Positions 1 through 64,000 of a stretch of 64,000 nucleotides of DNA are shown here, piece after piece (position 1 is the stretch's first letter; each line of letters opens with the position of its first letter). Source of the DNA: Neopararhizobium haloflavum. GTDB taxonomy: Bacteria > Pseudomonadota > Alphaproteobacteria > Rhizobiales > Rhizobiaceae. Where the stretch lies: NCBI RefSeq assembly GCF_002750855.1, contig NZ_NWUC01000005.1:62001-126000 (forward strand), read 5' to 3'. Below the pieces are notes generated by a model. It was not told the origin of the DNA. It saw only the letters and a list, made by a program, of their open reading frames with translations, and did no database searches. The translations under genes were made by a program, and so were the position numbers.

Positions 1-17
1 TGTGGAAGACGCGACCA

Positions 18-1697
18 ATGGATCAGCCAGTATCGCATGCTGTCGAGCGCGACCGCCCGCACCGCACGGCACAGCGCTGGTGGCGAAGAAGCGACGGGAG
101 CTGGACGCTTCATCCGTTCCTGTTTGCGCCCGCGTCGGTCCTGGCTCTGCTCGCCAACAGCACCTACATGGTCGACTTTCCGGACGCCGCGCCGGCGATC
201 GCGTGGGGCCTGGCAGCCGCCATGCTATTCTATGGGATCTTCTGCGCCATCAGCGGATCGCGGGAGGCCAGAGCTGCGGTTGCCGCAAGCGTCTGGATTG
301 TCGGGTCTTGCTATTTTCTCAATCTTTTCGGCAGCCTCAACCGGGCGATCGACGGCGGATACCCCATGGTGCGCACGCTGCCGCTCGCTGTTCTTGCGAT
401 GGTCATACTGTCATGGGCGGTGCTGCGCGTTCGCCTGTCGCTCAAACCGCTCAACACCATCCTCAACGCGATCGCCGTCGTTCTCGTCATCACCCCCACC
501 TTCAAGATCGTCGCCTATGACTGGCGAAACTGGGACGCGCGCGACCTTTACGACGGTGACCGTGCGGCAGCTGCCCTGGAGCAGTTGGCACCGCCGGCAA
601 CCGGCCGGACCCGTATTGCCGGCGAGACGCCGCCCGACATCTACCACTTCGTTTTCGACCGCTACGGTTCTGAGCACGTGCTTGAAAGCTATTTCGACAC
701 CGACAATCGCGAGATCGGAGATTTCCTTGAGGCGCAGGGCTTCTACCTCGCCCGACAAAGCCATTCCAACTATCTGAAGACCGGCCATTCCCTGGCGTCG
801 ACCTTCTACATGGATTACCTCGACAACCTCGACGCCAATCCACCAGCGCAAAGGAGCAACTGGCGGCCCGTCTACGAGATGCTCGACGACCACCGCGTCG
901 CCCGCTTCCTGAAGGCGCGTGACTACACATTCCATCAGTACGGTTCATGGTGGACCGGTACGTTCGACAACGCCGTGGCCGACATCAACCGGCCGATGGG
1001 CTTCAGCGAATTCAACATGCTCTATCTGCGGCGCACGATCCTCCGGCCGCTTTTTCACGCTCTTCCCGACACCCCGTTGACGATGATGCTCGACTGGGAC
1101 AACGGCCAGTGCCAGAGGGTCTCGCGGCAGATTGAGGAGATCAAGACAATCGGCGACGCGGACAAGCCGGTCTACCTTTTCGCTCACATCCTCGTGCCGC
1201 ACGGTCCCTACGTGTTTACGGCGCAAGGCGAATGCCTGACCCAGGCCGAAGCCGCTGCACGCGGACCTGATCAGGGCTATATCGACCACATCGCCTATGC
1301 GAACATGATGATCCGGGATCTGGTCACCACCTTGAAGAAAGGCAGCGCCACGCCGCCGGTCATTCTCATCCAGGCCGATGAAGGACCCTTCCCGACGCGT
1401 GACGGCTCCGTGCCCTGGCACGATGCGACGCCGGGCGAACTGGACATGAAGACTGGCATCCTCAATGCCTATTTCTTTCCGTCCGGCGATTACGGCTCGA
1501 TGCGTCCCGACATCTCTCCGGTCAACAGCTATCGTGCAGTGTTCAACGCCGTGTTCGGCAGCGGCTTTCCAATGCTGGACGATCGCGTAATGAGCTTTCC
1601 ACACGATTGGGAGATCTATGGCTATCGGGATGTGACGGAAAAGGTCCGTGCTGCGAGCACGGACCCTGAACCACAGAAGATACCAATTCTCGAATAA
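18..1697 (+). CDS. Membrane-anchored sulfatase-fold (alkaline phosphatase superfamily) protein
   Basis: Encodes 559 residues. The first 170 or so hold four to five hydrophobic segments, and the rest is a soluble domain that is probably periplasmic. The domain opens with IYHFVFDRYGS, where the Asp is a likely first metal ligand. A conserved-looking stretch SNYLKTGHS could supply the Thr/Ser nucleophile. Later come ILVPHGPYVF and IQADEGPF, the His and Asp/Glu positions expected of the second metal site. This order resembles membrane phosphoethanolamine/phosphoglycerol transferases and LTA-synthase-like proteins, but it is not a close OpgB match. The gene converges on an OpgC-like acyltransferase with 1 nt between stop codons, so a role in decorating a periplasmic glycan is an inference. 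No stop lies between position 3 and the ATG at 18, so the true start could be outside the window. Confidence 0.72.
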   Translation: MDQPVSHAVERDRPHRTAQRWWRRSDGSWTLHPFLFAPASVLALLANSTYMVDFPDAAPAIAWGLAAAMLFYGIFCAISGSREARAAVAASVWIVGSCYFLNLFGSLNRAIDGGYPMVRTLPLAVLAMVILSWAVLRVRLSLKPLNTILNAIAVVLVITPTFKIVAYDWRNWDARDLYDGDRAAAALEQLAPPATGRTRIAGETPPDIYHFVFDRYGSEHVLESYFDTDNREIGDFLEAQGFYLARQSHSNYLKTGHSLASTFYMDYLDNLDANPPAQRSNWRPVYEMLDDHRVARFLKARDYTFHQYGSWWTGTFDNAVADINRPMGFSEFNMLYLRRTILRPLFHALPDTPLTMMLDWDNGQCQRVSRQIEEIKTIGDADKPVYLFAHILVPHGPYVFTAQGECLTQAEAAARGPDQGYIDHIAYANMMIRDLVTTLKKGSATPPVILIQADEGPFPTRDGSVPWHDATPGELDMKTGILNAYFFPSGDYGSMRPDISPVNSYRAVFNAVFGSGFPMLDDRVMSFPHDWEIYGYRDVTEKVRAASTDPEPQKIPILE

Positions 1698-1698
1698 C

Positions 1699-2886
1699 CT
1701 ATTCGGCCGGCTGCACGCTCGGTCGGGCCAGCCATTGCTCCCGCTCGCGCCATAGCGCCGGCAACGTCAGCAGCGCGATGGATATAAGCGCGATCGCGAT
1801 CTTGACCGGCTCGCTGAAACCGCCAGCCCGTCCATCGACATAACGAACCGCGTAGACGATCGCGACATGCCAGACATAGACCTGGAGCGAGTGACGGCCA
1901 AGGAGCCGCAGGAACCGCAGCGTGAAAAGCCAGGTCAGCGCCCCGGCCACCCGCCGAACCAGCGAATTGCTGTGCTCCGGCCCGGCAATGAACAGCCAGG
2001 CCATGCCCGCGGCAGCGGCGGCGAAGTTCAGCACATAGACCGGTCCGAAGTCTGCCCTGACCTCCATCGCACCGAATTTGCCGTACATGTCATCGGGCAG
2101 AAACCCGTGTGCGGTCGCGATGCGCAAAGGGACGAAGAACAGGCAGATCGCCAGCGCCGCCTTGGGTATGACGGTGTTTTCCGGCGTGAAGATGCGCGAC
2201 CAGGCGATCTGCTTGGTCGCCGTCATCGCGCCGAGCACCAGCGCCGTGAAGAAGACAAGCTGCCAGCCGAATAGATTGAAGCTGGCCCGCACGCCCTGCT
2301 CGTCGGCACGCTCGAGGGCAACGTCGAGGGGCCCGGTCACAAGATGCTGAAGACCCAGTTGGCCAGCCATCCAGAAGATGACTGATCCGATCATGACCAC
2401 ATGCCACTGACCCTTGAGACAGAGCTGGATCAACCACGGCGCAAACAGCATGTAGACGATATACTGCGGCAGGATGTCCATGAAGGTCGGCTGGAAGAAG
2501 AACGTTGCGATCGCCGCAAGACGCACCGGGTCCGCCAGCGATGTACCACCGAGCCAGTTCCGCCATATTTCGCCAGCTTCCGGCAGCGCCATCTTCGCCA
2601 CGAGAACGGCGATGACGATCAGCATCGCATATCGATAGAGCTCGAAGGCGCGGTTCCAGATCGCGTTGCGCCCGGTCTCATAGCCGTATTTGGCCATCTT
2701 GCGGGCATAGACCATCCCGACGAGCAGTCCGGACAGAAAGACGAACCCTTGCGCATCCTCGACGAAGGCCAACTGCCGATGATTGATCTGGACGAGGAAA
2801 TATCCACCCGTGAACACGAGGTGGTTGATAAGCATGAACACGAGGAAGTAGCCGCGCAGGCCGTCGATGATTTCGAAACGTTTCAT
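1699..2886 (-). CDS. opgC: OpgC-like membrane acyltransferase
   Basis: About 395 residues with roughly ten hydrophobic segments. The N-terminus MKRFEIIDGLRGYFLVFM followed by INHLVF is the signature of the OpgC family, which succinylates osmoregulated periplasmic glucans at the inner membrane. The Asp-Gly-Leu-Arg-Gly and the His in the first segment match acyltransferase-3-type proteins. The ATG at 2886 places this motif at the N-terminus. An upstream in-frame start at 2907 would add seven residues that look like leader. The family call is good. The substrate, and whether the acyl group is succinyl, is not shown by sequence. The neighbouring convergent gene is a sulfatase-fold transferase, which fits a glucan-decoration locus. 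Confidence 0.75.
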   Translation of the reverse strand: MKRFEIIDGLRGYFLVFMLINHLVFTGGYFLVQINHRQLAFVEDAQGFVFLSGLLVGMVYARKMAKYGYETGRNAIWNRAFELYRYAMLIVIAVLVAKMALPEAGEIWRNWLGGTSLADPVRLAAIATFFFQPTFMDILPQYIVYMLFAPWLIQLCLKGQWHVVMIGSVIFWMAGQLGLQHLVTGPLDVALERADEQGVRASFNLFGWQLVFFTALVLGAMTATKQIAWSRIFTPENTVIPKAALAICLFFVPLRIATAHGFLPDDMYGKFGAMEVRADFGPVYVLNFAAAAAGMAWLFIAGPEHSNSLVRRVAGALTWLFTLRFLRLLGRHSLQVYVWHVAIVYAVRYVDGRAGGFSEPVKIAIALISIALLTLPALWREREQWLARPSVQPAE

Positions 2887-3095
2887 TGATCCACCAAGCC
2901 TCCACAAAGGGCCCGCCGTCCCTTCGGGCAGTACCTGATGAAGCTATAACGGACCAATCATGACCGGGTTGCGACGCAAAATAAGTGATCCTTCATGTTC
3001 AAATCACCGCGGAACCAATTGATAAAACTTCTATATGTTGAATACCTGCCGAATCTCTCGCCATCAATTCATGTGAATTTGCATTAATCGGCGGT

Positions 3096-3968
3096 TTATT
3101 CCGTGCAGTCGGCGCGTTCGAACAGCTCCAGGCTCTGGAGCTTTCCGCTGAGAACGAAATCGCCGTAATCCATGACGAGATCGCGCGTCACGCCGTTGTC
3201 GTGGAGCTTGAACGATATCTGATAGTCCGGCGTCTCGTCGCCGCGGTCCTGCTCGTTGAAATAGGCCATGGACACCGGCCAGTAAGCCGCATCCTCGAGA
3301 TCGCCGGCTTCTGACAACTCAGTGTCACCGGTCGAAGGTTCTTCGCGATCGCCCACGACCGTCGTCGTCAGCATGACACGATCGCCATCCTCTGACCCGT
3401 CATAGATGTGAGACTGATAGAACCGATCCCCCTCTTCCGCGCGGGTGATGAGTTCCAGCATGTGCTCGGTCGGAAACTTGCCCGCGTTGAGTGACAGGCT
3501 GCGCTCTTCTGGTTCGTTCAAGGTCACGTCTATGCCGCCGCCATCGCCCCGACGCGCACTGCCGCTGGTTTCATCGTCGAGCGAATCGTCGACAAAAGAG
3601 CGCGTGACGAAGCGAAACGTCTCTTCCTCCAGATTCTCGTAGGTCGTCGTCTGCTGGTCGGTGACGCGCGAGAATTCTTCCGTGTCCACGCGAGTGACGA
3701 ACCGGAAGCTGACCGAGAATCCGTCACAGGGCGAACCCTTCATTTCATAGACCATACGGCCGTACATGCCCGAGATGCCGGAACGCTCCTGCGTTTCCTC
3801 CAGTTTTAGGTCATAGACCGCGCGGTGTGGGACCAGCGCGCTGGCCGACGCCGCAGCCGCCGGGCTCTCGATGGCACCCAGCATGCCGAGCGCCGGAAGC
3901 ATGAGGCTGGCGGCGCATTGCGCGCGAAAACGTAGCGGCATGAATCGTCTCCTGTTCCCTGACGCCAT
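3096..3968 (-). CDS. eipB: EipB family (DUF1849) periplasmic envelope-integrity protein
   Basis: 290 residues with an N-terminal Sec signal ending near AIESPAAAASA. The mature part begins ALVPHRAVYDLKLEET, as in DUF1849 proteins. After the signal only two cysteines remain, one in GSPCDGF and one four residues from the C-terminus (DCTE). In Brucella EipB, the two conserved cysteines at equivalent ends form a disulfide that closes a spiral beta-barrel, and this protein keeps both. EipB maintains cell-envelope integrity in the periplasm. A later Met (MPLRFRAQ, nine codons in) could be the true start and would still leave a signal peptide. It stands alone, upstream-divergent to the RidA-family gene. 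Confidence 0.85.
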   Translation of the reverse strand: MASGNRRRFMPLRFRAQCAASLMLPALGMLGAIESPAAAASASALVPHRAVYDLKLEETQERSGISGMYGRMVYEMKGSPCDGFSVSFRFVTRVDTEEFSRVTDQQTTTYENLEEETFRFVTRSFVDDSLDDETSGSARRGDGGGIDVTLNEPEERSLSLNAGKFPTEHMLELITRAEEGDRFYQSHIYDGSEDGDRVMLTTTVVGDREEPSTGDTELSEAGDLEDAAYWPVSMAYFNEQDRGDETPDYQISFKLHDNGVTRDLVMDYGDFVLSGKLQSLELFERADCTE

Positions 3969-4059
3969 GTTACAGGGAGGCGATAGGCAAAAGCGAGGCG
4001 CTTGACGGCAGCGCTCAAGGCATTTTTATGGCGAAGCGATCGACAAACGAGGAGCATGC

Positions 4060-4527
4060 ATGACCGCGACGATTAAGAAGCGTCTGGAGGAAAAGGGCAT
4101 CATCCTGCCCGCCGCACCCGCACCGGCGGCGAACTACGTGCCATGGGTGATCTCGGGCAACCATCTCCATATATCCGGTCAGTTGCCGATGGAGGCTGGC
4201 GGCCTGGCCGTTGTCGGCCACCTCGGCGCCGACGTCGACGTTGAGGCCGGGCGGCGCGCAGCCGAACTGTGTGCGATCAATATCCTCGCACAGGCATCGA
4301 GCGCGCTTTCCGGCGACCTGGAACGCATTGCCCGGCTGATCAAGATCAACGGGTTCGTCGCATCCGTCCCAACCTTCATCGAGCAGCATCTCGTCATCAA
4401 CGGGGCATCGGACCTTCTCGCCGATGTACTCGGTGAGCGCGGCCGTCATGCGCGCGCAGCCGTCGGCATGGCAGCGCTTCCTATGAACGCCGCAGTCGAG
4501 ATCGACGCGCTGTTCGCAATCAATTGA
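4060..4527 (+). CDS. RidA/YjgF/UK114 superfamily protein
   Basis: 155 residues with the RidA-type layout: NYVPWVISGNHLHISGQLP near residues 25-43, a central helix (INILAQASSAL), IKINGFVASVPTF, and a C-terminal ARAAVGMAALPMNAAVEID strand. This matches the longer, approximately 150-residue Rid subfamily in which the catalytic Arg of true RidA (normally in R-x-A-V/Y) is usually retained as the Arg in ARAAVG. RidA deaminates reactive enamine/imine intermediates, but the activity of this subfamily is less certain. It is followed 7 nt later by a glycerophosphodiesterase gene and likely heads a transcript with it and the FemAB-like gene. Confidence 0.85.
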   Translation: MTATIKKRLEEKGIILPAAPAPAANYVPWVISGNHLHISGQLPMEAGGLAVVGHLGADVDVEAGRRAAELCAINILAQASSALSGDLERIARLIKINGFVASVPTFIEQHLVINGASDLLADVLGERGRHARAAVGMAALPMNAAVEIDALFAIN

Positions 4528-4534
4528 GGCGGAT

Positions 4535-5254
4535 GTGATGAGGGATACGACTTGGCTGACGCGCCATCCCATAGCCCATCGCGGCTATCACGATCTCAAC
4601 ACCAGCGTTTTCGAGAACACGCTCGCCGCGTTCCAGCGCGCGGCCGATGCCGGCTTTTCCATCGAATGCGACCTTCAGTTCGCCGCTGACGCCGTCCCTG
4701 TCGTCTTTCATGACGACACGTTGGAGCGCTTGTGCGCATTGAAGCTGCGCACCCGTGACAAGCTCTCAAGCGAGTTGCAGCAGACGGCGGTGGGCGGAAC
4801 GCGCGAGCGCATCCCCACGCTTGCCGACATGCTGAAGACCGTCCGCGGACGCGTGCCGCTGGTCATTGAACTCAAGGGACAGCCCGGCGACGACGATGGG
4901 TTCGCCGGCGCTGTACTGGAGACGCTGGAAGGCTATGCCGGACCAGTGGCACTCATGTCCTTTGACCATGCGCTCCTGCGCGACTTGAAGGAACTCGAGG
5001 CCCCCTATCTCCTCGGTCTGACGGCCGAAGGCGTGCGTGAAGAGGCACTCGCCGGCCACGAGAAGGCGTGGCAAATCGGGTTGGATTTCGTGTCCTACAA
5101 CGTCCATCATCTCCCCAACGCTTTCGTGGCGCGCCTTCGCGAAACCGGCACACCTGTCATCTCCTGGACGGTGCGTAATCAGGAGGCGCGGGATCGAAGT
5201 TTCGAATTCGCTGACCAGATGACGTTCGAAGGTTTCGACCCACGACCCATGTAG
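4535..5254 (+). CDS. Glycerophosphodiester phosphodiesterase family protein
   Basis: 239 residues of the GDPD TIM-barrel type. HRGYHD near residue 16 supplies the first catalytic His, FENTLAAFQRA follows, then IECDLQ with a metal-binding Glu and FHDDTLERL with the second catalytic His. FVSYNVHHLP and VISWTVRN occur at the C-terminal end as expected. The family hydrolyses glycerophosphodiesters to glycerol-3-phosphate and an alcohol. No signal peptide is seen, so it is probably cytoplasmic. Start choice is between GTG 4535 and ATG 4538, adjacent codons behind a weak purine stretch. It lies 7 nt after the RidA-family gene and is probably co-transcribed. Confidence 0.88.
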   Translation: MMRDTTWLTRHPIAHRGYHDLNTSVFENTLAAFQRAADAGFSIECDLQFAADAVPVVFHDDTLERLCALKLRTRDKLSSELQQTAVGGTRERIPTLADMLKTVRGRVPLVIELKGQPGDDDGFAGAVLETLEGYAGPVALMSFDHALLRDLKELEAPYLLGLTAEGVREEALAGHEKAWQIGLDFVSYNVHHLPNAFVARLRETGTPVISWTVRNQEARDRSFEFADQMTFEGFDPRPM

Positions 5255-5331
5255 CGTCAAATTTTCGTGCAAGGGCTTTCAACGCGATGTTTCCGCTCTA
5301 GCTCCTTCGCAGGTGCGAAAGAAGGCATGCC

Positions 5332-6537
5332 ATGACAGTCGGCCACCGTGTCGAGCCGCAGGAAACCACCGAGATCCACATTCGCGTCGCCGACGCGATG
5401 TCCGGCATCGACCAGGGTGGATGGGACCGGATGGAGGGCACGGCGCGCGCTTGCGCCGGATCGGTTGCCTACAACCCCTTTCTGTCCCGCCATTTCCTCA
5501 CCGCGCTCGAAGAATCGGGATGCGTTGACGCACGGACCGGATGGTTGCCGCAACACCTCCTGCTCGAGAGCGCCGAAGGTGTCCTTCTCGGCGCGATGCC
5601 CTGCTATCTCAAGAGTCACAGCCAGGGTGAATATGTCTTCGACCACGGCTGGGCCGATGCCTTCGAGCGCGCCGGCGGACGCTACTATCCCAAGCTGCAG
5701 TCATCGATACCCTTCACGCCTGCCACCGGCCCCCGTCTTTTGACACCGCCAGGCGCGGGCCGTCCGGCGGCACAGGACGCACTTGCAAAAGGCTTGGTGG
5801 CACTCGCCGAGCGGCTCGGCGTATCCTCGGCACATGTCACCTTCGTGCCTGAACTGGAAATCGGACATTTCGAGCGAAACGGGTATCTGCGCCGCACCGA
5901 CCAGCAGTTCCACTTCCACAATGAAGGCTATGGTACCTACGAGGACTTTCTCGGAACGCTGGCCTCACGCAAGCGCAAGGCGCTGCGGCGCGAACGGCGA
6001 GCCGCACTCGACAACGACATCGAGGTCGAGTGGCTGACCGGGAGGGCCATAACCGAAGCCCACTGGGACGCCTTCTATGCGTTCTACCGCGATACCGGCG
6101 GGCGCAAATGGGGCCGGCCCTATCTCAATCGGGCATTCTTCTCCATGATCGGCGAGCGCATGCCCGAGGATGTGCTGCTGATCATGGCCCGCCGGGCTGA
6201 ACGGTACGTTGCCGGAGCGATCAATTTCATCGGTGGTGATTGCCTTTTCGGCCGCCACTGGGGCTGCATCGAGGACCACCCGTTCCTGCACTTCGAGATT
6301 TGCTACCATCAGGCGATCGATTTCGCCATTGCCCATGGTCTCGCACGGGTCGAGGCGGGGGCACAGGGCGAGCACAAGCTGGCGCGCGGCTATCTGCCGG
6401 TCACCACGTACTCCGCCCACCACATCACCCATCCGGGGCTGCGGCGCGCAGTTGCGGACTATCTCGATGTCGAGCGCGAGGATGTCGAACGGGTCGGTGC
6501 GATCCTTTCCAGCCATGGGCCATTCCGCAAGGGATGA
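5332..6537 (+). CDS. FemAB-like GNAT N-acyltransferase (DUF482 type)
   Basis: 401 residues that match the 'peptidogalycan biosynthesis/DUF482' FemAB-like family. Features are YNPFLSRHFLTALEESG near residue 45, a basic patch SRKRKALRRERR near residue 220, the FYRDTGGRKWGRPYL stretch, and GRHWGCIEDHPFLHFEICYH with EAGAQGEHKLARGY near the C-terminus. These C-terminal motifs are the strongest family marks. The substrate of the family is not established to my knowledge; cell-wall or lipid acylation is only suggested by the double-GNAT fold. An AAAGAAGG ribosome-binding stretch lies just upstream of the ATG. It follows the GDPD gene by 77 nt. Confidence 0.82.
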   Translation: MTVGHRVEPQETTEIHIRVADAMSGIDQGGWDRMEGTARACAGSVAYNPFLSRHFLTALEESGCVDARTGWLPQHLLLESAEGVLLGAMPCYLKSHSQGEYVFDHGWADAFERAGGRYYPKLQSSIPFTPATGPRLLTPPGAGRPAAQDALAKGLVALAERLGVSSAHVTFVPELEIGHFERNGYLRRTDQQFHFHNEGYGTYEDFLGTLASRKRKALRRERRAALDNDIEVEWLTGRAITEAHWDAFYAFYRDTGGRKWGRPYLNRAFFSMIGERMPEDVLLIMARRAERYVAGAINFIGGDCLFGRHWGCIEDHPFLHFEICYHQAIDFAIAHGLARVEAGAQGEHKLARGYLPVTTYSAHHITHPGLRRAVADYLDVEREDVERVGAILSSHGPFRKG

Positions 6538-6613
6538 CCGCTCGCCACGCCGGTCCTGAATCGGCTACAGCATCTTCATTGGTTTCAACGGCGCCTCGGG
6601 CAGAGCAAGCGGT

Positions 6614-6943
6614 ATGGTTTATGTCTATCTGATTATCGCTGTGGTCTTCGAAGTCGTCGCGACTTCGGCGCTGAAGATGAGCGATGGTTTCACCCGCCTC
6701 GCGCCGTCGCTGGTCACGATCGGCGGTTATGGCCTCGCATTCTTCTTCCTGTCGTTGACGCTGCGCACAATGCCGGTGGGCGTCGTCTACGGACTCTGGT
6801 CGGGAACGGGCATCGTGCTGATTGCGCTCATTGGATATTTCGCATTTGGCCAGCGGCTCGACCTTCCGGCGATCATCGGGCTGGGGCTGATCCTTGCCGG
6901 CGTCATCATCGTCAATTTCTTCTCAAGATCGGTAGGCCATTGA
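6614..6943 (+). CDS. Small multidrug resistance (SMR/EmrE-type) efflux protein
   Basis: 109 residues with four transmembrane helices. The membrane Glu essential for drug/proton antiport in EmrE is present in helix 1 (VVFEVVATSALKMS). YGLWSGTGIVLIALIGYF in helix 3 is the typical SMR signature with Trp and Gly residues. It would act as a dimer in the inner membrane. The natural substrate could be quaternary cations or guanidinium; sequence alone does not settle this. No second SMR gene lies beside it, which favours a homodimeric type. It starts 76 nt after the FemAB-like gene on the same strand. Confidence 0.9.
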   Translation: MVYVYLIIAVVFEVVATSALKMSDGFTRLAPSLVTIGGYGLAFFFLSLTLRTMPVGVVYGLWSGTGIVLIALIGYFAFGQRLDLPAIIGLGLILAGVIIVNFFSRSVGH

Positions 6944-6997
6944 TGGCGCCGCCGCAAATGTGCCTACGCCGCGACGAACCAATCCGGGAGACAATTC

Positions 6998-7420
6998 ATG
7001 ACCGCCTATGACGACACGAACACCTTCGCCAAGATCCTGCGCGGCGAACTGCCGTCACAAAAGGTTTTCGAAGACGAGCATACGCTGGCCTTCATGGACA
7101 TCATGCCGCGCGGCGACGGGCATTGCCTCGTTCTTCCCAAGACGCCATGCCGCAACATCCTCGATGTCGAACCAGCCGACCTCGCCCGTGTCATGGAGAC
7201 GGTCCAGAAGATCGCGCGGGCCGTGGTCAAGGCATTCAACGCCGATGGCGTAACGGTCCAGCAGTTCAACGAGTCCGCCGGCGGCCAGGTCGTGTTCCAC
7301 CTGCACGTCCACGTCATTCCGCGTTTCGACGGGGTCGCGCTGAAGCCCCATACCGGGACGATGGAGGATCAGGCCGTTCTCGCGCAAAACGCCGAGAAGA
7401 TTCGCGCTGCGCTCGCCTGA
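6998..7420 (+). CDS. HIT family nucleotide hydrolase/transferase
   Basis: 140 residues of the histidine-triad family. The triad HLHVHVIPRF (H-x-H-x-H) lies near residues 98-107, and the N-terminal FAKILRGELPSQKVFEDE plus LAFMDIMPRGDGHCLVLPK is typical of Hint/HinT proteins. Family members hydrolyse purine nucleotide phosphoramidates such as AMP-lysine or AMP-NH2 in the cytoplasm. A GGGAGA ribosome-binding site precedes the ATG. It converges on azlD, with 6 nt between stop codons. Confidence 0.92.
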   Translation: MTAYDDTNTFAKILRGELPSQKVFEDEHTLAFMDIMPRGDGHCLVLPKTPCRNILDVEPADLARVMETVQKIARAVVKAFNADGVTVQQFNESAGGQVVFHLHVHVIPRFDGVALKPHTGTMEDQAVLAQNAEKIRAALA

Positions 7421-7426
7421 ACCGGT

Positions 7427-7774
7427 TCAAGACATGAGCATGCCAGCGACCAGGACGGCTTCGCCCACAAAGATGCCGACGAGGATCCGGCGGCCGAAAA
7501 GGATGTAGCTGGCAAATCCTGCCGCAGCCGCGCCGACCCGCAGCAAAAGCGCGGTTTCCGCGAGCGGTCCTGACGGCGCGATGACAAGGCTGGAGATCAC
7601 GCCGGCCACGAGGGCGGTCGCCACGGCCCTTACAAGAACCAGGATTTCCGAATCGCTGGAAAGCCTGCCGCCGAGATAAACGCCAAGAAAGCGCCAACTG
7701 TCCGTCGCCAGCCATCCCGCGATCAGAATATAGACAAAGGGCCACCACCAGGTATCGAGGGCATCGAATGTCAT
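7427..7774 (-). CDS. azlD: AzlD family small branched-chain amino acid export subunit
   Basis: 115 residues, four hydrophobic helices, with the N-terminus MTFDALDTWWWPFVYIL and the ALVAGVISSLVI segment typical of AzlD. Its ATG overlaps the stop of azlC in an ATGA junction, so the two are translationally coupled. AzlC and AzlD together form a membrane exporter of branched-chain amino acids and analogues. A longer same-frame ORF continues upstream but only as an overlap of azlC, and the ATG at 7774 gives the normal length. Confidence 0.87.
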   Translation of the reverse strand: MTFDALDTWWWPFVYILIAGWLATDSWRFLGVYLGGRLSSDSEILVLVRAVATALVAGVISSLVIAPSGPLAETALLLRVGAAAAGFASYILFGRRILVGIFVGEAVLVAGMLMS

Positions 7775-8535
7775 GTCGCCGCCTTCCCCCGCACGCGAAC
7801 GTGACGGTGGTAGCCGTAGGCAAGTCCGCCTCCCAGAACGCCGGTCGCCAACAGGCTGAACTCTGGCAGGACGAGATGAACGAGAGGCCAGAGGAGGATG
7901 CCGGCGACCATTGCCACGTGACCGGCGCGCTCGCGTGCCGAGCCCCATAGCGATGTGACGAAATAGAGCGGCGTCAACAGCAAGAGCGCCGCCGAAAGCA
8001 CATCCGGCAGGTCGGCAGCGAGGAAATAGACCAGCGCGACGACCACCATGTTGATGAAGATGAGCGTCGACCCGAGGCCGATGAACCATAGCGTGCGTCG
8101 CTCCGGTGGAACGACGTGCATCTTCTCCATCGCAAGGACCCACGCCGTCACCGCAACGAAATGCGACGCGAGACACAGCACCCAGTTGCGGCTGCGTGGC
8201 GTGCGCATCTCCGGCATCAGAGCCACCACCATCGGCGTCAGTCGCATCGATGAGAGCGCCACGGCGAATGCCGCCGAAAGGACGCCGTTGCCCGCATTGA
8301 TCGCGCCGATGAGCACGACCTTGCCGGGCAGCGCCCAGATCATTCCCGTCATGAACACCGCGTGCTCCACAGACATCCCGGCGCTGATCGCCAGCGCGGC
8401 AAAGCCCACGAAGGTGGACGCCAGGATGACCGCCGGGATCGAAATCGCCGTGCGCACGCCATGCAGATACCACCCGGCGGCGGACAGCGAGCGATAGTGG
8501 GGAACTGGCGTTTCGGGAGGAGAACTGTCGGGCAT
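7771..8535 (-). CDS. azlC: AzlC family branched-chain amino acid exporter
   Basis: 254 residues with about eight hydrophobic segments. The N-terminal region ILASTFVGFAALAISAG and the following WALPGKVVLIGAINAG fit AzlC, as do SSMRLTPMVVALMPEMR and ASHFVAVTAWVL further on. AzlC is the large membrane subunit of a branched-chain amino acid efflux system. It is coupled by a 4-nt overlap to azlD, and both face the HIT gene from the opposite strand. No Lrp-type regulator is adjacent. Confidence 0.87.
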   Translation of the reverse strand: MPDSSPPETPVPHYRSLSAAGWYLHGVRTAISIPAVILASTFVGFAALAISAGMSVEHAVFMTGMIWALPGKVVLIGAINAGNGVLSAAFAVALSSMRLTPMVVALMPEMRTPRSRNWVLCLASHFVAVTAWVLAMEKMHVVPPERRTLWFIGLGSTLIFINMVVVALVYFLAADLPDVLSAALLLLTPLYFVTSLWGSARERAGHVAMVAGILLWPLVHLVLPEFSLLATGVLGGGLAYGYHRHVRVRGKAAT

Positions 8536-8651
8536 GTCTCTGCCGGACTATCACAGCTCTCGGACAAGAACGAGATGGAAAAGTCAGCCAGCCTTACTTG
8601 TTTTGGTTTCGCTCAGGCATGACAGGCCATGTGGGCGTACCTCACAAAGCA

Positions 8652-8681
8652 ATGGCCGAGGCTGTCACCAACCCCGGCCAT
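8652..8681 (-). terminator. Probable terminator hairpin after clpA
   Basis: ATGGCCG at 8652-8658 is complementary to CGGCCAT at 8675-8681, with a 16-nt loop. Read on the minus strand, it is followed by TTGCTTTG. It begins 27 nt after the clpA stop. The T tract is weak, so Rho-independence is only moderately supported. Confidence 0.5.
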
Positions 8682-8707
8682 CACAAAACGGCTCTTCTCC
8701 GTCTTCG

Positions 8708-11209
<2,502 letters not shown>

Positions 11210-11221
11210 GCTCTTGGTTCC

Positions 11222-11575
11222 TTATTTCTTTTCCATGACGCACTGGAGCGGATGCTGATTCTGTCGCGCGAAATCCATCACCTGGGTCACTTTGGTCTCC
11301 GCCACCTCGTAGGTAAAGACCCCGCATTCGCCGACGCCGTGATTGTGAACATGCAACATGATCACCGTCGCGGCCTCCTTGTCCTTCTGAAAGAAGCGTT
11401 CAAGGACGTGGATGACGAATTCCATTGGTGTGTAATCGTCGTTGAGGAGAAGGACGCGGTAGAGGCTCGGCTTCTTCACCTTCGTCTTGGTGCGGGTAAT
11501 GACGGACGTACCGCGTCCCGGACCATCGCCATTGCGCTCATTGCCGTTTTGCAACCAGATCGGTCGTGCGACCAT
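11222..11575 (-). CDS. clpS: ClpS N-degron adaptor protein
   Basis: 117 residues from the chosen start. The core [21 protein letters not shown] is the ClpS substrate-pocket region, followed by [23 protein letters not shown], which holds the His that contacts the N-degron. ClpS binds the ClpA N-domain and delivers proteins with bulky hydrophobic N-termini. I chose ATG 11575 because GAGGTGG lies 8 nt upstream. The tandem ATGs at 11599/11596 have no such site and give a longer, poorly conserved leader. It ends 12 nt before the clpA start. Confidence 0.92.
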
Positions 11576-11726
11576 TCTGCGAACCACCTCGTTCATCATG
11601 TCATTGGTCGCCGCCCCGGCGACGCGTGGGATTGATCGTACCGCTTCATTTAAGCGTTTGTCGGAGCATTTTAAGCCCCCCGCTGCGCCGTTCAATGATA
11701 ATCCTTCGTGGCTACCATGCAAAACA

Positions 11727-11762
11727 AAGGCCCGGCAGCATCGATCGATGCCACCGGGCCTT
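11727..11762 (-). terminator. Rho-independent terminator after the phasin gene
   Basis: AAGGCCCGG at 11727-11735 pairs perfectly with CCGGGCCTT at 11754-11762. The loop itself contains the palindrome GCATCGATCGATGC (11738-11751). On the minus strand the stem ends in TTTGTTTT. It is 59 nt past the phasin stop and would separate it from clpS-clpA. Confidence 0.8.
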
Positions 11763-11821
11763 CATGATGCCCGCTTATCAAAGGGTCCCCGAGACCCTTC
11801 CCGAACGTCAGCAAATGCGTC

Positions 11822-12139
11822 TTAGCTGGCAGCCTTTTCGAAAGGCTTGTAGGCGTCGCGCGCCAGATCGGCGTAAATCTCGCCCATCTTCGTGGCCTGC
11901 TGGACGAATGATTCGTACTGCGACTTGGCGAAGTCGCTCTGGATCTCGAACACCTTCTCGAGGCTCTTGGCGCTCGAGAGTTTCTCGATCGTGGCGGCAC
12001 CCTGCTCGAAGGAGCGCTTGGAGTAGTCCGCGGCTTCCGATGCCATCGTCTGCATGCCGGTCGCCATCGTCGAATAGCTCTTCAGCATGGTGTCGACAGC
12101 TTCCTTGCCGGTCTTGTTGGCTTCGTCAAAATTCAACAT
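11822..12139 (-). CDS. Phasin family protein
   Basis: 105 residues, almost entirely predicted amphipathic helix: MLNFDEANKTGKEAVDTMLK at the N-terminus, then Ala/Ser/Gln-rich helices (GMQTMASEAADYSKRSFEQG) and FAKSQYESFVQQATKMGEIY. This is the short alphaproteobacterial phasin type that coats polyhydroxyalkanoate granules and controls their size. The ATG at 12139 follows a strong GAGGTGA ribosome-binding site, and the upstream extension to 12211 is only leader. The promoter upstream carries two TGC-N3-GCA palindromes, pointing to control by a PhaR-type PHA repressor. A strong terminator follows. No PHA synthase or depolymerase gene is in the window. Confidence 0.88.
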   Translation of the reverse strand: MLNFDEANKTGKEAVDTMLKSYSTMATGMQTMASEAADYSKRSFEQGAATIEKLSSAKSLEKVFEIQSDFAKSQYESFVQQATKMGEIYADLARDAYKPFEKAAS

Positions 12140-12190
12140 GTCACTCACCTCATTGGATTGCAGTCGCAAGGGCGGATGCGTTCGAACCTC

Positions 12191-12218
12191 CATATATGTG
12201 CATCGCACCATTGGTCAA
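12191..12218 (-). promoter_or_regulatory. Sigma70-type promoter of the phasin gene
   Basis: Read on the minus strand, a -35 TTGACC (12218-12213) is followed after 16 nt by a -10 TATATG (12196-12191). The predicted start near 12184 leaves a leader of about 45 nt before the ATG at 12139. An operator-like palindrome fills the spacer. Confidence 0.65.
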
Positions 12219-12237
12219 GAATTTTTGTGCGACGCAC
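12198..12237. promoter_or_regulatory. Two tandem TGC-N3-GCA operator-like palindromes (candidate PhaR sites)
   Basis: GTGC-ATC-GCAC at 12198-12208 and GTGC-GAC-GCAC at 12227-12237 are direct copies 29 bp apart, each followed by CATT. One lies inside the phasin promoter spacer and the other just upstream of the -35. PhaR repressors of PHA-granule genes are known to bind TGC-N3/4-GCA dyads, so PhaR is the natural candidate. That assignment is inference. Confidence 0.6.
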
Positions 12238-12427
12238 CATTCACGCTGCCCTCTCATGGCCGCATTCTTCGAATTTGAGACAAATCATCGCTTCCACAGA
12301 AAGCTCTCGATCAGCATAAACCTCTTGGTAACGATGGCGCGATTAATGTCCGGGACAACGGTTGCCATGAGCGGGGGCGCGGCGATCGGAAGCTCATATC
12401 CATGCGTCGCGTAGAACGAGTTTGCCC

Positions 12428-13882
12428 GTGACCAAATCCGTATCAGGCGTCGCCGGCCTTACAACGGGCGAAAATCTCCTCACCGCTGCGAAACTGTTCA
12501 TCGCGGCAATGCTCGTAATGACGTTCGCGGCCACGCAGGCCAGCGCCAATCCGAAATATGCCGGCATCGTCATCGATGCCCGGACTGGCAAGACGCTCTA
12601 TGAAAACAGCGCCGACGCGCCGCGTTATCCCGCATCCTTGACGAAGATGATGACGCTCTACCTCACGTTCGAGGCGCTGGATGCGGGACGCATCACCAAG
12701 GACAGCCGCATTCCGGTTTCGGCCAACGCCGCAGGCGAAGTGCCCTCCAAGCTCGGTCTGCGCTCAGGCTCGACCCTGACGGTCGATCAGGCGATGAAGG
12801 CGCTCGTCACCAAGTCTGCCAACGACGCCGCGACCGCGCTCGGTGAATTCCTGGGTGGTTCGGAAGGTCGATTTGCCCAGCTTATGACCAACAAGGCCCG
12901 CCAGCTCGGAATGTCGCGCACGACATTCAAGAACGCGCACGGTCTTCCCAATTCCGAACAGAAGACGACTGCCCGCGACATGGCGCGCCTGGGCATCGCC
13001 CTGCGCGAACATTTCCCGCATCACTACCACTATTTCTCAACGCGCAGCTTCACCTTCGGCAAGGCGACCTACGGCAACCACAACCGTCTGCTCGGCAGCG
13101 TGCGCGGCGTCGACGGCATCAAGACCGGCTTCATCAATGCATCCGGCTTCAACCTGGTCAGCTCGGTCAAGGACGACGGTCGCCTTATCGTGGGTGTCGT
13201 GATGGGTGGCCGCACCGGCGCAAGCCGCAATGCCCAGATGCAGAAGCTGATCGCGGAGTACCTGCCGAAGGCTACGCGCGGCGGCGCCGGCACCGGCAAC
13301 CTCATTGCGCGCTCCGGCGCATCGCCGATGCTCGCGGCAAGTGCATGGTCGCTTCCCGAGAAAGGGCCATTGCCCGTCTTCCGTGACCCGATCGACATGC
13401 GCGTTGCGACGGCCTACGCCCCTGCAGCCCGCACGAACGCTCTTGCCGCCTTCCCCGTACCGGATGGCCGGCCGATCGTCGGACGTCAGGCGCTGGCAGC
13501 CGTTCTGCGCGAGCAGCAGCCGGACGCCCCGGTGCCGCCAGCCGCAATCGGTCAGGTCGAGATGGGATCGAGCGACGTCGACACCGTAACCACAGCCAGC
13601 ACCAGTGCCGTTGCGGCGGCGGCGCAGCCTGCGCCCAGCGGCTGGGTGGTCCAGGTCGCGGCAATGCCCGATCAGAACGAGGCCATGGCGTTTCTTTCGG
13701 CCGCTCAGACCAAGGCTGGCGGCGCCATCGCCGACGCCCGCCCCTATACCGTCGCCTACAGCGATGGCGGACAGCAGCTTTATCGCGCCCGTTTCGCCGG
13801 CTTCGACGGCAAGGACGATGCCTGGGCAGCCTGCGACAGCCTGAAGCGCAGCGGTTATGGATGCTGGGCTACCCAGCAATAG
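12428..13882 (+). CDS. D-alanyl-D-alanine carboxypeptidase with C-terminal SPOR domain
   Basis: 484 residues from a GTG start. Hydrophobic signal LFIAAMLVMTFAATQASA is followed by the S11 peptidase (penicillin-binding protein 5 type) domain. Its three motifs are SLTK at 70-73, SAN at 130-132 and KTG at 232-234. A Pro/Ala-rich linker leads to a SPOR domain in the last 80 residues (SGWVVQVAAM to SGYGCWATQQ), which binds denuded glycan strands at the septum. It trims D-Ala from peptidoglycan stem peptides in the periplasm. GTG 12428 is preferred over TTG 12422 because AACGAG is 7 nt upstream of it. Divergent from the phasin gene, convergent with the DnaJ-like gene. Confidence 0.92.
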   Translation: MTKSVSGVAGLTTGENLLTAAKLFIAAMLVMTFAATQASANPKYAGIVIDARTGKTLYENSADAPRYPASLTKMMTLYLTFEALDAGRITKDSRIPVSANAAGEVPSKLGLRSGSTLTVDQAMKALVTKSANDAATALGEFLGGSEGRFAQLMTNKARQLGMSRTTFKNAHGLPNSEQKTTARDMARLGIALREHFPHHYHYFSTRSFTFGKATYGNHNRLLGSVRGVDGIKTGFINASGFNLVSSVKDDGRLIVGVVMGGRTGASRNAQMQKLIAEYLPKATRGGAGTGNLIARSGASPMLAASAWSLPEKGPLPVFRDPIDMRVATAYAPAARTNALAAFPVPDGRPIVGRQALAAVLREQQPDAPVPPAAIGQVEMGSSDVDTVTTASTSAVAAAAQPAPSGWVVQVAAMPDQNEAMAFLSAAQTKAGGAIADARPYTVAYSDGGQQLYRARFAGFDGKDDAWAACDSLKRSGYGCWATQQ

Positions 13883-13990
13883 CCCTGCGACGCAAAGACG
13901 ACCGGCCCGCCGCGTTTGGCGGGTCGCCCTGGGGATGAGAGCCCGGACATAGACGACCCCGAATTTTGTGTTCTGCGTATGGGGATGAGC

Positions 13991-14683
13991 TTAATGACGA
14001 CGCAACAGAATATCCTTGGCTTCATTGATCCGCGCGGCAAGAAAGACCGAGCCGCCCGCGTCCGGATGAACCCGCTTCATGAGGCGGCGATGCGCCTGGC
14101 GGATATCCGCTTCGGTCGCGCCCGGGCCAAGACCAAGGACCTCGTAAGCCTCCTGCTCACTCATGGGGCCCGTGCCTGGCGCGCTTCCCAGCCCGTCGCC
14201 CGCGTGCGCATCAGCGCGCTCGCGCCAACCGGCAAGGCGCCTGTCAAGATACGCCTCCATTAGCTGCAGGCTTTCCGCGTCGCTGGACAGTTCCTCGTGG
14301 AGCAGCAGCAATTCGGGTTCATCGAGATCGTCGAGTTCCCTGCCCTCCATCCGCCCGGCCAGCACGAAGCCCGACATCTCTCCCGTATCGAGATCCAGTT
14401 CCATCTCAAGAACGGCGCTGCGCACGTGAGACACACGGCGGGCGGGCCTGCTGACGCCGGAAGAATGCCGCATCCTGCCGAACAGGGCAGCGGCGAAGCC
14501 GATAAGCGTCATGCCGACACCCGCTCGTCCCGCAAGGGTCAGCCCGAGTCCGGCAAGCCCCATCAGCCCCGGAAGGGCGTATTTCAAGCTCATTGCCAGT
14601 TGCCGGGGGTTGGCCTTGGTGAAGGCCAATGCCAACAGCCCCAGAACCAGCAACGCAAGGGTGGCGTAGAACATCACCGCCAT
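13991..14683 (-). CDS. Membrane-anchored DnaJ-domain (TIM14-like) protein
   Basis: About 230 residues: two N-terminal hydrophobic segments (MFYATLALLVLGLLALAFTK and a Gly-rich second one), a middle acidic region with LDLDTGEMSGFVLAGRMEG, and a C-terminal short J-domain from EAYEVLGLGPGATEADI through HRRLMKRVHPDAGGS. The HPD tripeptide needed to stimulate DnaK ATPase is present. Membrane J-proteins with a C-terminal J-domain recall mitochondrial Tim14/Pam18, but the bacterial role is unknown. The ATG at 14683 starts 2 nt after the stop of the VWA gene, so the pair is an operon. The same frame stays open far upstream only as an overlap with the VWA gene. Confidence 0.85.
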   Translation of the reverse strand: MAVMFYATLALLVLGLLALAFTKANPRQLAMSLKYALPGLMGLAGLGLTLAGRAGVGMTLIGFAAALFGRMRHSSGVSRPARRVSHVRSAVLEMELDLDTGEMSGFVLAGRMEGRELDDLDEPELLLLHEELSSDAESLQLMEAYLDRRLAGWRERADAHAGDGLGSAPGTGPMSEQEAYEVLGLGPGATEADIRQAHRRLMKRVHPDAGGSVFLAARINEAKDILLRRH

Positions 14684-14685
14684 GG

Positions 14686-15435
14686 TCAGCGACGGCTCGG
14701 CCGCGAGGAGAGCTGTTGCAGCAGCAGGCGAGAACCGCGCGTCCTGGCACTTTCCAGGGCCTTCAGCCCGCCAGACGCATACGTCGCCACCGCTTTGAGC
14801 AGTTCCGCCAATTGGTCGGCGGCGTTCGCATCGAAACGCACATGTGCCCCGCCCGAAAGGCGCGCGATCTCGGCGAATGCCTGATGGGCGGCGGGGTTCT
14901 GTCCCTCCTGGAACATGAAGCACGGCACCTTGCGCAGCCCCAGTTCCCCGGCGCGGTGGCACAGAACGTCGATCTCCTCCTCCATGGCGTCGCCGATCAC
15001 GACAGCGGCGCTCACCGGCTTGCGCTGGGTCTCCTCGGCGATGTGGTGCAGGACCTTGCCAATCTGGGTCTGGCCCCCACGGCAATCGATCCGCGTCATG
15101 AGATCGCGCAAGCTCGACGTGTCGTTGACCCAGCGCGAAGCGCGGCATTCGCCATAGCCGCGGAAATAGACGAGTTGCACGGAAAGATTTCCGGCGGCGC
15201 CCACAGCGTCGAACATTTGCGCCTGCAACCGGCACGCCGCATCCCAGGTCGGTTGCCGACTCATCGTCGCATCGAGTGCGAAGACGAGGCGTCCCCCGCC
15301 CGCCTGCGGTGCGATCGTCCGGGCGGCGGAGAGAAAACGGTCGATCTCACCCTTCGTGGAGGCCGTCGCCGCGGAGTTGCCGCGTGTCGATAACTGCCGC
15401 CCCGCCCGCTGTTTGGGATCGTCCCTTCCGTTCAT
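14686..15435 (-). CDS. VWA-domain-containing protein
   Basis: 249 residues from ATG 15435. RLVFALDATMSRQPTWD near residue 50 is a von Willebrand A domain with a modified MIDAS: Asp-x-Thr-x-Ser in place of D-x-S-x-S. LSVQLVYFRGYGECRASRWV and GGQTQIGKVLHHI with VVIGDAMEE supply the later strand/metal positions. There is no signal or membrane segment. The family occurs next to the J-domain membrane protein in related bacteria as I recall them. Its role is not established. A further in-frame start at 15507 would add 24 low-complexity residues and is less likely. Confidence 0.8.
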   Translation of the reverse strand: MNGRDDPKQRAGRQLSTRGNSAATASTKGEIDRFLSAARTIAPQAGGGRLVFALDATMSRQPTWDAACRLQAQMFDAVGAAGNLSVQLVYFRGYGECRASRWVNDTSSLRDLMTRIDCRGGQTQIGKVLHHIAEETQRKPVSAAVVIGDAMEEEIDVLCHRAGELGLRKVPCFMFQEGQNPAAHQAFAEIARLSGGAHVRFDANAADQLAELLKAVATYASGGLKALESARTRGSRLLLQQLSSRPSRR

Positions 15436-15532
15436 CGACTGATCCGCCGGTAATGCATCATCACCTGAATCTGGCGTTTCGCCGGCCAAACGCAATAGCT
15501 CCCGCACGCCCGTGTTCTTTCACGCGCCGCAC

Positions 15533-15970
15533 TCAAAGAAGACCGAGGCTGGCCAGCTCGCGCCGCATCTCCGGCGGTAGGTCGCGAATATCGCCGTCCT
15601 CATCCGTGACATCACGCGGAGCATCGTCGACATTCAGGTATCGCCAACCCTGGAATGGCCGCCGCTGCTGCCAGAGCGTCGGATGCAACGCCGGCTCGAG
15701 AACGAGGTGACATCGCGAAATGCCCTCGCCATCGGTGAAGGGACGAATCTCGAGAAGCTTCTGTCGCACCTGGATGTTGCCTTTGATCACCCAGTACAGC
15801 GAACCACCATCGAGGAGTTCCGGCACCCGCTTGGGAACCATTCGGGTCGTATGCACCTGTTCGGCCGGCACGCCGGCTGACGCGGCGGTCGAAAGCCGGC
15901 GATGGATATGCTCCTGCAGATCGTCGATCGTTTCCACGCCGACGCAAAGCTTGAGAAGATGAAGCGTCAT
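15533..15970 (-). CDS. DUF1489 family protein
   Basis: 145 residues. MTLHLLKLCVGVETIDDLQEH at the start, TTRMVPKRVPELLDGGSLYWVIKG in the middle and a C-terminal half containing HLVLEPALHPTLWQQRRPFQGWRYL fit DUF1489, a small cytoplasmic family widespread in Alphaproteobacteria. No catalytic motif can be assigned with confidence. It lies 64 nt downstream of the sdaA stop and 97 nt upstream of the VWA gene on the same strand. Confidence 0.85.
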   Translation of the reverse strand: MTLHLLKLCVGVETIDDLQEHIHRRLSTAASAGVPAEQVHTTRMVPKRVPELLDGGSLYWVIKGNIQVRQKLLEIRPFTDGEGISRCHLVLEPALHPTLWQQRRPFQGWRYLNVDDAPRDVTDEDGDIRDLPPEMRRELASLGLL

Positions 15971-16034
15971 GTACCCTTGATAGGGATCTGATGCGGTCGA
16001 TCAATGGCGCGGCGCGCCAAATCTTCGTGTCCGC

Positions 16035-17435
16035 TCAACATTCCACCACATTCACGGCAAGACCGCCGGTGCTGGTTTCCTTGTAGCGTTCGTTCATGTC
16101 GAGCCCGGTCTGCCGCATCGTCTCGACGCAGGCATCGAGCGAGACGAAATGTTTCCCGTCGCCCTTCAAGGCCAGTGACGCAGCGGTCACGGCCTTGACC
16201 GCGCCGAGCGCGTTGCGCTCGATGCACGGAACCTGGACGAGCCCCCCGACCGGGTCGCAGGTCATGCCAAGGTGATGTTCGAGCGCGATTTCAGCGGCAT
16301 TCTCGACCTGTTCGGGCGAACCGCCCATCAGCGCGGCGAGACCGGCGGCCGCCATCGCGGCCGCCGAACCGACCTCTCCCTGGCAGCCCACCTCCGCCCC
16401 TGAGATCGAGGCATTGTTCTTGATGATGCCGCCGACGGCCGCCGCGGTCAGCAGGTATTCGCGGATGCCGCCAGCGTCGGCTCCGTCATGAAATTTGAGG
16501 TAATAGCGGATGGTCGCAGGGATGACACCGGCCGCGCCGTTGGTCGGGGCGGTGACGATGCGGCCACCGGCGGCATTCTCCTCGTTCACCGCCATGGCGA
16601 AGACGCTCAGCCAATCATTGGCGACCAGCGGGTTCACCCGGTTGCTGCGCCAGTCCTCTTCCAGCCTGTCGTGGATCGCGCGCGCCCGCCGCCGGACCTT
16701 CAATCCGCCCGGCATGATGCCATCCTGGGCAAGGCCCCGCTCTATGCATCCGTCCATCGCAGCCCAGATCGCGTCGAGGCCGGCGTCAAGCTTGTCCTCA
16801 CTCATCCGCGTCAGTTCATTCGCCCGCTTCATCTCCGCGATCGACAATCCGGCCGAAGACGCCATCTCCATCATTTCCGCTGCGTTGCGGAAGGGATAGG
16901 GCACTGCCGGCCCGTCCTCCTTTTGCGCTTTCGCCTTCAGCGCCGCCAACTCTTCCTCGCCGACCACGAAGCCGCCGCCGACCGAATAGTAGACGCGGCG
17001 GAGCAACTGGCGGTCATCCCTGTCATACGCAACGAACGCCATGCCGTTCGCATGCCCCGGCAGCGGCGTCTTTCGGTCGAAGACGAGATCGTTTGCCGGA
17101 TCGAAGCGATAGGCCGGATGACCTTCCGGTTGGACGGATTTCTTCCGCTCGACCTCCCCGATCATGGCATCCATCAGGTCCGGGTCGACCGTATCGGGAC
17201 GCTCTCCGCACAAACCGAGCACGACGGCGCGGCCCGTTCCGTGCCCGACACCGGTATAGGCGAGCGAACCGTGGAGGCTCACGAAAATGCGCTCGACCGC
17301 CGCGTTGGACGGTCGCGGCCAGTCACCATTGGCAATCTCGTCGAGAAAGCGGACTGCGGCCGACATCGGCCCCATCGTGTGCGAACTGGAAGGCCCGACC
17401 CCGATCTTGAAGACATCGAAAACCGAAAGAAACAT
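16035..17435 (-). CDS. sdaA: L-serine ammonia-lyase (L-serine dehydratase), single chain
   Basis: 466 residues of the iron-sulfur L-serine dehydratase. The N-terminal beta domain begins MFLSVFDVFKIGVGPSSSHTMGPM. The alpha domain has GCQGEVGSAAAM and TCDPVGGLVQVPCIERNA, whose cysteines ligate the oxygen-sensitive 4Fe-4S cluster. It deaminates L-serine to pyruvate and ammonia in the cytoplasm. The length equals that of fused type-2 enzymes such as E. coli SdaA. It has its own transcription unit: a bidirectional terminator lies upstream at 17557-17587, and DUF1489 follows. Confidence 0.96.
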   Translation of the reverse strand: MFLSVFDVFKIGVGPSSSHTMGPMSAAVRFLDEIANGDWPRPSNAAVERIFVSLHGSLAYTGVGHGTGRAVVLGLCGERPDTVDPDLMDAMIGEVERKKSVQPEGHPAYRFDPANDLVFDRKTPLPGHANGMAFVAYDRDDRQLLRRVYYSVGGGFVVGEEELAALKAKAQKEDGPAVPYPFRNAAEMMEMASSAGLSIAEMKRANELTRMSEDKLDAGLDAIWAAMDGCIERGLAQDGIMPGGLKVRRRARAIHDRLEEDWRSNRVNPLVANDWLSVFAMAVNEENAAGGRIVTAPTNGAAGVIPATIRYYLKFHDGADAGGIREYLLTAAAVGGIIKNNASISGAEVGCQGEVGSAAAMAAAGLAALMGGSPEQVENAAEIALEHHLGMTCDPVGGLVQVPCIERNALGAVKAVTAASLALKGDGKHFVSLDACVETMRQTGLDMNERYKETSTGGLAVNVVEC

Positions 17436-17556
17436 GGCGGCTCCGGCGCGTTGGCATCCGCAGAGCCTATCGTTCCGGCACGGGTGGCGTATACCCCGTC
17501 ATCGACACCAGGCGGCGCAAATCACAAACGCGTTCCAGGCGACGCGGCCATAAACG

Positions 17557-17586
17557 AAAAAAGCGCGGATCGCTCCGCGCTTTTTT
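17557..17586. terminator. Strong bidirectional Rho-independent terminator
   Basis: GCGCGGA (17563-17569) and TCCGCGC (17574-17580) form a perfect 7-bp stem with a TCGC loop, flanked by six A on the left and six T on the right. On the minus strand it ends the 57-residue small gene, 37 nt past its stop. It also insulates sdaA. Confidence 0.9.
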
Positions 17587-17623
17587 CTTGAATTTCAAGA
17601 CGTCCGTATTTCTGGACGGCGCC

Positions 17624-17797
17624 TTAGATACCACCAAAGAGATAGGCGAGTACCAGAACGCCGGCGAAACCAATCACTGCCCGAGCCGTAAAGGCCCAGC
17701 AGGATTTCTGAGCGGTCTCTTCCATCATAACTCCACTTGATGCCCCGATTGTGTAGGGAACGGATGTTTTTCTTCTGTCGTCCCGGGCGGTGCTCAT
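17624..17797 (-). CDS. Small single-pass membrane protein, unknown function
   Basis: 57 residues: a hydrophilic N-terminal 33 residues (MSTARDDRRKTSVPYTIG) and one C-terminal transmembrane helix FTARAVIGFAGVLVLAYLFGGI. The ATG at 17797 has GAAGAGGT six nt upstream, an excellent ribosome-binding site. A strong terminator 37 nt past the stop makes it a self-contained monocistronic unit. The orientation N-in/C-out is likely from the positive charges. I do not recognise the family. A second Met pair (MMEETAQK) inside could be an alternative start. Its reality rests on ribosome-binding site, terminator and hydrophobic pattern, not on homology. Confidence 0.65.
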   Translation of the reverse strand: MSTARDDRRKTSVPYTIGASSGVMMEETAQKSCWAFTARAVIGFAGVLVLAYLFGGI

Positions 17798-18063
17798 ACA
17801 AAACCTCTTCCGGCTTCGCAACTGCAAAAAGCGGCAATGCCGCGGCACGACGTGCATATCAGGCCATGCGAATCTGCATCGCTCCATGAAACACAAGCAC
17901 TTGCTTGGTTAACGAGAGGTAAACGCCTGAGTCGCAGTGCCTCATTTTGACCGCAGTTGCCTCATTTGTCATCGGGAAGCGAGAACGTTGTAGGCGGGTT
18001 TTGGTTGCATCGACCATGTCTGTCGGTCTCAATGCGGCGACGATCATCAGGACCCGCCCGCGC

Positions 18064-18786
18064 ATGCAGACCGCCGATCTCGCCGCACTTTGCTTCTTTA
18101 TCCTGTCTTGGCTTGGGTTTGCCTGGGCCAGCGACGGCAACCGGAATTGGCAGCGCGAAAGCCTGACGCGGTTGATGAACCGCCATCGTGGCCTGTGGAT
18201 AAGAAACAGCATTCGACGCGACCTTCGCATGATCGACACGTCGATCATCGCCGGCCTGCAAAATGGCACGGCGTTCTTCGCATCCACCTCCATCATCGCG
18301 ATCGGCGGCTGCTTCGCATTGCTCGGCGCAACGGAGGAAGCGCTGCGGATCTACCGTGACCTGCCTCTGGTCGTTGCTGGCGGGCGCACGGGCTTCGAAT
18401 TGAAGGTGTGCGGCCTGATCGCGATCTTTGGCTATGCCTTCTTCAAGTTCGGCTGGTCCTACCGTCTGTTCAACTATTCTTCGATCCTGTTCGGAACGAT
18501 CCCGATGCCCGCCGAACTGGCCGAACGACCCGCCGAGGCCGAAAGGCTGGTCGAGCGGGCGATCATGATGAACGTGCTCGGCGGCCGGCATTTCAATGCC
18601 GGTCTGCGCGCCGTGTTCCTCTCGATCGGCTATCTCGGGTGGTTCGTGGGGCCGGTGGTCTTCGCCATGACCACGGCTCTGGTGCTGGCCGTGCTCTTGC
18701 GCCGCCAATTCTTCTCGGCGGCGCGCCAGATCCTCGTCGACACGTCCCCTCAGTCGGCGCGATCCCATTCCGGTGAGAAATCATAA
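18064..18786 (+). CDS. DUF599 family membrane protein
   Basis: 240 residues from the ATG at 18064, which puts the first transmembrane helix (LAALCFFILSWLGFAWA) right after the start. About four hydrophobic segments follow, with GLQNGTAFFASTSIIAIGGCFALLGA and KFGWSYRLFNYSSILFGTIP as typical DUF599 stretches. A longer same-frame ORF starts at 17947 but adds a basic leader. The function of DUF599 is unknown to me. The last 37 nt overlap the 3' end of the convergent aldo/keto reductase gene. Confidence 0.8.
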   Translation: MQTADLAALCFFILSWLGFAWASDGNRNWQRESLTRLMNRHRGLWIRNSIRRDLRMIDTSIIAGLQNGTAFFASTSIIAIGGCFALLGATEEALRIYRDLPLVVAGGRTGFELKVCGLIAIFGYAFFKFGWSYRLFNYSSILFGTIPMPAELAERPAEAERLVERAIMMNVLGGRHFNAGLRAVFLSIGYLGWFVGPVVFAMTTALVLAVLLRRQFFSAARQILVDTSPQSARSHSGEKS

Positions 18787-19583
18787 TCGCAGATTCGCTG
18801 ATTGCGCGACTTGAGCGCGCTGATCGCGTCCATCTCTTCTGCGCCCAGCGCGAAGTCGAAGATCGCCGCGTTCTCGGCCAACCGCTCCGGCTTGGACGTG
18901 CGTGGAATGGCGGCAACGCCATCTTGCTGGATGTGCCATCTCAGGACGATCTGCGCGGGCGTTTTTCCATGAGCGGCCGCCGCAGCCCGGACCGGTTCGG
19001 CCTCGAACACGTCGCCACCCCGCCCCAGCGGGCAATAGGACGTCATGGCCATGCCGTGGGACCGGCAGGCCGCGTGCACCTTCGACTGGTCGAGCAGCGG
19101 ATGATATTCGACCTGGTTGCACACCAGCGGCGCGTCGGTGGCGGCCCAGGCCTCGTCGAGCAGAGACGTGGTGAAGTTCGAGACCCCGATATGACGGGTC
19201 ATGCCGCTTTTGCGCACTTCGTTCAGCGCCTTGATGGATTGCGCAAGCGGGATATCCGGGTTCGGCCAGTGGATCAGCAACAGATCGAGCGTGTCGACGT
19301 CGAGCCGGCGCAGACTGGCTTCCGCCGCTCTTTGAAGGTCTCCCGGTCCGATGTCGGTGTACCAGACCTTGCTGGTCAGGAAGAGCGAATCGCGCCCTGC
19401 CCCGCTCGAACGAATTCCTTCGCCCACCGCGCCTTCGTTGTCGTACATGATCGCCGTGTCGATGTGCCGATAGCCGGCCTTGATCGCCGCGTCCACCATG
19501 GCGACGCAGTCGTCGCCCTTGAGGGTCCATGTTCCAAGACCGAGAACCGGGATTTCCGCTCCATGTGCCGAAACTGCCTGCAT
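18750..19583 (-). CDS. Aldo/keto reductase
   Basis: 277 residues of the AKR TIM-barrel family. DTAIMYDNE carries the catalytic Asp and Tyr, FLTSKVW the catalytic Lys, and LLLIHWPNPD the His. GVSNFTTSLLDEA, CNQVEYHPLL and a C-terminal AIPRTSKPERLAENA NADPH-binding segment complete the set. It would reduce carbonyl compounds with NADPH, substrate unknown, in the AKR5/2,5-diketogluconate reductase-like range. Its 3' end overlaps DUF599 by 37 nt, and it is divergent from the DUF1624 gene. Confidence 0.93.
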   Translation of the reverse strand: MQAVSAHGAEIPVLGLGTWTLKGDDCVAMVDAAIKAGYRHIDTAIMYDNEGAVGEGIRSSGAGRDSLFLTSKVWYTDIGPGDLQRAAEASLRRLDVDTLDLLLIHWPNPDIPLAQSIKALNEVRKSGMTRHIGVSNFTTSLLDEAWAATDAPLVCNQVEYHPLLDQSKVHAACRSHGMAMTSYCPLGRGGDVFEAEPVRAAAAAHGKTPAQIVLRWHIQQDGVAAIPRTSKPERLAENAAIFDFALGAEEMDAISALKSRNQRICDYDFSPEWDRAD

Positions 19584-19715
19584 TGCCTGTCCTTTTTCCT
19601 TCGTCTATCGCCAGCGCAGCGGTGTGCTACACAAAGCACGCATTGAGAGGTTCGGGATGTTCGCTTCAGGTATGCATTTGCCGAGTGACGACAAGAGGAC
19701 AGGAAGGCCAAACGC

Positions 19716-20711
19716 GTGACAGATATTTCCCCTGCCGCATCCGAAGCGTCTCGATCCCGTCGCCTGATCTGGCTGGATGTGGCGCGTGGCGTCGCGCTCG
19801 TGGCCATGGCGATCTACCATTTCGCATGGGATCTGGAGTTCTTCGGCTATAGCGAACCGGGCACCACCGGACAGGGCCTCTGGAAGCTTTTTGCGCGTTC
19901 GATCGCATCCAGTTTTCTTTTCCTTGCCGGCTTCAGCCTCGTCCTCGGCCATTACCCCACCATACGCTGGCGCCCCTTTTGGAAGCGGTTCGCGATGATC
20001 GTCGCGGCAGCGCTCGCGATCACGATCGCAACCTGGTTCGCAACTCCCTCGCGGTTCATCTTTTTCGGCATCCTTCACGCCATAGCGGCCGCCAGCTTGA
20101 TAGGCCTTGCCTTTCTCCGGCTGCCGCCTCTTCTTACGATCGCTGCGGGTGTCTTCGTCGTCGTCGCGCCGCAGTTCCTGCGCTCTGCTTTTTTCGATGC
20201 GCCGATCTTCTGGTGGGTCGGTCTGTCCTCGGCCAATCCGCCGTCGAATGACTATGTGCCGCTGTTTCCGTTCTTCAGCCCGACGCTTTTCGGTATTGCG
20301 CTCGCCCGCATCCTCAAGGATCGCGACCGGCTCGGCTTTCTGGCGATGAACGGCGAACCATCCGGGCCAAGCCGTCTCCTCGCCTTCGCGGGCCGGCACA
20401 GCCTCCTGGTCTATCTCGTCCACCAGCCAGTGCTGATCGCCTGCGTCTATCTCTTCGCCTTGGTCTATCCGGCACCCGGCGCCGACCCGGCCACCGCCTA
20501 CATGGCAAACTGCACCCAAAGCTGCGCGTCGGGGCAATCCGAAGCCTTCTGCACGCGTTTTTGCGACTGCACATACCAGGCGCTCAACGCGCAGGAGCTT
20601 TTCGACGACTTGATCGGCGGCAGGCTTGATCCCGCTACCGACGAACGAACCGGTGCGATCGCATCGCAATGCACCGCCGACATTCTAGGAGGGCAATCAC
20701 CGCGTCCTTGA
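19716..20711 (+). CDS. DUF1624/HGSNAT-like membrane acyltransferase with Cys-rich tail
   Basis: 331 residues. The N-terminus RRLIWLDVARGVALVAMAIYHFAWD is the DUF1624 signature shared with heparan-alpha-glucosaminide N-acetyltransferases, with the Asp-x-x-Arg-Gly and membrane His. About nine helices follow, ending in GRHSLLVYLVHQPVL. After the last helix a tail of about 65 residues contains six Cys (NCTQSC, FCTRFCDC, SQC). The start is GTG with AGGAAGG upstream. An acyl-transfer role is likely from the family; the substrate is unknown. It converges on the merR gene, with 2 nt between stops. Confidence 0.85.
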   Translation: MTDISPAASEASRSRRLIWLDVARGVALVAMAIYHFAWDLEFFGYSEPGTTGQGLWKLFARSIASSFLFLAGFSLVLGHYPTIRWRPFWKRFAMIVAAALAITIATWFATPSRFIFFGILHAIAAASLIGLAFLRLPPLLTIAAGVFVVVAPQFLRSAFFDAPIFWWVGLSSANPPSNDYVPLFPFFSPTLFGIALARILKDRDRLGFLAMNGEPSGPSRLLAFAGRHSLLVYLVHQPVLIACVYLFALVYPAPGADPATAYMANCTQSCASGQSEAFCTRFCDCTYQALNAQELFDDLIGGRLDPATDERTGAIASQCTADILGGQSPRP

Positions 20712-20713
20712 TT

Positions 20714-21100
20714 TCAGGTGCTGACGCCAATCTCCGCAAGCCGCGTCAGGCATGCCTCTTCGACATTGTCGAGTTCACTGAGCGTGTCCTCGATATCCTT
20801 GCGCTTCTGACGCAGATCGGCGCGCTTCTCGTCGACACGCTTCATCAGGAGCTTCAACTGCCCCTCTTCGCCGGGCGGGTCCTTGTAGACCTGGATGATC
20901 TCGCGAATCTCGGCGATCGTGAAGCCGATCCGCCGACCGCGCAGCACTTCCTGGATCAGCCGCCGGTCAGCCTGGCGAAACAGCCGGGTCCGTCCGCGCC
21001 GCTCCGGTTGAATCAGTCCCTCGTCCTCGTAGAAGCGCAGCGTCCGGGTAGAGACGCCGAATTCGCGCGTCAGCTCGGTAATCGTATAGTATTTGTTCAC
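20714..21100 (-). CDS. MerR-family transcriptional regulator
   Basis: 128 residues: N-terminal winged helix MNKYYTITELTREFGVSTRTLRFYEDEGLI, then RRLIQEVLRGRRIGFTIAEIREII, and a C-terminal coiled coil (LKLLMKRVDEKRADLRQKRKD). There are no cysteine pairs typical of metal-sensing MerR or SoxR. It is closest in style to the LiuR-like regulators of acyl-CoA/branched-chain degradation. That is inference, as no such genes adjoin it. A perfect 16-bp palindrome lies in the spacer of its own promoter, which predicts autoregulation. Confidence 0.88.
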   Translation of the reverse strand: MNKYYTITELTREFGVSTRTLRFYEDEGLIQPERRGRTRLFRQADRRLIQEVLRGRRIGFTIAEIREIIQVYKDPPGEEGQLKLLMKRVDEKRADLRQKRKDIEDTLSELDNVEEACLTRLAEIGVST

Positions 21101-21130
21101 GCCGCACAGATCCCCAAGATTTGAGGGGAA

Positions 21131-21158
21131 AGCGTAACTACTTTTACGTAAAAGTCAA
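21131..21158 (-). promoter_or_regulatory. merR promoter with perfect 16-bp palindrome
   Basis: The palindrome ACTTTTACGTAAAAGT occupies 21140-21155. On the minus strand it sits between a -35 TTGACT (21158-21153) and a -10 TACGCT (21136-21131), with a 16-nt spacer. Operator placement inside the spacer is the hallmark of MerR-family promoters. The core TTTACGTAAA resembles what I recall for LiuR sites. Confidence 0.7.
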
Positions 21159-21168
21159 TTTTGGCGGC

Positions 21169-22599
21169 TCAAACGAGACCGAACCACCACCCTGCCAGTC
21201 CGAGAAATGCGAAGAATCCGACGACGTCCGTCACCGTCGTGACGAACACGGCCGAGGATATCGCCGGATCGGCTCCGACACGATCGAGCAGAAGCGGCAG
21301 CAGTATGCCCGAGAGTGCGGCCGCAATCATGTTGATGATCATTGCGAGCGCGATGACGATGCCAAGGTCGGCATTGCCGAACCAGAACAGCGCCACGACG
21401 CCGATGACGACGGCGAAAAGAAACCCGTTGATCAGACCGACTGTCGCCTCGCGCCGGATGATGCGGCCCGCATTGTAGATATCGAGGTCACGCGTCGCCA
21501 GCGCGCGAACGGTGACGGTCATAGTCTGCGTCCCGGCATTGCCGCCCATCGAGGCGACGATCGGCATCAGGATCGCCAGCGCCACCATCTGCTGGATGGT
21601 GGCATCGAACATGCCGATGACGAGCGACGCGAGCACCGCCGTCCCAAGATTGATGAGAAGCCACAGGAAGCGCGAGCGGACCGTCGCGCGCACGCTGTCG
21701 GACAGCTCCTCGTCGCCGACACCGCCCATGCGCATGATGTCTTCTTCCGCTTCCTCCTGGATGACGTCGACGACGTCATCGATCGTCAGGACACCGACGA
21801 GCCTGTTGTTGCCATCGACCACCGCCGCCGAAAGAAGATCGTACTGCTCGAACAGCTGCGCGGCCTCTTCCTGGTCCATCTCCGCCGGAACGGGATAGTT
21901 GGTGTCGCGCATGATGTCCTCGACCTTCACCGCGCGTTTCGTGCGCAGGATCCGGTCGAGATCGACGACACCGAGAAGCTTGAAGGTCGGGTCGACCACG
22001 AAAATCTGAGAGAAGCTGTCCGGCAGCCCGGCTTCCTCACGCATGTAGTCGATGGTCTGGCCGACCGTCCAGAACGGCGGCACAGCCACGAATTCCGTCT
22101 GCATGCGCCGGCCGGCCGTTGACTCCGGATAGTCGAGCGAGCGGCGCAGCCGGATGCGTTCGGTGAACGGCAACTTCGCCAGGATATCGTCCTGGTCCTC
22201 CTGGTCGAGGTCCTCCAGGATGTAGACGGCATCGTCGGAATCGAGCTGGCTGAGCGCCTCGGCAATCTGTTCGTTAGGCAGCGTCTCGATGATCTCGAGC
22301 CGCACCGCCTCGTCGACCTCCGTCAGAGCGGAGAAGTCGAACCCGGAGCCGAGGAGTGAAACGAGACGTTGGCGGTCATCGGCCTGGATCGACTCCAGAA
22401 GGTCGCCCAGTTCCGATTCGTGCAGTGCGCCGACTTCGGCTTCAAGCGCTTCGCGATCGCCGATTTCTATCGCATCGAGCACGCGTTCGAGGAAATCCGA
22501 GCGCAGCGCGCCGTCGTCGGCGTACACGTCGTCGATGCCCGCATCGGCGGTTTCCGCCGCCTGCGCGTCCGCCCGCTTGTCCTCGCCCAGTTCGCTCAT
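21169..22599 (-). CDS. mgtE: MgtE family magnesium transporter
   Basis: About 476 residues. The cytoplasmic N-domain has GDLLESIQADDRQRLVSLLG and LDSDDAVYILEDLDQEDQDDIL. Two CBS domains follow (FVVDPTFKLLGVVDLDRIL, VVDGNNRLVGVLTIDDVVD). The C-terminal half has five transmembrane helices with GGNAGTQTMTVTVRAL and ADPAISSAVFVTTVTDVVGFFAF, the Mg-selective pore. N and CBS domains sense cytoplasmic Mg and close the dimeric channel. The ATG at 22599 has GGAAGG nine nt upstream. The longer frame to 22659 is leader. It is the gene before tRNA-Glu on the opposite side of a 214-nt gap. Confidence 0.94.
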   Translation of the reverse strand: MSELGEDKRADAQAAETADAGIDDVYADDGALRSDFLERVLDAIEIGDREALEAEVGALHESELGDLLESIQADDRQRLVSLLGSGFDFSALTEVDEAVRLEIIETLPNEQIAEALSQLDSDDAVYILEDLDQEDQDDILAKLPFTERIRLRRSLDYPESTAGRRMQTEFVAVPPFWTVGQTIDYMREEAGLPDSFSQIFVVDPTFKLLGVVDLDRILRTKRAVKVEDIMRDTNYPVPAEMDQEEAAQLFEQYDLLSAAVVDGNNRLVGVLTIDDVVDVIQEEAEEDIMRMGGVGDEELSDSVRATVRSRFLWLLINLGTAVLASLVIGMFDATIQQMVALAILMPIVASMGGNAGTQTMTVTVRALATRDLDIYNAGRIIRREATVGLINGFLFAVVIGVVALFWFGNADLGIVIALAMIINMIAAALSGILLPLLLDRVGADPAISSAVFVTTVTDVVGFFAFLGLAGWWFGLV

Positions 22600-22813
22600 T
22601 CGCACGTCCCTTCCTGTTGCCTCGCCTGCCATTCTCGATCGGACAATGCCAAGGCGCAAAAGCCGTTCCGGCCCGAAGGCAGGTGAGACTCATTTTGCAT
22701 GGATGTGTGCAGGGCGGCCCGATCCGAAACCGCTCGACATTCATAGAGGAACGTTTGCCGAAGACGCAACCGTCAAGCAGGAACCGTTGTCCGGCACGTG
22801 CCATATCGCCTAG
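22600..22813. other. Intergenic region upstream of mgtE
   Basis: 214 nt between mgtE and tRNA-Glu. I see no ORF with a convincing ribosome-binding site and no structure I could match to an Mg-sensing riboswitch. It presumably holds the mgtE promoter. Confidence 0.5.
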
Positions 22814-22885
22814 CACGCCCTAGGGGAATCGAACCCCTCTTTCCAGAATGAGAATCTGGCGTCCTGACCGATAGACGAAGGGCGC
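22814..22885 (-). tRNA. tRNA-Glu (anticodon CTC)
   Basis: 72 nt, minus strand. The acceptor pairs GCGCCCT with AGGGCGT (one G-U). The anticodon arm CCAGA-TTCTCAT-TCTGG gives CTC, and the T arm is AGGGG-TTCGATT-CCCCT. The 3' CCA is not encoded. It decodes GAG codons. Confidence 0.95.
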
Positions 22886-22939
22886 GCGGACCCCCGATAA
22901 ATGGGCTGCGGCGTATCGTGCCGCAAGGTCTCATGCCTC

Positions 22940-23686
22940 TCAAGCGGCCTTGAGCGTCTCGATCACGGCTTCGCGCGGCACGCCCTTGCCCACCGCGCCG
23001 AGGAAATAGTTTCGCCCCTCGGGGTCGGACGGGCGGCCGAGATAGCGCTGATACGCTTCCTCGATGAAGGCCTCATCCGAGCCGATCCTTAAGATTTCAT
23101 CCGGTTCCCGGTGGTCGACCTTGCGGCCGAGCACCTCGAAAAGCCATTCGTCCTTGTGCCCGAGATGAAGGATCTCGAATCCGCAGCTTTCGAAGTCGTG
23201 GCGGATTGAAAGGGTCGTGAACCCATTGAAATGAAAGTCGCCGTCATAGCTCTGCGTGCCGAACATGTTCTGCAGAAGATGACGCTGCCCCTGTGCCGTT
23301 GCGTAATCGGGTCGCCTCAGCATGTCCGCCAGCGCCGTCACGTCCGGCACGCGCACCGCGATCTCTCCACCCAATTTCAAGACACGGTTCCACTCCATCA
23401 GCGCCGTATGGCAGCGCACGCGATGGATATGCTCCAGGACGTCCTGAGCAAGCACATAGTCCACGCTTTCGCTCTCGACCGAGCGGAGCCACGTGATGTC
23501 GCAGACAAGGTCGGGCTTGTGAAAGTCGTGCAGGTCCACATTGACCCAGCCCGGCCGCAGATCGAACCCGCAGCCCAGATTGAGCCGAACCCCATCGGCG
23601 GGTGGCTCCGGCATCGACGGCACAGCTGGCGGCGCGCCGCGCGCCCCGGTCATGCGCATCAAGCGCCGGCCTATCCTTTTGAGCAT
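22940..23686 (-). CDS. SAM-dependent methyltransferase with C-terminal DUF4214-like segment
   Basis: About 248 residues from ATG 23686; GTG 23707 is an alternative. RLNLGCGFDLRPGWVNVDL near residue 33 is the SAM-binding motif I, followed by VDYVLAQDVLEHIH (motif II/III) and VLKLGGEIAVRVPDV. The C-terminal 45 residues, FIEEAYQRYLGRPSDPEGRNY onward, match the DUF4214 repeat found in S-layer/secreted and glycan-related proteins. The combination suggests a methyltransferase acting on a surface glycan, but no glycan genes are adjacent. It is next to tRNA-Glu and divergent from the 73-residue gene. Confidence 0.78.
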   Translation of the reverse strand: MLKRIGRRLMRMTGARGAPPAVPSMPEPPADGVRLNLGCGFDLRPGWVNVDLHDFHKPDLVCDITWLRSVESESVDYVLAQDVLEHIHRVRCHTALMEWNRVLKLGGEIAVRVPDVTALADMLRRPDYATAQGQRHLLQNMFGTQSYDGDFHFNGFTTLSIRHDFESCGFEILHLGHKDEWLFEVLGRKVDHREPDEILRIGSDEAFIEEAYQRYLGRPSDPEGRNYFLGAVGKGVPREAVIETLKAA

Positions 23687-23899
23687 GAATTCCGTCCAGG
23701 TGGTCACGATGTCAGATCGATATCACCGCCATCTCAAAGACCGCAAGCATAAGCGCATCGGCAGGAGTTCACACTTGTACGGCGCCAGCAACAATTCTGC
23801 GATCGTTCTTTTCAAGATCGCGCGTTTGCTTTATGATTATTGATGAGGAAAGCGTGGATTATGCCCGCGTTTCTTGAAAGAGAGTGGGAGGAGACGGCA

Positions 23900-24121
23900 A
23901 TGTTCATCAGACTGACACTGAGTGACGGCAACCACATCCATCTCAACATCAATCACATCATGCGCATAGCCGGACATGGCGGCCCGGCGACCATCAAGAC
24001 GATCGACAACGATCTGACGCTGGTGCTGGAAACAGCCGATGAAGTCATCGACGCCATCAATGCCGCGCACCTTCGCGAACCGACGACGCATCCTCGGAGC
24101 GCGGAACGCACGGCGCATTGA
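23900..24121 (+). CDS. Small protein with FlbD-like pattern, unknown function
   Basis: 73 residues. The ATG at 23900 follows GGGAGGAGACGGCA, a strong ribosome-binding site; the frame stays open upstream but without one. The pattern FIRLTLSDGNHIHLNINHI, then TIKTIDNDLTLVLETADEVIDAI, resembles the small beta-rich FlbD/DUF fold: strand, 'LN..I..I' loop, and a closing 'E..DEVI..I' helix. The match is by eye only, and no flagellar gene is within the window. The 3' tail (REPTTHPRSAERTAH) is low complexity. Confidence 0.65.
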   Translation: MFIRLTLSDGNHIHLNINHIMRIAGHGGPATIKTIDNDLTLVLETADEVIDAINAAHLREPTTHPRSAERTAH

Positions 24122-24160
24122 CCTCTGAAAGGCCCGCTTCATCCTGATGATCGGGAAAAT

Positions 24161-24245
24161 TGGTGCGGTCGAGAAGACTCGAACTTCCACGGGTTGCCCC
24201 ACAGCGACCTCAACGCTGCGCGTCTACCAATTCCGCCACGACCGC
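24161..24245 (-). tRNA. tRNA-Leu (anticodon GAG)
   Basis: 85 nt including an encoded CCA. The acceptor pairs GCGGTCG with CGACCGC, with discriminator A. The anticodon arm CAGCG-TTGAGGT-CGCTG gives GAG. A long variable arm (TGGGGCAACCCG) marks a class II Leu tRNA. It decodes CUC/CUU codons. Confidence 0.95.
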
Positions 24246-24406
24246 ACGTGGTAGAAGCCGGCCTCGGCCAGCGCCGGTCATCTAGCAAATAGGTTCGGGG
24301 TGCACAAGGCCGTGGCCGTCATAAATTGCGGCCTCAAGACAATGGGCGTGCAATGGCGGGAATGACGCCATTGTGCTGGCGATGGCGAGGGCATAGATAG
24401 CCCCTC

Positions 24407-25165
24407 ATGAACGATCTGACGCTCGATGCAAATGCCCACAAGCGCGCTGGCCCTGCCCGCGATTCGCTCGTTGCGCGTTTTCACCCGGTGGCCGGATCCG
24501 CGCCGGTGGAATGGCGTGTGGCGCCCGGCCTGACGGACTACGAGAAAGCGGTTGCCTTCATGGAGGATCGCGCGGCGCTGATCGCTGCGGGCAGCGCGCC
24601 GGAGACCGTATGGCTGGTCGAGCATCCGCCGCTTTACACTGCCGGCACCTCCGCGCGTGCGGACGATCTGATCGCCGCTGGACGATTTCCCGTCTTCAAG
24701 ACCGGGCGCGGCGGCGAATACACCTATCATGGGCCCGGTCAACGCGTTGCCTATGTGATGCTCGACCTGAAGCGCCGGCGCCAGGACGTGCGTGCCTTCG
24801 TCGCTGCCCTGGAAGCCTGGGTCATCGAGACGCTCGCCGCGATGAATGTGCGCGGCGAACGGCGTGAGGATCGTGTGGGGGTCTGGGTCGTGCGCCCGGA
24901 TCGTCCTGCCACGGTCCCCGGCCAGCCTGCCGAAGACAAGATCGCCGCGATCGGCATCCGCATCCGCAAATGGGTGAGCTTTCACGGCATCGCGCTCAAC
25001 GTGGAGCCTGATCTGGAACACTTTTCCGGGATCGTGCCCTGCGGGGTCAGCGACCACGGCGTGACGAGCCTCGTCGATCTCGGCCTGCCGGTTGGCATGG
25101 CCGATGCGGACCTGGCGTTGAAGAGAGCGTTTCAGGACGTTTTCGGTCAGACCGAAGACACCTGA
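24407..25165 (+). CDS. lipB: Octanoyltransferase LipB
   Basis: 252 residues. [15 protein letters not shown] and [20 protein letters not shown] carry the conserved substrate-tunnel residues. [11 protein letters not shown] holds the catalytic Lys, and [17 protein letters not shown] the catalytic Cys. LipB transfers octanoate from acyl carrier protein to lipoyl domains in the cytoplasm, forming a thioester on that Cys. About 35 N-terminal residues precede the family core, as is common in Rhizobiales. It is convergent with pccA, and no lipA is adjacent. Confidence 0.95.
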
Positions 25166-25183
25166 TAGGCCCTCCCCGGCCGG

Positions 25184-27193
25184 TTATTCGAATTCCATGA
25201 TCACGGCATCGACCGAAAGGCTTTCGCCCGGCTCCGCCTTGATCGATGCGACAGTAGCGTCGCGCTCGGCACGCAGGACATTCTCCATCTTCATCGCCTC
25301 GACAACCGCGAGCGTTTCACCTGCCTTGACGGCCTGGCCCTCGGCGACCGCGATCGATACGACGAGCCCCGGCATCGGACACAGGAGCATCTTCGACGTG
25401 TCCGGCGGCACCTTCACCGGCATCAGCCGATCGAGTTCGGCAAGGCGCGGGGTCAATGCGCGTGCCACCGTCGAGAAGCCCTGCCAATCGACCCGCAGTC
25501 CATTGACCACCGGACGGGTCTGCGCGGTGACGGCCAGGTTTCCGATCCGTCCGCGCCAGACCGCGTCTCCAGGCCTGAAATCGGTCGTGACGGTCAGCCT
25601 CTTGCCGTCGATCGACATGTCCGCCTCGAAAGGTATCGATGCCATGCCGTCGTCGACCGAGACCTCAACATAGTCATCGTCGAGCCGCACGATCCAATCG
25701 CGCCTCAGCGCGCCCTCGTGCGGTGCCAGCCGGTCGCTGAAACGGTCCAGACGGTCCTTGCGCAGGAGTTCCGCCGTCAGCGCCACCGCGGCAAGCACAG
25801 CCTGTTCCTCTGGTCCGGGCCGTTGCGACGCAAATCCGTCGGGATATTCCTCGGCAATGAAGCCCGTCGTCAGTCGTCCGTCTCGCCAGCGCGGGTGCCG
25901 CATCAGCGATGCGAGAAAGGGAATGTTGTGCTCGATCCCGTCGACGACGAATCCGTCCAGCGCTTCGCCCATCGCCTCGATCGCCCCTGCGCGGGTCGGT
26001 GCGAAGGTGCACAGTTTGGCGATCATCGGATCGTAGAACATCGAGATCTCGGCGCCTTCGAAAACGCCGGTGTCGTTTCGCACGATGACCTCGCCCTGCC
26101 GCCCCTCGGGCACCGGCCGGTAGCGGGTCAGCCGCCCGATCGACGGCAGGAAATTGCGGTAGGGATCCTCTGCGTAGAGCCGGCTTTCCACCGCCCATCC
26201 CGTCATTCTCACGTCGTCCTGTTTCAAGGCGAGGCGCTCGCCCGCCGCGACACGGATCATCTGCTCCACGAGATCGATCCCGGTCACCAGTTCCGTCACC
26301 GGATGTTCCACCTGAAGACGCGTGTTCATCTCCAGGAAATAGAAGTTCTTTTCACTGTCGACGATGAACTCCACCGTCCCAGCGCTCTGGTAGTCGACCG
26401 CCTGTGCGAGCGCCACCGCCTGCGCTCCCATCGCCTGACGCGTCTTCTCGTCGAGAAACGGTGACGGGGCTTCCTCGATGACCTTCTGGTTGCGCCGTTG
26501 GATCGAGCATTCCCGCTCGCCGAGATGGATGCAATTGCCATGCGCGTCGGCAAGCACCTGGATCTCGATATGGCGCGGCTCGACGATAAATTTCTCGATG
26601 AACACGCGCTCGTCACCGAACGAGTTTCTCGCCTCCGATCGTGCCCGGTCGAACCCCTCGCGAACCTCGGACCGCGAATGGGCGATCCGCATGCCCTTTC
26701 CGCCGCCGCCGGCGGACGCCTTGATCATGACCGGATAGCCGATTTCGTCGGATATGGCCTCGGCATGGTCGCCGTCCTCGATCACGCCGATGAAGCCGGG
26801 AACGGTCGAGACGTCCGCGTCATTGGCGAACTTCTTCGATTCGATCTTGTCGCCCATCGCCCGTATCGCCTTCGGCTTCGGGCCGATGAAGACGATACCT
26901 TCCGCTTCGAGCGCCTCGCAGAAGGACGCACGCTCCGACAGGAAGCCGTAGCCTGGGTGCACGGCTTGCGCGCCAGTCTGCTTGCACGCGTCGATGATCT
27001 TGTCGCCGACGAGATAGCTTTCCGACGCGGCGGCCGGCCCGATATGGACAGCCTCGTCGGCCATTTCCACATGAAGCGCATCGCGGTCCGCGTCGGAGTA
27101 GACGGCGACCGTGGCAATTCCCATGCGCCGGGCCGTCTTGATGACCCGGCAGGCGATTTCACCGCGGTTTGCGATCAGGATTTTCTTGAACAT
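25184..27193 (-). CDS. pccA: Acyl-CoA (propionyl-CoA) carboxylase biotin-containing alpha subunit
   Basis: 669 residues from the ATG 27193. MFKKILIANRGEIACRVIKTA begins the biotin carboxylase domain. It has KASAGGGGKGMRIAHS for ATP and EMNTRLQVEHPVTE for the active site. A middle linker domain leads to a biotinyl domain with EAMKMEN, the biotin-accepting Lys near residue 635. Length and linker fit propionyl-CoA carboxylase PccA rather than AccC. It carboxylates propionyl-CoA to methylmalonyl-CoA with PccB. The beta subunit gene lies 7.4 kb away on the same strand. The same frame stays open to 27574, but this is a shadow over the DMT transporter gene. Confidence 0.92.
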   Translation of the reverse strand: MFKKILIANRGEIACRVIKTARRMGIATVAVYSDADRDALHVEMADEAVHIGPAAASESYLVGDKIIDACKQTGAQAVHPGYGFLSERASFCEALEAEGIVFIGPKPKAIRAMGDKIESKKFANDADVSTVPGFIGVIEDGDHAEAISDEIGYPVMIKASAGGGGKGMRIAHSRSEVREGFDRARSEARNSFGDERVFIEKFIVEPRHIEIQVLADAHGNCIHLGERECSIQRRNQKVIEEAPSPFLDEKTRQAMGAQAVALAQAVDYQSAGTVEFIVDSEKNFYFLEMNTRLQVEHPVTELVTGIDLVEQMIRVAAGERLALKQDDVRMTGWAVESRLYAEDPYRNFLPSIGRLTRYRPVPEGRQGEVIVRNDTGVFEGAEISMFYDPMIAKLCTFAPTRAGAIEAMGEALDGFVVDGIEHNIPFLASLMRHPRWRDGRLTTGFIAEEYPDGFASQRPGPEEQAVLAAVALTAELLRKDRLDRFSDRLAPHEGALRRDWIVRLDDDYVEVSVDDGMASIPFEADMSIDGKRLTVTTDFRPGDAVWRGRIGNLAVTAQTRPVVNGLRVDWQGFSTVARALTPRLAELDRLMPVKVPPDTSKMLLCPMPGLVVSIAVAEGQAVKAGETLAVVEAMKMENVLRAERDATVASIKAEPGESLSVDAVIMEFE

Positions 27194-27278
27194 GAAGGCG
27201 CATCCCCCGTTGCCCCCATTTGACGCCGGAGGCTTCTCTCCGCCCGGTTCTAGAGCAGTTCCGCGCCACGCGAAAGCG

Positions 27279-28211
27279 TCAGCTCTCCAGGACCTGCTGC
27301 TCCCGCCAGAAGATGAAGAGACCCGATCCGACGATGATGGCGATGCCCACCCATTTGGAAAGACTGGGCACGTCGCCGAAGATGAAATACCCCATGAGCA
27401 CGGCCGACACGATTTCCAGATACTGGAACGGCGCCAGCACCGACGCCGGTGCTTTCTGAAACGCGAGGACGACGAAGCCGTGTCCGAATGCAGCGAGAGC
27501 GCCAAGCAGCAGAACCAGAGCGACGCTGAGGCCGCTGGCCGGCAATGAGGGCTGCAGGTTGTCGATCCCGGCAAACCCGCCGACCGCGATGAACACGAAC
27601 GCGATCGCCGTTCCGCCGATGCCTGCCAGATATTGCATCACCAGCGGGCCGTCGTGGACACCGAGCATGCGGTTCATCAGGAGATAGGTCGCAAACAGCA
27701 TCGCCGTCATCAGCGGCAGGAGCGCGACAGCGCCGAACCGGGCAAGGCTTGGCTCGATGACGATCACGGCACCCACGAAGCCGACGGCGATTGCCGTCCA
27801 GCGCCGCCACCCCACCTTCTCACCCAGAAAGATCGCCGACAGCGCCGTCAGGATGAATGGTTCGACGAAGAAGATGGCAAGCGCATCGGCGATCGGCATG
27901 TATTTCACTGCCGCAAAGAAGCAAAGGCTGGCGACACCCATGACCAGTCCGCGTAGGATGTTCAGCCAGAAGCGTTGCGACTGGAACCCTGTCCGTCCCG
28001 AAACGATGGCGATGGCGATGGCGGTGAAGATGAGTTGAAAGAGAAAGCGATAGAACGTCACCTGCCCCGGCGACATGGCCTCTTCCGTCGCCAGATACTT
28101 GCCTATGGCGTCCATGACCGGCAAGATGAGCATGCCAATCGACATGATCACCATTCCCTGGACGTGGTCGCGCCCTGCGATCGTCTGCGCTGTTGCGGAT
28201 TGCATCATCAA
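27279..28211 (-). CDS. EamA/DMT family drug/metabolite transporter
   Basis: 310 residues with ten predicted helices in two EamA halves. The first runs from QGMVIMSIGMLILPVMDAIGKY to FLGEKVGWRRW. The second follows MQYLAGIGGTAIAF and ends in FGDVPSLSKWVGIAIIVG. The EKxxxRRW motif at the end of half one and FGDVPSLSKW at the end of half two are the usual EamA signatures. The likely role is export of a small metabolite; substrate unknown. It is divergent from the XRE regulator with 74 nt between starts, so that regulator could control it. Alternative starts exist among the leading Met codons. Confidence 0.88.
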   Translation of the reverse strand: MMMQSATAQTIAGRDHVQGMVIMSIGMLILPVMDAIGKYLATEEAMSPGQVTFYRFLFQLIFTAIAIAIVSGRTGFQSQRFWLNILRGLVMGVASLCFFAAVKYMPIADALAIFFVEPFILTALSAIFLGEKVGWRRWTAIAVGFVGAVIVIEPSLARFGAVALLPLMTAMLFATYLLMNRMLGVHDGPLVMQYLAGIGGTAIAFVFIAVGGFAGIDNLQPSLPASGLSVALVLLLGALAAFGHGFVVLAFQKAPASVLAPFQYLEIVSAVLMGYFIFGDVPSLSKWVGIAIIVGSGLFIFWREQQVLES

Positions 28212-28285
28212 TCCGCGTTAAGCCATTTCGTTCGGGGCAACAATCGTGAAAGCGACGCCACCGCTACGTTCGGAAGGGGACCCGT

Positions 28286-28675
28286 ATGGAACAGGCCGGC
28301 AATATCATCCAGGACACACCCGACAGCGACACCCTCGGCGGGCGCATATGGCGTGCACGCGACGCGCTCGACATCACCGTTGCGCAGCTCGCCCGCCGTC
28401 TTGGCGTGAAGACCGAGACGATCGCCGCATGGGAGGGTGACCGATCGGAGCCGAGAGCCAACCGCCTCATCATGCTTGCCGGCGTGCTCGGCGTTTCGCC
28501 CACCTGGCTGCTCAGCGGCGTCGGCGACGCGCCCAACGCGCATTCGGTGGAGTCGGCGCTCAAGGTGGTCAACATGCGGCTGCGCAAGCTCAAGGAGCAG
28601 CACGCGCGCACCGCGGACCTGATCGACTCGCTCGAGAAAGAGATCACCATACTCGGTCGTCAGTTCAGCGAGTGA
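28286..28675 (+). CDS. XRE-family HTH regulator with C-terminal coiled coil
   Basis: 129 residues. Residues 18-75 form a Cro/C1-type helix-turn-helix: LGGRIWRARDALDITVAQLARRLG, then the recognition helix KTETIAAWEGDRSEPRANRL. The last 45 residues (SALKVVNMRLRKLKEQHARTADL) are a predicted coiled coil, suggesting dimers. There is no ligand domain or protease domain. It lies 74 nt from the divergent DMT transporter and 110 nt before adhC. A CCTCAA/TTGAGG hairpin at about 28710-28729 separates it from adhC, without a T tract. Confidence 0.88.
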   Translation: MEQAGNIIQDTPDSDTLGGRIWRARDALDITVAQLARRLGVKTETIAAWEGDRSEPRANRLIMLAGVLGVSPTWLLSGVGDAPNAHSVESALKVVNMRLRKLKEQHARTADLIDSLEKEITILGRQFSE

Positions 28676-28785
28676 CGCGCCTATAGTTCCAAAGTCCGGC
28701 ATTCCGCCTCAAAACCGTGCTTGAGGCGCCGCCCAAGCTCTGACAAGTTCGCCCCAAACGCATTGAGGCCCGAGAGGAGATCGTT

Positions 28786-29913
<1,128 letters not shown>

Positions 29914-29934
29914 TCGAAAAGTCCTGACCTATCC

Positions 29935-29963
29935 TTCCGGGCCGGGTTGACCCCCGCCCGGAA
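29935..29963 (+). terminator. GC-rich hairpin after adhC
   Basis: TTCCGGGC at 29935-29942 pairs perfectly with GCCCGGAA at 29956-29963. It lies 21 nt past the adhC stop and before the methionine synthase ribosome-binding site. With no T tract it may attenuate rather than terminate. Confidence 0.45.
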
Positions 29964-30002
29964 AGCGGCAATCTGCGGCCAACCGAGCCGCAGGAGGACC
30001 CG

Positions 30003-31031
30003 ATGCTCTTTCGTCCCACCGTCGCCGGCAGCCTGCCGAAACCTGGCTGGCTGGCCGAAACCGAGAAGCTCTGGCCGAAATGGCGCCTTGAGGGCGAGGC
30101 GCTCGACCGGGCCAAGCGCGATGCGGCGCTGATCTGGATCAAGGAGCAGGAAGACGCCGGCATCGAGATCGTCTCGGACGGCGAGCAGTTCCGCACCCAT
30201 TTCGTCCATGGCTTTCTGGAGCATGTGGACGGCATCGACTGGGACCTGAAAACCCCGATGGGGATCCGTAACAACCGCTACACGGTCGAGGTGCCGACTG
30301 TAACGGGCAAGCTTTCGCGCAAGCGCCCGGTTCACAGGGACGAAGCCGCGTTTTGCCGCGCGCATACTAGGAAGGGTCTCAAATTCACCCTCCCCGGCCC
30401 GATGACGATCTGCGACACGATTGCCGATGCCCATTACGGCAAGCGTGCCGACATGGCGATGGCCTTTGCCGAACTTCTGAACGATGAAGCAAAGGAGCTT
30501 GAAGCCGCCGGCTGTGACACGATCCAGTTCGACGAGCCCGCCTTCAACGTCTTCATGGATGAGGTCGGCGAATGGGGCATCGCCGCGCTCGAACGCGCCG
30601 CCGAGGGCCTCAAATGCACCACGGCCGTCCATATCTGCTACGGCTACGGCATCGAAGCCAATATCAAGTGGAAGGAGACGCTCGGTTCGGAATGGCGCCA
30701 ATACGAGGCGATCTTTCCGGCGCTGAACGAAAGCCGGATCGACCAGGTCTCGCTCGAATGCGCCAACTCGCGGGTTCCGATCTCGCTGATCGGCCTCCTG
30801 TCGAAAAAGGATCTGCTCATCGGCGCGATCGATGTGGCCTCCACAACCGTCGAAACCGCGCAGGACGTGGCCAATGTCTTGAAAGCCGCGACGGAATTCG
30901 CCGACCCGGAGCGGATATACCCTTGCACCAATTGCGGCCTGGCACCGTTGACGCGTGATGTGGCCAGCGCCAAGTTGCGCGCCCTGGGCGCCGGTGCAGA
31001 CCTGATCCGGACCGAACTGGGACGTTCGTGA
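30003..31031 (+). CDS. Core-MetE-type methionine synthase (MesD-like)
   Basis: 342 residues equal to only the C-terminal catalytic barrel of MetE. VAGSLPKPGWLAE begins the barrel; SDGEQFRTHFVHGFLEHV, PGPMTICDTIADAHY and IQFDEPAFNVF follow. Zinc ligands are visible as the His in AVHICYGYG region, the Cys in SLECANS and the Cys in CTNCGLAPL. These short forms lack the folate-binding N-domain of MetE. The pattern matches what I recall of the oxygen-dependent MesD group, which needs a MesX partner; no DUF1852/MesX gene is in this window. The ribosome-binding site AGGAGG is ideal. The stop overlaps the UPF0178 start by 4 nt. Confidence 0.82.
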   Translation: MLFRPTVAGSLPKPGWLAETEKLWPKWRLEGEALDRAKRDAALIWIKEQEDAGIEIVSDGEQFRTHFVHGFLEHVDGIDWDLKTPMGIRNNRYTVEVPTVTGKLSRKRPVHRDEAAFCRAHTRKGLKFTLPGPMTICDTIADAHYGKRADMAMAFAELLNDEAKELEAAGCDTIQFDEPAFNVFMDEVGEWGIAALERAAEGLKCTTAVHICYGYGIEANIKWKETLGSEWRQYEAIFPALNESRIDQVSLECANSRVPISLIGLLSKKDLLIGAIDVASTTVETAQDVANVLKAATEFADPERIYPCTNCGLAPLTRDVASAKLRALGAGADLIRTELGRS

Positions 31032-31510
31032 CGATCGTCGGGCCCACCATCTTCGTCGACGCCGATGCCTGTCCGGTGAAGCCGGAAATACTCAAGGTCG
31101 CGGATCGGCACGGCCTCAAGACGGTGATCGTCGCCAATTCCGGTCTGCGGCCGTCACGCGACCCGATGGTAAAGCATGTGGTGGTGTCCGCCGGCTTCGA
31201 CGCCGCCGACGATTGGATCGTCGAGAATGCGCAGGAAAACGACATCGTCGTCACCGCCGACGTGCCGCTTGCCGCGAGTTGCGTGGAAAAGCGTCTCCAC
31301 ACGCTCTCCCATTCCGGTCGCATCTTCGACGAGGCCACCATCGGCATGGCTAGCGCGATGCGCGATCTGTCACAGCACCTGCGCGAAGCAGGCGAAATCA
31401 AGGGCTACAACGCGCCGTTCTCGCAGCGCGACCGCTCGGCGTTCCTGCAGGCGCTCGAGACCGTGGCGAGACGGGCGATAAGTTCCGTTTCGAAGACGCT
31501 GGACACCTGA
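31028..31510 (+). CDS. UPF0178 (YaiI/YqxD) family protein
   Basis: 160 residues. TIFVDADACPVKPEILKVADR at the start and IVVTADVPLAASCVEKR with FDEATIGMASAMRDLSQHLR later are the UPF0178 signatures. The two acidic motifs (DAD, TAD) suggest a PIN-like nuclease fold, an idea from fold resemblance only. Its GTG start overlaps the stop of the methionine synthase gene in a GTGA junction, so the two are translationally coupled. It precedes fghA by 34 nt. Confidence 0.93.
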   Translation: MTIVGPTIFVDADACPVKPEILKVADRHGLKTVIVANSGLRPSRDPMVKHVVVSAGFDAADDWIVENAQENDIVVTADVPLAASCVEKRLHTLSHSGRIFDEATIGMASAMRDLSQHLREAGEIKGYNAPFSQRDRSAFLQALETVARRAISSVSKTLDT

Positions 31511-31544
31511 TATCGCTGCCCTCGATCAAGGATTGGAGAACAGT

Positions 31545-32375
31545 ATGAAGACAGTGTCCGAAGCGAAATCCCACGGCGGCATCCAGGGTGTCTATTCGCA
31601 CCAATCAGATGTCTGCAATTGCGAGATGACCTTCGCCGTCTTCGTGCCGCCCCAGGCCAAGGATGGGCCGTGCCCTGTCGTCTGGTATCTTTCCGGCCTG
31701 ACGTGTACCCATCAGAACGTCATGGACAAGGGCGAGTACCGGCAGATCGCCAGCGAGCTCGGATTGATCGTCGTCTGTCCCGATACGAGTCCGCGCGGCG
31801 AGGATGTGCCCGACGAACCGGACAACTGGCAATTCGGCAAGGGCGCCGGCTTTTACGTCGACGCGACGCAAGCGCCGTACGACCGCAACTATCGAATGTA
31901 TTCCTACGTCGTGGACGAACTGCCGAAGCTTATCGCCGAAGAATTTCCGGCAGACATGGCCCGCCAGTCGATCCTCGGCCATTCCATGGGTGGCCATGGC
32001 GCTCTGACGATCGCGCTGCGTCATCCGGAACGGTTCAAGGCATGCTCGGCCTTTGCCCCGATTGTCGAGCCGTCGACGGCGGATTGGTCAAGCGGCGCAT
32101 TCCGGAAGTATCTCGGCACCGATGCTGCCGACTGGCGCAAGCATGACGCTTGTGCCCTGATCGAGGATGGCGCCCGTTTTCCCGAACTGCTGGTGGACCA
32201 GGGCACCGCTGACGGTTTCCTTAACGAGGGTCTGCGGCCATGGCTCCTCGAGGACGCCTGCAAGAAGGCCGGGATGTCCCTCACCCTGCGCATGCAGGAG
32301 GGCTACGACCATTCCTATTTCTTCATCTCCAGCTTCATGAGCGATCATTTGCGCTGGCATGCCGAGCGCCTCTGA
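31545..32375 (+). CDS. fghA: S-formylglutathione hydrolase
   Basis: 276 residues of the esterase D family. GLTCTHQNVMDKGEYRQIA near residue 51 and PDTSPRGEDVPDEPDNW are family signatures. GHSMGGHGAL places the nucleophile Ser at about residue 147. The Asp in LLVDQGTADGFL and the His in GYDHSYFFI complete the triad. It hydrolyses S-formylglutathione to formate and glutathione, the step after AdhC in formaldehyde detoxification. ATG 31545 is chosen because GGAGA lies five nt upstream; an in-frame TTG at 31533 is only leader. Confidence 0.96.
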   Translation: MKTVSEAKSHGGIQGVYSHQSDVCNCEMTFAVFVPPQAKDGPCPVVWYLSGLTCTHQNVMDKGEYRQIASELGLIVVCPDTSPRGEDVPDEPDNWQFGKGAGFYVDATQAPYDRNYRMYSYVVDELPKLIAEEFPADMARQSILGHSMGGHGALTIALRHPERFKACSAFAPIVEPSTADWSSGAFRKYLGTDAADWRKHDACALIEDGARFPELLVDQGTADGFLNEGLRPWLLEDACKKAGMSLTLRMQEGYDHSYFFISSFMSDHLRWHAERL

Positions 32376-32378
32376 CCG

Positions 32379-34556
32379 TCAATAAAGCCTGAGACGCACC
32401 TGCGACAGGCTCATTAGCATGTCGGCGTTGAGGGTCGCGCCGGGATCGGTGGACAGCAGCGTGGAGGCGAGTGAGGGTGTCGTGTCATACTCGATGTCGT
32501 AGAGCGCGCTGAAGCGGGTCAGGAACTTGTCCAGTTCCTCGGGATCGGTGAAATCCGCGAAATCGACCCGCTCCTCGATCATCGCGGCCTGCGCATCGAT
32601 ATCGGCCTGGGCGATTTCCTGCGGCAGACCGAGCGCAATCCGCACCACCTCCTGCAGCGCGGGGTCGGCAAGGATGTCGAAGGCGTTGGTGATCTCGCCT
32701 GCCATGCGCTTGAAGTAAAGTGCCAGGCGCACGCCTTCGTTCTCCGCCCCGGCTTCCTCTTCCAGTGATTGCCGGAGATAGTTTTCCTCCGTCGTCACGA
32801 TGTCCGCCCTCGCCTGGCCCACTGACAGCAGTTCGCGCGAAACCGTCCCGTCGGGCTGGAAATTGAAGCTCGCGGCCAACAGGCGGAACTGTCGGTCCGG
32901 CAGCGTGTTGACGAAGCTCTCCGCGTCATTGACGTCGCTCGTCAGCACCTGGCGCAACATGTCCTCAGTCATCTCGTCGCGGGCGATGCCGCGCGCATCC
33001 AGGACGAACCCGACGAGGCGCTGATCGCCAAGGAAACCCTCGACATCGTCGATCAGACCGGTCTGCTCGCGATAATAGATGATCTCCGCTTCGACCTCTT
33101 TGTCGGAAAGCCCGAGAAGGTCCCCCCGCTCGGCGAAGGATTGGGCAAGCGCATCCGCTTCGGCCTGGGACTGGGCCCTGCGGGCTGTGGTCGCAAGACC
33201 ATTGGCGTCGAAGTTGAAGGCAGCGGCCAGTGCCCGATATCGCCCATCGCTCTGCCTGTTGGCAAAGCTCAAAGGATCATCGACATCGCTCGTCAGTGCA
33301 CGGCGGACGGCCTCTTTCGACACCGTCTGCGGGTCGAAGCCATAGGCGCGCATCGTGTAGTCGAAAAGCTGGGTATCGCGCATCAGGCCATCGATGCTGA
33401 CGACACTTTCGCTGGCGGAGCGGAAATATGCGGCCCTGTTGGCATCCCGGCGCTCGCCGGCATCGTCATAGGTCTCCATGAACCGTGCCACCAGCGCATC
33501 GCTCTGTTCGTTCGTCTGTGCCCCGTCGGGCGCAGTTCCGTCCGTTCCGAAGTTGAACAGGCTCGCCATCGCCCGAAAGACGCCATTGGGATGGGTGTTG
33601 GCAAAGCTCGCCGGATCGTCGAGATCGCTGGTCAGAGCTGCTTTCACATCCGCCGTCATGGTGAAGGATGCCGGCTGGCCGTAGGCCGTCCAGAGATAAT
33701 TGACCAGCTTGAAATCGCCCACGAAGTCGTCGATCGTCTCGACATCGGCGATAGCCGACTTGAAGTACTCCGTCTTGATCTCCGCGGCGAGCGGGATGAT
33801 CCGATCCGGCACGTCGAAGATGTAGGTCTCGGTGATGTTGCGGATTTGTGCCTCGTCCTGCGCTGCCTCGCCTTCCGGCACCGAACCGTCAGCGGCGAAG
33901 TTGAACCAGCCTGCAAAATAGAGATAGCGGGCATTCTCCTCGCGGTTGACGTAGCTGTCGGGGTCTTCCACGTCGCTGGTCAGTATGTCTCTCAGGTGCG
34001 AGAGCGAGTAGTAGCGCACGTCGAGTCCCGCCGCCTCCAGCGCGAACTCGGTCAGCCGCCGATCGGCCAGAAGAGCATCGACACTCTCGATATCGCCGAT
34101 GCGATCCTTGTAGTAGTTGAACTCGCGGACGTAGCCTGCCGCCTCGTCCTGGACACCCTTGTCATAAAGCCCGACGGTATCCTCGGTCTGCCGGTTCGAC
34201 TGGATGTCGATCGAAACGCTCGTTTGGCTATTGCCACCGAAGGCAAAGGCGGCGGCGAAGGTGCGGTAGCGTTCGTCTTCCAGCTTGTTGGCAAAGCTTT
34301 CCGCGTCAGTCAGATCGCTTTCCAGCACCTGGCGCATGAAGGCGCGGGCATAGGTCATGTCCTCCAGCCCATAGGCTTTCATGGCGTAGGAGTAGAGCCG
34401 GTAGTCGTCGAGAAACGCATCCACGGAAGCGACAGAGCCTATTGTCTCGCGGTAGTACTTGGCTTCACGCGCGACGATGGGATCGCTGGCGACCCTGTCC
34501 AGGCTGCGTGCCATGTCCCTGTCGATCAGGTTGAAGTTGAGATAGGTGGACAGCAT
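32379..34556 (-). CDS. Multi-repeat DUF1217 protein
   Basis: 725 residues built of tandem DUF1217 units. Each unit reads 'YY/YF..x..D.ESVD..L.D..L..Y...AYG', then 'L.SDv.DpeSFaN...d.ryr..a..FnF..dG'. Five full copies are visible, with the closing 'FNF..DG' of successive units spaced about 110-120 residues apart, plus a degenerate sixth at the C-terminus. No signal peptide or membrane segment is seen. DUF1217 proteins are often near flagellar genes in Rhizobiales, as I recall, but none are here. ATG 34556 has GGAG upstream. It lies 74 nt after pccB on the same strand. Confidence 0.85.
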   Translation of the reverse strand: MLSTYLNFNLIDRDMARSLDRVASDPIVAREAKYYRETIGSVASVDAFLDDYRLYSYAMKAYGLEDMTYARAFMRQVLESDLTDAESFANKLEDERYRTFAAAFAFGGNSQTSVSIDIQSNRQTEDTVGLYDKGVQDEAAGYVREFNYYKDRIGDIESVDALLADRRLTEFALEAAGLDVRYYSLSHLRDILTSDVEDPDSYVNREENARYLYFAGWFNFAADGSVPEGEAAQDEAQIRNITETYIFDVPDRIIPLAAEIKTEYFKSAIADVETIDDFVGDFKLVNYLWTAYGQPASFTMTADVKAALTSDLDDPASFANTHPNGVFRAMASLFNFGTDGTAPDGAQTNEQSDALVARFMETYDDAGERRDANRAAYFRSASESVVSIDGLMRDTQLFDYTMRAYGFDPQTVSKEAVRRALTSDVDDPLSFANRQSDGRYRALAAAFNFDANGLATTARRAQSQAEADALAQSFAERGDLLGLSDKEVEAEIIYYREQTGLIDDVEGFLGDQRLVGFVLDARGIARDEMTEDMLRQVLTSDVNDAESFVNTLPDRQFRLLAASFNFQPDGTVSRELLSVGQARADIVTTEENYLRQSLEEEAGAENEGVRLALYFKRMAGEITNAFDILADPALQEVVRIALGLPQEIAQADIDAQAAMIEERVDFADFTDPEELDKFLTRFSALYDIEYDTTPSLASTLLSTDPGATLNADMLMSLSQVRLRLY

Positions 34557-34630
34557 GGCGGGCTCCGCTGATTCCGGCAACGGCATGATCGGAACGGGAG
34601 CTTGCGCAGGCCTTGTCTGATCGGCCCTTA

Positions 34631-36163
34631 CTAAAGCGGAATGTTGTCGTGCTTCTTCCAGGGATTGGTCAGTTGCTTGTCCCGCAGCATCCTCAGCCCC
34701 CGCGCAATGCGTTTGCGCGTCGAATGCGGCATGATAACTTCATCGATATAGCCACGCTCGGCGGCAACGAACGGCGATAGGAACCGGTCCTCGTACATGC
34801 GCGTGTGATCCGCGATCTTGTCGGCGTCACCCATGTCCTTGCGGAAGATGATCTCGACGGCGCCCTTGGCGCCCATCACCGCGATCTGCGCTGTCGGCCA
34901 GGCATAGTTGATATCGCCCCTCAGATGCTTCGACGCCATGACGTCGTAGGCCCCGCCATAGGCCTTGCGCGTGATCACCGTCACCTTGGGCACGGTCGCT
35001 TCGGCATAGGCGAAAAGCAGCTTCGCCCCGTGCTTGATGAGCCCGCCATACTCCTGCGACGTGCCGGGCAGGAAGCCGGGAACGTCGACGAAGGTCACGA
35101 TCGGAATGTTGAAGCAGTCGCAAAAACGCACGAACCGCGCCGCCTTGCGCGATGCGTCGCTGTCGAGCACGCCGGCAAGAACCATCGGCTGGTTGGCGAC
35201 AAACCCGACGGTACGCCCCTCGACGCGACCGAACCCGCATACGATGTTCTTCGCAAACGATGTCTGGATCTCGAAGAAGTCGCCCTCGTCGATGACCTTC
35301 AGGATGAGTTCCTTTATGTCGTAGGGCTTGTTGGCGTTGTCCGGAATCAGTGTATCGAGCGATTTGTCGATGTCGTCGACGGCCTGGTAGTTCTCGATTT
35401 CCGGGACTTCGGACGTGTTGGACTGCGGCAGCAGGTCGACAAGGCGTCGCATCTGCAACAGGGCTTCCACATCGTTGTCGTAAGCACCGTCAGCGATCGA
35501 GGATTTCGTCGTGTGGATCGATGCCCCGCCCAGTTCTTCCGCCGTTACCGTCTCGTTGGTCACCGTCTTGACGACATCCGGACCGGTCACGAACATGTAG
35601 GACGTGTCGCGCACCATGAAGATGAAATCTGTCATCGCCGGCGAGTAGACGTCGCCGCCTGCGCAAGGACCCATGATCACCGAGATCTGCGGTATGACGC
35701 CTGAGGCGAGCACGTTGCGCTGGAAAATCTCCGCATAGCCGCCAAGCGCGGCCACCCCCTCCTGGATGCGCGCGCCGCCGGCGTCGTAGAAACCGATGAT
35801 CGGCGCCCGATTTTTCAGCGCCATGTCCTGGACCTTCATCACCTTCTCGGCGTGAGCCTCGGAAAGTGAACCACCAAAGACGGTGAAGTCCTTTGCGAAA
35901 AGGAAGACTTTGCGTCCGTTCACGGTGCCCCAGCCGGTGACAACGCCGTCGCCGGATATCTTCGTGTCCGCCATGCCGAAATCGATTGAGCGATGCTCGA
36001 CGAACATGTCGAACTCCTCGAAGGAGCCTTCGTCGAGGAACGTCTCGATCCGCTCGCGCGCAGTCAGCTTGCCTTTCTGGTGCTGCGCAGCGATCCGTGC
36101 TTCTCCGCCGCCGAGCCGGGCCTTGCGTCGGCGTTCCTCAAGTTCGAGAAGCACATTCTTCAT
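34631..36163 (-). CDS. pccB: Propionyl-CoA carboxylase beta subunit (carboxyltransferase)
   Basis: 510 residues from ATG 36163, behind GGAGG at 8-nt spacing. It contains both crotonase-fold halves of acyl-CoA carboxyltransferases. The N-half has [24 protein letters not shown] and [18 protein letters not shown]. The C-half has [25 protein letters not shown] and [15 protein letters not shown], the CoA- and biotin-binding loops. It transfers CO2 from biotin on PccA to propionyl-CoA. Its partner pccA is 7.4 kb downstream on the same strand, and the two are separated by eight intervening genes. Confidence 0.95.
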
Positions 36164-36260
36164 GCATCGTTCCTCCAGACGGGCCGTGAGCGGCACCTCT
36201 TTCGCTTAGACGATGGCGCCTTTCCTGTCGACCGCGCCGCGGGATCCAGCCAGCCGCCCC

Positions 36261-37076
36261 TCAGCGCGATGCGGCGTCGTCCAGCACCAGGGCCGCGGCA
36301 TCGAAATCGCGCCGCCTTGCCGCGCGCCGCTTCAATGCCTCATGGTCCTGCCCCCATAGTTCCTCGTTCCACATCTCGTCGAGATGGGCCATCGCCCAGA
36401 TTTCGTCAGGGGAATGGGCACCCTTGGCAAGTGCCATTGCGAGAATGGCAGACCCCGTCAGCGCGGTCGCCACATGCAGCGCGGCGAGCGCCAACGGATC
36501 GTCGAACCCCGCGACATGGACGGAGAACGCGGCGATCGCTTCGCGTGGCTGGGCGACATGCATGACGCCTTCCGCGAGCAAGAACCGGGCACCAAGCGTG
36601 CCGGCCGCCCAGTCGATGACCGAATCCCACGTTTCCGCCTGTCGCGCCACCAGGCGCTCCGGATCACCCGCGCGGTAGCAAATGAGATCGGTTCCCGCAA
36701 AGCGAAGGACGTCTTCGGCCACGGCTTGCATATCGCTTGCAACGCCATCGAGCGCCGTATTGGCAAGGCGTGTCAGCGGCATTGTCGCCGGATCGATGGC
36801 CTCGCCCTGCGATGCCCATTCCTCAGCGGCGCGCACCGCAAGCGCCTCTGACGGATAAGCGAGAAGATTGCGGCCCGGCGTTCGGACCGGCCGGCCGTCG
36901 AGGACGACCCCGTACCTGCCCTCTTCCTGTGCGGCGACGCCCGCCTCCTTATAGAAGCGCTTGGGCAGCGGCTTCTGCATCTGGATTTGCGCGCGCTTGA
37001 CCGGGTCCGGGTCGCTCATCGCGCCGGAAAGGTCGGAAAAGATATCGCGAACGGTTCTGTTGTCCTCGTCGGCCAT
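36261..37076 (-). CDS. ATP12 family F1-ATPase assembly chaperone
   Basis: 271 residues. RFYKEAGVAAQEEGRYGVVLDGRPVRTP near residue 40 is the ATP12 signature. EWASQGEAIDPATMPLTRLANTALDG and DLICYRAGDPERLVARQAE follow. In mitochondria ATP12 chaperones the F1 alpha subunit, and alphaproteobacterial homologues are thought to do likewise. The start overlaps the last base of the pseudouridine synthase gene region (stop and start share nucleotide 37076), so the two are coupled. Confidence 0.9.
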   Translation of the reverse strand: MADEDNRTVRDIFSDLSGAMSDPDPVKRAQIQMQKPLPKRFYKEAGVAAQEEGRYGVVLDGRPVRTPGRNLLAYPSEALAVRAAEEWASQGEAIDPATMPLTRLANTALDGVASDMQAVAEDVLRFAGTDLICYRAGDPERLVARQAETWDSVIDWAAGTLGARFLLAEGVMHVAQPREAIAAFSVHVAGFDDPLALAALHVATALTGSAILAMALAKGAHSPDEIWAMAHLDEMWNEELWGQDHEALKRRAARRRDFDAAALVLDDAASR

Positions 37077-38062
37077 CAGTCGGATGCTCCGTTTGCCTCG
37101 TCGAACCCGATGAGATTGAAGGTCTGCACCATGTGCGGCGGCAGCGGCGCCGTCACGTCGATAGTGCCACCTGCAGGGTTCGGGATCACGATCCGGCGGG
37201 CGTGGAGGTGCAGGCGGTTCTGCATTCCACCGGGAAACGACCAGTTCTGATCGGCTTCGAAATATTTCGGGTCCCCCAGGATCGGGTGCCCGATATGGGC
37301 AGCATGGACGCGCAACTGGTGTGTGCGCCCGGTATAAGGCTCCATTTCCAGCCAGGAGAGATCCTGTCCCGCCTGTTCGAGAATGCGATAGAAGGAAACC
37401 GCGTGGTCGCTGTCGGGCTCGCCATGCTTTGCAACGCGCATGCGATCGCCGTCGGGCGTTGCTTGCTTGACGAGCCAGGTCGATATCTTGTCTTCACGCT
37501 TCTTGGGAACACCCTTGACCACCGCCCAATAGGTCTTCTTCGTTGTGCGCTCGCGAAACGCGCCCGTCAGGGCCTGCGCAGCGCCGCGTGTGCGCGCGAC
37601 CACGAGAACGCCCGAGGTCTCCCGGTCGAGACGATGGACGAGCCGCGGCTTCTCGCCCTTCTTGTTGCGCCAGGCCTCCAGCATCTTGTCGACATGACGC
37701 GTCAGCCCCGAGCCACCTTGGACGGCTAGACCAGCCGGCTTGTTGAACACAAAGACCTTCGGATCTTCATAGATCAGCATCTGGCTCAACAGTTCATGAT
37801 CGGGACTTGAGCGAACCGCGCGCGCCGACACCGGACCGCCCTTGGTCTTTTCGTCCACCGGCAGAGGCGGGATGCGGACCATCTGCCCCGGTTCGACCCG
37901 CGTGTCGGATTTTGCCCGTCCGCCGTCGAGCCGGATCTGGCCGGATCGCAGAAGCTTCTGCAACTGGCCGAAACCGAGGCCAGGAAAGTGGAGCTTGAAC
38001 CACCGGTCGAGCCGCATGCCCGCTTCGTCGCCATCGACCTTGCGCTGTTCGACGCCCGCCAT
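37076..38062 (-). CDS. RluC/RluD-type pseudouridine synthase
   Basis: About 328 residues. An N-terminal S4 RNA-binding domain (GMRLDRWFKLHFPGLGFGQLQKLL) precedes the catalytic domain. RLVHRLDRETSGVLVV contains the catalytic Asp. KKTYWAVVKGVPK and TGRTHQLRVHAAHIGHPILGD are further RluA-family motifs. It isomerises uridines in 23S rRNA, most likely the RluC positions, but RluD cannot be excluded. The ATG 38062 is preferred over GTG 38068 because AAGGA is 10 nt upstream of it. It lies 33 nt downstream of the fluoride channel gene. Confidence 0.92.
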   Translation of the reverse strand: MAGVEQRKVDGDEAGMRLDRWFKLHFPGLGFGQLQKLLRSGQIRLDGGRAKSDTRVEPGQMVRIPPLPVDEKTKGGPVSARAVRSSPDHELLSQMLIYEDPKVFVFNKPAGLAVQGGSGLTRHVDKMLEAWRNKKGEKPRLVHRLDRETSGVLVVARTRGAAQALTGAFRERTTKKTYWAVVKGVPKKREDKISTWLVKQATPDGDRMRVAKHGEPDSDHAVSFYRILEQAGQDLSWLEMEPYTGRTHQLRVHAAHIGHPILGDPKYFEADQNWSFPGGMQNRLHLHARRIVIPNPAGGTIDVTAPLPPHMVQTFNLIGFDEANGASD

Positions 38063-38095
38063 TGTCACTCGATCCTTGATACGCCGCAGCTCGGC

Positions 38096-38473
38096 TCAGA
38101 AAATTGCGCGGCCAAGGCTCAATCCGGCGACAAGCGCCGCGATCGATACCAGAACGCTCGCGACGACATAGCAGACCGCAAGGGTCGCCGCGCCGCGTTC
38201 CCAAAGAACGATCGTGTCGAGCGAGAACGCGGAAAAGGTCGTGTAGCCGCCCAAAAGCCCCGTGGCAAGAAAGAGGCGCAATTCCGATGATGCGCCGAAA
38301 CGCCGGGCGATCAGTTCGACCAGAACACCCATCGCGAACGAGCCGACGATATTCACCGTCATCGTCCCGAAAGGAAATTGAGGACCGAGAATCCTCAACG
38401 CGGCGAGAGAGGTGAGATGGCGCAAAGATGCGCCGATGGCGCCGCCGAGCGCCACGAGAAGCGTGTGCAGCAT
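38096..38473 (-). CDS. crcB: Fluoride channel Fluc/CrcB
   Basis: 125 residues and four helices. GGAIGASLRHLTSL at the N-terminus, FPFGTMTVNIVGSFAMG with the pore Asn, and GLLGGYTTFSAFSLDT with the 'FTTFS'-type Phe/Thr/Ser motif (here YTTFSAFS) are diagnostic. It forms an antiparallel dimer that exports fluoride passively. Only one copy is present, consistent with a homodimer. There is no room for a fluoride riboswitch in the 48 nt between it and rarA. Confidence 0.96.
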   Translation of the reverse strand: MLHTLLVALGGAIGASLRHLTSLAALRILGPQFPFGTMTVNIVGSFAMGVLVELIARRFGASSELRLFLATGLLGGYTTFSAFSLDTIVLWERGAATLAVCYVVASVLVSIAALVAGLSLGRAIF

Positions 38474-38521
38474 CCTGTTTCCCTAACCGCTTTTGTTACG
38501 GTTTTGAAGCACAATCCGGCA

Positions 38522-39841
38522 TCAGCCTTCACGGGCCTGGCGCTCACGCCGGCGCGCCGCCCAGAAGTCGAGACGCTTGCGGATTTCCCGCTCGAAACCC
38601 CGTTCGGGCGGATCGTAGAACGTCGTACCGCTGAGGGGGTCCGGCAGATAGGTCTGGCCGGAGAAGGCATCAGGTGCATCGTGATCGTATTCGTAGCCCT
38701 GGCCGTAGCCTTCCGACTTCATCAGCTTGGTCGGTGCGTTGAGGATATGCTTTGGCGGCAGCAGCGAACCGTTCTCCTTCGCCGCGCGCATCGCTGCCTT
38801 GAAGGCCGTGTAGACGGCATTCGATTTCGGCGCCGTCGCCAGGTAGACGCAGGCCTCGGCGAGCGCCAGTACCCCCTCCGGCGATCCAAGGTAGTCGTAG
38901 GCGTCCTTGGCCGCACTGGCGATCGTCAGGGCCTGCGGGTCGGCCAGGCCGATATCCTCCGACGCCATGCGCACCAGCCGGCGACCGAGATAGAGCGGAT
39001 CTTCGCCGGCATCCAGCATCCGGCACAGATAGTAGAGCGCCGCGTCGGGGTCCGAGCCACGCACCGATTTGTGAAGCGCCGAGATCAGGTTGTAGTGACC
39101 GTCCTGACCCTTGTCGTAGACCGGTGCACGGCGCTGCACGATAGACTGCAATTGCTCGGCATCGATCGTTTCGTCGGCACGCACGGAACGCCAGACCTCT
39201 TCGGCCAGCGTCAGCACCGCACGGCCGTCGCCATCAGCCATCCTTATGAGAACGGCGCGCGCCTCTTTGGTGATCGGAAGCGCCTTGCCCTCCACTTGCT
39301 CGGCCCGATCGAGCAAGGCGGCAAGGCTCGCCTCGTCGTGAGGATGGAACGTCAGGACCCTCGCGCGCGACAAGAGCGCGGCATTGAGTTCGAACGAGGG
39401 ATTTTCCGTGGTCGCGCCGATCAGGATCACCGTTCCGTCTTCCATGACTGGAAGGAAGGAATCCTGTTGCGCCTTGTTGAACCGATGGATCTCGTCGACG
39501 AAAAGCAACGTTTGACGGCCCGACATCCGGCGTGCGCGTGCTGTCTCGAACACCTTCTTCAAATCGGCGACACCGGAAAAGATCGCGGAAATCTGTTCGA
39601 AGGCCAGATCCGTCTCGCCGGCCAGCAGCCGCGCCACCGTTGTCTTGCCAGTGCCAGGCGGCCCCCAGAAGACGAGCGAGCCAAGCGAGCCGCCCGCGAT
39701 CATCCGGGTCAGCACCCCATCGGGGCCTGTCAGATGCGGCTGGCCGGTGACCTCGCCAAGCGTTTGCGGCCGCATGCGGTCGGCCAGCGGACGCCGCGTG
39801 CCCCCGGTCGGGTCCAGTCCGTGGGTGAACAGGTCGCTCAT
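38522..39841 (-). CDS. rarA: Replication-associated recombination protein A (RarA/MgsA) AAA+ ATPase
   Basis: 439 residues. Walker A GPPGTGKTTVARLLA near residue 60 and LLFVDEIHRFNKAQQDSFLP as Walker B/sensor, then GATTENPSFELN. The C-terminal tetramerisation region carries VYLATAPKSNAVYTA. RarA acts at stalled replication forks. Its ATG begins on the base right after the stop of the Deg protease gene, so the two are an operon without intergenic DNA. It is an unusual partner, though I recall this pairing in other Rhizobiales. Confidence 0.95.
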   Translation of the reverse strand: MSDLFTHGLDPTGGTRRPLADRMRPQTLGEVTGQPHLTGPDGVLTRMIAGGSLGSLVFWGPPGTGKTTVARLLAGETDLAFEQISAIFSGVADLKKVFETARARRMSGRQTLLFVDEIHRFNKAQQDSFLPVMEDGTVILIGATTENPSFELNAALLSRARVLTFHPHDEASLAALLDRAEQVEGKALPITKEARAVLIRMADGDGRAVLTLAEEVWRSVRADETIDAEQLQSIVQRRAPVYDKGQDGHYNLISALHKSVRGSDPDAALYYLCRMLDAGEDPLYLGRRLVRMASEDIGLADPQALTIASAAKDAYDYLGSPEGVLALAEACVYLATAPKSNAVYTAFKAAMRAAKENGSLLPPKHILNAPTKLMKSEGYGQGYEYDHDAPDAFSGQTYLPDPLSGTTFYDPPERGFEREIRKRLDFWAARRRERQAREG

Positions 39842-41344
39842 CTACCGGACGAACTGGCGCATGAGGCGCCCGCCCCGCTCGATGTCGAAACGCCAGAACG
39901 CGGCACCCTCATCGAGAACGGCGACGAGCCCGTCGACATCGCCGACGCTCTCGCCATTGACCGCGACGATGACGTCGCCCGGACGCAGCCCGTACTGGGC
40001 TGCCGGCGCGCGACGGTCGACGTCCAGCACGATCACGCCACCGCGCGGCTCCGGCAACCTCAGCCGCTGGGCCAGCTGCCGCGTGAGGTCCGCAACTACG
40101 GCGCCTGCAAATGGATTGTCTCCCTCGATCCGTTGCTCCTCGATTTCGGGCGGCGCCTCCAGCGCGATGGAAATCGTGCGCCGCTCGCCCTGCGAAAGCA
40201 GCGCCAGCTCTACGGTCTGGCCAATACCGGCCGTCGCAAGGCGGTAGCCGAGCGCGTCTGGGTGCTCGACAGGACGGCCATTGACCGCCGTCACGATATC
40301 GCCCGGCCTGAGACCGGCCCGCGCGGCAGGCCCATCATCCACGACCTCGTTGACGAGCGCTCCCGAAATCCGCTGCGCTCCGACCGCCTCGGCGATGTCG
40401 GGTGTCACGGGTTCGAAGGTCGCGCCGATATAGGGGCGAATGAAGGTGTCGTTCCCCGTCTCGGCGGCGGCGGCAAAGGCGCGGACCATGTTGGCCGGAA
40501 TGGCGAAGCCGATGCCGTTCGATCCGCCGGAACGGGAAAAGATCGCCGTGTTGACCCCGATAAGCCTGCCATCCATGTCGATCAGCGCACCGCCGGAATT
40601 GCCCGGATTGATTGCCGCGTCGGTCTGGATGAAGAAGCCGAAATCGGAAATGCCGACCTGGTTGCGGGCAAGAGCCGAGACGATGCCGCTGGTCACGGTC
40701 TGGCCGACCCCGAAGGGATTGCCGATCGCCAGCACGAGATCGCCGACCTCGACGGCATCGGAATCGCCGACCGGCACGGACTGAAAGGTTTCCTCCGCCT
40801 CGATCTTCAGGACGGCCAGATCCACCGTCTCGTCCTTCAGCACGACCTCACTGGCGTATTCCCGGCCATCGGAAAAGGCGACTCGTATCTCGTCTGCTCC
40901 GTCGATCACGTGGTTGTTGGTGATGACGATGCCCGAAGGGTCGATCACCACACCCGAGCCTAGCGAGGATTGCCGCTGCGAGCGGTGCGGCATTTCCTGG
41001 CCGAAAAAGCGCTCGAAGAACGGATCGCCGGCAAAAGGTGAGCGCTGCTGGACCACGCGGTCGGCATAGACGTTGACGACCGCCGGTGCCGTCTGCTTGA
41101 CGAGCGGGGCAAAGGAAAGCTGCATCTCCGCCCGGTTTTCAGGCACGGTCCGTACGGGCGCCGATGGCTGTTGCGCTGGCGCCTCATCGGCGCGCGGCGC
41201 CGCCTCGCGGTCTTGCCCGAAGAGATCGTTCAGGAACGTCTCGATCGACGGGCCCTCCTCTTGCGACAGCGCCGCGGTGCGCGGCACGGCTGCCAGTATC
41301 AGGGCGACAGCTACGATGGCGATGACATTGGCGATGGGCCGCAT
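39842..41344 (-). CDS. DegP/DegQ-type periplasmic serine protease (trypsin + two PDZ)
   Basis: 500 residues from ATG 41344. A Sec signal (MRPIANVIAIVAVALILAA) leads to a trypsin-like domain. Its triad is His in ITNNHVIDGADE, Asp in ETVDLAVLKI and Ser in INPGNSGGALIDM. Two PDZ domains follow (GLRPGDIVTAVNGRPVEHP, GLRPGDVIVAVNGESVGDV). It degrades or chaperones misfolded periplasmic proteins. A same-frame extension to 41542 is leader without a signal. The stop abuts the rarA start directly. The 291 nt upstream to the thermonuclease-like gene must contain two divergent promoters; no clear stress-sigma motif was identified. Confidence 0.93.
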   Translation of the reverse strand: MRPIANVIAIVAVALILAAVPRTAALSQEEGPSIETFLNDLFGQDREAAPRADEAPAQQPSAPVRTVPENRAEMQLSFAPLVKQTAPAVVNVYADRVVQQRSPFAGDPFFERFFGQEMPHRSQRQSSLGSGVVIDPSGIVITNNHVIDGADEIRVAFSDGREYASEVVLKDETVDLAVLKIEAEETFQSVPVGDSDAVEVGDLVLAIGNPFGVGQTVTSGIVSALARNQVGISDFGFFIQTDAAINPGNSGGALIDMDGRLIGVNTAIFSRSGGSNGIGFAIPANMVRAFAAAAETGNDTFIRPYIGATFEPVTPDIAEAVGAQRISGALVNEVVDDGPAARAGLRPGDIVTAVNGRPVEHPDALGYRLATAGIGQTVELALLSQGERRTISIALEAPPEIEEQRIEGDNPFAGAVVADLTRQLAQRLRLPEPRGGVIVLDVDRRAPAAQYGLRPGDVIVAVNGESVGDVDGLVAVLDEGAAFWRFDIERGGRLMRQFVR

Positions 41345-41635
41345 GATCGAGGAAACTCCGGTGGTTCCGACCAATGGATAGTGACGATCCTTGGCCGAAA
41401 CAAGAACGGGCTGCGCACGAAGCCCGAGGATGGCCCATTCTCCCGGCAACCCGGCTCGGCGATCCGAACCACCCACCGTCAGAACCCGCTTTTGCCTATT
41501 CAAAACAGGCGCCTGATCAGGACACATGATTCTGCTTATCAAGCGTTCACACGCAATTCAGTGCATTTTCGCGTTCTGATTCATCCTCGCGCAGGCTCTC
41601 TCCCGCACACTTGCCTCGATATGGCGAGGCGAATC

Positions 41636-42172
41636 ATGAGCAACGTTATTTTCCTGAGAACCAACGGCCGCAGACCGGCGGTCCGATCGCGGCGGCGCGC
41701 GAGGCTGAGCAGGTTCGCCAGCCGGATGGCCGCGCTTGTGCTTGCCATCGGTATTGCCGCGGGTTGCCTCTGGTTCGACGGACGAACCATTCAACCGCCC
41801 GACGCGATCGTCACGGGCGCGCTACACACGCATTTTGCATTCTGCGCGACACCACCCCACGCCGACTGCGTCATCGATGGCGACACCTTCTACCTCGGTT
41901 CCCAGCCGATCCGAATCGCCGATATCGATACGCCGGAGACCTTCCGTCCCGACTGTGCGGCCGAAGCGGAACGCGGAAAGCGCGCAACGATGCGCATGCA
42001 CGAACTGCTCAATGCCGGACCGATCGAGCTGCGCCTTCAAGCGCGCGACAAGGATCGTTACGGCCGCAGCCTGCGCACCGTGCATCGCGGCGGGCGCTCT
42101 CTTGGCCAGCAGCTCGTCAGCGAGGGGCTGGCAAGGCCGTGGGGCGGAGCCCGCCGGTCCTGGTGCGCATGA
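41636..42172 (+). CDS. Membrane-anchored thermonuclease (SNase-like) family protein
   Basis: 178 residues. The N-terminal 55 carry a basic stretch and one helix (MAALVLAIGIAAGCLWF), so the domain probably faces the periplasm. The staphylococcal-nuclease motif VIDGDTFYLGSQPIRIADID, then TPETF, is followed by ARDKDRYGRSLRTV, which supply the Asp, Arg, Glu and second Arg of the active site. The C-terminus GLARPWGG matches the family. It is a likely phosphodiesterase of the SNase type; the target is unknown. ATG 41636 has GAGG six nt upstream. Convergent with the large AsmA-like gene. Confidence 0.85.
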   Translation: MSNVIFLRTNGRRPAVRSRRRARLSRFASRMAALVLAIGIAAGCLWFDGRTIQPPDAIVTGALHTHFAFCATPPHADCVIDGDTFYLGSQPIRIADIDTPETFRPDCAAEAERGKRATMRMHELLNAGPIELRLQARDKDRYGRSLRTVHRGGRSLGQQLVSEGLARPWGGARRSWCA

Positions 42173-42185
42173 CCGCAACGATCGC

Positions 42186-45100
42186 TCAGAATTCGAATAT
42201 CTGGCGGAATATGCCGGGTGCCATCACCGAGATCGGATTGACGGTAAGCTGCGGATCGGCGCTCGGTCCTGCCAGGCGGAAGGTGATGCCGATCAGGCCC
42301 CGGTCTCGTCCATTGCCAAGCAGTGCCCCGAACAGCGGGATTTCGGCAAAGAGGCGATTGAGGCCATAGGCAGGCATGAACGTGCCGGTGATCGCCATCT
42401 GCCCATTGGGATCGCGAACGGTGCCCTGGAACGTGGTTCCGATCTGCGGGCCGCGCACCACCCCGTCGGAGACGGTAACGGAACCATCGCCGATCCGAAT
42501 GCGCGCGAAACCGCGTTCGAACTGCGCCGCCTCGGTATTGATCCGCCCTTGCACTGCATCGTTCAGGCTTTGCTCGGCCCCATAGGCGCGGGCCGTCACA
42601 ATCTGCTGCAACTGGGCTTCGTCGATCACCGAGAAATTGTCCATCGTGACGCGCCCGGCATAGGGCCCCTTGCCCGATCTCGTCAGTTGCAGGTTGATCA
42701 GGCCGCCATCGATCCGGCCGTAAAGATCGGCGAAGCGCGCGGCTGCCCCGGCATCGCCACTGTTCAGCTGAAGCTGCGACCCGCCCTCGACCGGATCGAT
42801 CGAAAGCACCAGCGCCTCGCCGCTGCCCGTCACGCCCTTGACGTCGAGTGAACGGACCTCGCCATTTCGCCCGCTGTAGCTTGCCGTCAGGTTCGAAAGC
42901 ACTTCACCGTTGAATCCAACCGCCTGCGCGACATTCGCCGTCACATCGATCGCGGCGCCCTCTGACACCCCTTCCCCCGTGGACGATCCGGTCGCACCGG
43001 AGCGAATCGATCCGACAATCGAACGCAGATCGATGGTCTCTCCGTCTATCTCGACCCGGTAGCCGTCGCCATCGTTGGTGAGCCTGGCTGAATACTCGTC
43101 CGCCTGCGACAGCCTCACACGGTCGAAGCGCGCGCTTGCAAGCCGGCCGTCCACAAGATCCATCGCACCGCTGACCCCGAAGCCGTCGCCGGCAAACTCG
43201 AAGGCATCGATACGGATTCCCGTCTCTTCGACCGCCGCGGTGAATGTCGCCTCGGCGGGTATGCCGGCGGCCTTGGTCCAATTCAGCCCAGGGACGGTCA
43301 AGGCGCTGGATGTCAGGTCGACGGCGATCTCCATCGGCGCCTTTCCGATCTGGGAAAGGCTGAGATCGGCCACGCCCGACAGCATGCCGCCAAGACCCGG
43401 GACAAGCTGAGCGCGCGCCGCATCGTCGAGCTGTGCCGTGATGAGACGTTCGGCTTCGATACCCGCGCCGGCCTGCAAAGGCTGCGTGACCTGCAACGTC
43501 ATCGGCACGCCGTCGACAGCGGCATCAGCCTGCAGGACGGCGTGGCTTGGCTTGACCGCCAGCGTCCCTGTCATGCCCTCGAGCCTGCGTCCTTCCACCG
43601 GCTTTGCAATGTCCACATCGGCCAGATCGAGCTCGGCCGACCATTCCGGAGGCGGCGGGCCCTGTTCGGCGATAAGGCCGAAACGGGCGGATACATCGGC
43701 CTTGATTGTCCCTGAGAAGTCTTCCGGTCGATAGCCGATCCGGTCGATCACGTCGATCGGCCGGTACGATATGATCTCGGCCACGGCGTCGGCTGAACCT
43801 GCTAGCGACAGTTCAAGATCCGCCATCAGCGGTTTGCGGTCCGTCTCGGCGATGGTGAAGGTCCCGCTCTCGACATCCACGTCCCGGTCGGATGCGAAAT
43901 ATGTCTTGGCCCGGTCGATGGCGACCGTTAGCGCGTTGCCCATGAGGTCGAACCGTCCGTTCGCCTCGCGCAGGGGCGGCAGGTCACCGGCGATACCGAC
44001 ACGCGCCCCCCTAAGATCGAACCCGAAGCGCAGCTGGCTGTCGTCGAGCTGCAGCCGGCCCCTTTGTTCGGCCATGCGGTCCTGCGGAATGAACAGGCGC
44101 AGTTCTCCGTTCTCGACATGCCCTCCAAAGAGGTTCGCCAATACCCATTGGCGTGGACGCTTCGCAATCCAGTGCGGCCAGAGTTGCTTCAATCCGCCGG
44201 TGCCCATTCGCGCGAACGAAGCGGCCAGGCTGACCTCCGGCGACTTGCCGCCGAAACCGACTCCCGCCGAGGCGAAGATCTGGCCGAACGGACTGGCCAG
44301 GGTGATCTCATCCATGACGAGGCGTTGGTGATGCTTGAGGAAGCGCGCGAAGACCTTGCCGTCGAAAGTCAGGGCCGGCTCGGAAGAATCGGTCGGCGCC
44401 GATCGTCCCTCGTCAACGAGCAGTTCGATCGCAAACCCCCGCCCCTCGACCGAGTTCAGGTTGGAGATGTCGATGATGCCCCCGGAGAAGGGAAAACGCG
44501 ACTGTCCCACATGAAGTGTCGAAGGCAGGATTTCGATCTTGTCCTCGTCGGGCAGGTATTCCGCACGCAGCCGGCTTTGCTTCAGCACCGATCGATTACC
44601 GCCGAGTGTCGCCACCCCGGGCGCCAGATCAAGCGTCATCGCGATCATCGCCCGGCCCGGCTGTGGCGTGCGATGGGCCGTGAGCGCGATGCTCGCCTCG
44701 CTTTCAACCCCGAAGCGGCGGCGGGACTCCAGCTCAGGCGCGTCGGCGGTCACAGCGAAGAAGGGCCGGTTGCCGAGGGCCGTCAGGCCGGCGATCCTGA
44801 TGTTCAGGTCCTCAAGCGTTTCCAGTTCGCGGTGCGGAGCGGTTTCGCCGTTGACCGTAAGTGTCTGGTCCCCGAATGAAATGGTGCCTTCGATCGTCAG
44901 ATCGTCCTGCGCTGACAATGCCAGTTCCACCGTCTCGATGCGCAGCGGCCCGCGGCTCCCGTCGGCCCGCTCCGCACCGGCGCCGACCACCGCGCCGTCG
45001 GTGAAGCGGATCGCACTCGTGCCGCTGCGGTCGAGCATCCGAAACGCCCGATCTAGCCCCTCGAATGCAAATCGCGATGCTTCCTCGAGCGCATCCACCC

Positions 45101-45620
45101 GGATACGGCTCCAATCGAGACGGCCGCCATTGCCGATCACCGTCGGATCGAAGGTCGCCCCGTCGATCACGACGGATTCGACATTCAAACGACCATTGAG
45201 GACGGGAAGCGGGTCGAGCAGCAGGCGGACTGAACGGGCCGAGGTCAGGAGATCGTCTTCGCCAGGAGCCGATGTGCCGGGCCGCCCACTCCGGCGGAAA
45301 CGCACGGCATCCGCCTCGATCGCCAGGCGTCCGTCGCGGCCAATCCGGATGCTGGCGCTGTCCACCGTGGCAGTCATGTCGGGCCCGACGGTCGCGGCAA
45401 GCACGGCGCGGATGCGATTCGCGAAGAGACCGTCGGCCAGACCGAACTGAACGGCGCTGAATGCAAGGATGACGATCACGAAGGCTGCGCCAACCGTTGC
45501 GCCCAGAAAACCAAGCACCCGGCGAAAGCGCGTCCGCTTGGCCCTCACCCCCCGTTGGCGATCGGAAGCCGGACGGTACGGCGCGTCTGCCGAAGGGCTT
45601 GCATCGTCCTTCTGGTTCAT
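42186..45620 (-). CDS. AsmA-like/DUF3971 (YhdP-TamB type) giant envelope protein
   Basis: 1144 residues with a single N-terminal transmembrane helix (VLGFLGATVGAAFVIVILAFSAVQFGL) and a long beta-rich periplasmic body. The central segment matches DUF3971 (SLAASFARMGTGGLKQLWPHWI). The C-terminus has an AsmA_2-like region with FARIRIGDGSVTVSDGVVRGPQ and YGLNRLFAEIPLFGALLGNG. These repeating beta-groove proteins bridge the periplasm and move phospholipids to the outer membrane. It is the largest protein here after DnaE. It is transcribed divergently from bcp with 254 nt between. Confidence 0.85.
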   Translation of the reverse strand: MNQKDDASPSADAPYRPASDRQRGVRAKRTRFRRVLGFLGATVGAAFVIVILAFSAVQFGLADGLFANRIRAVLAATVGPDMTATVDSASIRIGRDGRLAIEADAVRFRRSGRPGTSAPGEDDLLTSARSVRLLLDPLPVLNGRLNVESVVIDGATFDPTVIGNGGRLDWSRIRVDALEEASRFAFEGLDRAFRMLDRSGTSAIRFTDGAVVGAGAERADGSRGPLRIETVELALSAQDDLTIEGTISFGDQTLTVNGETAPHRELETLEDLNIRIAGLTALGNRPFFAVTADAPELESRRRFGVESEASIALTAHRTPQPGRAMIAMTLDLAPGVATLGGNRSVLKQSRLRAEYLPDEDKIEILPSTLHVGQSRFPFSGGIIDISNLNSVEGRGFAIELLVDEGRSAPTDSSEPALTFDGKVFARFLKHHQRLVMDEITLASPFGQIFASAGVGFGGKSPEVSLAASFARMGTGGLKQLWPHWIAKRPRQWVLANLFGGHVENGELRLFIPQDRMAEQRGRLQLDDSQLRFGFDLRGARVGIAGDLPPLREANGRFDLMGNALTVAIDRAKTYFASDRDVDVESGTFTIAETDRKPLMADLELSLAGSADAVAEIISYRPIDVIDRIGYRPEDFSGTIKADVSARFGLIAEQGPPPPEWSAELDLADVDIAKPVEGRRLEGMTGTLAVKPSHAVLQADAAVDGVPMTLQVTQPLQAGAGIEAERLITAQLDDAARAQLVPGLGGMLSGVADLSLSQIGKAPMEIAVDLTSSALTVPGLNWTKAAGIPAEATFTAAVEETGIRIDAFEFAGDGFGVSGAMDLVDGRLASARFDRVRLSQADEYSARLTNDGDGYRVEIDGETIDLRSIVGSIRSGATGSSTGEGVSEGAAIDVTANVAQAVGFNGEVLSNLTASYSGRNGEVRSLDVKGVTGSGEALVLSIDPVEGGSQLQLNSGDAGAAARFADLYGRIDGGLINLQLTRSGKGPYAGRVTMDNFSVIDEAQLQQIVTARAYGAEQSLNDAVQGRINTEAAQFERGFARIRIGDGSVTVSDGVVRGPQIGTTFQGTVRDPNGQMAITGTFMPAYGLNRLFAEIPLFGALLGNGRDRGLIGITFRLAGPSADPQLTVNPISVMAPGIFRQIFEF

Positions 45621-45874
45621 TCGCTCAACTATCCGCTGGGCCCGGCCGTCCCGCCGCGAGGGCCATTACGCTCACCAATCCGACGCGGAGAGGTGACGCA
45701 CGCTCACTCCGCAACTTGCCTGCGACAGGTGCGCTCGCGCAAGCCTTCCCCGCGACAAAAGGGGAGAAAGCGCGTGGCGATTGTGCCAAATCACAACTGG
45801 ACGCAGGCTTTGCGGACCATATATCGCTTACGCGAACCCACTCCTGCATAAAGACGACGAAAGAAAGGCCAGCG

Positions 45875-46342
45875 ATGAGCGATCTGACCGAGGGCGATGC
45901 GGCGCCAGGCTTCACCTTGCCGCGCGACGGCGCAGAGACCGTATCCCTTGAAGACCTGAAGGGTCGAAAGGTGGTTCTGTTCTTCTATCCCAAGGACGAC
46001 ACCTCCGGCTGCACGGCAGAAGCCATTGCCTTTACGGGACTGAGATCGGATTTCCAGAAGGCCGGCGCGGATGTCATCGGCATGTCCCCCGATCCGGTGA
46101 AAAAGCACGATAAATTCCGCGACAAGCACGGGTTGACAGTGCCGCTTGTCTCCGACGAGGAGAAGTCGACGCTGGAGGCCTATGGCGTCTGGAAGGAAAA
46201 GAGCATGTATGGCCGCAAATACATGGGTGTCGAGCGTTCGACCTTTCTGATCGATGAGAACGGGCGGATCGCGCGCGTCTGGCGCAAGGTCAAGGTGCCG
46301 GGCCACGCGGAGGACGTGCTTGCGGCCGTCAAGGCGATGTGA
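45875..46342 (+). CDS. bcp: Bacterioferritin comigratory protein-type peroxiredoxin (one-Cys)
   Basis: 155 residues. MSDLTEGDAAPGFTLPRDGAE begins the fold. FFYPKDDTSGCTAEA contains the peroxidatic Cys. The resolving Cys that many Bcp/PrxQ proteins keep five residues later is Ile here, and this is the only Cys in the protein. It therefore should run a one-Cys cycle, needing an external thiol. It reduces hydroperoxides in the cytoplasm. The frame stays open upstream to 45497 but as shadow; ATG 45875 gives the normal length. The DUF455 gene starts 4 nt after its stop. Confidence 0.95.
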   Translation: MSDLTEGDAAPGFTLPRDGAETVSLEDLKGRKVVLFFYPKDDTSGCTAEAIAFTGLRSDFQKAGADVIGMSPDPVKKHDKFRDKHGLTVPLVSDEEKSTLEAYGVWKEKSMYGRKYMGVERSTFLIDENGRIARVWRKVKVPGHAEDVLAAVKAM

Positions 46343-46346
46343 GCTG

Positions 46347-47174
46347 ATGGTTGCGGACTTTCGGTTCCATTCGCTGCGCGACGCGGCCGCGACAGCCATC
46401 GCCGCCGCCGACCTCATCGAGAAGACCGAGCGTGCACAACAAGGTGCGCGGCGCTGGTTCGCGCGCGAATTGTCGCTGCGCTCCCCGCTCGACGCGACAT
46501 TGCCCGACAGGCCGGGCCGTCCGGACCGGCCGCTTCTTGTGCCGCCGACCAAGGTCAAGCGGCGCTCACTGGTATCGGATAAAGGTCGCATCGCGCTCCT
46601 GCACGCCATCGCCCATATCGAGCTCAACGCGGTCGATCTTGCTCTCGACATTGTCGCCCGCTTCGCAGCCGAGAAGATGCCGCAAAGCTTTTTTGACGGC
46701 TGGATGCAGGTTGCCTTCGAGGAGGCGAAGCATTTCAAGCTCATACGCGCACGTCTGAATGCAATGGATGCGGACTATGGGGACTTGCCCGCCCATGACG
46801 GTCTGTGGCAGGCGGCCCACGACACGCGCAACGATCTGACCGCCCGCCTCGCAGTCGTGCCATTGATCCTGGAGGCCCGCGGACTCGATGTCACACCCGC
46901 GCTTCAGGCGAAGATGCGCGACAGCGGCGACGCAGCGAGCGCCGAGGTTCTCGACATCATCTATGAAGACGAGAAGAAGCACGTGGCGGTCGGCGCGAAA
47001 TGGTTCCGCTTCCTGTGTCAGCGCCAACGCAAGGATCCCGCTGCCACTTTCCGGACACTGGTGCGGGCCAATTTCCGTGGCCCGCTCAAGGCCCCGTTCA
47101 ACGACCTCGCCCGCGCCGAGGCCGGCCTGACGCCGTCCTTCTATCGTTCTCTGACCGCCGTCAGCACCTCCTGA
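46347..47174 (+). CDS. DUF455 family ferritin-like protein
   Basis: 275 residues, mostly helical. Three Glu/His pairs fit a ferritin-like diiron site: IAHIELNAVDLALD, VAFEEAKHFKLI and IIYEDEKKHVAVG. This is the DUF455 layout, and the family includes the MiaE-like fold. No activity has been established to my knowledge. It is 4 nt downstream of bcp, so the peroxiredoxin and this probable metal protein form an oxidative-stress-looking pair; that reading is inference. ATG 46347 fits the family start. Confidence 0.85.
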   Translation: MVADFRFHSLRDAAATAIAAADLIEKTERAQQGARRWFARELSLRSPLDATLPDRPGRPDRPLLVPPTKVKRRSLVSDKGRIALLHAIAHIELNAVDLALDIVARFAAEKMPQSFFDGWMQVAFEEAKHFKLIRARLNAMDADYGDLPAHDGLWQAAHDTRNDLTARLAVVPLILEARGLDVTPALQAKMRDSGDAASAEVLDIIYEDEKKHVAVGAKWFRFLCQRQRKDPAATFRTLVRANFRGPLKAPFNDLARAEAGLTPSFYRSLTAVSTS

Positions 47175-47246
47175 GCCGCAAGGCAATGTTAACCTTAACG
47201 CGGTCTAATGTGCCATCGATCGCTTCGAGGAACGGCAGAGGCAACC

Positions 47247-48542
47247 GTGGCGCAATCGCAGCAAGGACGCATTTTCGGCAAGCGGCCCAAGGAACACACG
47301 ATCATCATCGCTAGCGGCGATCGCGTCCGTCACATGACCGTCCGCCCATGGGCCATGGCGGTGACCGGATGCCTTGCCGCAGTGCTGATGGTGACGTTCG
47401 TTGCCGCAGCCGCCTATCTCGTGCTGCGCGACGACCTCATCGGTTCTTCTGTCGCGCGTCAGGCGCGCATGCAACACGCTTACGAGGATCGGATCGCCGC
47501 GCTGCGCGCGCAAGTCGACCGCGTGACCAGTCGACAGTTGCTGGACCAGCAATTGATGGAGGAGAAGGTCGACCGCCTGATCGCCCATCAGGACGCGCTG
47601 TCCTCGCGCAACGGTCGTCTCGACGCCCTGCTCCGCCGAGCCGAACACGATGTTGCACCGGGCGCGATCGACGCCCCCTTGCCGACACCGCGACCGGGCG
47701 TCTCCGCCGAACTTCGTGCCGATACCGCGCTCGATGCCATTTCGCTCGTCACGGGCAGCATCCCGGCAACGCAAGGCGCGGGCGGCAATGGGTCAGACAC
47801 CGCCTCAGCCTATGCACCGTCCGAGGAACCGAAACACCACCATCCCGACCGCGTCTTCAGCGAAATAGAATCATCGCTCCACGCCATCGAGCAGGAACAG
47901 CTCTCGCGTGTCCGCGCTCTCACATCCGATGCCTATGATACTGCCAAGGCTATAGAAGATGTTCTGCACGCTGTCGGTTTGAATGGCCCTGTTTCCGACA
48001 CTGACGGCGTTGGCGGACCCTTTATCGATGCTCCGGCAAACAGCACGTTCGAGGCGACGCTGGATGATCTGGACGAGGCGCTCACCCGGCTTGATGCCAT
48101 GCGCAGCCATGCCGCTGCCTTGCCCTTCGCCCATCCGGCACCGGGCCGAAAGATGTCGAGCCGCTTCGGCACGCGGAAGGACCCCTTCCTCGGCCGCACG
48201 GCTTTTCACGCCGGCATCGATTTTCGCATCGGGTCTGGCGAAGCCGTCCGCGCTTCGGGCGGCGGCACGGTTGTAAAGGCCGGTCGCAGCGGCGGTTATG
48301 GCAACCTCGTCGAAATCGACCACGGAGACGGACTGACGACGCGTTACGCGCACCTTTCCGCGCTTGACGTCTCCAGGGGCCAACTTGTCGCCGCCGGAGA
48401 GCGCATCGGCCTTGCCGGCAGCACCGGCCGATCGACCGGCCCGCATTTGCACTACGAGGTGCGCCGCCATGGCAAACCCGTCGACCCGCAGAATTTTCTT
48501 GGTGCAGGCATGTCGTTGAAGCCGCTGCTGGCAGCACTCTGA
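47247..48542 (+). CDS. M23 family peptidoglycan endopeptidase
   Basis: 431 residues from GTG 47247. A single N-terminal membrane helix (MAVTGCLAAVLMVTFVAAAAYLVL) is followed by a coiled coil (RIAALRAQVDRVTSRQLL) and an acidic linker. The C-terminal M23 domain has RFGTRKDPF, FHAGIDFRIGSGE and GPHLHYEVR, which hold the zinc ligands His, Asp and the H-x-H. It would cleave peptide cross-links of peptidoglycan from the periplasmic face. GTG is chosen because AGAGG lies upstream and homologues begin there; ATG 47208 adds 13 residues. Confidence 0.9.
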   Translation: MAQSQQGRIFGKRPKEHTIIIASGDRVRHMTVRPWAMAVTGCLAAVLMVTFVAAAAYLVLRDDLIGSSVARQARMQHAYEDRIAALRAQVDRVTSRQLLDQQLMEEKVDRLIAHQDALSSRNGRLDALLRRAEHDVAPGAIDAPLPTPRPGVSAELRADTALDAISLVTGSIPATQGAGGNGSDTASAYAPSEEPKHHHPDRVFSEIESSLHAIEQEQLSRVRALTSDAYDTAKAIEDVLHAVGLNGPVSDTDGVGGPFIDAPANSTFEATLDDLDEALTRLDAMRSHAAALPFAHPAPGRKMSSRFGTRKDPFLGRTAFHAGIDFRIGSGEAVRASGGGTVVKAGRSGGYGNLVEIDHGDGLTTRYAHLSALDVSRGQLVAAGERIGLAGSTGRSTGPHLHYEVRRHGKPVDPQNFLGAGMSLKPLLAAL

Positions 48543-48720
48543 GCGAACCGGCCGCGCCGAGCCCCGCATTTGCGGGCATTTCTTGACATCATCCGCCATT
48601 CGCTCTATGTGCCGACGCATTAAAGGCATTTGTGGCGCTGTCAAGCGCGTGCCGCTTTCGTCAGGACGAACGCTGGCGAACCACCCCCGATCAACGATCG
48701 ACAATGGAAACCAGTTTCCC

Positions 48721-50238
48721 TTGACCATTTTTTCCGACCTCGGCCTGAGCCAGAAAGTCCTGTCCGCCGTTCAAGATGCGGGCTACACCGAACCGACACC
48801 GATCCAGGAAGGCGCCATCCCGCCGGCGCTGGAACGACGTGATGTTCTCGGCATCGCGCAGACCGGCACGGGCAAGACCGCGTCCTTTGTCCTGCCGATG
48901 CTGACGCTTCTGGAAAAGGGCCGCGCCAGGGCGCGCATGCCGCGCACATTGATCCTGGAGCCGACCCGCGAACTCGCCGCCCAGGTCGCCGAGAATTTCG
49001 AGAAATACGGCAAGAACCACAAGCTCAACGTCGCGCTGCTCATCGGCGGCGTCTCGTTCGAAGAGCAGAACCGCAAGCTTGAGCGCGGCGCGGATGTCCT
49101 CATCTGCACGCCCGGTCGCCTGCTCGACCATTTCGAGCGCGGCAAGCTGCTGCTGAGCGGTGTCGAGGTTCTGGTGATCGATGAGGCGGACCGCATGCTC
49201 GACATGGGGTTCATCCCCGACATCGAGCGGATCGTGAAGCTGATCCCGTTCACCCGGCAGACCCTCTTCTTCTCCGCGACGATGCCGCCGGAAATTCAGA
49301 AGCTCGCCGACAATTTCCTCCAGAACGCGGTTCGCGTGGAGGTATCCACGCGTTCGTCGACAGCCAAGACCGTCACGCAGCAACTGGTGGCGACGGGCGC
49401 CAAGGACTACGAAAAGCGTGCCGCGCTGCGCGATCTCGTACGCGATCAGGATGAGTTGAAGAACGCCATCATCTTCTGCAATCGCAAGAAGGACGTCGCC
49501 GACCTGTTCCGCTCGCTCGACCGGCATGGGTTTTCGGCCGGTGCGCTTCATGGCGACATGGATCAGCGCTCGCGTATGGCGATGCTGCACAATTTCCGCG
49601 AAGGCAACCTCCAACTGCTGGTGGCCTCGGACGTCGCCGCACGCGGCCTCGACATTCCCGATGTCAGTCACGTGTTCAATTTCGACGTGCCGATCCACGC
49701 CGAAGATTACGTGCACCGGATCGGCCGCACGGGCCGCGCCGGCCGTTCGGGCAAGGCCTTCACGCTGGTGACCAAGCGCGAGGGCAAATATGTCGACGCG
49801 ATCGAGAAGCTGATCGACCAGAAGATCGAGTGGCTGAGCGGTGATTTGTCGTCCATCGCACCGGCTGCGCCGGAAGAAGACAAGCCCAAACGTGGCCGCA
49901 AACCGCGCGGCGGCAAGGAGAGCGCCCGCGGCGCGCGCAAGGAGCCCGCTGCCGAGGAGGCCTTGACCGAAGTGGTCGCCGCCGTTGAAAGCTCTGCCGC
50001 CACGAACGGCTCGGCGAAAGACGGCACATCCGGCGCCGCAGCGAAGCAGAAGGGACCTGTCAGCCCTGCTCCAGCCGAGCCGAAGCCGCGCCGCGCCGCA
50101 AATGACGACGCCGGCCGCTCCGAGAACGGGCGGGGCCGCAATTCCGGCTCTCGGCGTGGCAATCGCGATGACGAGGCAACGCCGATCGGATTTGGCGATG
50201 ATATTCCTGCCTTCATGAAGATCGCCGCGCGGGCCTGA
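48721..50238 (+). CDS. DEAD-box RNA helicase
   Basis: 505 residues from TTG 48721. FSDLGLSQKVLSAVQDAGY and the Q motif PTPIQEGAIP lead the DEAD core. It has AQTGTGKTASF (motif I), PTRELAAQV (Ia), VIDEADRMLDMGF (II, DEAD), FFSATMPPE (III), and HRIGRTGRAGRSG (VI). The C-terminal 120 residues are a basic, Gly/Arg/Ala-rich low-complexity tail. It is an RhlE-type helicase, likely in rRNA or mRNA remodelling. The upstream in-frame ATG at 48583 adds 46 unrelated residues and is less likely. Confidence 0.92.
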   Translation: MTIFSDLGLSQKVLSAVQDAGYTEPTPIQEGAIPPALERRDVLGIAQTGTGKTASFVLPMLTLLEKGRARARMPRTLILEPTRELAAQVAENFEKYGKNHKLNVALLIGGVSFEEQNRKLERGADVLICTPGRLLDHFERGKLLLSGVEVLVIDEADRMLDMGFIPDIERIVKLIPFTRQTLFFSATMPPEIQKLADNFLQNAVRVEVSTRSSTAKTVTQQLVATGAKDYEKRAALRDLVRDQDELKNAIIFCNRKKDVADLFRSLDRHGFSAGALHGDMDQRSRMAMLHNFREGNLQLLVASDVAARGLDIPDVSHVFNFDVPIHAEDYVHRIGRTGRAGRSGKAFTLVTKREGKYVDAIEKLIDQKIEWLSGDLSSIAPAAPEEDKPKRGRKPRGGKESARGARKEPAAEEALTEVVAAVESSAATNGSAKDGTSGAAAKQKGPVSPAPAEPKPRRAANDDAGRSENGRGRNSGSRRGNRDDEATPIGFGDDIPAFMKIAARA

Positions 50239-50368
50239 TCCCGCCGGTAGCTCCGCCGAAACCGCTGGCGCACTGGCTTTCGTTGCCAGGGCCCAGCGCT
50301 CATGCTGGCGATCACCAGCCGAGCGACCTGCCCGTAGGCATGGTCGCCCGGGCTGCGGGCAATCTCTC

Positions 50369-53300
50369 CTATACCAGTTCGACGTCCACCACGCCGGGGG
50401 CCGCTTTCATCGCGGAGGCGACCTGCGGCGAGAGCCTGTAGCGGTCGGGCAGTTCGACCTCGATTTCCCGCTTGCCGTCTTCCTTGATGACGACGAATGA
50501 AACGAGCCCCTCGCCTCTTGCGTTGAGCTGTCCGGCGATCGCCCGCAGCGGCCCGCTGTCACGCACATAGACCCGAAGAGCAGTCTGCATCTGGACCGAA
50601 CGCTCTTCGAGCGACTGGACGGTCTGGATGCGCAGGCCGATGCCCTCCGGTCTTTCCTCCGCACTGACGACGATCACCAGGGACTGGCCCGGTTCGAGCA
50701 GATCCCGGTATTGCGCCAGGGCCTCGGAGAACAGGACGGCTTCGAACTGGCCCGAAGCATCGGAAAACATCACGATGCCCATCCTGTTCCCGGTCCGCGT
50801 CTTGCGCTCCTGTCGTCCAGTCACCGTACCGGCCAGTCGGCCGGCCGTTGCCCCCTTCTTAACCGCAATCGCGAAGTCGGCATAGGTCTGCACCCGAAGC
50901 TTGGCGAGGACGTCGGAATAATTGTCGAGCGGATGCGCCGAGAGATAAAAGCCCAGCACCTGATACTCGCGGTGAAGCATCTCGGCTGGCAGCCATGGTT
51001 CGCATTCGGGGAAATGGATGCGCTCGGGCCCTGTCGCCGCCCCCGCGCCGAACATGTCCCCCTGGCCAGAAATACGCGTTTCCGCCGCCCGTTGGGCAAA
51101 GCCGACCATCCGGTCGATCCCGGCGACGAGCTTTGCGCGGTCGAAGCCGAAACAATCCAGCGCCCCGGCCGCGATGAGATGTTCCAGCGTGCGGCGATTG
51201 ATGATCTTAGGGTCGATCCTCAGGCAGAAATCCTCGATCGAAGCGAATGGCCGGTCGCCGCGCACCGCGACGATGTGATCGACAGCCCCTTCGCCCACGC
51301 CCTTGATCGCGGCCAGCGAATAGTAGATGCGGTTTTCGCCGGTCTCGAATAGCCGGAAGGATGTCTGAACCGATGGCGGCACGATCTCGATGCCGAGCCG
51401 CCGCGCATCCTGGCGGAAGTCGTTGATCTTGTCCGTGTTCGCCATGTCGTAGGTCATCGACGCGGCGAGGAACTCGACCGGATAGTGCGCCTTCAGGTAG
51501 GCGGTCTGGTAAGAGACGATCCCGTAGGCGGCCGCATGCGACTTGTTGAAGCCGTAATTGGCGAACTTCGCCAGGAGGTCGAAGATCATGTCGGCCTGCG
51601 GCTTGGAAACGCCGCGTTCCACGGCGCCGGAGACGAAGCGCTCGCGCTGCTTGTCCATCTCCTCCTTGATCTTCTTGCCCATAGCGCGGCGCAACAGGTC
51701 GGCTTCGCCGAGCGAATAGCCGGCCAGCACCTGCGCGATCTGCATCACCTGTTCCTGGTAGACGATGACGCCCTGGGTTTCGGAAAGGATATGGTCGATC
51801 TTGGGGTGGATCGAGGCGACTTCTTCCTCGCCGTGCTTGCGGGCGTTGTAGACCGGAATGTTCTCCATCGGCCCCGGCCGATAGAGCGCGACAAGCGCGA
51901 TGATGTCCTCGATGCGGTCAGGCTTCATGCCGATCAGCGCCTTGCGCATCCCGGCCGATTCCACCTGAAACACACCGACCGTCTCGCCGCGCGACATCAT
52001 CTCGTAGGTCGGGCGGTCATCGAGCGGCAGGGCGGCAAGATCGATCGCGACCCCGCGCTTGGTGACGAAATCGACTGCCGTCTTGAGTACCGTCAGCGTT
52101 TTGAGGCCCAGGAAGTCGAACTTCACCAGCCCGGCCTGCTCCACCCACTTCATGTTGAACTGGGTGACGGGCATGTCCGAACGCGGGTCGCGGTACATCG
52201 GCACCAGCTTGGCCAGCGGGCGATCGCCGATAACGATGCCGGCCGCATGGGTCGAGGCGTGGCGGTAGAGCCCTTCGAGCTTCTGCGCGATATCGAGCAG
52301 CTTGGCGACCACCGGCTCGGCCTCCGCCGCTTCACGCAGCCGCGGCTCTTCCTCGATGGCCTTCGATAGCGGCGTCGGATTGGCGGGATTGTTGGGCACC
52401 AGCTTGCAGATCTTGTCGACCTGCCCGTAAGGCATCTCAAGCACACGCCCGACGTCGCGCAGCGCCGCGCGTGCCTGGAGCGATCCGAAGGTGATGATCT
52501 GGCCGACCTGTTCGCGCCCGTATTTGCCCTGAACGTAGCGGATCACCTCCTCGCGCCGATCCTGGCAGAAATCGATGTCGAAGTCCGGCATGGAAACGCG
52601 CGCCGGATTGAGGAAGCGCTCGAAAAGCAGCGAAAAGCGCAGCGGGTCGACATCCGTGATCGTCAATGCATAGGCAACGAGCGAGCCAGCGCCCGATCCG
52701 CGGCCGGGCCCGACGGGGATGGTCTGCGTCTTGGCCCATTTGATGAAGTCCGCGACGATCAGGAAGTAGCCGGGAAACTTCATGTTCTCGATGATGTCGA
52801 GCTCCAGCTTCAGCCGGTCGCGGTAATCCGCCTCGTCAAATCCGGGCGCAAGGCCGAGACGGTCGATGCGATCGGCAAGTCCATCTTCCGCCTGACGGCG
52901 CAACTCTGCGCTTTCGGCAAGGTTGTCGGCGTCCGCGTCGTCCGTCGCCCCCGTGAAACGAGGCAGGATCGGCTTGACGGTCGAGAGAAGATGCGAGCAC
53001 CGCAGCGCGATCTCGATCGTGTTCTCCAGCGCCTCAGGCAGATCCGCGAAAAGCGCCGCCATCTCGTCCTGGCTGCGCAGGCAATGGCTTTCGCTCAGCC
53101 TGAAACGGTTGTCGTCGGAGACCATCGCATTATGCGCGACCGCCATCAGCGCGTCATGCGCCTCGAAATCGCTGGGCTTGAGGAAAAACGCCTCATTGGT
53201 CGCAACGATCGGCAACGCATGCGCATAGGCGAGCGCCAGCATCTTTTCTTCGCGCTTGCGATCATGGTTTTTCGGTCGTTGCAGCTCGACGTAGAGCCTG

Positions 53301-53860
53301 TCGCCGAAAAGATCCTTGAGCCGCGAAAGAGCCGCCTCCGCCCGCGGCCCGTCGCCGTCAGAGAGCGCCCTGTCGACTGGCCCGGTCGCCGCGCCCGTCA
53401 GCGCGATCAGCCCGTCCGTTCCCCCTTCGCCGAGCCAGGACTGGCGGATATGCGGCGGTTCGGCCCCGGTACCCTCCAGATAGGCGCGGCTGACGAGGTC
53501 GACTAGCCGTGCATAGCCTTCGTCGCTGGCCGCGATCAGCACGATCGATGGCAGTCGGGGCGCCACCTCGCGCGCATTGCGTTTCTCGCCGGTCGCGCCG
53601 TCCTCCATGTCGATGTCGAGCTGGCAGCCGATGATCGGCTGGACGCCGGCTTCCTGTGCCTTGACCGAGAACTCGAGCGCGCCGAACAGATTGTTCGTAT
53701 CGGCAACGCAGACCGCCGGCTGCTTGTCCGCCACCGTCTGGGCAATGATCTTCTTGATCGGCAGCGCGCCTTCGAGCAGCGAATAGGAGGAATGCACCCG
53801 CAGATGGATGAACTTCAGCGCGTCATGCGCCTGCGCGGTTTCGCTGCCGGTTGCATCCAT
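50369..53860 (-). CDS. dnaE: DNA polymerase III alpha subunit (DnaE1)
   Basis: 1163 residues. PHP domain at the start (FIHLRVHSSYSLLEGALPIKK), then the polymerase palm with GPGRGSGAGSLVAYAL and PDFDIDFCQDRREEVI, which carry the catalytic aspartates. HASTHAAGIVIGD and NYGFNKSHAAAYG are typical DnaE1 fingers motifs. OB-fold and tau-binding C-terminal regions follow. This is the replicative polymerase, not the LexA-controlled DnaE2, which is shorter and lies with imuAB. The start is the ATG 53860. A short SOS-type gene lies 148 nt upstream on the same strand. Confidence 0.97.
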   Translation of the reverse strand: MDATGSETAQAHDALKFIHLRVHSSYSLLEGALPIKKIIAQTVADKQPAVCVADTNNLFGALEFSVKAQEAGVQPIIGCQLDIDMEDGATGEKRNAREVAPRLPSIVLIAASDEGYARLVDLVSRAYLEGTGAEPPHIRQSWLGEGGTDGLIALTGAATGPVDRALSDGDGPRAEAALSRLKDLFGDRLYVELQRPKNHDRKREEKMLALAYAHALPIVATNEAFFLKPSDFEAHDALMAVAHNAMVSDDNRFRLSESHCLRSQDEMAALFADLPEALENTIEIALRCSHLLSTVKPILPRFTGATDDADADNLAESAELRRQAEDGLADRIDRLGLAPGFDEADYRDRLKLELDIIENMKFPGYFLIVADFIKWAKTQTIPVGPGRGSGAGSLVAYALTITDVDPLRFSLLFERFLNPARVSMPDFDIDFCQDRREEVIRYVQGKYGREQVGQIITFGSLQARAALRDVGRVLEMPYGQVDKICKLVPNNPANPTPLSKAIEEEPRLREAAEAEPVVAKLLDIAQKLEGLYRHASTHAAGIVIGDRPLAKLVPMYRDPRSDMPVTQFNMKWVEQAGLVKFDFLGLKTLTVLKTAVDFVTKRGVAIDLAALPLDDRPTYEMMSRGETVGVFQVESAGMRKALIGMKPDRIEDIIALVALYRPGPMENIPVYNARKHGEEEVASIHPKIDHILSETQGVIVYQEQVMQIAQVLAGYSLGEADLLRRAMGKKIKEEMDKQRERFVSGAVERGVSKPQADMIFDLLAKFANYGFNKSHAAAYGIVSYQTAYLKAHYPVEFLAASMTYDMANTDKINDFRQDARRLGIEIVPPSVQTSFRLFETGENRIYYSLAAIKGVGEGAVDHIVAVRGDRPFASIEDFCLRIDPKIINRRTLEHLIAAGALDCFGFDRAKLVAGIDRMVGFAQRAAETRISGQGDMFGAGAATGPERIHFPECEPWLPAEMLHREYQVLGFYLSAHPLDNYSDVLAKLRVQTYADFAIAVKKGATAGRLAGTVTGRQERKTRTGNRMGIVMFSDASGQFEAVLFSEALAQYRDLLEPGQSLVIVVSAEERPEGIGLRIQTVQSLEERSVQMQTALRVYVRDSGPLRAIAGQLNARGEGLVSFVVIKEDGKREIEVELPDRYRLSPQVASAMKAAPGVVDVELV

Positions 53861-54008
53861 TGTCCTGAGCGCCCTTCATTTCCGATCCGGCGATCCGGGA
53901 AGAATCGCCAGCCGGATTGTCGGAGGCAAGGCACGCCAAGTCCAGAAGCCTCGGCCCGGGCAATAGTCATCTTTGCACTTGTCCACCGCCCTCCACAGGG
54001 TCTGTGAA
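53861..54008. other. Intergenic region upstream of dnaE
   Basis: 148 nt between the small SOS-type gene and dnaE. I see no clear terminator or -35/-10 pair, so whether dnaE has its own promoter here or is read through cannot be told. Confidence 0.5.
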
Positions 54009-54095
54009 TCAAAGCGCCATTGCCATGACCGAAAAACTCGCAACGAACATGGAGATCGATGTGAAAGCCAGGATATCGCGAAGGATGTGCGTCAT
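54009..54095 (-). CDS. 28-residue membrane peptide, SOS-type regulation (SidA-like candidate)
   Basis: ATG 54095 to TGA 54009 encodes 28 residues: a short polar N-terminus (MTHILRDIL) and a hydrophobic helix (AFTSISMFVASFSVMAMAL) that would span or lie in the inner membrane. GGAG with 7-nt spacing precedes the ATG. A promoter with a perfect LexA box lies just upstream. In Caulobacter, SidA is a 29-residue, LexA-controlled inner-membrane peptide that blocks division through FtsW/FtsN. Size, topology and regulation match, but I could not compare sequences. Neighbours are TfoX upstream and dnaE downstream. It is too short for normal gene calling. Confidence 0.6.
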   Translation of the reverse strand: MTHILRDILAFTSISMFVASFSVMAMAL

Positions 54096-54124
54096 GGGTC
54101 AACTCCGTTTTCCGTTATGACCCA

Positions 54125-54153
54125 TTTATGTTCTGGTTTTGTTCTATTGTAAA
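54125..54153 (-). promoter_or_regulatory. Promoter with LexA box in its spacer
   Basis: On the minus strand: -35 TTTACA (54153-54148), 17-nt spacer, -10 CATAAA (54130-54125). The transcript would start near 54118, about 22 nt before the ATG at 54095. The LexA box at 54130-54144 fills the spacer. Read on that strand it is GAAC-N7-GAAC. Confidence 0.65.
54130..54144. promoter_or_regulatory. LexA box GTTC-N7-GTTC
   Basis: GTTC-TGGTTTT-GTTC is an exact match to the direct-repeat LexA site of Alphaproteobacteria. Bound LexA would cover the -10/-35 spacer of the small gene. Confidence 0.8.
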
Positions 54154-54194
54154 GTGCCGATCGCTCAAGCGCGTCGACCGCTCGCGGCCGTAGT

Positions 54195-54209
54195 GAACAA
54201 AACATGAAT
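54195..54209. promoter_or_regulatory. Near-consensus second LexA-like site
   Basis: GAAC-AAAACAT-GAAT differs from GAAC-N7-GAAC at one position. It lies 50 nt upstream of the perfect box, beyond the small gene's -35, in the TfoX 3' intergenic stretch. It could be chance. Confidence 0.35.
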
Positions 54210-54220
54210 ATTCGTCCGAC

Positions 54221-54556
54221 CTAAGGGCGCCGCCGGCCGTCGGTGGCCCCGCGCAACGCCGCTTCATGCGCCTCGACCAGCCAGACGCGACGTGCCTCCG
54301 GATCATCGAGGGCGCAATCGGGAACGCTCCAGTACGGCATTTTGACCGGCTTCGACTTCCCCTGATATTGCCATTGCGTGGCGCCCGCTGCGGCGAAGCG
54401 GGGTCCACTGTCGGCATCGGCTTTCAGGAGAAGCTCGCCGCCAAGTTCGATCGCGATGATCCGCCCTTCGAAATAGATTCCCTTTCCACCGAACATGCGG
54501 CGGATGGAGACCGGTCCGAGCGGCAGGAAGAAATCCTCGATATCGATAATGTCCAT
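54221..54556 (-). CDS. TfoX/Sxy N-terminal domain protein
   Basis: 111 residues. IRRMFGGKGIYFEGRIIAIELGGELLLKADADS is the TfoX N-terminal signature, followed by KMPYWSVPDCALDDPEA. Gamma-proteobacterial TfoX/Sxy controls competence with CRP; single-domain relatives elsewhere are of unknown role. It is the last gene of the molybdenum-maturation series on this strand, 42 nt after the MobA fusion gene. Confidence 0.88.
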   Translation of the reverse strand: MDIIDIEDFFLPLGPVSIRRMFGGKGIYFEGRIIAIELGGELLLKADADSGPRFAAAGATQWQYQGKSKPVKMPYWSVPDCALDDPEARRVWLVEAHEAALRGATDGRRRP

Positions 54557-54598
54557 CGAAACTACCGGTCACATGCCGATGCCGGCGAGCGGCCGGCA

Positions 54599-56218
54599 TC
54601 AGGCTTTCAGAACACCGCCGGCCGCGCGTACGGCCTCCGGCGTATCGACATCCCGCGCCGCCGCTTCACCGATGTCAACGTCGATGATCGGATAAGCGCC
54701 GCTTTCGACGATCTGGCGGGCGCCGACATCGCCTTCCAGAGTGAGGATGGCGGGGAAGGCGGCGCGCGGGAGGATCACGGGGTTCCCGCGCTTGCCTCCG
54801 GTCACGGCGCGCACCACGGCCCGTCCGCCCCCCTCTCGAAAGGCCTCCGCCATCAATCGCAGATGCTCGGGTTTGATCGCAGGCATGTCGGCCAATAGCA
54901 CAAGGGCGCCATCCGTGCGGTCTTTGAGCGCCCTGATGCCGGCCTGGAGCGACGATGCCATGCCGTCGGCAAAATCGGGATTGAATACTTCGCTGCAGTC
55001 CAGTCCTGCCAGGGCCTCGTAGATCTCGGCGCGGCGGTGGCCGGTCACCACGCTGACGGGCGTCGCCTCCATCTCCAGCGCGGCCATTGCCGCGCGCCGG
55101 ACAAGCGGGATGCCATCGAACTCCGCGAGCAGCTTGTGCGGACCACCCTCGCCCATGCGGCGCGCGCGCCCCGCCGCCATCAGGATGGTCTCGATCCGGA
55201 TCGGCCTGTCGGTCTTGCCGTGGCCGCTGCGCGGTTGTGGCCGCGTCGGAATTTCCATCAACAACCCACCGACGCCCATGCCGGTGATGTCCTCCCCCGT
55301 CACCGCCTCGCCTGCAAGAATGCGCGCCAGAACCCAGTCGAATCCGTTCTCCTTCGGACTGCGGGCGCAACCAGGCGCGCCGATGACGGGCACGCCACCG
55401 AGCTCGCCGAGGACCAGGAGATTGCCGGGGTCGACCGGCATGCCGACGGCCTCGACCGTTCCCCCCGCGCGTAGGATCGCGGCCGGTATCACGTCCTGTG
55501 CATCGGCGACCGCCGAGGCACCGAATACGATCAGCATGTCGCACCGCGACTTCAGCGCAAGAAGCGCATCGGCCACGGCGGCGGGGTCATGGGCCACGCG
55601 CGTTTCGCCGATCACTTCGCTCCCCGACTGGTCGAGCCGCACCTGGAGCAGATCGCGGGTCTTGTCCATCACGCTCGGCTTCAGCGAAGCCAGTTTGGTG
55701 GCGACGAGACCAACGCGGCGTGGTGCGAAGGGCTTGACTTCCAGGAGGCCGGGTCGCGCGATCGCCATCGTCGCTTCAGCCAGGGCAGCCCCTGAAACGG
55801 CCAACGGAATGATTTTTATGGTCGCGACCATGTCGCCCTCGCGGACCTGGACGCGATCCCTCAGGCAGGCAAAGGTGATGGCCGGATCGATCCGGTTGAG
55901 CGCATCGACCCCGTCCTTGTCGACGCGAAAAAGCCCGTTGTGAGCAGCATGGATGTTCACGCGCCCTGTCGCCGCCTCGCCGATGGTTACGCCAGCGCCG
56001 GCCAGCGCATCGCCAAGCCTTGCCGCCGCGACATCCTCGGTCTCGTCGCCGGGGTCGAGGACGAGCGCGATGACGCTCTTGATCCCGGCCGTGCGCAGGG
56101 CTTCGCCATCACGCGCCGTCAGGACGCGTCCCTTCTTGAACCGCTCACCGCCCACGCTGAGGCTGTGAGCCAGGATGGCGCCGTCGCACTGTTCCGCCGC
56201 GATCTCTCCGAACCGCAT
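54599..56218 (-). CDS. Molybdopterin-binding / MobA-like nucleotidyltransferase fusion
   Basis: 539 residues. Residues 1-330 or so carry a MoaB/MogA-type molybdopterin-binding region (MLIVFGASAVADAQDVIPAA, PVIGAPGCARSPKENGFDWV). Residues 340-539 are a MobA/MocA-type transferase: ILMAAGRARRMGEGGPHKLLA (nucleotide loop), VVTGHRRAEIYEAL and VLLADMPAIKPEHL. Such fusions mature the molybdenum cofactor, for example by adding CMP, for xanthine-dehydrogenase/CO-dehydrogenase-class hydroxylases. It starts 4 nt after the XdhC-family gene upstream and is part of one operon with the Cox genes. Confidence 0.88.
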   Translation of the reverse strand: MRFGEIAAEQCDGAILAHSLSVGGERFKKGRVLTARDGEALRTAGIKSVIALVLDPGDETEDVAAARLGDALAGAGVTIGEAATGRVNIHAAHNGLFRVDKDGVDALNRIDPAITFACLRDRVQVREGDMVATIKIIPLAVSGAALAEATMAIARPGLLEVKPFAPRRVGLVATKLASLKPSVMDKTRDLLQVRLDQSGSEVIGETRVAHDPAAVADALLALKSRCDMLIVFGASAVADAQDVIPAAILRAGGTVEAVGMPVDPGNLLVLGELGGVPVIGAPGCARSPKENGFDWVLARILAGEAVTGEDITGMGVGGLLMEIPTRPQPRSGHGKTDRPIRIETILMAAGRARRMGEGGPHKLLAEFDGIPLVRRAAMAALEMEATPVSVVTGHRRAEIYEALAGLDCSEVFNPDFADGMASSLQAGIRALKDRTDGALVLLADMPAIKPEHLRLMAEAFREGGGRAVVRAVTGGKRGNPVILPRAAFPAILTLEGDVGARQIVESGAYPIIDVDIGEAAARDVDTPEAVRAAGGVLKA

Positions 56219-56222
56219 GGCG

Positions 56223-56933
56223 TCAGGCCGCCATCTCGCCGAGGTTTTGCGTAAGTGTTCTCTTACGCAAGGCGGCGATGATTTCGGCGAGGACGGCAAC
56301 GGCGATTTCCGCCGGACTGGCCGCGCCGATGTCGAGACCGATCGGTGCCGCGATGCGGTCGATGGCCGCGTCGCCGACGCCGGCCTCACGCAGCCGGTCG
56401 ATGCGCCGGGCGTGCGTCTTGCGGCTGCCGAGCGCACCGACATAAAAGCAGTTTGCCGTCAGCGCTGCCTGAAGCGCATGGTCGTCGATCTTCGGATCGT
56501 GCGTCACGGCGGCGACGGCCGTGAACATGTCGAGAGGCTGTGTGCGCAGCGCGTCTTCCGGCCAGTCCGCGACAAGCCGCGTCCCTTCGAAGCGCTCGGC
56601 CGTCGCGAAGGCCGTGCGCGGATCGATGATGGTGACGTCGAAGCCGGCGAGCCGCGCCATCGGGGCCAGGGTCTGGCTGATATGCACGGCGCCGATCACG
56701 ACCAACCGGGCCGGCGGGACATGCACATTGAGAAAATAGGTCTTGTCCGCAGCCTCCACGAGGCCCGATTTGCCGCTGAGCAATGCAGCCGCGATCGCCT
56801 CGCGCAAAGACGGATCGGCGCATTCAGCTTCGTTGACGATGTGCGCGTCGCCACTGGCGATATCCGTGATCAGGATCGCGGGACGTCTTGCGCCGCGCGC
56901 TTCGTTCAAGGCAAAAATCAGCCGGCGATCCAT
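56223..56933 (-). CDS. XdhC family protein (Rossmann half)
   Basis: 236 residues. RRPAILITDIASGDAHIV at the start, LVVIGAVHISQTLAPMARLAG as the dinucleotide-binding loop, GFDVTIIDPR, AAVTHDPKIDDHAL and FYVGALGSRKTHARRIDRL form the XdhC C-domain. XdhC proteins bind the molybdenum cofactor and insert it sulfurated into molybdenum hydroxylases. The gene's ATG overlaps the upstream XdhC N-domain gene's stop by one nt (TGATG). The two halves, normally one protein, are thus separate genes here, as in some cox clusters (CoxF/CoxI). Confidence 0.9.
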   Translation of the reverse strand: MDRRLIFALNEARGARRPAILITDIASGDAHIVNEAECADPSLREAIAAALLSGKSGLVEAADKTYFLNVHVPPARLVVIGAVHISQTLAPMARLAGFDVTIIDPRTAFATAERFEGTRLVADWPEDALRTQPLDMFTAVAAVTHDPKIDDHALQAALTANCFYVGALGSRKTHARRIDRLREAGVGDAAIDRIAAPIGLDIGAASPAEIAVAVLAEIIAALRKRTLTQNLGEMAA

Positions 56934-57268
56934 CAGTCGATCCTTTCCACGTAGACGCGAATGCGCCCGCCGCAGGACAGGCCGACCTGCCATGCCGTTT
57001 CGTCCGCGACACCGAATTCCAGCATGCGCGGCTTGCCGCTGTCGATGACGTCGGCCGCCTCTGCGATCACCGCGCCCTCCACGCACCCGCCGGAAACCGA
57101 GCCCTCGAAATTCCCGTCTCCGTCGATCACGAGATGGCTGCCGACCGGTCGCGGCGCCGACCCCCAGGTTTCCATCACGGTCGCCAGTGCGACCTGACGT
57201 CCGGCCTCGAGCCAGCCTTGTGCAATGGCCAGCGGATCGCCGGCATCGATGGCAGTGCCGTTGCTCAT
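56933..57268 (-). CDS. XdhC/CoxI N-terminal domain protein
   Basis: 111 residues from ATG 57268, behind GGAGAGATC. WLEAGRQVALATVMETWGSAPRPVGSHLVI is the XdhC/CoxI N-terminal signature. FEGSVSGGCVEGAVIAEA and VGLSCGGRIRVYVE follow, with Cys residues in the conserved GGCVE and SCGG. It would function with the adjacent XdhC Rossmann-half in maturing a molybdenum hydroxylase. Stop and next start overlap by one nt. Confidence 0.92.
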   Translation of the reverse strand: MSNGTAIDAGDPLAIAQGWLEAGRQVALATVMETWGSAPRPVGSHLVIDGDGNFEGSVSGGCVEGAVIAEAADVIDSGKPRMLEFGVADETAWQVGLSCGGRIRVYVERID

Positions 57269-57279
57269 GATCTCTCCTT

Positions 57280-58509
57280 TCACGCTGCCCTCCCCCCGCT
57301 CAGATAGCGGCGCGGGTCGCTGTCGCGCGACCTTCCCGCAGAAAGCGACTCGGCCAGCCCCTCGATTGCCTCCAGATTGTGAACGGCGCGGAATTCGTCG
57401 ACATGCGGCAGCATCGCCTGCACGCCCCGCGCCCTGGCCTCGAATCCGTCGAAACGCAGCAGCGGATTGAGCCAGATGAGCCGCCTGCACGAACGATGCA
57501 GCCGGTCCATCTCGAATTCCAGATCGTCGCCGCCATCTCGCTCCAGGCCATCGGTGATCAGGAGCACGATGGCGCCTTGTCCCAGCACCCGCCGGCTCCA
57601 GTTGCGGTTGAATGCGGCAAGCGTCGAGGCGATCCGCGTTCCGCCCTGCCAGTCACGAACGGCGGCGGTGCACTCGTCCAGCGCTTCGTCGGGGTCCCGA
57701 TGTCGCATCTGGCGCGTCACATTGGTCAGCCGCGTGCCGAAAAGGAAGGTATGGACGCGCCGGCGACGCTCCGTCAGCACATGGAGGAAGTGCAGGAAGA
57801 TGCGCGTGTACTGGCTCATGGAGCCGGAAATGTCGGCCAGAACCACGAGCGGCGGATGAATTTCCCTGCGTGTGCGAAAGGCCGGCAGGATCAGTTGTCC
57901 GCCTGTGCGCATGGCGCCACGCATCGTGGCACGCGGGTCGACCCGGCCGGTGCGGTGCGTCGGACGGAACCGGCGGGTCTTCACCCGGTCGACCGGCAGG
58001 ACGAGCGATGCGAGTGCCTTCTTGGCCGCAGCGATCTCGCTGGCCGTCATCTGCGCGAAATCCGTCGTGCGCAGGACTTCGTTGCCGGAAGATGACAACC
58101 GCGCGTCCACCTCTATCTCCGGCTTTTCCTCAGGCGGCCGGGATTTCTCGTGTCCCTCGAACAGCGCCTGGCTCACCCGCGTTTCACCGGCCTTCAGCTT
58201 CTCCCGGTGCTGCTGATCGAGCGCAACCGGCGAAAACATGGCGATCATCTTCTCGACGAGATCCCGCGATCGCCAGAACAGGCGGAACGCCTCGTCGAAG
58301 ATCGCATGATCTTCGCGCCGATTGACGAGGACGCAGTGCAAGGTCCAGTAGAATTCCTCGCGCGAGCCGATGCCTGACACCTTCACCGCCTCGATCGCAT
58401 CGGTCACCGCGGCCGGCCCGACGCGCATCCCCGCCTTTCGCAAGGTGCGCGCAAAGAAGACGATGTTGTCGGCCAGGCGGCCCGTGTCGTTCGTCGTTTC
58501 CATGCTCAC
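57280..58509 (-). CDS. coxE: CoxE-type VWA protein
   Basis: About 409 residues. The MIDAS motif DISGSMSQYTRIFLHFLH lies near residue 230, followed by RVHTFLFGTRLTNVT and IVLLITDGLERDGGDD. The N-half is the CoxE helical domain (NIVFFARTLRKAGMRVGPAAV). CoxE works with the MoxR ATPase CoxD as a chaperone pair in active-site assembly of CO dehydrogenase. It starts 36 nt after coxD. ATG 58503 is an equally possible start; neither has a strong ribosome-binding site. Confidence 0.92.
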   Translation of the reverse strand: MSMETTNDTGRLADNIVFFARTLRKAGMRVGPAAVTDAIEAVKVSGIGSREEFYWTLHCVLVNRREDHAIFDEAFRLFWRSRDLVEKMIAMFSPVALDQQHREKLKAGETRVSQALFEGHEKSRPPEEKPEIEVDARLSSSGNEVLRTTDFAQMTASEIAAAKKALASLVLPVDRVKTRRFRPTHRTGRVDPRATMRGAMRTGGQLILPAFRTRREIHPPLVVLADISGSMSQYTRIFLHFLHVLTERRRRVHTFLFGTRLTNVTRQMRHRDPDEALDECTAAVRDWQGGTRIASTLAAFNRNWSRRVLGQGAIVLLITDGLERDGGDDLEFEMDRLHRSCRRLIWLNPLLRFDGFEARARGVQAMLPHVDEFRAVHNLEAIEGLAESLSAGRSRDSDPRRYLSGGRAA

Positions 58510-58545
58510 GTGATCGTCGTTCGCGCCACTGATCGCCTGGCGCTC

Positions 58546-59463
58546 CTATTCCGCCGCGGCGAGATCTGCCTTCACCGCATCGAGCAGCTTGCGGCCCTCG
58601 CCCGAGCCGATGCGGGCAATGTCTTCCTGGTACTTTAACAACGTCCCGAGCGTATCCGAAACGGTCTGCGGGTCGAGCGCCATGCGGTCGAGTTCGGTCA
58701 GCGCGCTCGCCCAGTCGATCGTCTCCGCCACGCCAGGGTTCTTGAACAGGTCGATGGTCCTCAGCCTCTGCACATAGGCGACGACCTCGCGCGAAAGGTC
58801 GGCGTTGCAGCCGGGCACCTTGCGCCGAACGATCTCCAGTTCACGCTCTGCCTGCGGATAGTCGACCCAGTGGTAAAGGCATCGCCGCTTGAGCGCGTCG
58901 TGGATCTCGCGCGTCCGGTTCGTCGTGATGATCACGATCGGCGGTTCTTCGGCTTTGATCGTCCCGATCTCCGGGATGGTGACCTGGAAATCCGACAGAA
59001 CTTCCAGAAGAAAAGCCTCGAAGGCCTCGTCCGTGCGGTCGAGTTCGTCGATCAGGAAGACCGGGGCCCTGCCCGCCTCGCTCTCCAGCGCCTGCAACAC
59101 CGGGCGGCGGATCAGGTAGCGGTCGGAGAAAATGCCCTTCTCGATCAATCCCCGTTCGGTGCCGCCGGTCGCTTCGGCCATCCGGATTTCCAGCATCTGG
59201 GCCGGATAATTCCATTCATAGACCGCCGAGGCGACATCCAGCCCCTCATAGCATTGCAGCCGGATCAGCGGACGGTCCAGCCCCTTGGCCAGCACCTTGG
59301 CGATCTCGGTCTTGCCGACGCCGGCCTCGCCCTCCAGAAAGAGCGGCCTGTGCATTCTCAAGGACAGGAACACCACCGTCGCCAGATCCCTGCCGGCGAC
59401 ATAGTCGTTGTCGTTCAGCAGCGTCAGTGTTTCGTCGATCGATTGCGGCAGTGCTTGAGCCAT
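58546..59463 (-). CDS. coxD: CoxD-type MoxR family AAA+ ATPase
   Basis: 305 residues. Walker A LEGEAGVGKTEIAKVLA near residue 40, Walker B VFLIDELDRTDEAFEAFLLEVL, and IITTNRTREIHDALKRRCLYHWVDYP sensor/arginine region are the MoxR pattern. In Oligotropha, CoxD is an ATP-dependent chaperone that helps build the Cu-S-Mo centre. It is paired with the VWA protein CoxE downstream. An AAGGAG ribosome-binding site directly precedes the ATG. Confidence 0.95.
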   Translation of the reverse strand: MAQALPQSIDETLTLLNDNDYVAGRDLATVVFLSLRMHRPLFLEGEAGVGKTEIAKVLAKGLDRPLIRLQCYEGLDVASAVYEWNYPAQMLEIRMAEATGGTERGLIEKGIFSDRYLIRRPVLQALESEAGRAPVFLIDELDRTDEAFEAFLLEVLSDFQVTIPEIGTIKAEEPPIVIITTNRTREIHDALKRRCLYHWVDYPQAERELEIVRRKVPGCNADLSREVVAYVQRLRTIDLFKNPGVAETIDWASALTELDRMALDPQTVSDTLGTLLKYQEDIARIGSGEGRKLLDAVKADLAAAE

Positions 59464-59487
59464 TGCAACTCCTTCGTGGCCGGCCGT

Positions 59488-59982
59488 TCAGAGTGCCTGA
59501 TAGTGCCGGTCGAGATAGATGAGCGCCGGTCGATGCTCGCCAAGCCTCAGGCCGACAACCTGCCCGAAAATGATGGTGTGCGTCGACATGGGCTTTAGTT
59601 CCACCACCCGGCAGTCGAAGACCGCACGCGCGTCGCTGAGCGTCGGCGCGCCCGTCGTGATCGTATCCCACGAACCGACATCGAAGCGCTCCTTTTCGCT
59701 GAGACCGGTCAGGCCCGAAAAGGCGTCGGCCAGGGTGCGATGCGTGTCAGCCAGGGTATTGATGGCGAAATAGCCGCTCTCGAAGAACGGGTCGTTCTTT
59801 GGATTGGTCCGATTGACGCACACGAGCACCGTCGGCGGATCATCCGAAACGGAACAGCTTGCCGTCGCCGTCATCCCCCGGCGCACACCGTTCCATTCGG
59901 TCGTCACGACCTGGACATGGCCGGCATAGCGGCTCATGGCCTCGCGATACTCCTGCGGCGCGATCGATTGTCTGTGCAGCAA
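59488..59982 (-). CDS. Flavin reductase domain protein
   Basis: 164 residues. The N-terminal YREAMSRYAGHVQVVTTEWNG, then GMTATASCSVSDDPPTVLVCVNRT and FAINTLADTHRTLADAF, are typical of the HpaC-like FMN-binding family. It would reduce FMN or FAD with NAD(P)H for a partner monooxygenase or as an electron carrier. It heads the minus-strand maturation operon, 24 nt before coxD. The start TTG 59982 is supported by GAGG six nt upstream; ATG 59937 is the alternative. Confidence 0.9.
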   Translation of the reverse strand: MLHRQSIAPQEYREAMSRYAGHVQVVTTEWNGVRRGMTATASCSVSDDPPTVLVCVNRTNPKNDPFFESGYFAINTLADTHRTLADAFSGLTGLSEKERFDVGSWDTITTGAPTLSDARAVFDCRVVELKPMSTHTIIFGQVVGLRLGEHRPALIYLDRHYQAL

Positions 59983-60207
59983 GCAACACCTCTTTCAAAG
60001 CCGTCGGATCGCAGCTCCGATCCGCAATAGATAAGGTTTCAAAGCACGTTTGAAAGCCGGTTGTTTGCGCTTTCTTGTCCATCCGGTCAACGCGTCGGGC
60101 CTGCCTGGCAGCTCCGCCACGGCGCGCGGATGGTTCGGCGCCCGCTCATGGTTCCATTTCGCAACGTCCCGCATTAGAAGGGAGAGGAGAGCAAAATCAG
60201 GGACATC

Positions 60208-61344
60208 ATGAGATCACGAACCGGCCAGAAGCTGACGGCAGCCGCCCTGATGTGGCCCTTGATGACCGGAGCTGCCGGCGCTGAGGACAGCCTTCGTCTG
60301 GGCCTCGTCGCACCCGATGATGGCACGCTGTCGATCTTCGGCGAACAGGCAGCGACGGCGCTGGAAGCCTTCGCCGAAAGCCGCACCGACCTGACGGTCG
60401 AGGTGGTCCCCGCCCCCGAACCCTGCGATGACGAGGGAGCGGGCGAGGCCGCATCCTCGCTGATCGAAGCCGGCGTCGATGCCGTCGTCGGTCTCTTCTG
60501 TGTCGAGACCATCGATGCCGCCATGCCGATGCTTGCCGAATCGGCCATACCGGCCATTACGGTGAGCGTTCGCGCCGGCATCGTGATGGAGGATGCGCTG
60601 AGCCGGGGCTGGCCACTCTTCCGCCTCGCCCCATCTGCCGAGGCCGAGGCACGCCGCATCGCCGCCATCATCGCCGAGCGCTGGGCCGACGAGCCCTTCG
60701 CGCTGATCGAGGACGGCACGATCTACGGCCGTGATCTGGCGGAGACCGTTCGGCTGGAACTGGAGGAGATGGGCATAACGCCAAGCTTCATCGACAACTA
60801 TCGCCCGGCCGAGGAGATGCAGTTCGGACTCGTCCGGCGGCTGGCGAGCGCCGGCGTCAGTCATGTCTTCGTCGGCGGCGACCGCTCCGATGTCGCGGTC
60901 ATGGCGCGCGATGCCGCTGCTGCCGACCTTGGTCTGACCTTCATGGGCGGCGACGCCATGCGGGCCGCCGATGGTGTGGTTCCCCTTCCCGACGGCGTCT
61001 ACGCCGTAACGGCGCAGCGCCCGCGAGACCTGGACGCGCAGCAGGAGGCGATTGCGGCGATTGAGACCGTCCTGGATGAACGGGGCAGCGAAGACGTTCG
61101 TCCGACCGACGGCTATCATCTCCCGCTTTTCGCCGCCGCCGAGATCCTGGCTGAGGCCAAAAAGGACGCGACATCGATGCAGATGGACGAAGCGTTGCGC
61201 AGCCGGACGTTCAAGACCGCGATTGGCGACATCGCGTTCGGACGCGACCAGGCGATTGACGGCGACACGTACCGCCTCACGGTTTCGCGTAACGGATCGC
61301 TGCGCCCCGTTTCACCCGCCGATACCGAGACGCGCCAGGATTGA
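60208..61344 (+). CDS. Periplasmic ligand-binding protein, branched-chain amino acid type (orphan)
   Basis: 378 residues. A Sec signal (MRSRTGQKLTAAALMWPLMTG, cut near GAAGA) is followed by a type I periplasmic-binding fold: LRLGLVAPDDGTLSIFGEQA, GVDAVVGLFCVETIDAA and SVRAGIVMEDALSRG. FALIEDGTIYGRDLAETV and VFVGGDRSDVAVMARDA match LivJ-like proteins. No ABC permease or ATPase gene is near. It could work with a distant transporter or as a sensor. It ends 5 nt before the P1 peptidase start. Confidence 0.85.
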   Translation: MRSRTGQKLTAAALMWPLMTGAAGAEDSLRLGLVAPDDGTLSIFGEQAATALEAFAESRTDLTVEVVPAPEPCDDEGAGEAASSLIEAGVDAVVGLFCVETIDAAMPMLAESAIPAITVSVRAGIVMEDALSRGWPLFRLAPSAEAEARRIAAIIAERWADEPFALIEDGTIYGRDLAETVRLELEEMGITPSFIDNYRPAEEMQFGLVRRLASAGVSHVFVGGDRSDVAVMARDAAAADLGLTFMGGDAMRAADGVVPLPDGVYAVTAQRPRDLDAQQEAIAAIETVLDERGSEDVRPTDGYHLPLFAAAEILAEAKKDATSMQMDEALRSRTFKTAIGDIAFGRDQAIDGDTYRLTVSRNGSLRPVSPADTETRQD

Positions 61345-61349
61345 CGGCG

Positions 61350-62366
61350 ATGAGACGGGGACCGCGCAATCTGATAACCGACGTCGCAGGCCTGCGTGTC
61401 GGTAACGCCGAGGACCACCGGCTGAAATCGGGCGTGACGGCCCTCCTCTGCGACCAGCCCGCGACCGCGGCCGTCGAGGTGCTGGGCGGCGCACCCGGCA
61501 CCCGCGAAACCGATCTCCTGGCCCCGCACAATACTGTTCAGCACGTCGACGCCATTGTCCTATCGGGCGGATCGGGCTTCGGCCTCGACGCCGCTTCGGG
61601 CGTCCAGGCCCGTCTGCGTGAAGAGGGTCGTGGTTTTCCCGTCGGCCCGCACCGCATTCCCATCGTTCCCGCGGCGATCCTGTTCGACCTGATGAATGGC
61701 GGCGACAAGGACTGGGGACGCTATCCGCCCTATCGCGAGCTCGGATACGCAGCGGCGGCAAAGAGTGCCGCCACCTTCGATCTCGGCACTGCCGGCGCCG
61801 GCACGGGCGCAACGACAGCGGGCCTGAAGGGTGGCCTCGGCTCGGCATCCACGGTTCTCGCCAATGGCCCCACCATCGGCGCCCTCGTCGCCGTCAACGC
61901 CCTCGGAGCGACGACGTTCGGCGAGAAAGGGCATTTCTGGGCAGCGCCCTTCGAAAAGCAGGATGAGTTCGGCGGTCTCGGCTATCCCTCCGCCATGCCG
62001 GCCGACCCCGATCAGGTCAGGCTGAAGATGCGCGACCGCGCCCGCCCCGGCGCCAACACCACGATCGCGGTCATTGCGACGGACGCCGAGCTGACCAAGG
62101 CGGAGGCAAAGCGACTGGCGATCTCTGCCCATGACGGCTTCGCCCGCGCGATCTGGCCAGCGCACACCGCCATGGATGGTGATCTGGTTTTCGCGCTGGC
62201 AACGGGAACAGGATCGCGGCCGGTCGCCGACGATTTTATCGACCTGTGCGCCGCGGCAGCCGCGACCATGGCCCGCGCGATCGCACGCGGCGTTTACCAA
62301 GCCGAGGCCGCGGCGCAGGATGGCGTGCCGACCTGGCGGGCGCGGTTCGGTTCACCGAAGGCTTGA
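61350..62366 (+). CDS. P1 (DmpA/S58) family autoprocessing peptidase
   Basis: 338 residues from ATG 61350. [16 protein letters not shown] at the start, [18 protein letters not shown] and [12 protein letters not shown] are P1-family motifs. The self-cleavage site is expected in [18 protein letters not shown], where the Thr after Asn would become the new N-terminal nucleophile; most DmpA enzymes use Ser here. It would be an aminopeptidase on small amides or beta-peptides in the cytoplasm. AGGA lies 9 nt upstream of this ATG, so the TTG at 61341 is not preferred. It follows the binding-protein gene. Confidence 0.9.
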
Positions 62367-62439
62367 TGCCGGCAAACGGCGTTGTCGCGCGACGCCCGCG
62401 GTGCTATCGGCTGCACCACCAGAGCTCCAAGGATCAGCC

Positions 62440-63123
62440 ATGCCAGCCACCCGCCCCCTTTGCATCGCCCCCTCCATTCTTGCCGCCGACTACGCAAGGC
62501 TCGGCCAGGAAGTGCGCGACGTGGTCGAGGCAGGCGCTGACTGGATCCACCTTGATGTCATGGACGGGCATTTCGTCCCCAACATTTCCTATGGCCCGGA
62601 CGTCATCAAGGCGCTGCGGCCGCACACCGACGCCATTTTTGACTGCCATTTGATGATCGCCCCGTGTGATCCCTACCTGAAAGCCTTCGCCAAGGCCGGG
62701 TGCGACATCATCACCGTCCACGCCGAGGCCGGGCCGCATCTTCACCGTTCGCTTCAGGCAATCCGGGCGCTTGGCAAGAAGGCCGGTGTCTCGCTCAATC
62801 CAGGCACACCGGAATCGGTCGTCGAGTATGTCCTCGATCAACTGGACCTGATCCTCGTCATGAGCGTCAATCCCGGATTCGGTGGCCAGAAGTTCATCCC
62901 CGCGGTCATCGAGAAGTGCCGCCGGCTGAAGGCGATGATCGGGGATCGTCCGATCGATCTCGAAGTCGACGGCGGCGTGACGGCCGAAACCGCGCCCCTC
63001 GTCGCCGAAGCGGGCGCCAATGCACTCGTCGCCGGCTCGGCCGTCTTCAAGGGCGGCACGGTTGAGAGCTACCGCAGCAATATCGACGCGATCCGCAGGG
63101 CTGCCGCGGGTGCCCGCGCATGA
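62440..63123 (+). CDS. rpe: Ribulose-phosphate 3-epimerase
   Basis: 227 residues. [30 protein letters not shown] with the metal-binding His/Asp, [36 protein letters not shown] and LEVDGGVT are all present. It interconverts ribulose-5-phosphate and xylulose-5-phosphate in the pentose phosphate and Calvin pathways. The ATG 62440 has AAGGA five nt upstream; a longer frame overlapping the peptidase gene is a shadow. A membrane-protein gene starts 7 nt after its stop. Confidence 0.97.
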
Positions 63124-63130
63124 TGGCCGC

Positions 63131-63652
63131 GTGAATGCGATGCGGCGCCTTGGCGATCGCGCCTGGCAGTCGCTGCCGCGCGGGCGCGACCAGCTGTTTG
63201 CCCCGCTCTGGGGCATCGCCATGGCGCTGTCGCTGGCATTGTCCCTGCAACTGCGCGTCGAGGGCCTGACGAGCCACCGGCCGGCACTGCTCCTGCTCTA
63301 TTTCTGCGGCGGCGCATTCGCCTGGCCCCCGGCTATTTTCCTCATGCGGTTTCTCGGTACCGCGCGCCGTTTCGAAGTTCGGTTCGCCGCAGCGTTCCTA
63401 TGCCTCTCTGTCCTCACGATCGGTGTGACAGCCGGTCTCTTCGCGATCGTCTACCGCAATTTCTATGCGGAATGGCACGGCGATCCGTTCACGGTTCTGT
63501 GGTTCTTCCAGCTTGCCTTCACCTCGGCCTCGGCGATCTACCAGTTCGCCGTCATCGGCCTCGGCCATCTGCTGCCGCTCGGCTTCGTCTTTCTGGTCGC
63601 GGCAAGTTGCTGGCAATCGGCCCGGATGGCCGAATCGCCGGCGTTGCGTTGA
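63131..63652 (+). CDS. Small integral membrane protein, unknown function
   Basis: 173 residues from GTG 63131; ATG 63140 is equally possible. Four hydrophobic segments are clear: LWGIAMALSLALSLQL, ALLLLYFCGGAFAW, FAAAFLCLSVLTIGVTAGLF and FAVIGLGHLLPLGFVFLVAA. I cannot place it in a family. It lies between rpe (7 nt upstream) and purB (64 nt downstream) on the same strand and is probably co-transcribed with rpe. Confidence 0.72.
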   Translation: MNAMRRLGDRAWQSLPRGRDQLFAPLWGIAMALSLALSLQLRVEGLTSHRPALLLLYFCGGAFAWPPAIFLMRFLGTARRFEVRFAAAFLCLSVLTIGVTAGLFAIVYRNFYAEWHGDPFTVLWFFQLAFTSASAIYQFAVIGLGHLLPLGFVFLVAASCWQSARMAESPALR

Positions 63653-63716
63653 GATTCATCGAGCGATGCTCTAAAGCGCAGCACATCCCGCAACTGATCC
63701 TGCAAAAGGCCCGCCG

Positions 63717-64000
63717 ATGATCCCGCGTTACTCCCGCCCCGAAATGGTCGATATCTGGTCGCCGGAACAGAAGTTCCGCATCTGGTTCGAGATCGAGGCG
63801 CATGCCTGCGACGCGATGGCGGAACTCGGCGTTATTCCGAAGGAAGCCGCCGCGACCATCTGGGAAAAGGGCGGCAATGCCACGTTCGATGTCGACCGCA
63901 TCGACGAAATCGAGGCCGTTACCAAGCACGACGTCATCGCCTTCCTGACCCATCTGGCGGAAATCGTCGGCCCCGACGCGCGCTTCGTCCATCAGGGCAT
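63717..64000 (+). CDS. purB: Adenylosuccinate lyase, N-terminal part
   Basis: The window ends inside this gene. The 94 residues seen begin MIPRYSRPEMVDIWSPEQKF and continue IWFEIEAHACDAMAELGVIP, KGGNATFDVDRIDEIEAVTKHDVIAFLTHLAE and PDARFVHQG. This is the PurB N-domain with the ETRTKHD-type motif (here EAVTKHDV) that precedes the first catalytic His. It splits SAICAR and adenylosuccinate in purine synthesis. AAAGG precedes the ATG. Confidence 0.97.
   Translation, partial: MIPRYSRPEMVDIWSPEQKFRIWFEIEAHACDAMAELGVIPKEAAATIWEKGGNATFDVDRIDEIEAVTKHDVIAFLTHLAEIVGPDARFVHQG

What the first reader, a model, noticed from the sequence alone, without database searches (positions are those of the whole stretch)
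54009..54153. A 28-residue membrane peptide under a perfect LexA box: candidate SidA-like SOS division inhibitor
The longest protein-gene-free gap contains a promoter (-35 TTTACA, 17-nt spacer, -10 CATAAA) whose spacer holds an exact GTTC-N7-GTTC LexA site. A GGAG ribosome-binding site and a 28-codon hydrophobic ORF follow. Caulobacter SidA is a 29-residue LexA-controlled inner-membrane inhibitor of FtsW/FtsN. An SOS peptide of the same size next to dnaE in a Hyphomicrobiales-like genome would be an unannotated family.
Basis: partly seen in the sequence, partly recalled or inferred. Interest (0 to 1): 0.88.

Follow-up and report, generated by a model that had tools for sequence, protein, structure and literature searches.

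The report
SOS cell-division inhibitor SidA in rhizobia
A 28-residue membrane peptide encoded next to the replicative DNA polymerase gene carries a DNA-damage (LexA) switch and is most likely the rhizobial version of SidA, the peptide that stops Caulobacter from dividing while its DNA is broken; the sources checked here do not annotate it.

Summary
A -35 (TTTACA), a 17-nt spacer holding a perfect LexA box, a -10 (CATAAA) and a GGAG site precede a 28-codon hydrophobic ORF (54095-54009), 148 nt upstream of dnaE1. It is a real, conserved gene. Of 139 distinct loci tallied (3 of them chance hits), 123 have an exact LexA box within 120 nt upstream and 105 have dnaE1 within 700 nt downstream. Selection acts on the protein (pN/pS 0.19). 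Sixteen of 16 dnaE1 loci without the peptide also lack the box, and 12 of those 16 genomes carry peptide plus box elsewhere.

In a Caulobacter genome the same place (nucleoside hydrolase - LexA box - 29-aa ORF - dnaE1) is held by what is, by length, box and gene order, SidA. Caulobacter-type peptides match the rhizobial profile without gaps, better than any of 300 permuted controls. The gene is best read as a SidA ortholog: an SOS-induced FtsW/FtsN-directed division inhibitor. Induction and division block are inferred, not shown. An S. meliloti sORF at this place was reported translated and read as a possible dnaE1 uORF. Three Rhizobium phages carry a homolog without a LexA box.

The parts
54009..54095 (-). 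sidA ORF, 28 aa MTHILRDILAFTSISMFVASFSVMAMAL (stop included)
   Evidence: homologs; pN/pS 0.19 in the family
54130..54144 (-). LexA (SOS) box GAACAAAACCAGAAC
   Evidence: exact box in 123 of 139 tallied loci
54148..54153 (-). -35 element TTTACA
   Evidence: sequence; TTGAC/TTTAC 5-12 nt ahead of an exact box in 89 of 139 loci
54125..54130 (-). -10 element CATAAA, overlapping the last base of the box
   Evidence: sequence
54103..54106 (-). Shine-Dalgarno GGAG, 7 nt before the ATG
   Evidence: sequence
50369..53860 (-). dnaE1, replicative DNA polymerase III alpha subunit, 148 nt downstream of the peptide gene on the same strand
   Evidence: (NF004226, 1481.8 bits)
54221..54556 (-). upstream neighbour with TfoX_N domain (S. 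meliloti has an ABC-transporter gene here instead)
   Evidence: PF04993, 6.3e-25; S. meliloti order

Best explanation
The ORF is sidA, orthologous to the Caulobacter SOS division inhibitor. LexA bound between -35 and -10 keeps the promoter shut. DNA damage activates RecA, LexA cleaves itself, and a short leader with a good ribosome site gives a burst of a 28-residue single-helix inner-membrane peptide (short N-terminus with the conserved Arg-Asp, then about 20 uncharged residues). By analogy with Caulobacter it binds FtsW/FtsN in the membrane and holds the FtsW/FtsI/FtsN septal synthase inactive, so cells grow as filaments until LexA returns. Shown here: promoter anatomy, conservation, selection on the protein, coupling of box and peptide, orthologous position in Caulobacter. 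Inferred: repression and induction, membrane insertion, divisome target. Because dnaE1 lies about 150 nt downstream, readthrough may also raise dnaE1 during SOS (inferred).
For: Family: 363 of 395 GTDB-family genomes match the profile at E<=1, 104 of 109 by genus (loose cut-off, only part inspected). Of 139 distinct loci tallied, 123 have an exact box, 132 with one mismatch, 105 have dnaE1 within 700 nt on the same strand, 101 are exactly 28 aa. Order level: of 18 loci read from other families, 15 have an exact box and 3 one mismatch. Box follows peptide, not dnaE: 16 of 16 dnaE loci without the peptide have no exact box in either orientation in the 700 nt upstream (352 nt held for one), and 12 of those 16 genomes carry peptide+box elsewhere. 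Selection: 35 independent pairs, pN/pS 0.19; differences at codon positions 1/2/3 = 112/24/290. Caulobacter sp. Root343: of 17 strict boxes (0 in the reversed control) one precedes a 29-aa ORF [29 protein letters not shown] between an IU_nuc_hydro gene and dnaE1. Published: sidA = CCNA_02004 (PMC11034885), CCNA_02005 = inosine-uridine nucleoside hydrolase (PMC3667746), dnaE1 = CC1926 (PMC1839093). Four Caulobacter-type rows against the rhizobial profile: hhalign score 25.5, 0 of 300 column-permuted controls reach it. SidA is a 29-aa inner-membrane FtsW-binding SOS inhibitor (PMC4211646). S. meliloti Ak57 encodes MADFVRDLAAFASMSLFIVSISVIALGL behind tandem boxes upstream of dnaE; an sORF in the dnaE1 5' UTR was reported translated (PMC10117765). 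No SulA match in the genome.
Against: No expression, localisation or division assay. Identity of the window peptide to the Caulobacter peptide is 32%, and the Caulobacter FVW motif is absent in the window. I did not see the published SidA sequence; it was identified by length, box and gene order. With the family profile 1 and 3 of 2000 simple shuffles reached the score of two of the four Caulobacter-type peptides; with the order profile 7 of 2000 did for a third. Four homologs have no box even with one mismatch (L024, L094, L171, L174). Outside the order only few members turned up: 25 of 30 class-level dnaE loci have neither box nor peptide, and of 385 class genomes 21 matched at E<=0.1, two of them convincing besides the window.
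Confidence: 0.82

Rival explanations
1. Leader peptide / uORF: translation of the short ORF tunes expression of dnaE1 and the peptide itself does nothing.
For: Usual position 90-538 nt upstream of dnaE1 on the same strand; the S. meliloti authors suggested uORF roles for some 5'-UTR sORFs and named sORF25 among the noteworthy ones (PMC10117765).
Against: 31 of 136 members have no dnaE1 in the fetched stretch downstream (about 1.5-2 kb), and 28 of these 31 still have an exact box. By coordinates the two are far apart in some genomes: about 372 kb in G018, 461 kb in G098, 149 kb in G085. Neighbours there include carB on the same strand (L066), and ggt (L173), lipB-like (L170, below Pfam's cut-off) or RNB-domain (L177) genes on the other strand. 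Residues are conserved: pN/pS 0.19. dnaE1 loci without the peptide also lack the box.
Confidence: 0.07
2. SOS-induced membrane toxin of the TisB/DinQ type that depolarises the membrane rather than acting on the divisome.
For: Similar size, LexA control and single hydrophobic helix; DinQ is a toxic SOS single-transmembrane peptide (PMC3567139, start of abstract).
Against: Short leader with a good ribosome site; positional and profile match to the Caulobacter SidA locus; helix without charged residues after Asp7. An antisense RNA was not tested for.
Confidence: 0.09
3. Chance ORF under a chance box.
For: 150 exact boxes in the genome against 90 for the reversed pattern, so bare boxes are common.
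Against: Joint conservation and purifying selection; 0 joint hits in 40 random windows.
Confidence: 0.01

Closest known systems
SidA of Caulobacter crescentus (CCNA_02004; 29 aa, LexA-controlled inner-membrane inhibitor acting on FtsW/FtsN)
   Same: Length 28 vs 29 aa; LexA box in the promoter; upstream of dnaE1; ungapped match with shared M1, (R/K)6-(D/E)7, small-hydrophobic residues at 10-11, mostly Ser13 and Phe17; one hydrophobic stretch.
   Different: 32% identity to the Root343 peptide; lacks the FVW of Caulobacter-type peptides; upstream neighbour differs (TfoX_N gene instead of nucleoside hydrolase); no functional data.
sORF25 of Sinorhizobium meliloti 2011 (PMC10117765)
   Same: Small ORF in the dnaE1 5' UTR, the place where S. 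meliloti Ak57 encodes the homolog.
   Different: Reported as translated and as a possible uORF; the words LexA, SOS and SidA do not occur in the main text. Its letters are in supplements I could not open, so identity with my ORF is inferred from position.
Other damage-induced division inhibitors: SulA, YneA, SosA, DidA
   Same: Damage-induced division block; DidA is a 71-aa single-helix membrane protein; YneA and SosA are small membrane proteins (recalled).
   Different: SulA acts on FtsZ (recalled) and has no match here; DidA is longer and SOS-independent (PMC4211646); YneA and SosA are longer (recalled).
TisB / DinQ
   Same: LexA-controlled short peptides with one membrane helix (DinQ: abstract; TisB recalled).
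   Different: Type I toxins with antisense RNAs in enterobacteria (DinQ: abstract; TisB recalled); no comparison with their sequences was made.

Membership tests
SidA | About 29-aa peptide with one membrane helix | tested here: met
   28 aa, no charge after residue 7; 101 of 139 tallied loci are exactly 28 aa. Judged from sequence; membrane insertion not tested and no structure predicted.
SidA | LexA-controlled promoter | tested here: met
   Exact box inside the -35/-10 spacer; 123 of 139 tallied loci. A box of the same form precedes ssb in the same genome. LexA binding not tested.
SidA | Sequence relation to Caulobacter SidA | tested here: met
   hhalign 25.5, 0 of 300 permuted controls; wider outer set 96.4% over 29 columns. 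Caulobacter sequence identified by position, not from the original paper.
SidA | Position upstream of dnaE1 | tested here: met
   Window and 105 of 139 tallied loci (window included); Caulobacter sp. Root343 and three further genomes of one family nearest to it by DnaE.
SidA | Induced by DNA damage in a RecA/LexA-dependent way | not testable with these tools
   Needs RNA data.
SidA | Blocks division through FtsW/FtsN | not testable with these tools
   Known for Caulobacter (PMC4211646, passages); not assayed here.
SulA | SulA domain PF03846 | tested here: not met
   No match in the window's genome at E<=1.
dnaE1 leader peptide | Always tied to dnaE1 | tested here: not met
   31 of 136 members have no dnaE1 in the fetched downstream stretch, 28 of them with an exact box.
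TisB/DinQ type I toxin | Adjacent antisense RNA antitoxin | not tested
   No Rfam search was made.

The most novel reading that the evidence does not exclude
SidA is the ancestral DNA-damage division checkpoint of much of the Alphaproteobacteria, usually carried as the first gene of a sidA-dnaE1 unit, so that damage raises both the division brake and the replicative polymerase; Rhizobium phages have captured it without the LexA box as a constitutive host-division blocker.
Probability: 0.35. Interest if true: 0.82.

Novelty: new member of a known kind. Interest (0 to 1): 0.7.

Why it matters
It names a likely SOS division inhibitor for a whole order of plant- and animal-associated bacteria; none of the papers listed in my ten searches names one there. 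It suggests that a tiny peptide known from one model genus is an old, selected gene missed by annotation. It gives a ready test in S. meliloti, where translation of an sORF at the locus is already reported, and raises the question why the division brake sits beside the replicative polymerase gene.

Tried and rejected
Rejected: chance ORF; pure dnaE1 leader; SulA. Pfam and NCBIfam gave nothing for the peptide; PHROGs nothing for the phage homolog or three phage neighbours. The class-wide profile search matched 21 of 385 genomes at E<=0.1, window included. Of the loci L148-L167 fetched from it, only L148 and L163 (the same peptide as in L249) look real; three others that passed the tally (L150, L155, L164) have no box, and the rest did not pass it. 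A first Caulobacter pattern (TTGAC then box) missed sidA; the looser pattern found it. A viral-contig scan with five 28-aa rows confirmed nothing: 26 pattern matches, 0 relatives.

Literature: ten searches listed no paper that by title or abstract start names a SidA homolog in rhizobia. Of the listed papers I read passages of eight only. The original SidA paper (Genes Dev 2011) and the Erill 2004 LexA-regulon paper are not held, so earlier notice of homologs there cannot be excluded.

Full report
1. Observation. On the minus strand of the window a promoter (-35 TTTACA 54153-54148, 17-nt spacer, -10 CATAAA 54130-54125) holds an exact LexA box GAACAAAACCAGAAC at 54144-54130, followed by GGAG and the ATG of a 28-codon ORF (54095-54009), MTHILRDILAFTSISMFVASFSVMAMAL. 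The next gene on the same strand is dnaE1 (50369-53860), starting 148 nt after the stop. Upstream lies a TfoX_N-domain gene. Of three exact boxes in the window this one has the most A+T-rich core (5 of 7) and ATAA behind it. Box, -35, ribosome site and short hydrophobic ORF together occurred once here and never in 40 Markov-1 random windows. In the whole genome exact boxes are only mildly enriched (150 against 90 for the reversed pattern), so the box alone would be weak evidence. A box of the same form in this genome precedes ssb, a gene I recall as LexA-controlled with uvrA in rhizobia.

2. It is a gene. With the single peptide, 17 of 61 genomes (own one included) matched at E<=1. With a profile, 363 of 395 genomes of the same GTDB family matched at E<=1, 104 of 109 by genus; the cut-off is loose and I read only part of these. 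From the fetched loci L007-L191, 139 distinct members (score at least 13 bits, at most 45 aa) were tallied; three (L150, L155, L164) are class-level chance hits. Of the 139, 101 are exactly 28 aa, 135 start with ATG, 123 have an exact box within 120 nt upstream (70 of these 123 begin 47-49 nt before the start), 132 allow one mismatch, 89 have TTGAC or TTTAC 5-12 nt before an exact box, 105 have dnaE1 within 700 nt downstream. The tally mixes genomes chosen as best matches, one-per-genus picks and genomes chosen as weak ones, so it is not a random sample. Among 35 independent close pairs pN/pS is 0.19 and differences fall 112/24/290 on codon positions 1/2/3: the peptide is under purifying selection in this frame.

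3. The box belongs to the peptide, not to dnaE1. In 30 family genomes, picked mostly for weak or missing matches, I read the region upstream of dnaE. 14 of 30 have a peptide there, 12 of these 14 with an exact box. The other 16 have neither peptide nor an exact box in either orientation in the 700 nt upstream (352 nt held for L109). 12 of those 16 genomes carry a peptide with exact box elsewhere. Of the other four, G008 and G009 have no match at E<=1, G108 has two weak matches without a box, and G021 one weak match inside a 560-codon frame, not read further. In all, 31 of 136 members have no dnaE1 in the fetched stretch downstream and 28 of the 31 still have an exact box. Their neighbours include carB (L066; L023 begins alike), an opposite-strand gamma-glutamyltransferase gene (L173), an opposite-strand lipB-like gene (L170, match below Pfam's cut-off) and an opposite-strand RNB-domain gene (L177). 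A dnaE1 leader would not behave this way.

4. Beyond the family. In a sample of 297 genomes of the order, 72 matched at E<=0.1, 12 of them family members, own genome included. I read 18 loci from other families: 15 have an exact box, 3 one mismatch; 15 of the 18 are 32 aa, most with the head M-x4-(R/K)-D-x-A-A-(L/F). In a class-wide sample of 385 genomes, 21 matched at E<=0.1; besides the window only L148 and L163 are convincing, both with box and dnaE1.

5. Caulobacter. [quoted passage not shown] Its letters were in no passage I saw. I therefore searched a named genome, Caulobacter sp. Root343, for strict boxes: 17, against 0 reversed. One of them precedes a 29-aa ORF, [29 protein letters not shown], with GGAGG before its ATG. 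It sits between a divergent IU_nuc_hydro gene and dnaE1. In C. crescentus sidA is CCNA_02004 (PMC11034885, passage), CCNA_02005 is an inosine-uridine nucleoside hydrolase (PMC3667746, passage) and dnaE1 is CC1926 (PMC1839093, table passage). recN is CC1983 in one paper and ccna_02062 in another, an offset of 79, which puts dnaE1 next to 02004. So this ORF is SidA by length, box and gene order (inference, but a tight one). Three genomes of one family that is nearest to it by DnaE (L222-L224) also have a box and a 29-31 aa peptide there: [89 protein letters not shown]. Of the 30 class-level dnaE loci read, 5 have a box in this orientation and all 5 have a peptide (one, L224, was missed by the scan's filters and seen on reading). 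The other 25 have no such box and no peptide by that scan; two of them (L229, L234) have a G+C-rich box in the opposite orientation.

6. Relation. Four Caulobacter-type peptides against the rhizobial profile: hhalign probability 89.5%, score 25.5, aligned 1-20 to 1-20; 0 of 300 column-permuted controls reached it (maximum 19.6). With three more outer alphaproteobacterial peptides added: 96.4%, 29 columns. Single outer peptides against shuffles: 0-3 of 2000 reach the score with the family profile and 0-7 of 2000 with the order profile. Conserved points are M1, (Arg/Lys)6-(Asp/Glu)7, small-hydrophobic residues at 10-11, Ser13 in most, and Phe17. Similarity, LexA box and shared position together make common descent the best reading.

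7. S. meliloti. In strain Ak57, in a record labelled pSymB, the listed order is ABC transporter permease, ABC transporter ATPase, gap, dnaE; the gap holds MADFVRDLAAFASMSLFIVSISVIALGL behind tandem boxes, with no feature listed there (the collection's gene table is declared incomplete). A ribosome-profiling study lists sORF25 in the dnaE1 5' UTR as translated and suggests uORF roles for some such sORFs (PMC10117765, passages). I could not open its supplement, so sORF25 is equated with this ORF by position only.

8. Mechanism. Shown: promoter anatomy, conservation, selection, linkage of box and peptide, orthologous place in Caulobacter. Inferred: LexA repression, damage induction, membrane insertion, FtsW/FtsN target, division arrest. 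No SulA domain was found in this genome, so an SOS division inhibitor of another kind would fill a gap.

9. Phages. Three Rhizobium phages (B1VFA, V1VFA-S, RHph_X66) encode a 42-aa protein whose middle reads ARDGAAFLSMSLFIIAISI (two substitutions in this stretch in RHph_X66), close to the S. meliloti peptide; two viral contigs encode near-identical proteins (98% and 93%). The B1VFA copy scores 25.7 bits with 0 of 2000 shuffles. The three phage records have no exact box within 400 nt upstream. The tblastn E-values of the bacterial peptides against the phages are weak (0.04-1), but all hits in the phage collection are Rhizobium phages (2 of 2, 3 of 3, 2 of 2 records).

10. Verdict. It is a new member of a known kind, with a wider range than the passages I read mention.

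Noticed in passing
L193:1980-2105, L263:1501-1626, L264:1501-1626, L265, L266: Three Rhizobium phages and two viral contigs carry a 42-aa SidA-like peptide; the three phage copies have no LexA box within 400 nt upstream: possible phage-borne host-division inhibitor.
   Followed up: partly
L024, L171, L174: Copies without a LexA box; each of these genomes (G019, G085, G011) also has a copy with an exact box (L017, L182, L183), so these may be paralogs that escaped SOS control.
   Followed up: no
L012, L013, L026, L029, L126 and others: 28 of 136 homologs have two overlapping exact boxes 11 nt apart (GAAC-N7-GAAC-N7-GAAC), which might bind two LexA dimers; the window has one.
   Followed up: partly
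L254, about 1494-1508 (own genome, C7): Exact box GAACAAAAAAAGAAC just upstream of ssb, an internal positive control for the SOS box of this genome.
   Followed up: yes
window 54221-54556: TfoX_N-domain gene directly upstream of sidA in the window; the three same-genus loci L014-L016 have it too, S. meliloti has ABC-transporter genes there: the upstream side of the locus was rearranged.
   Followed up: no
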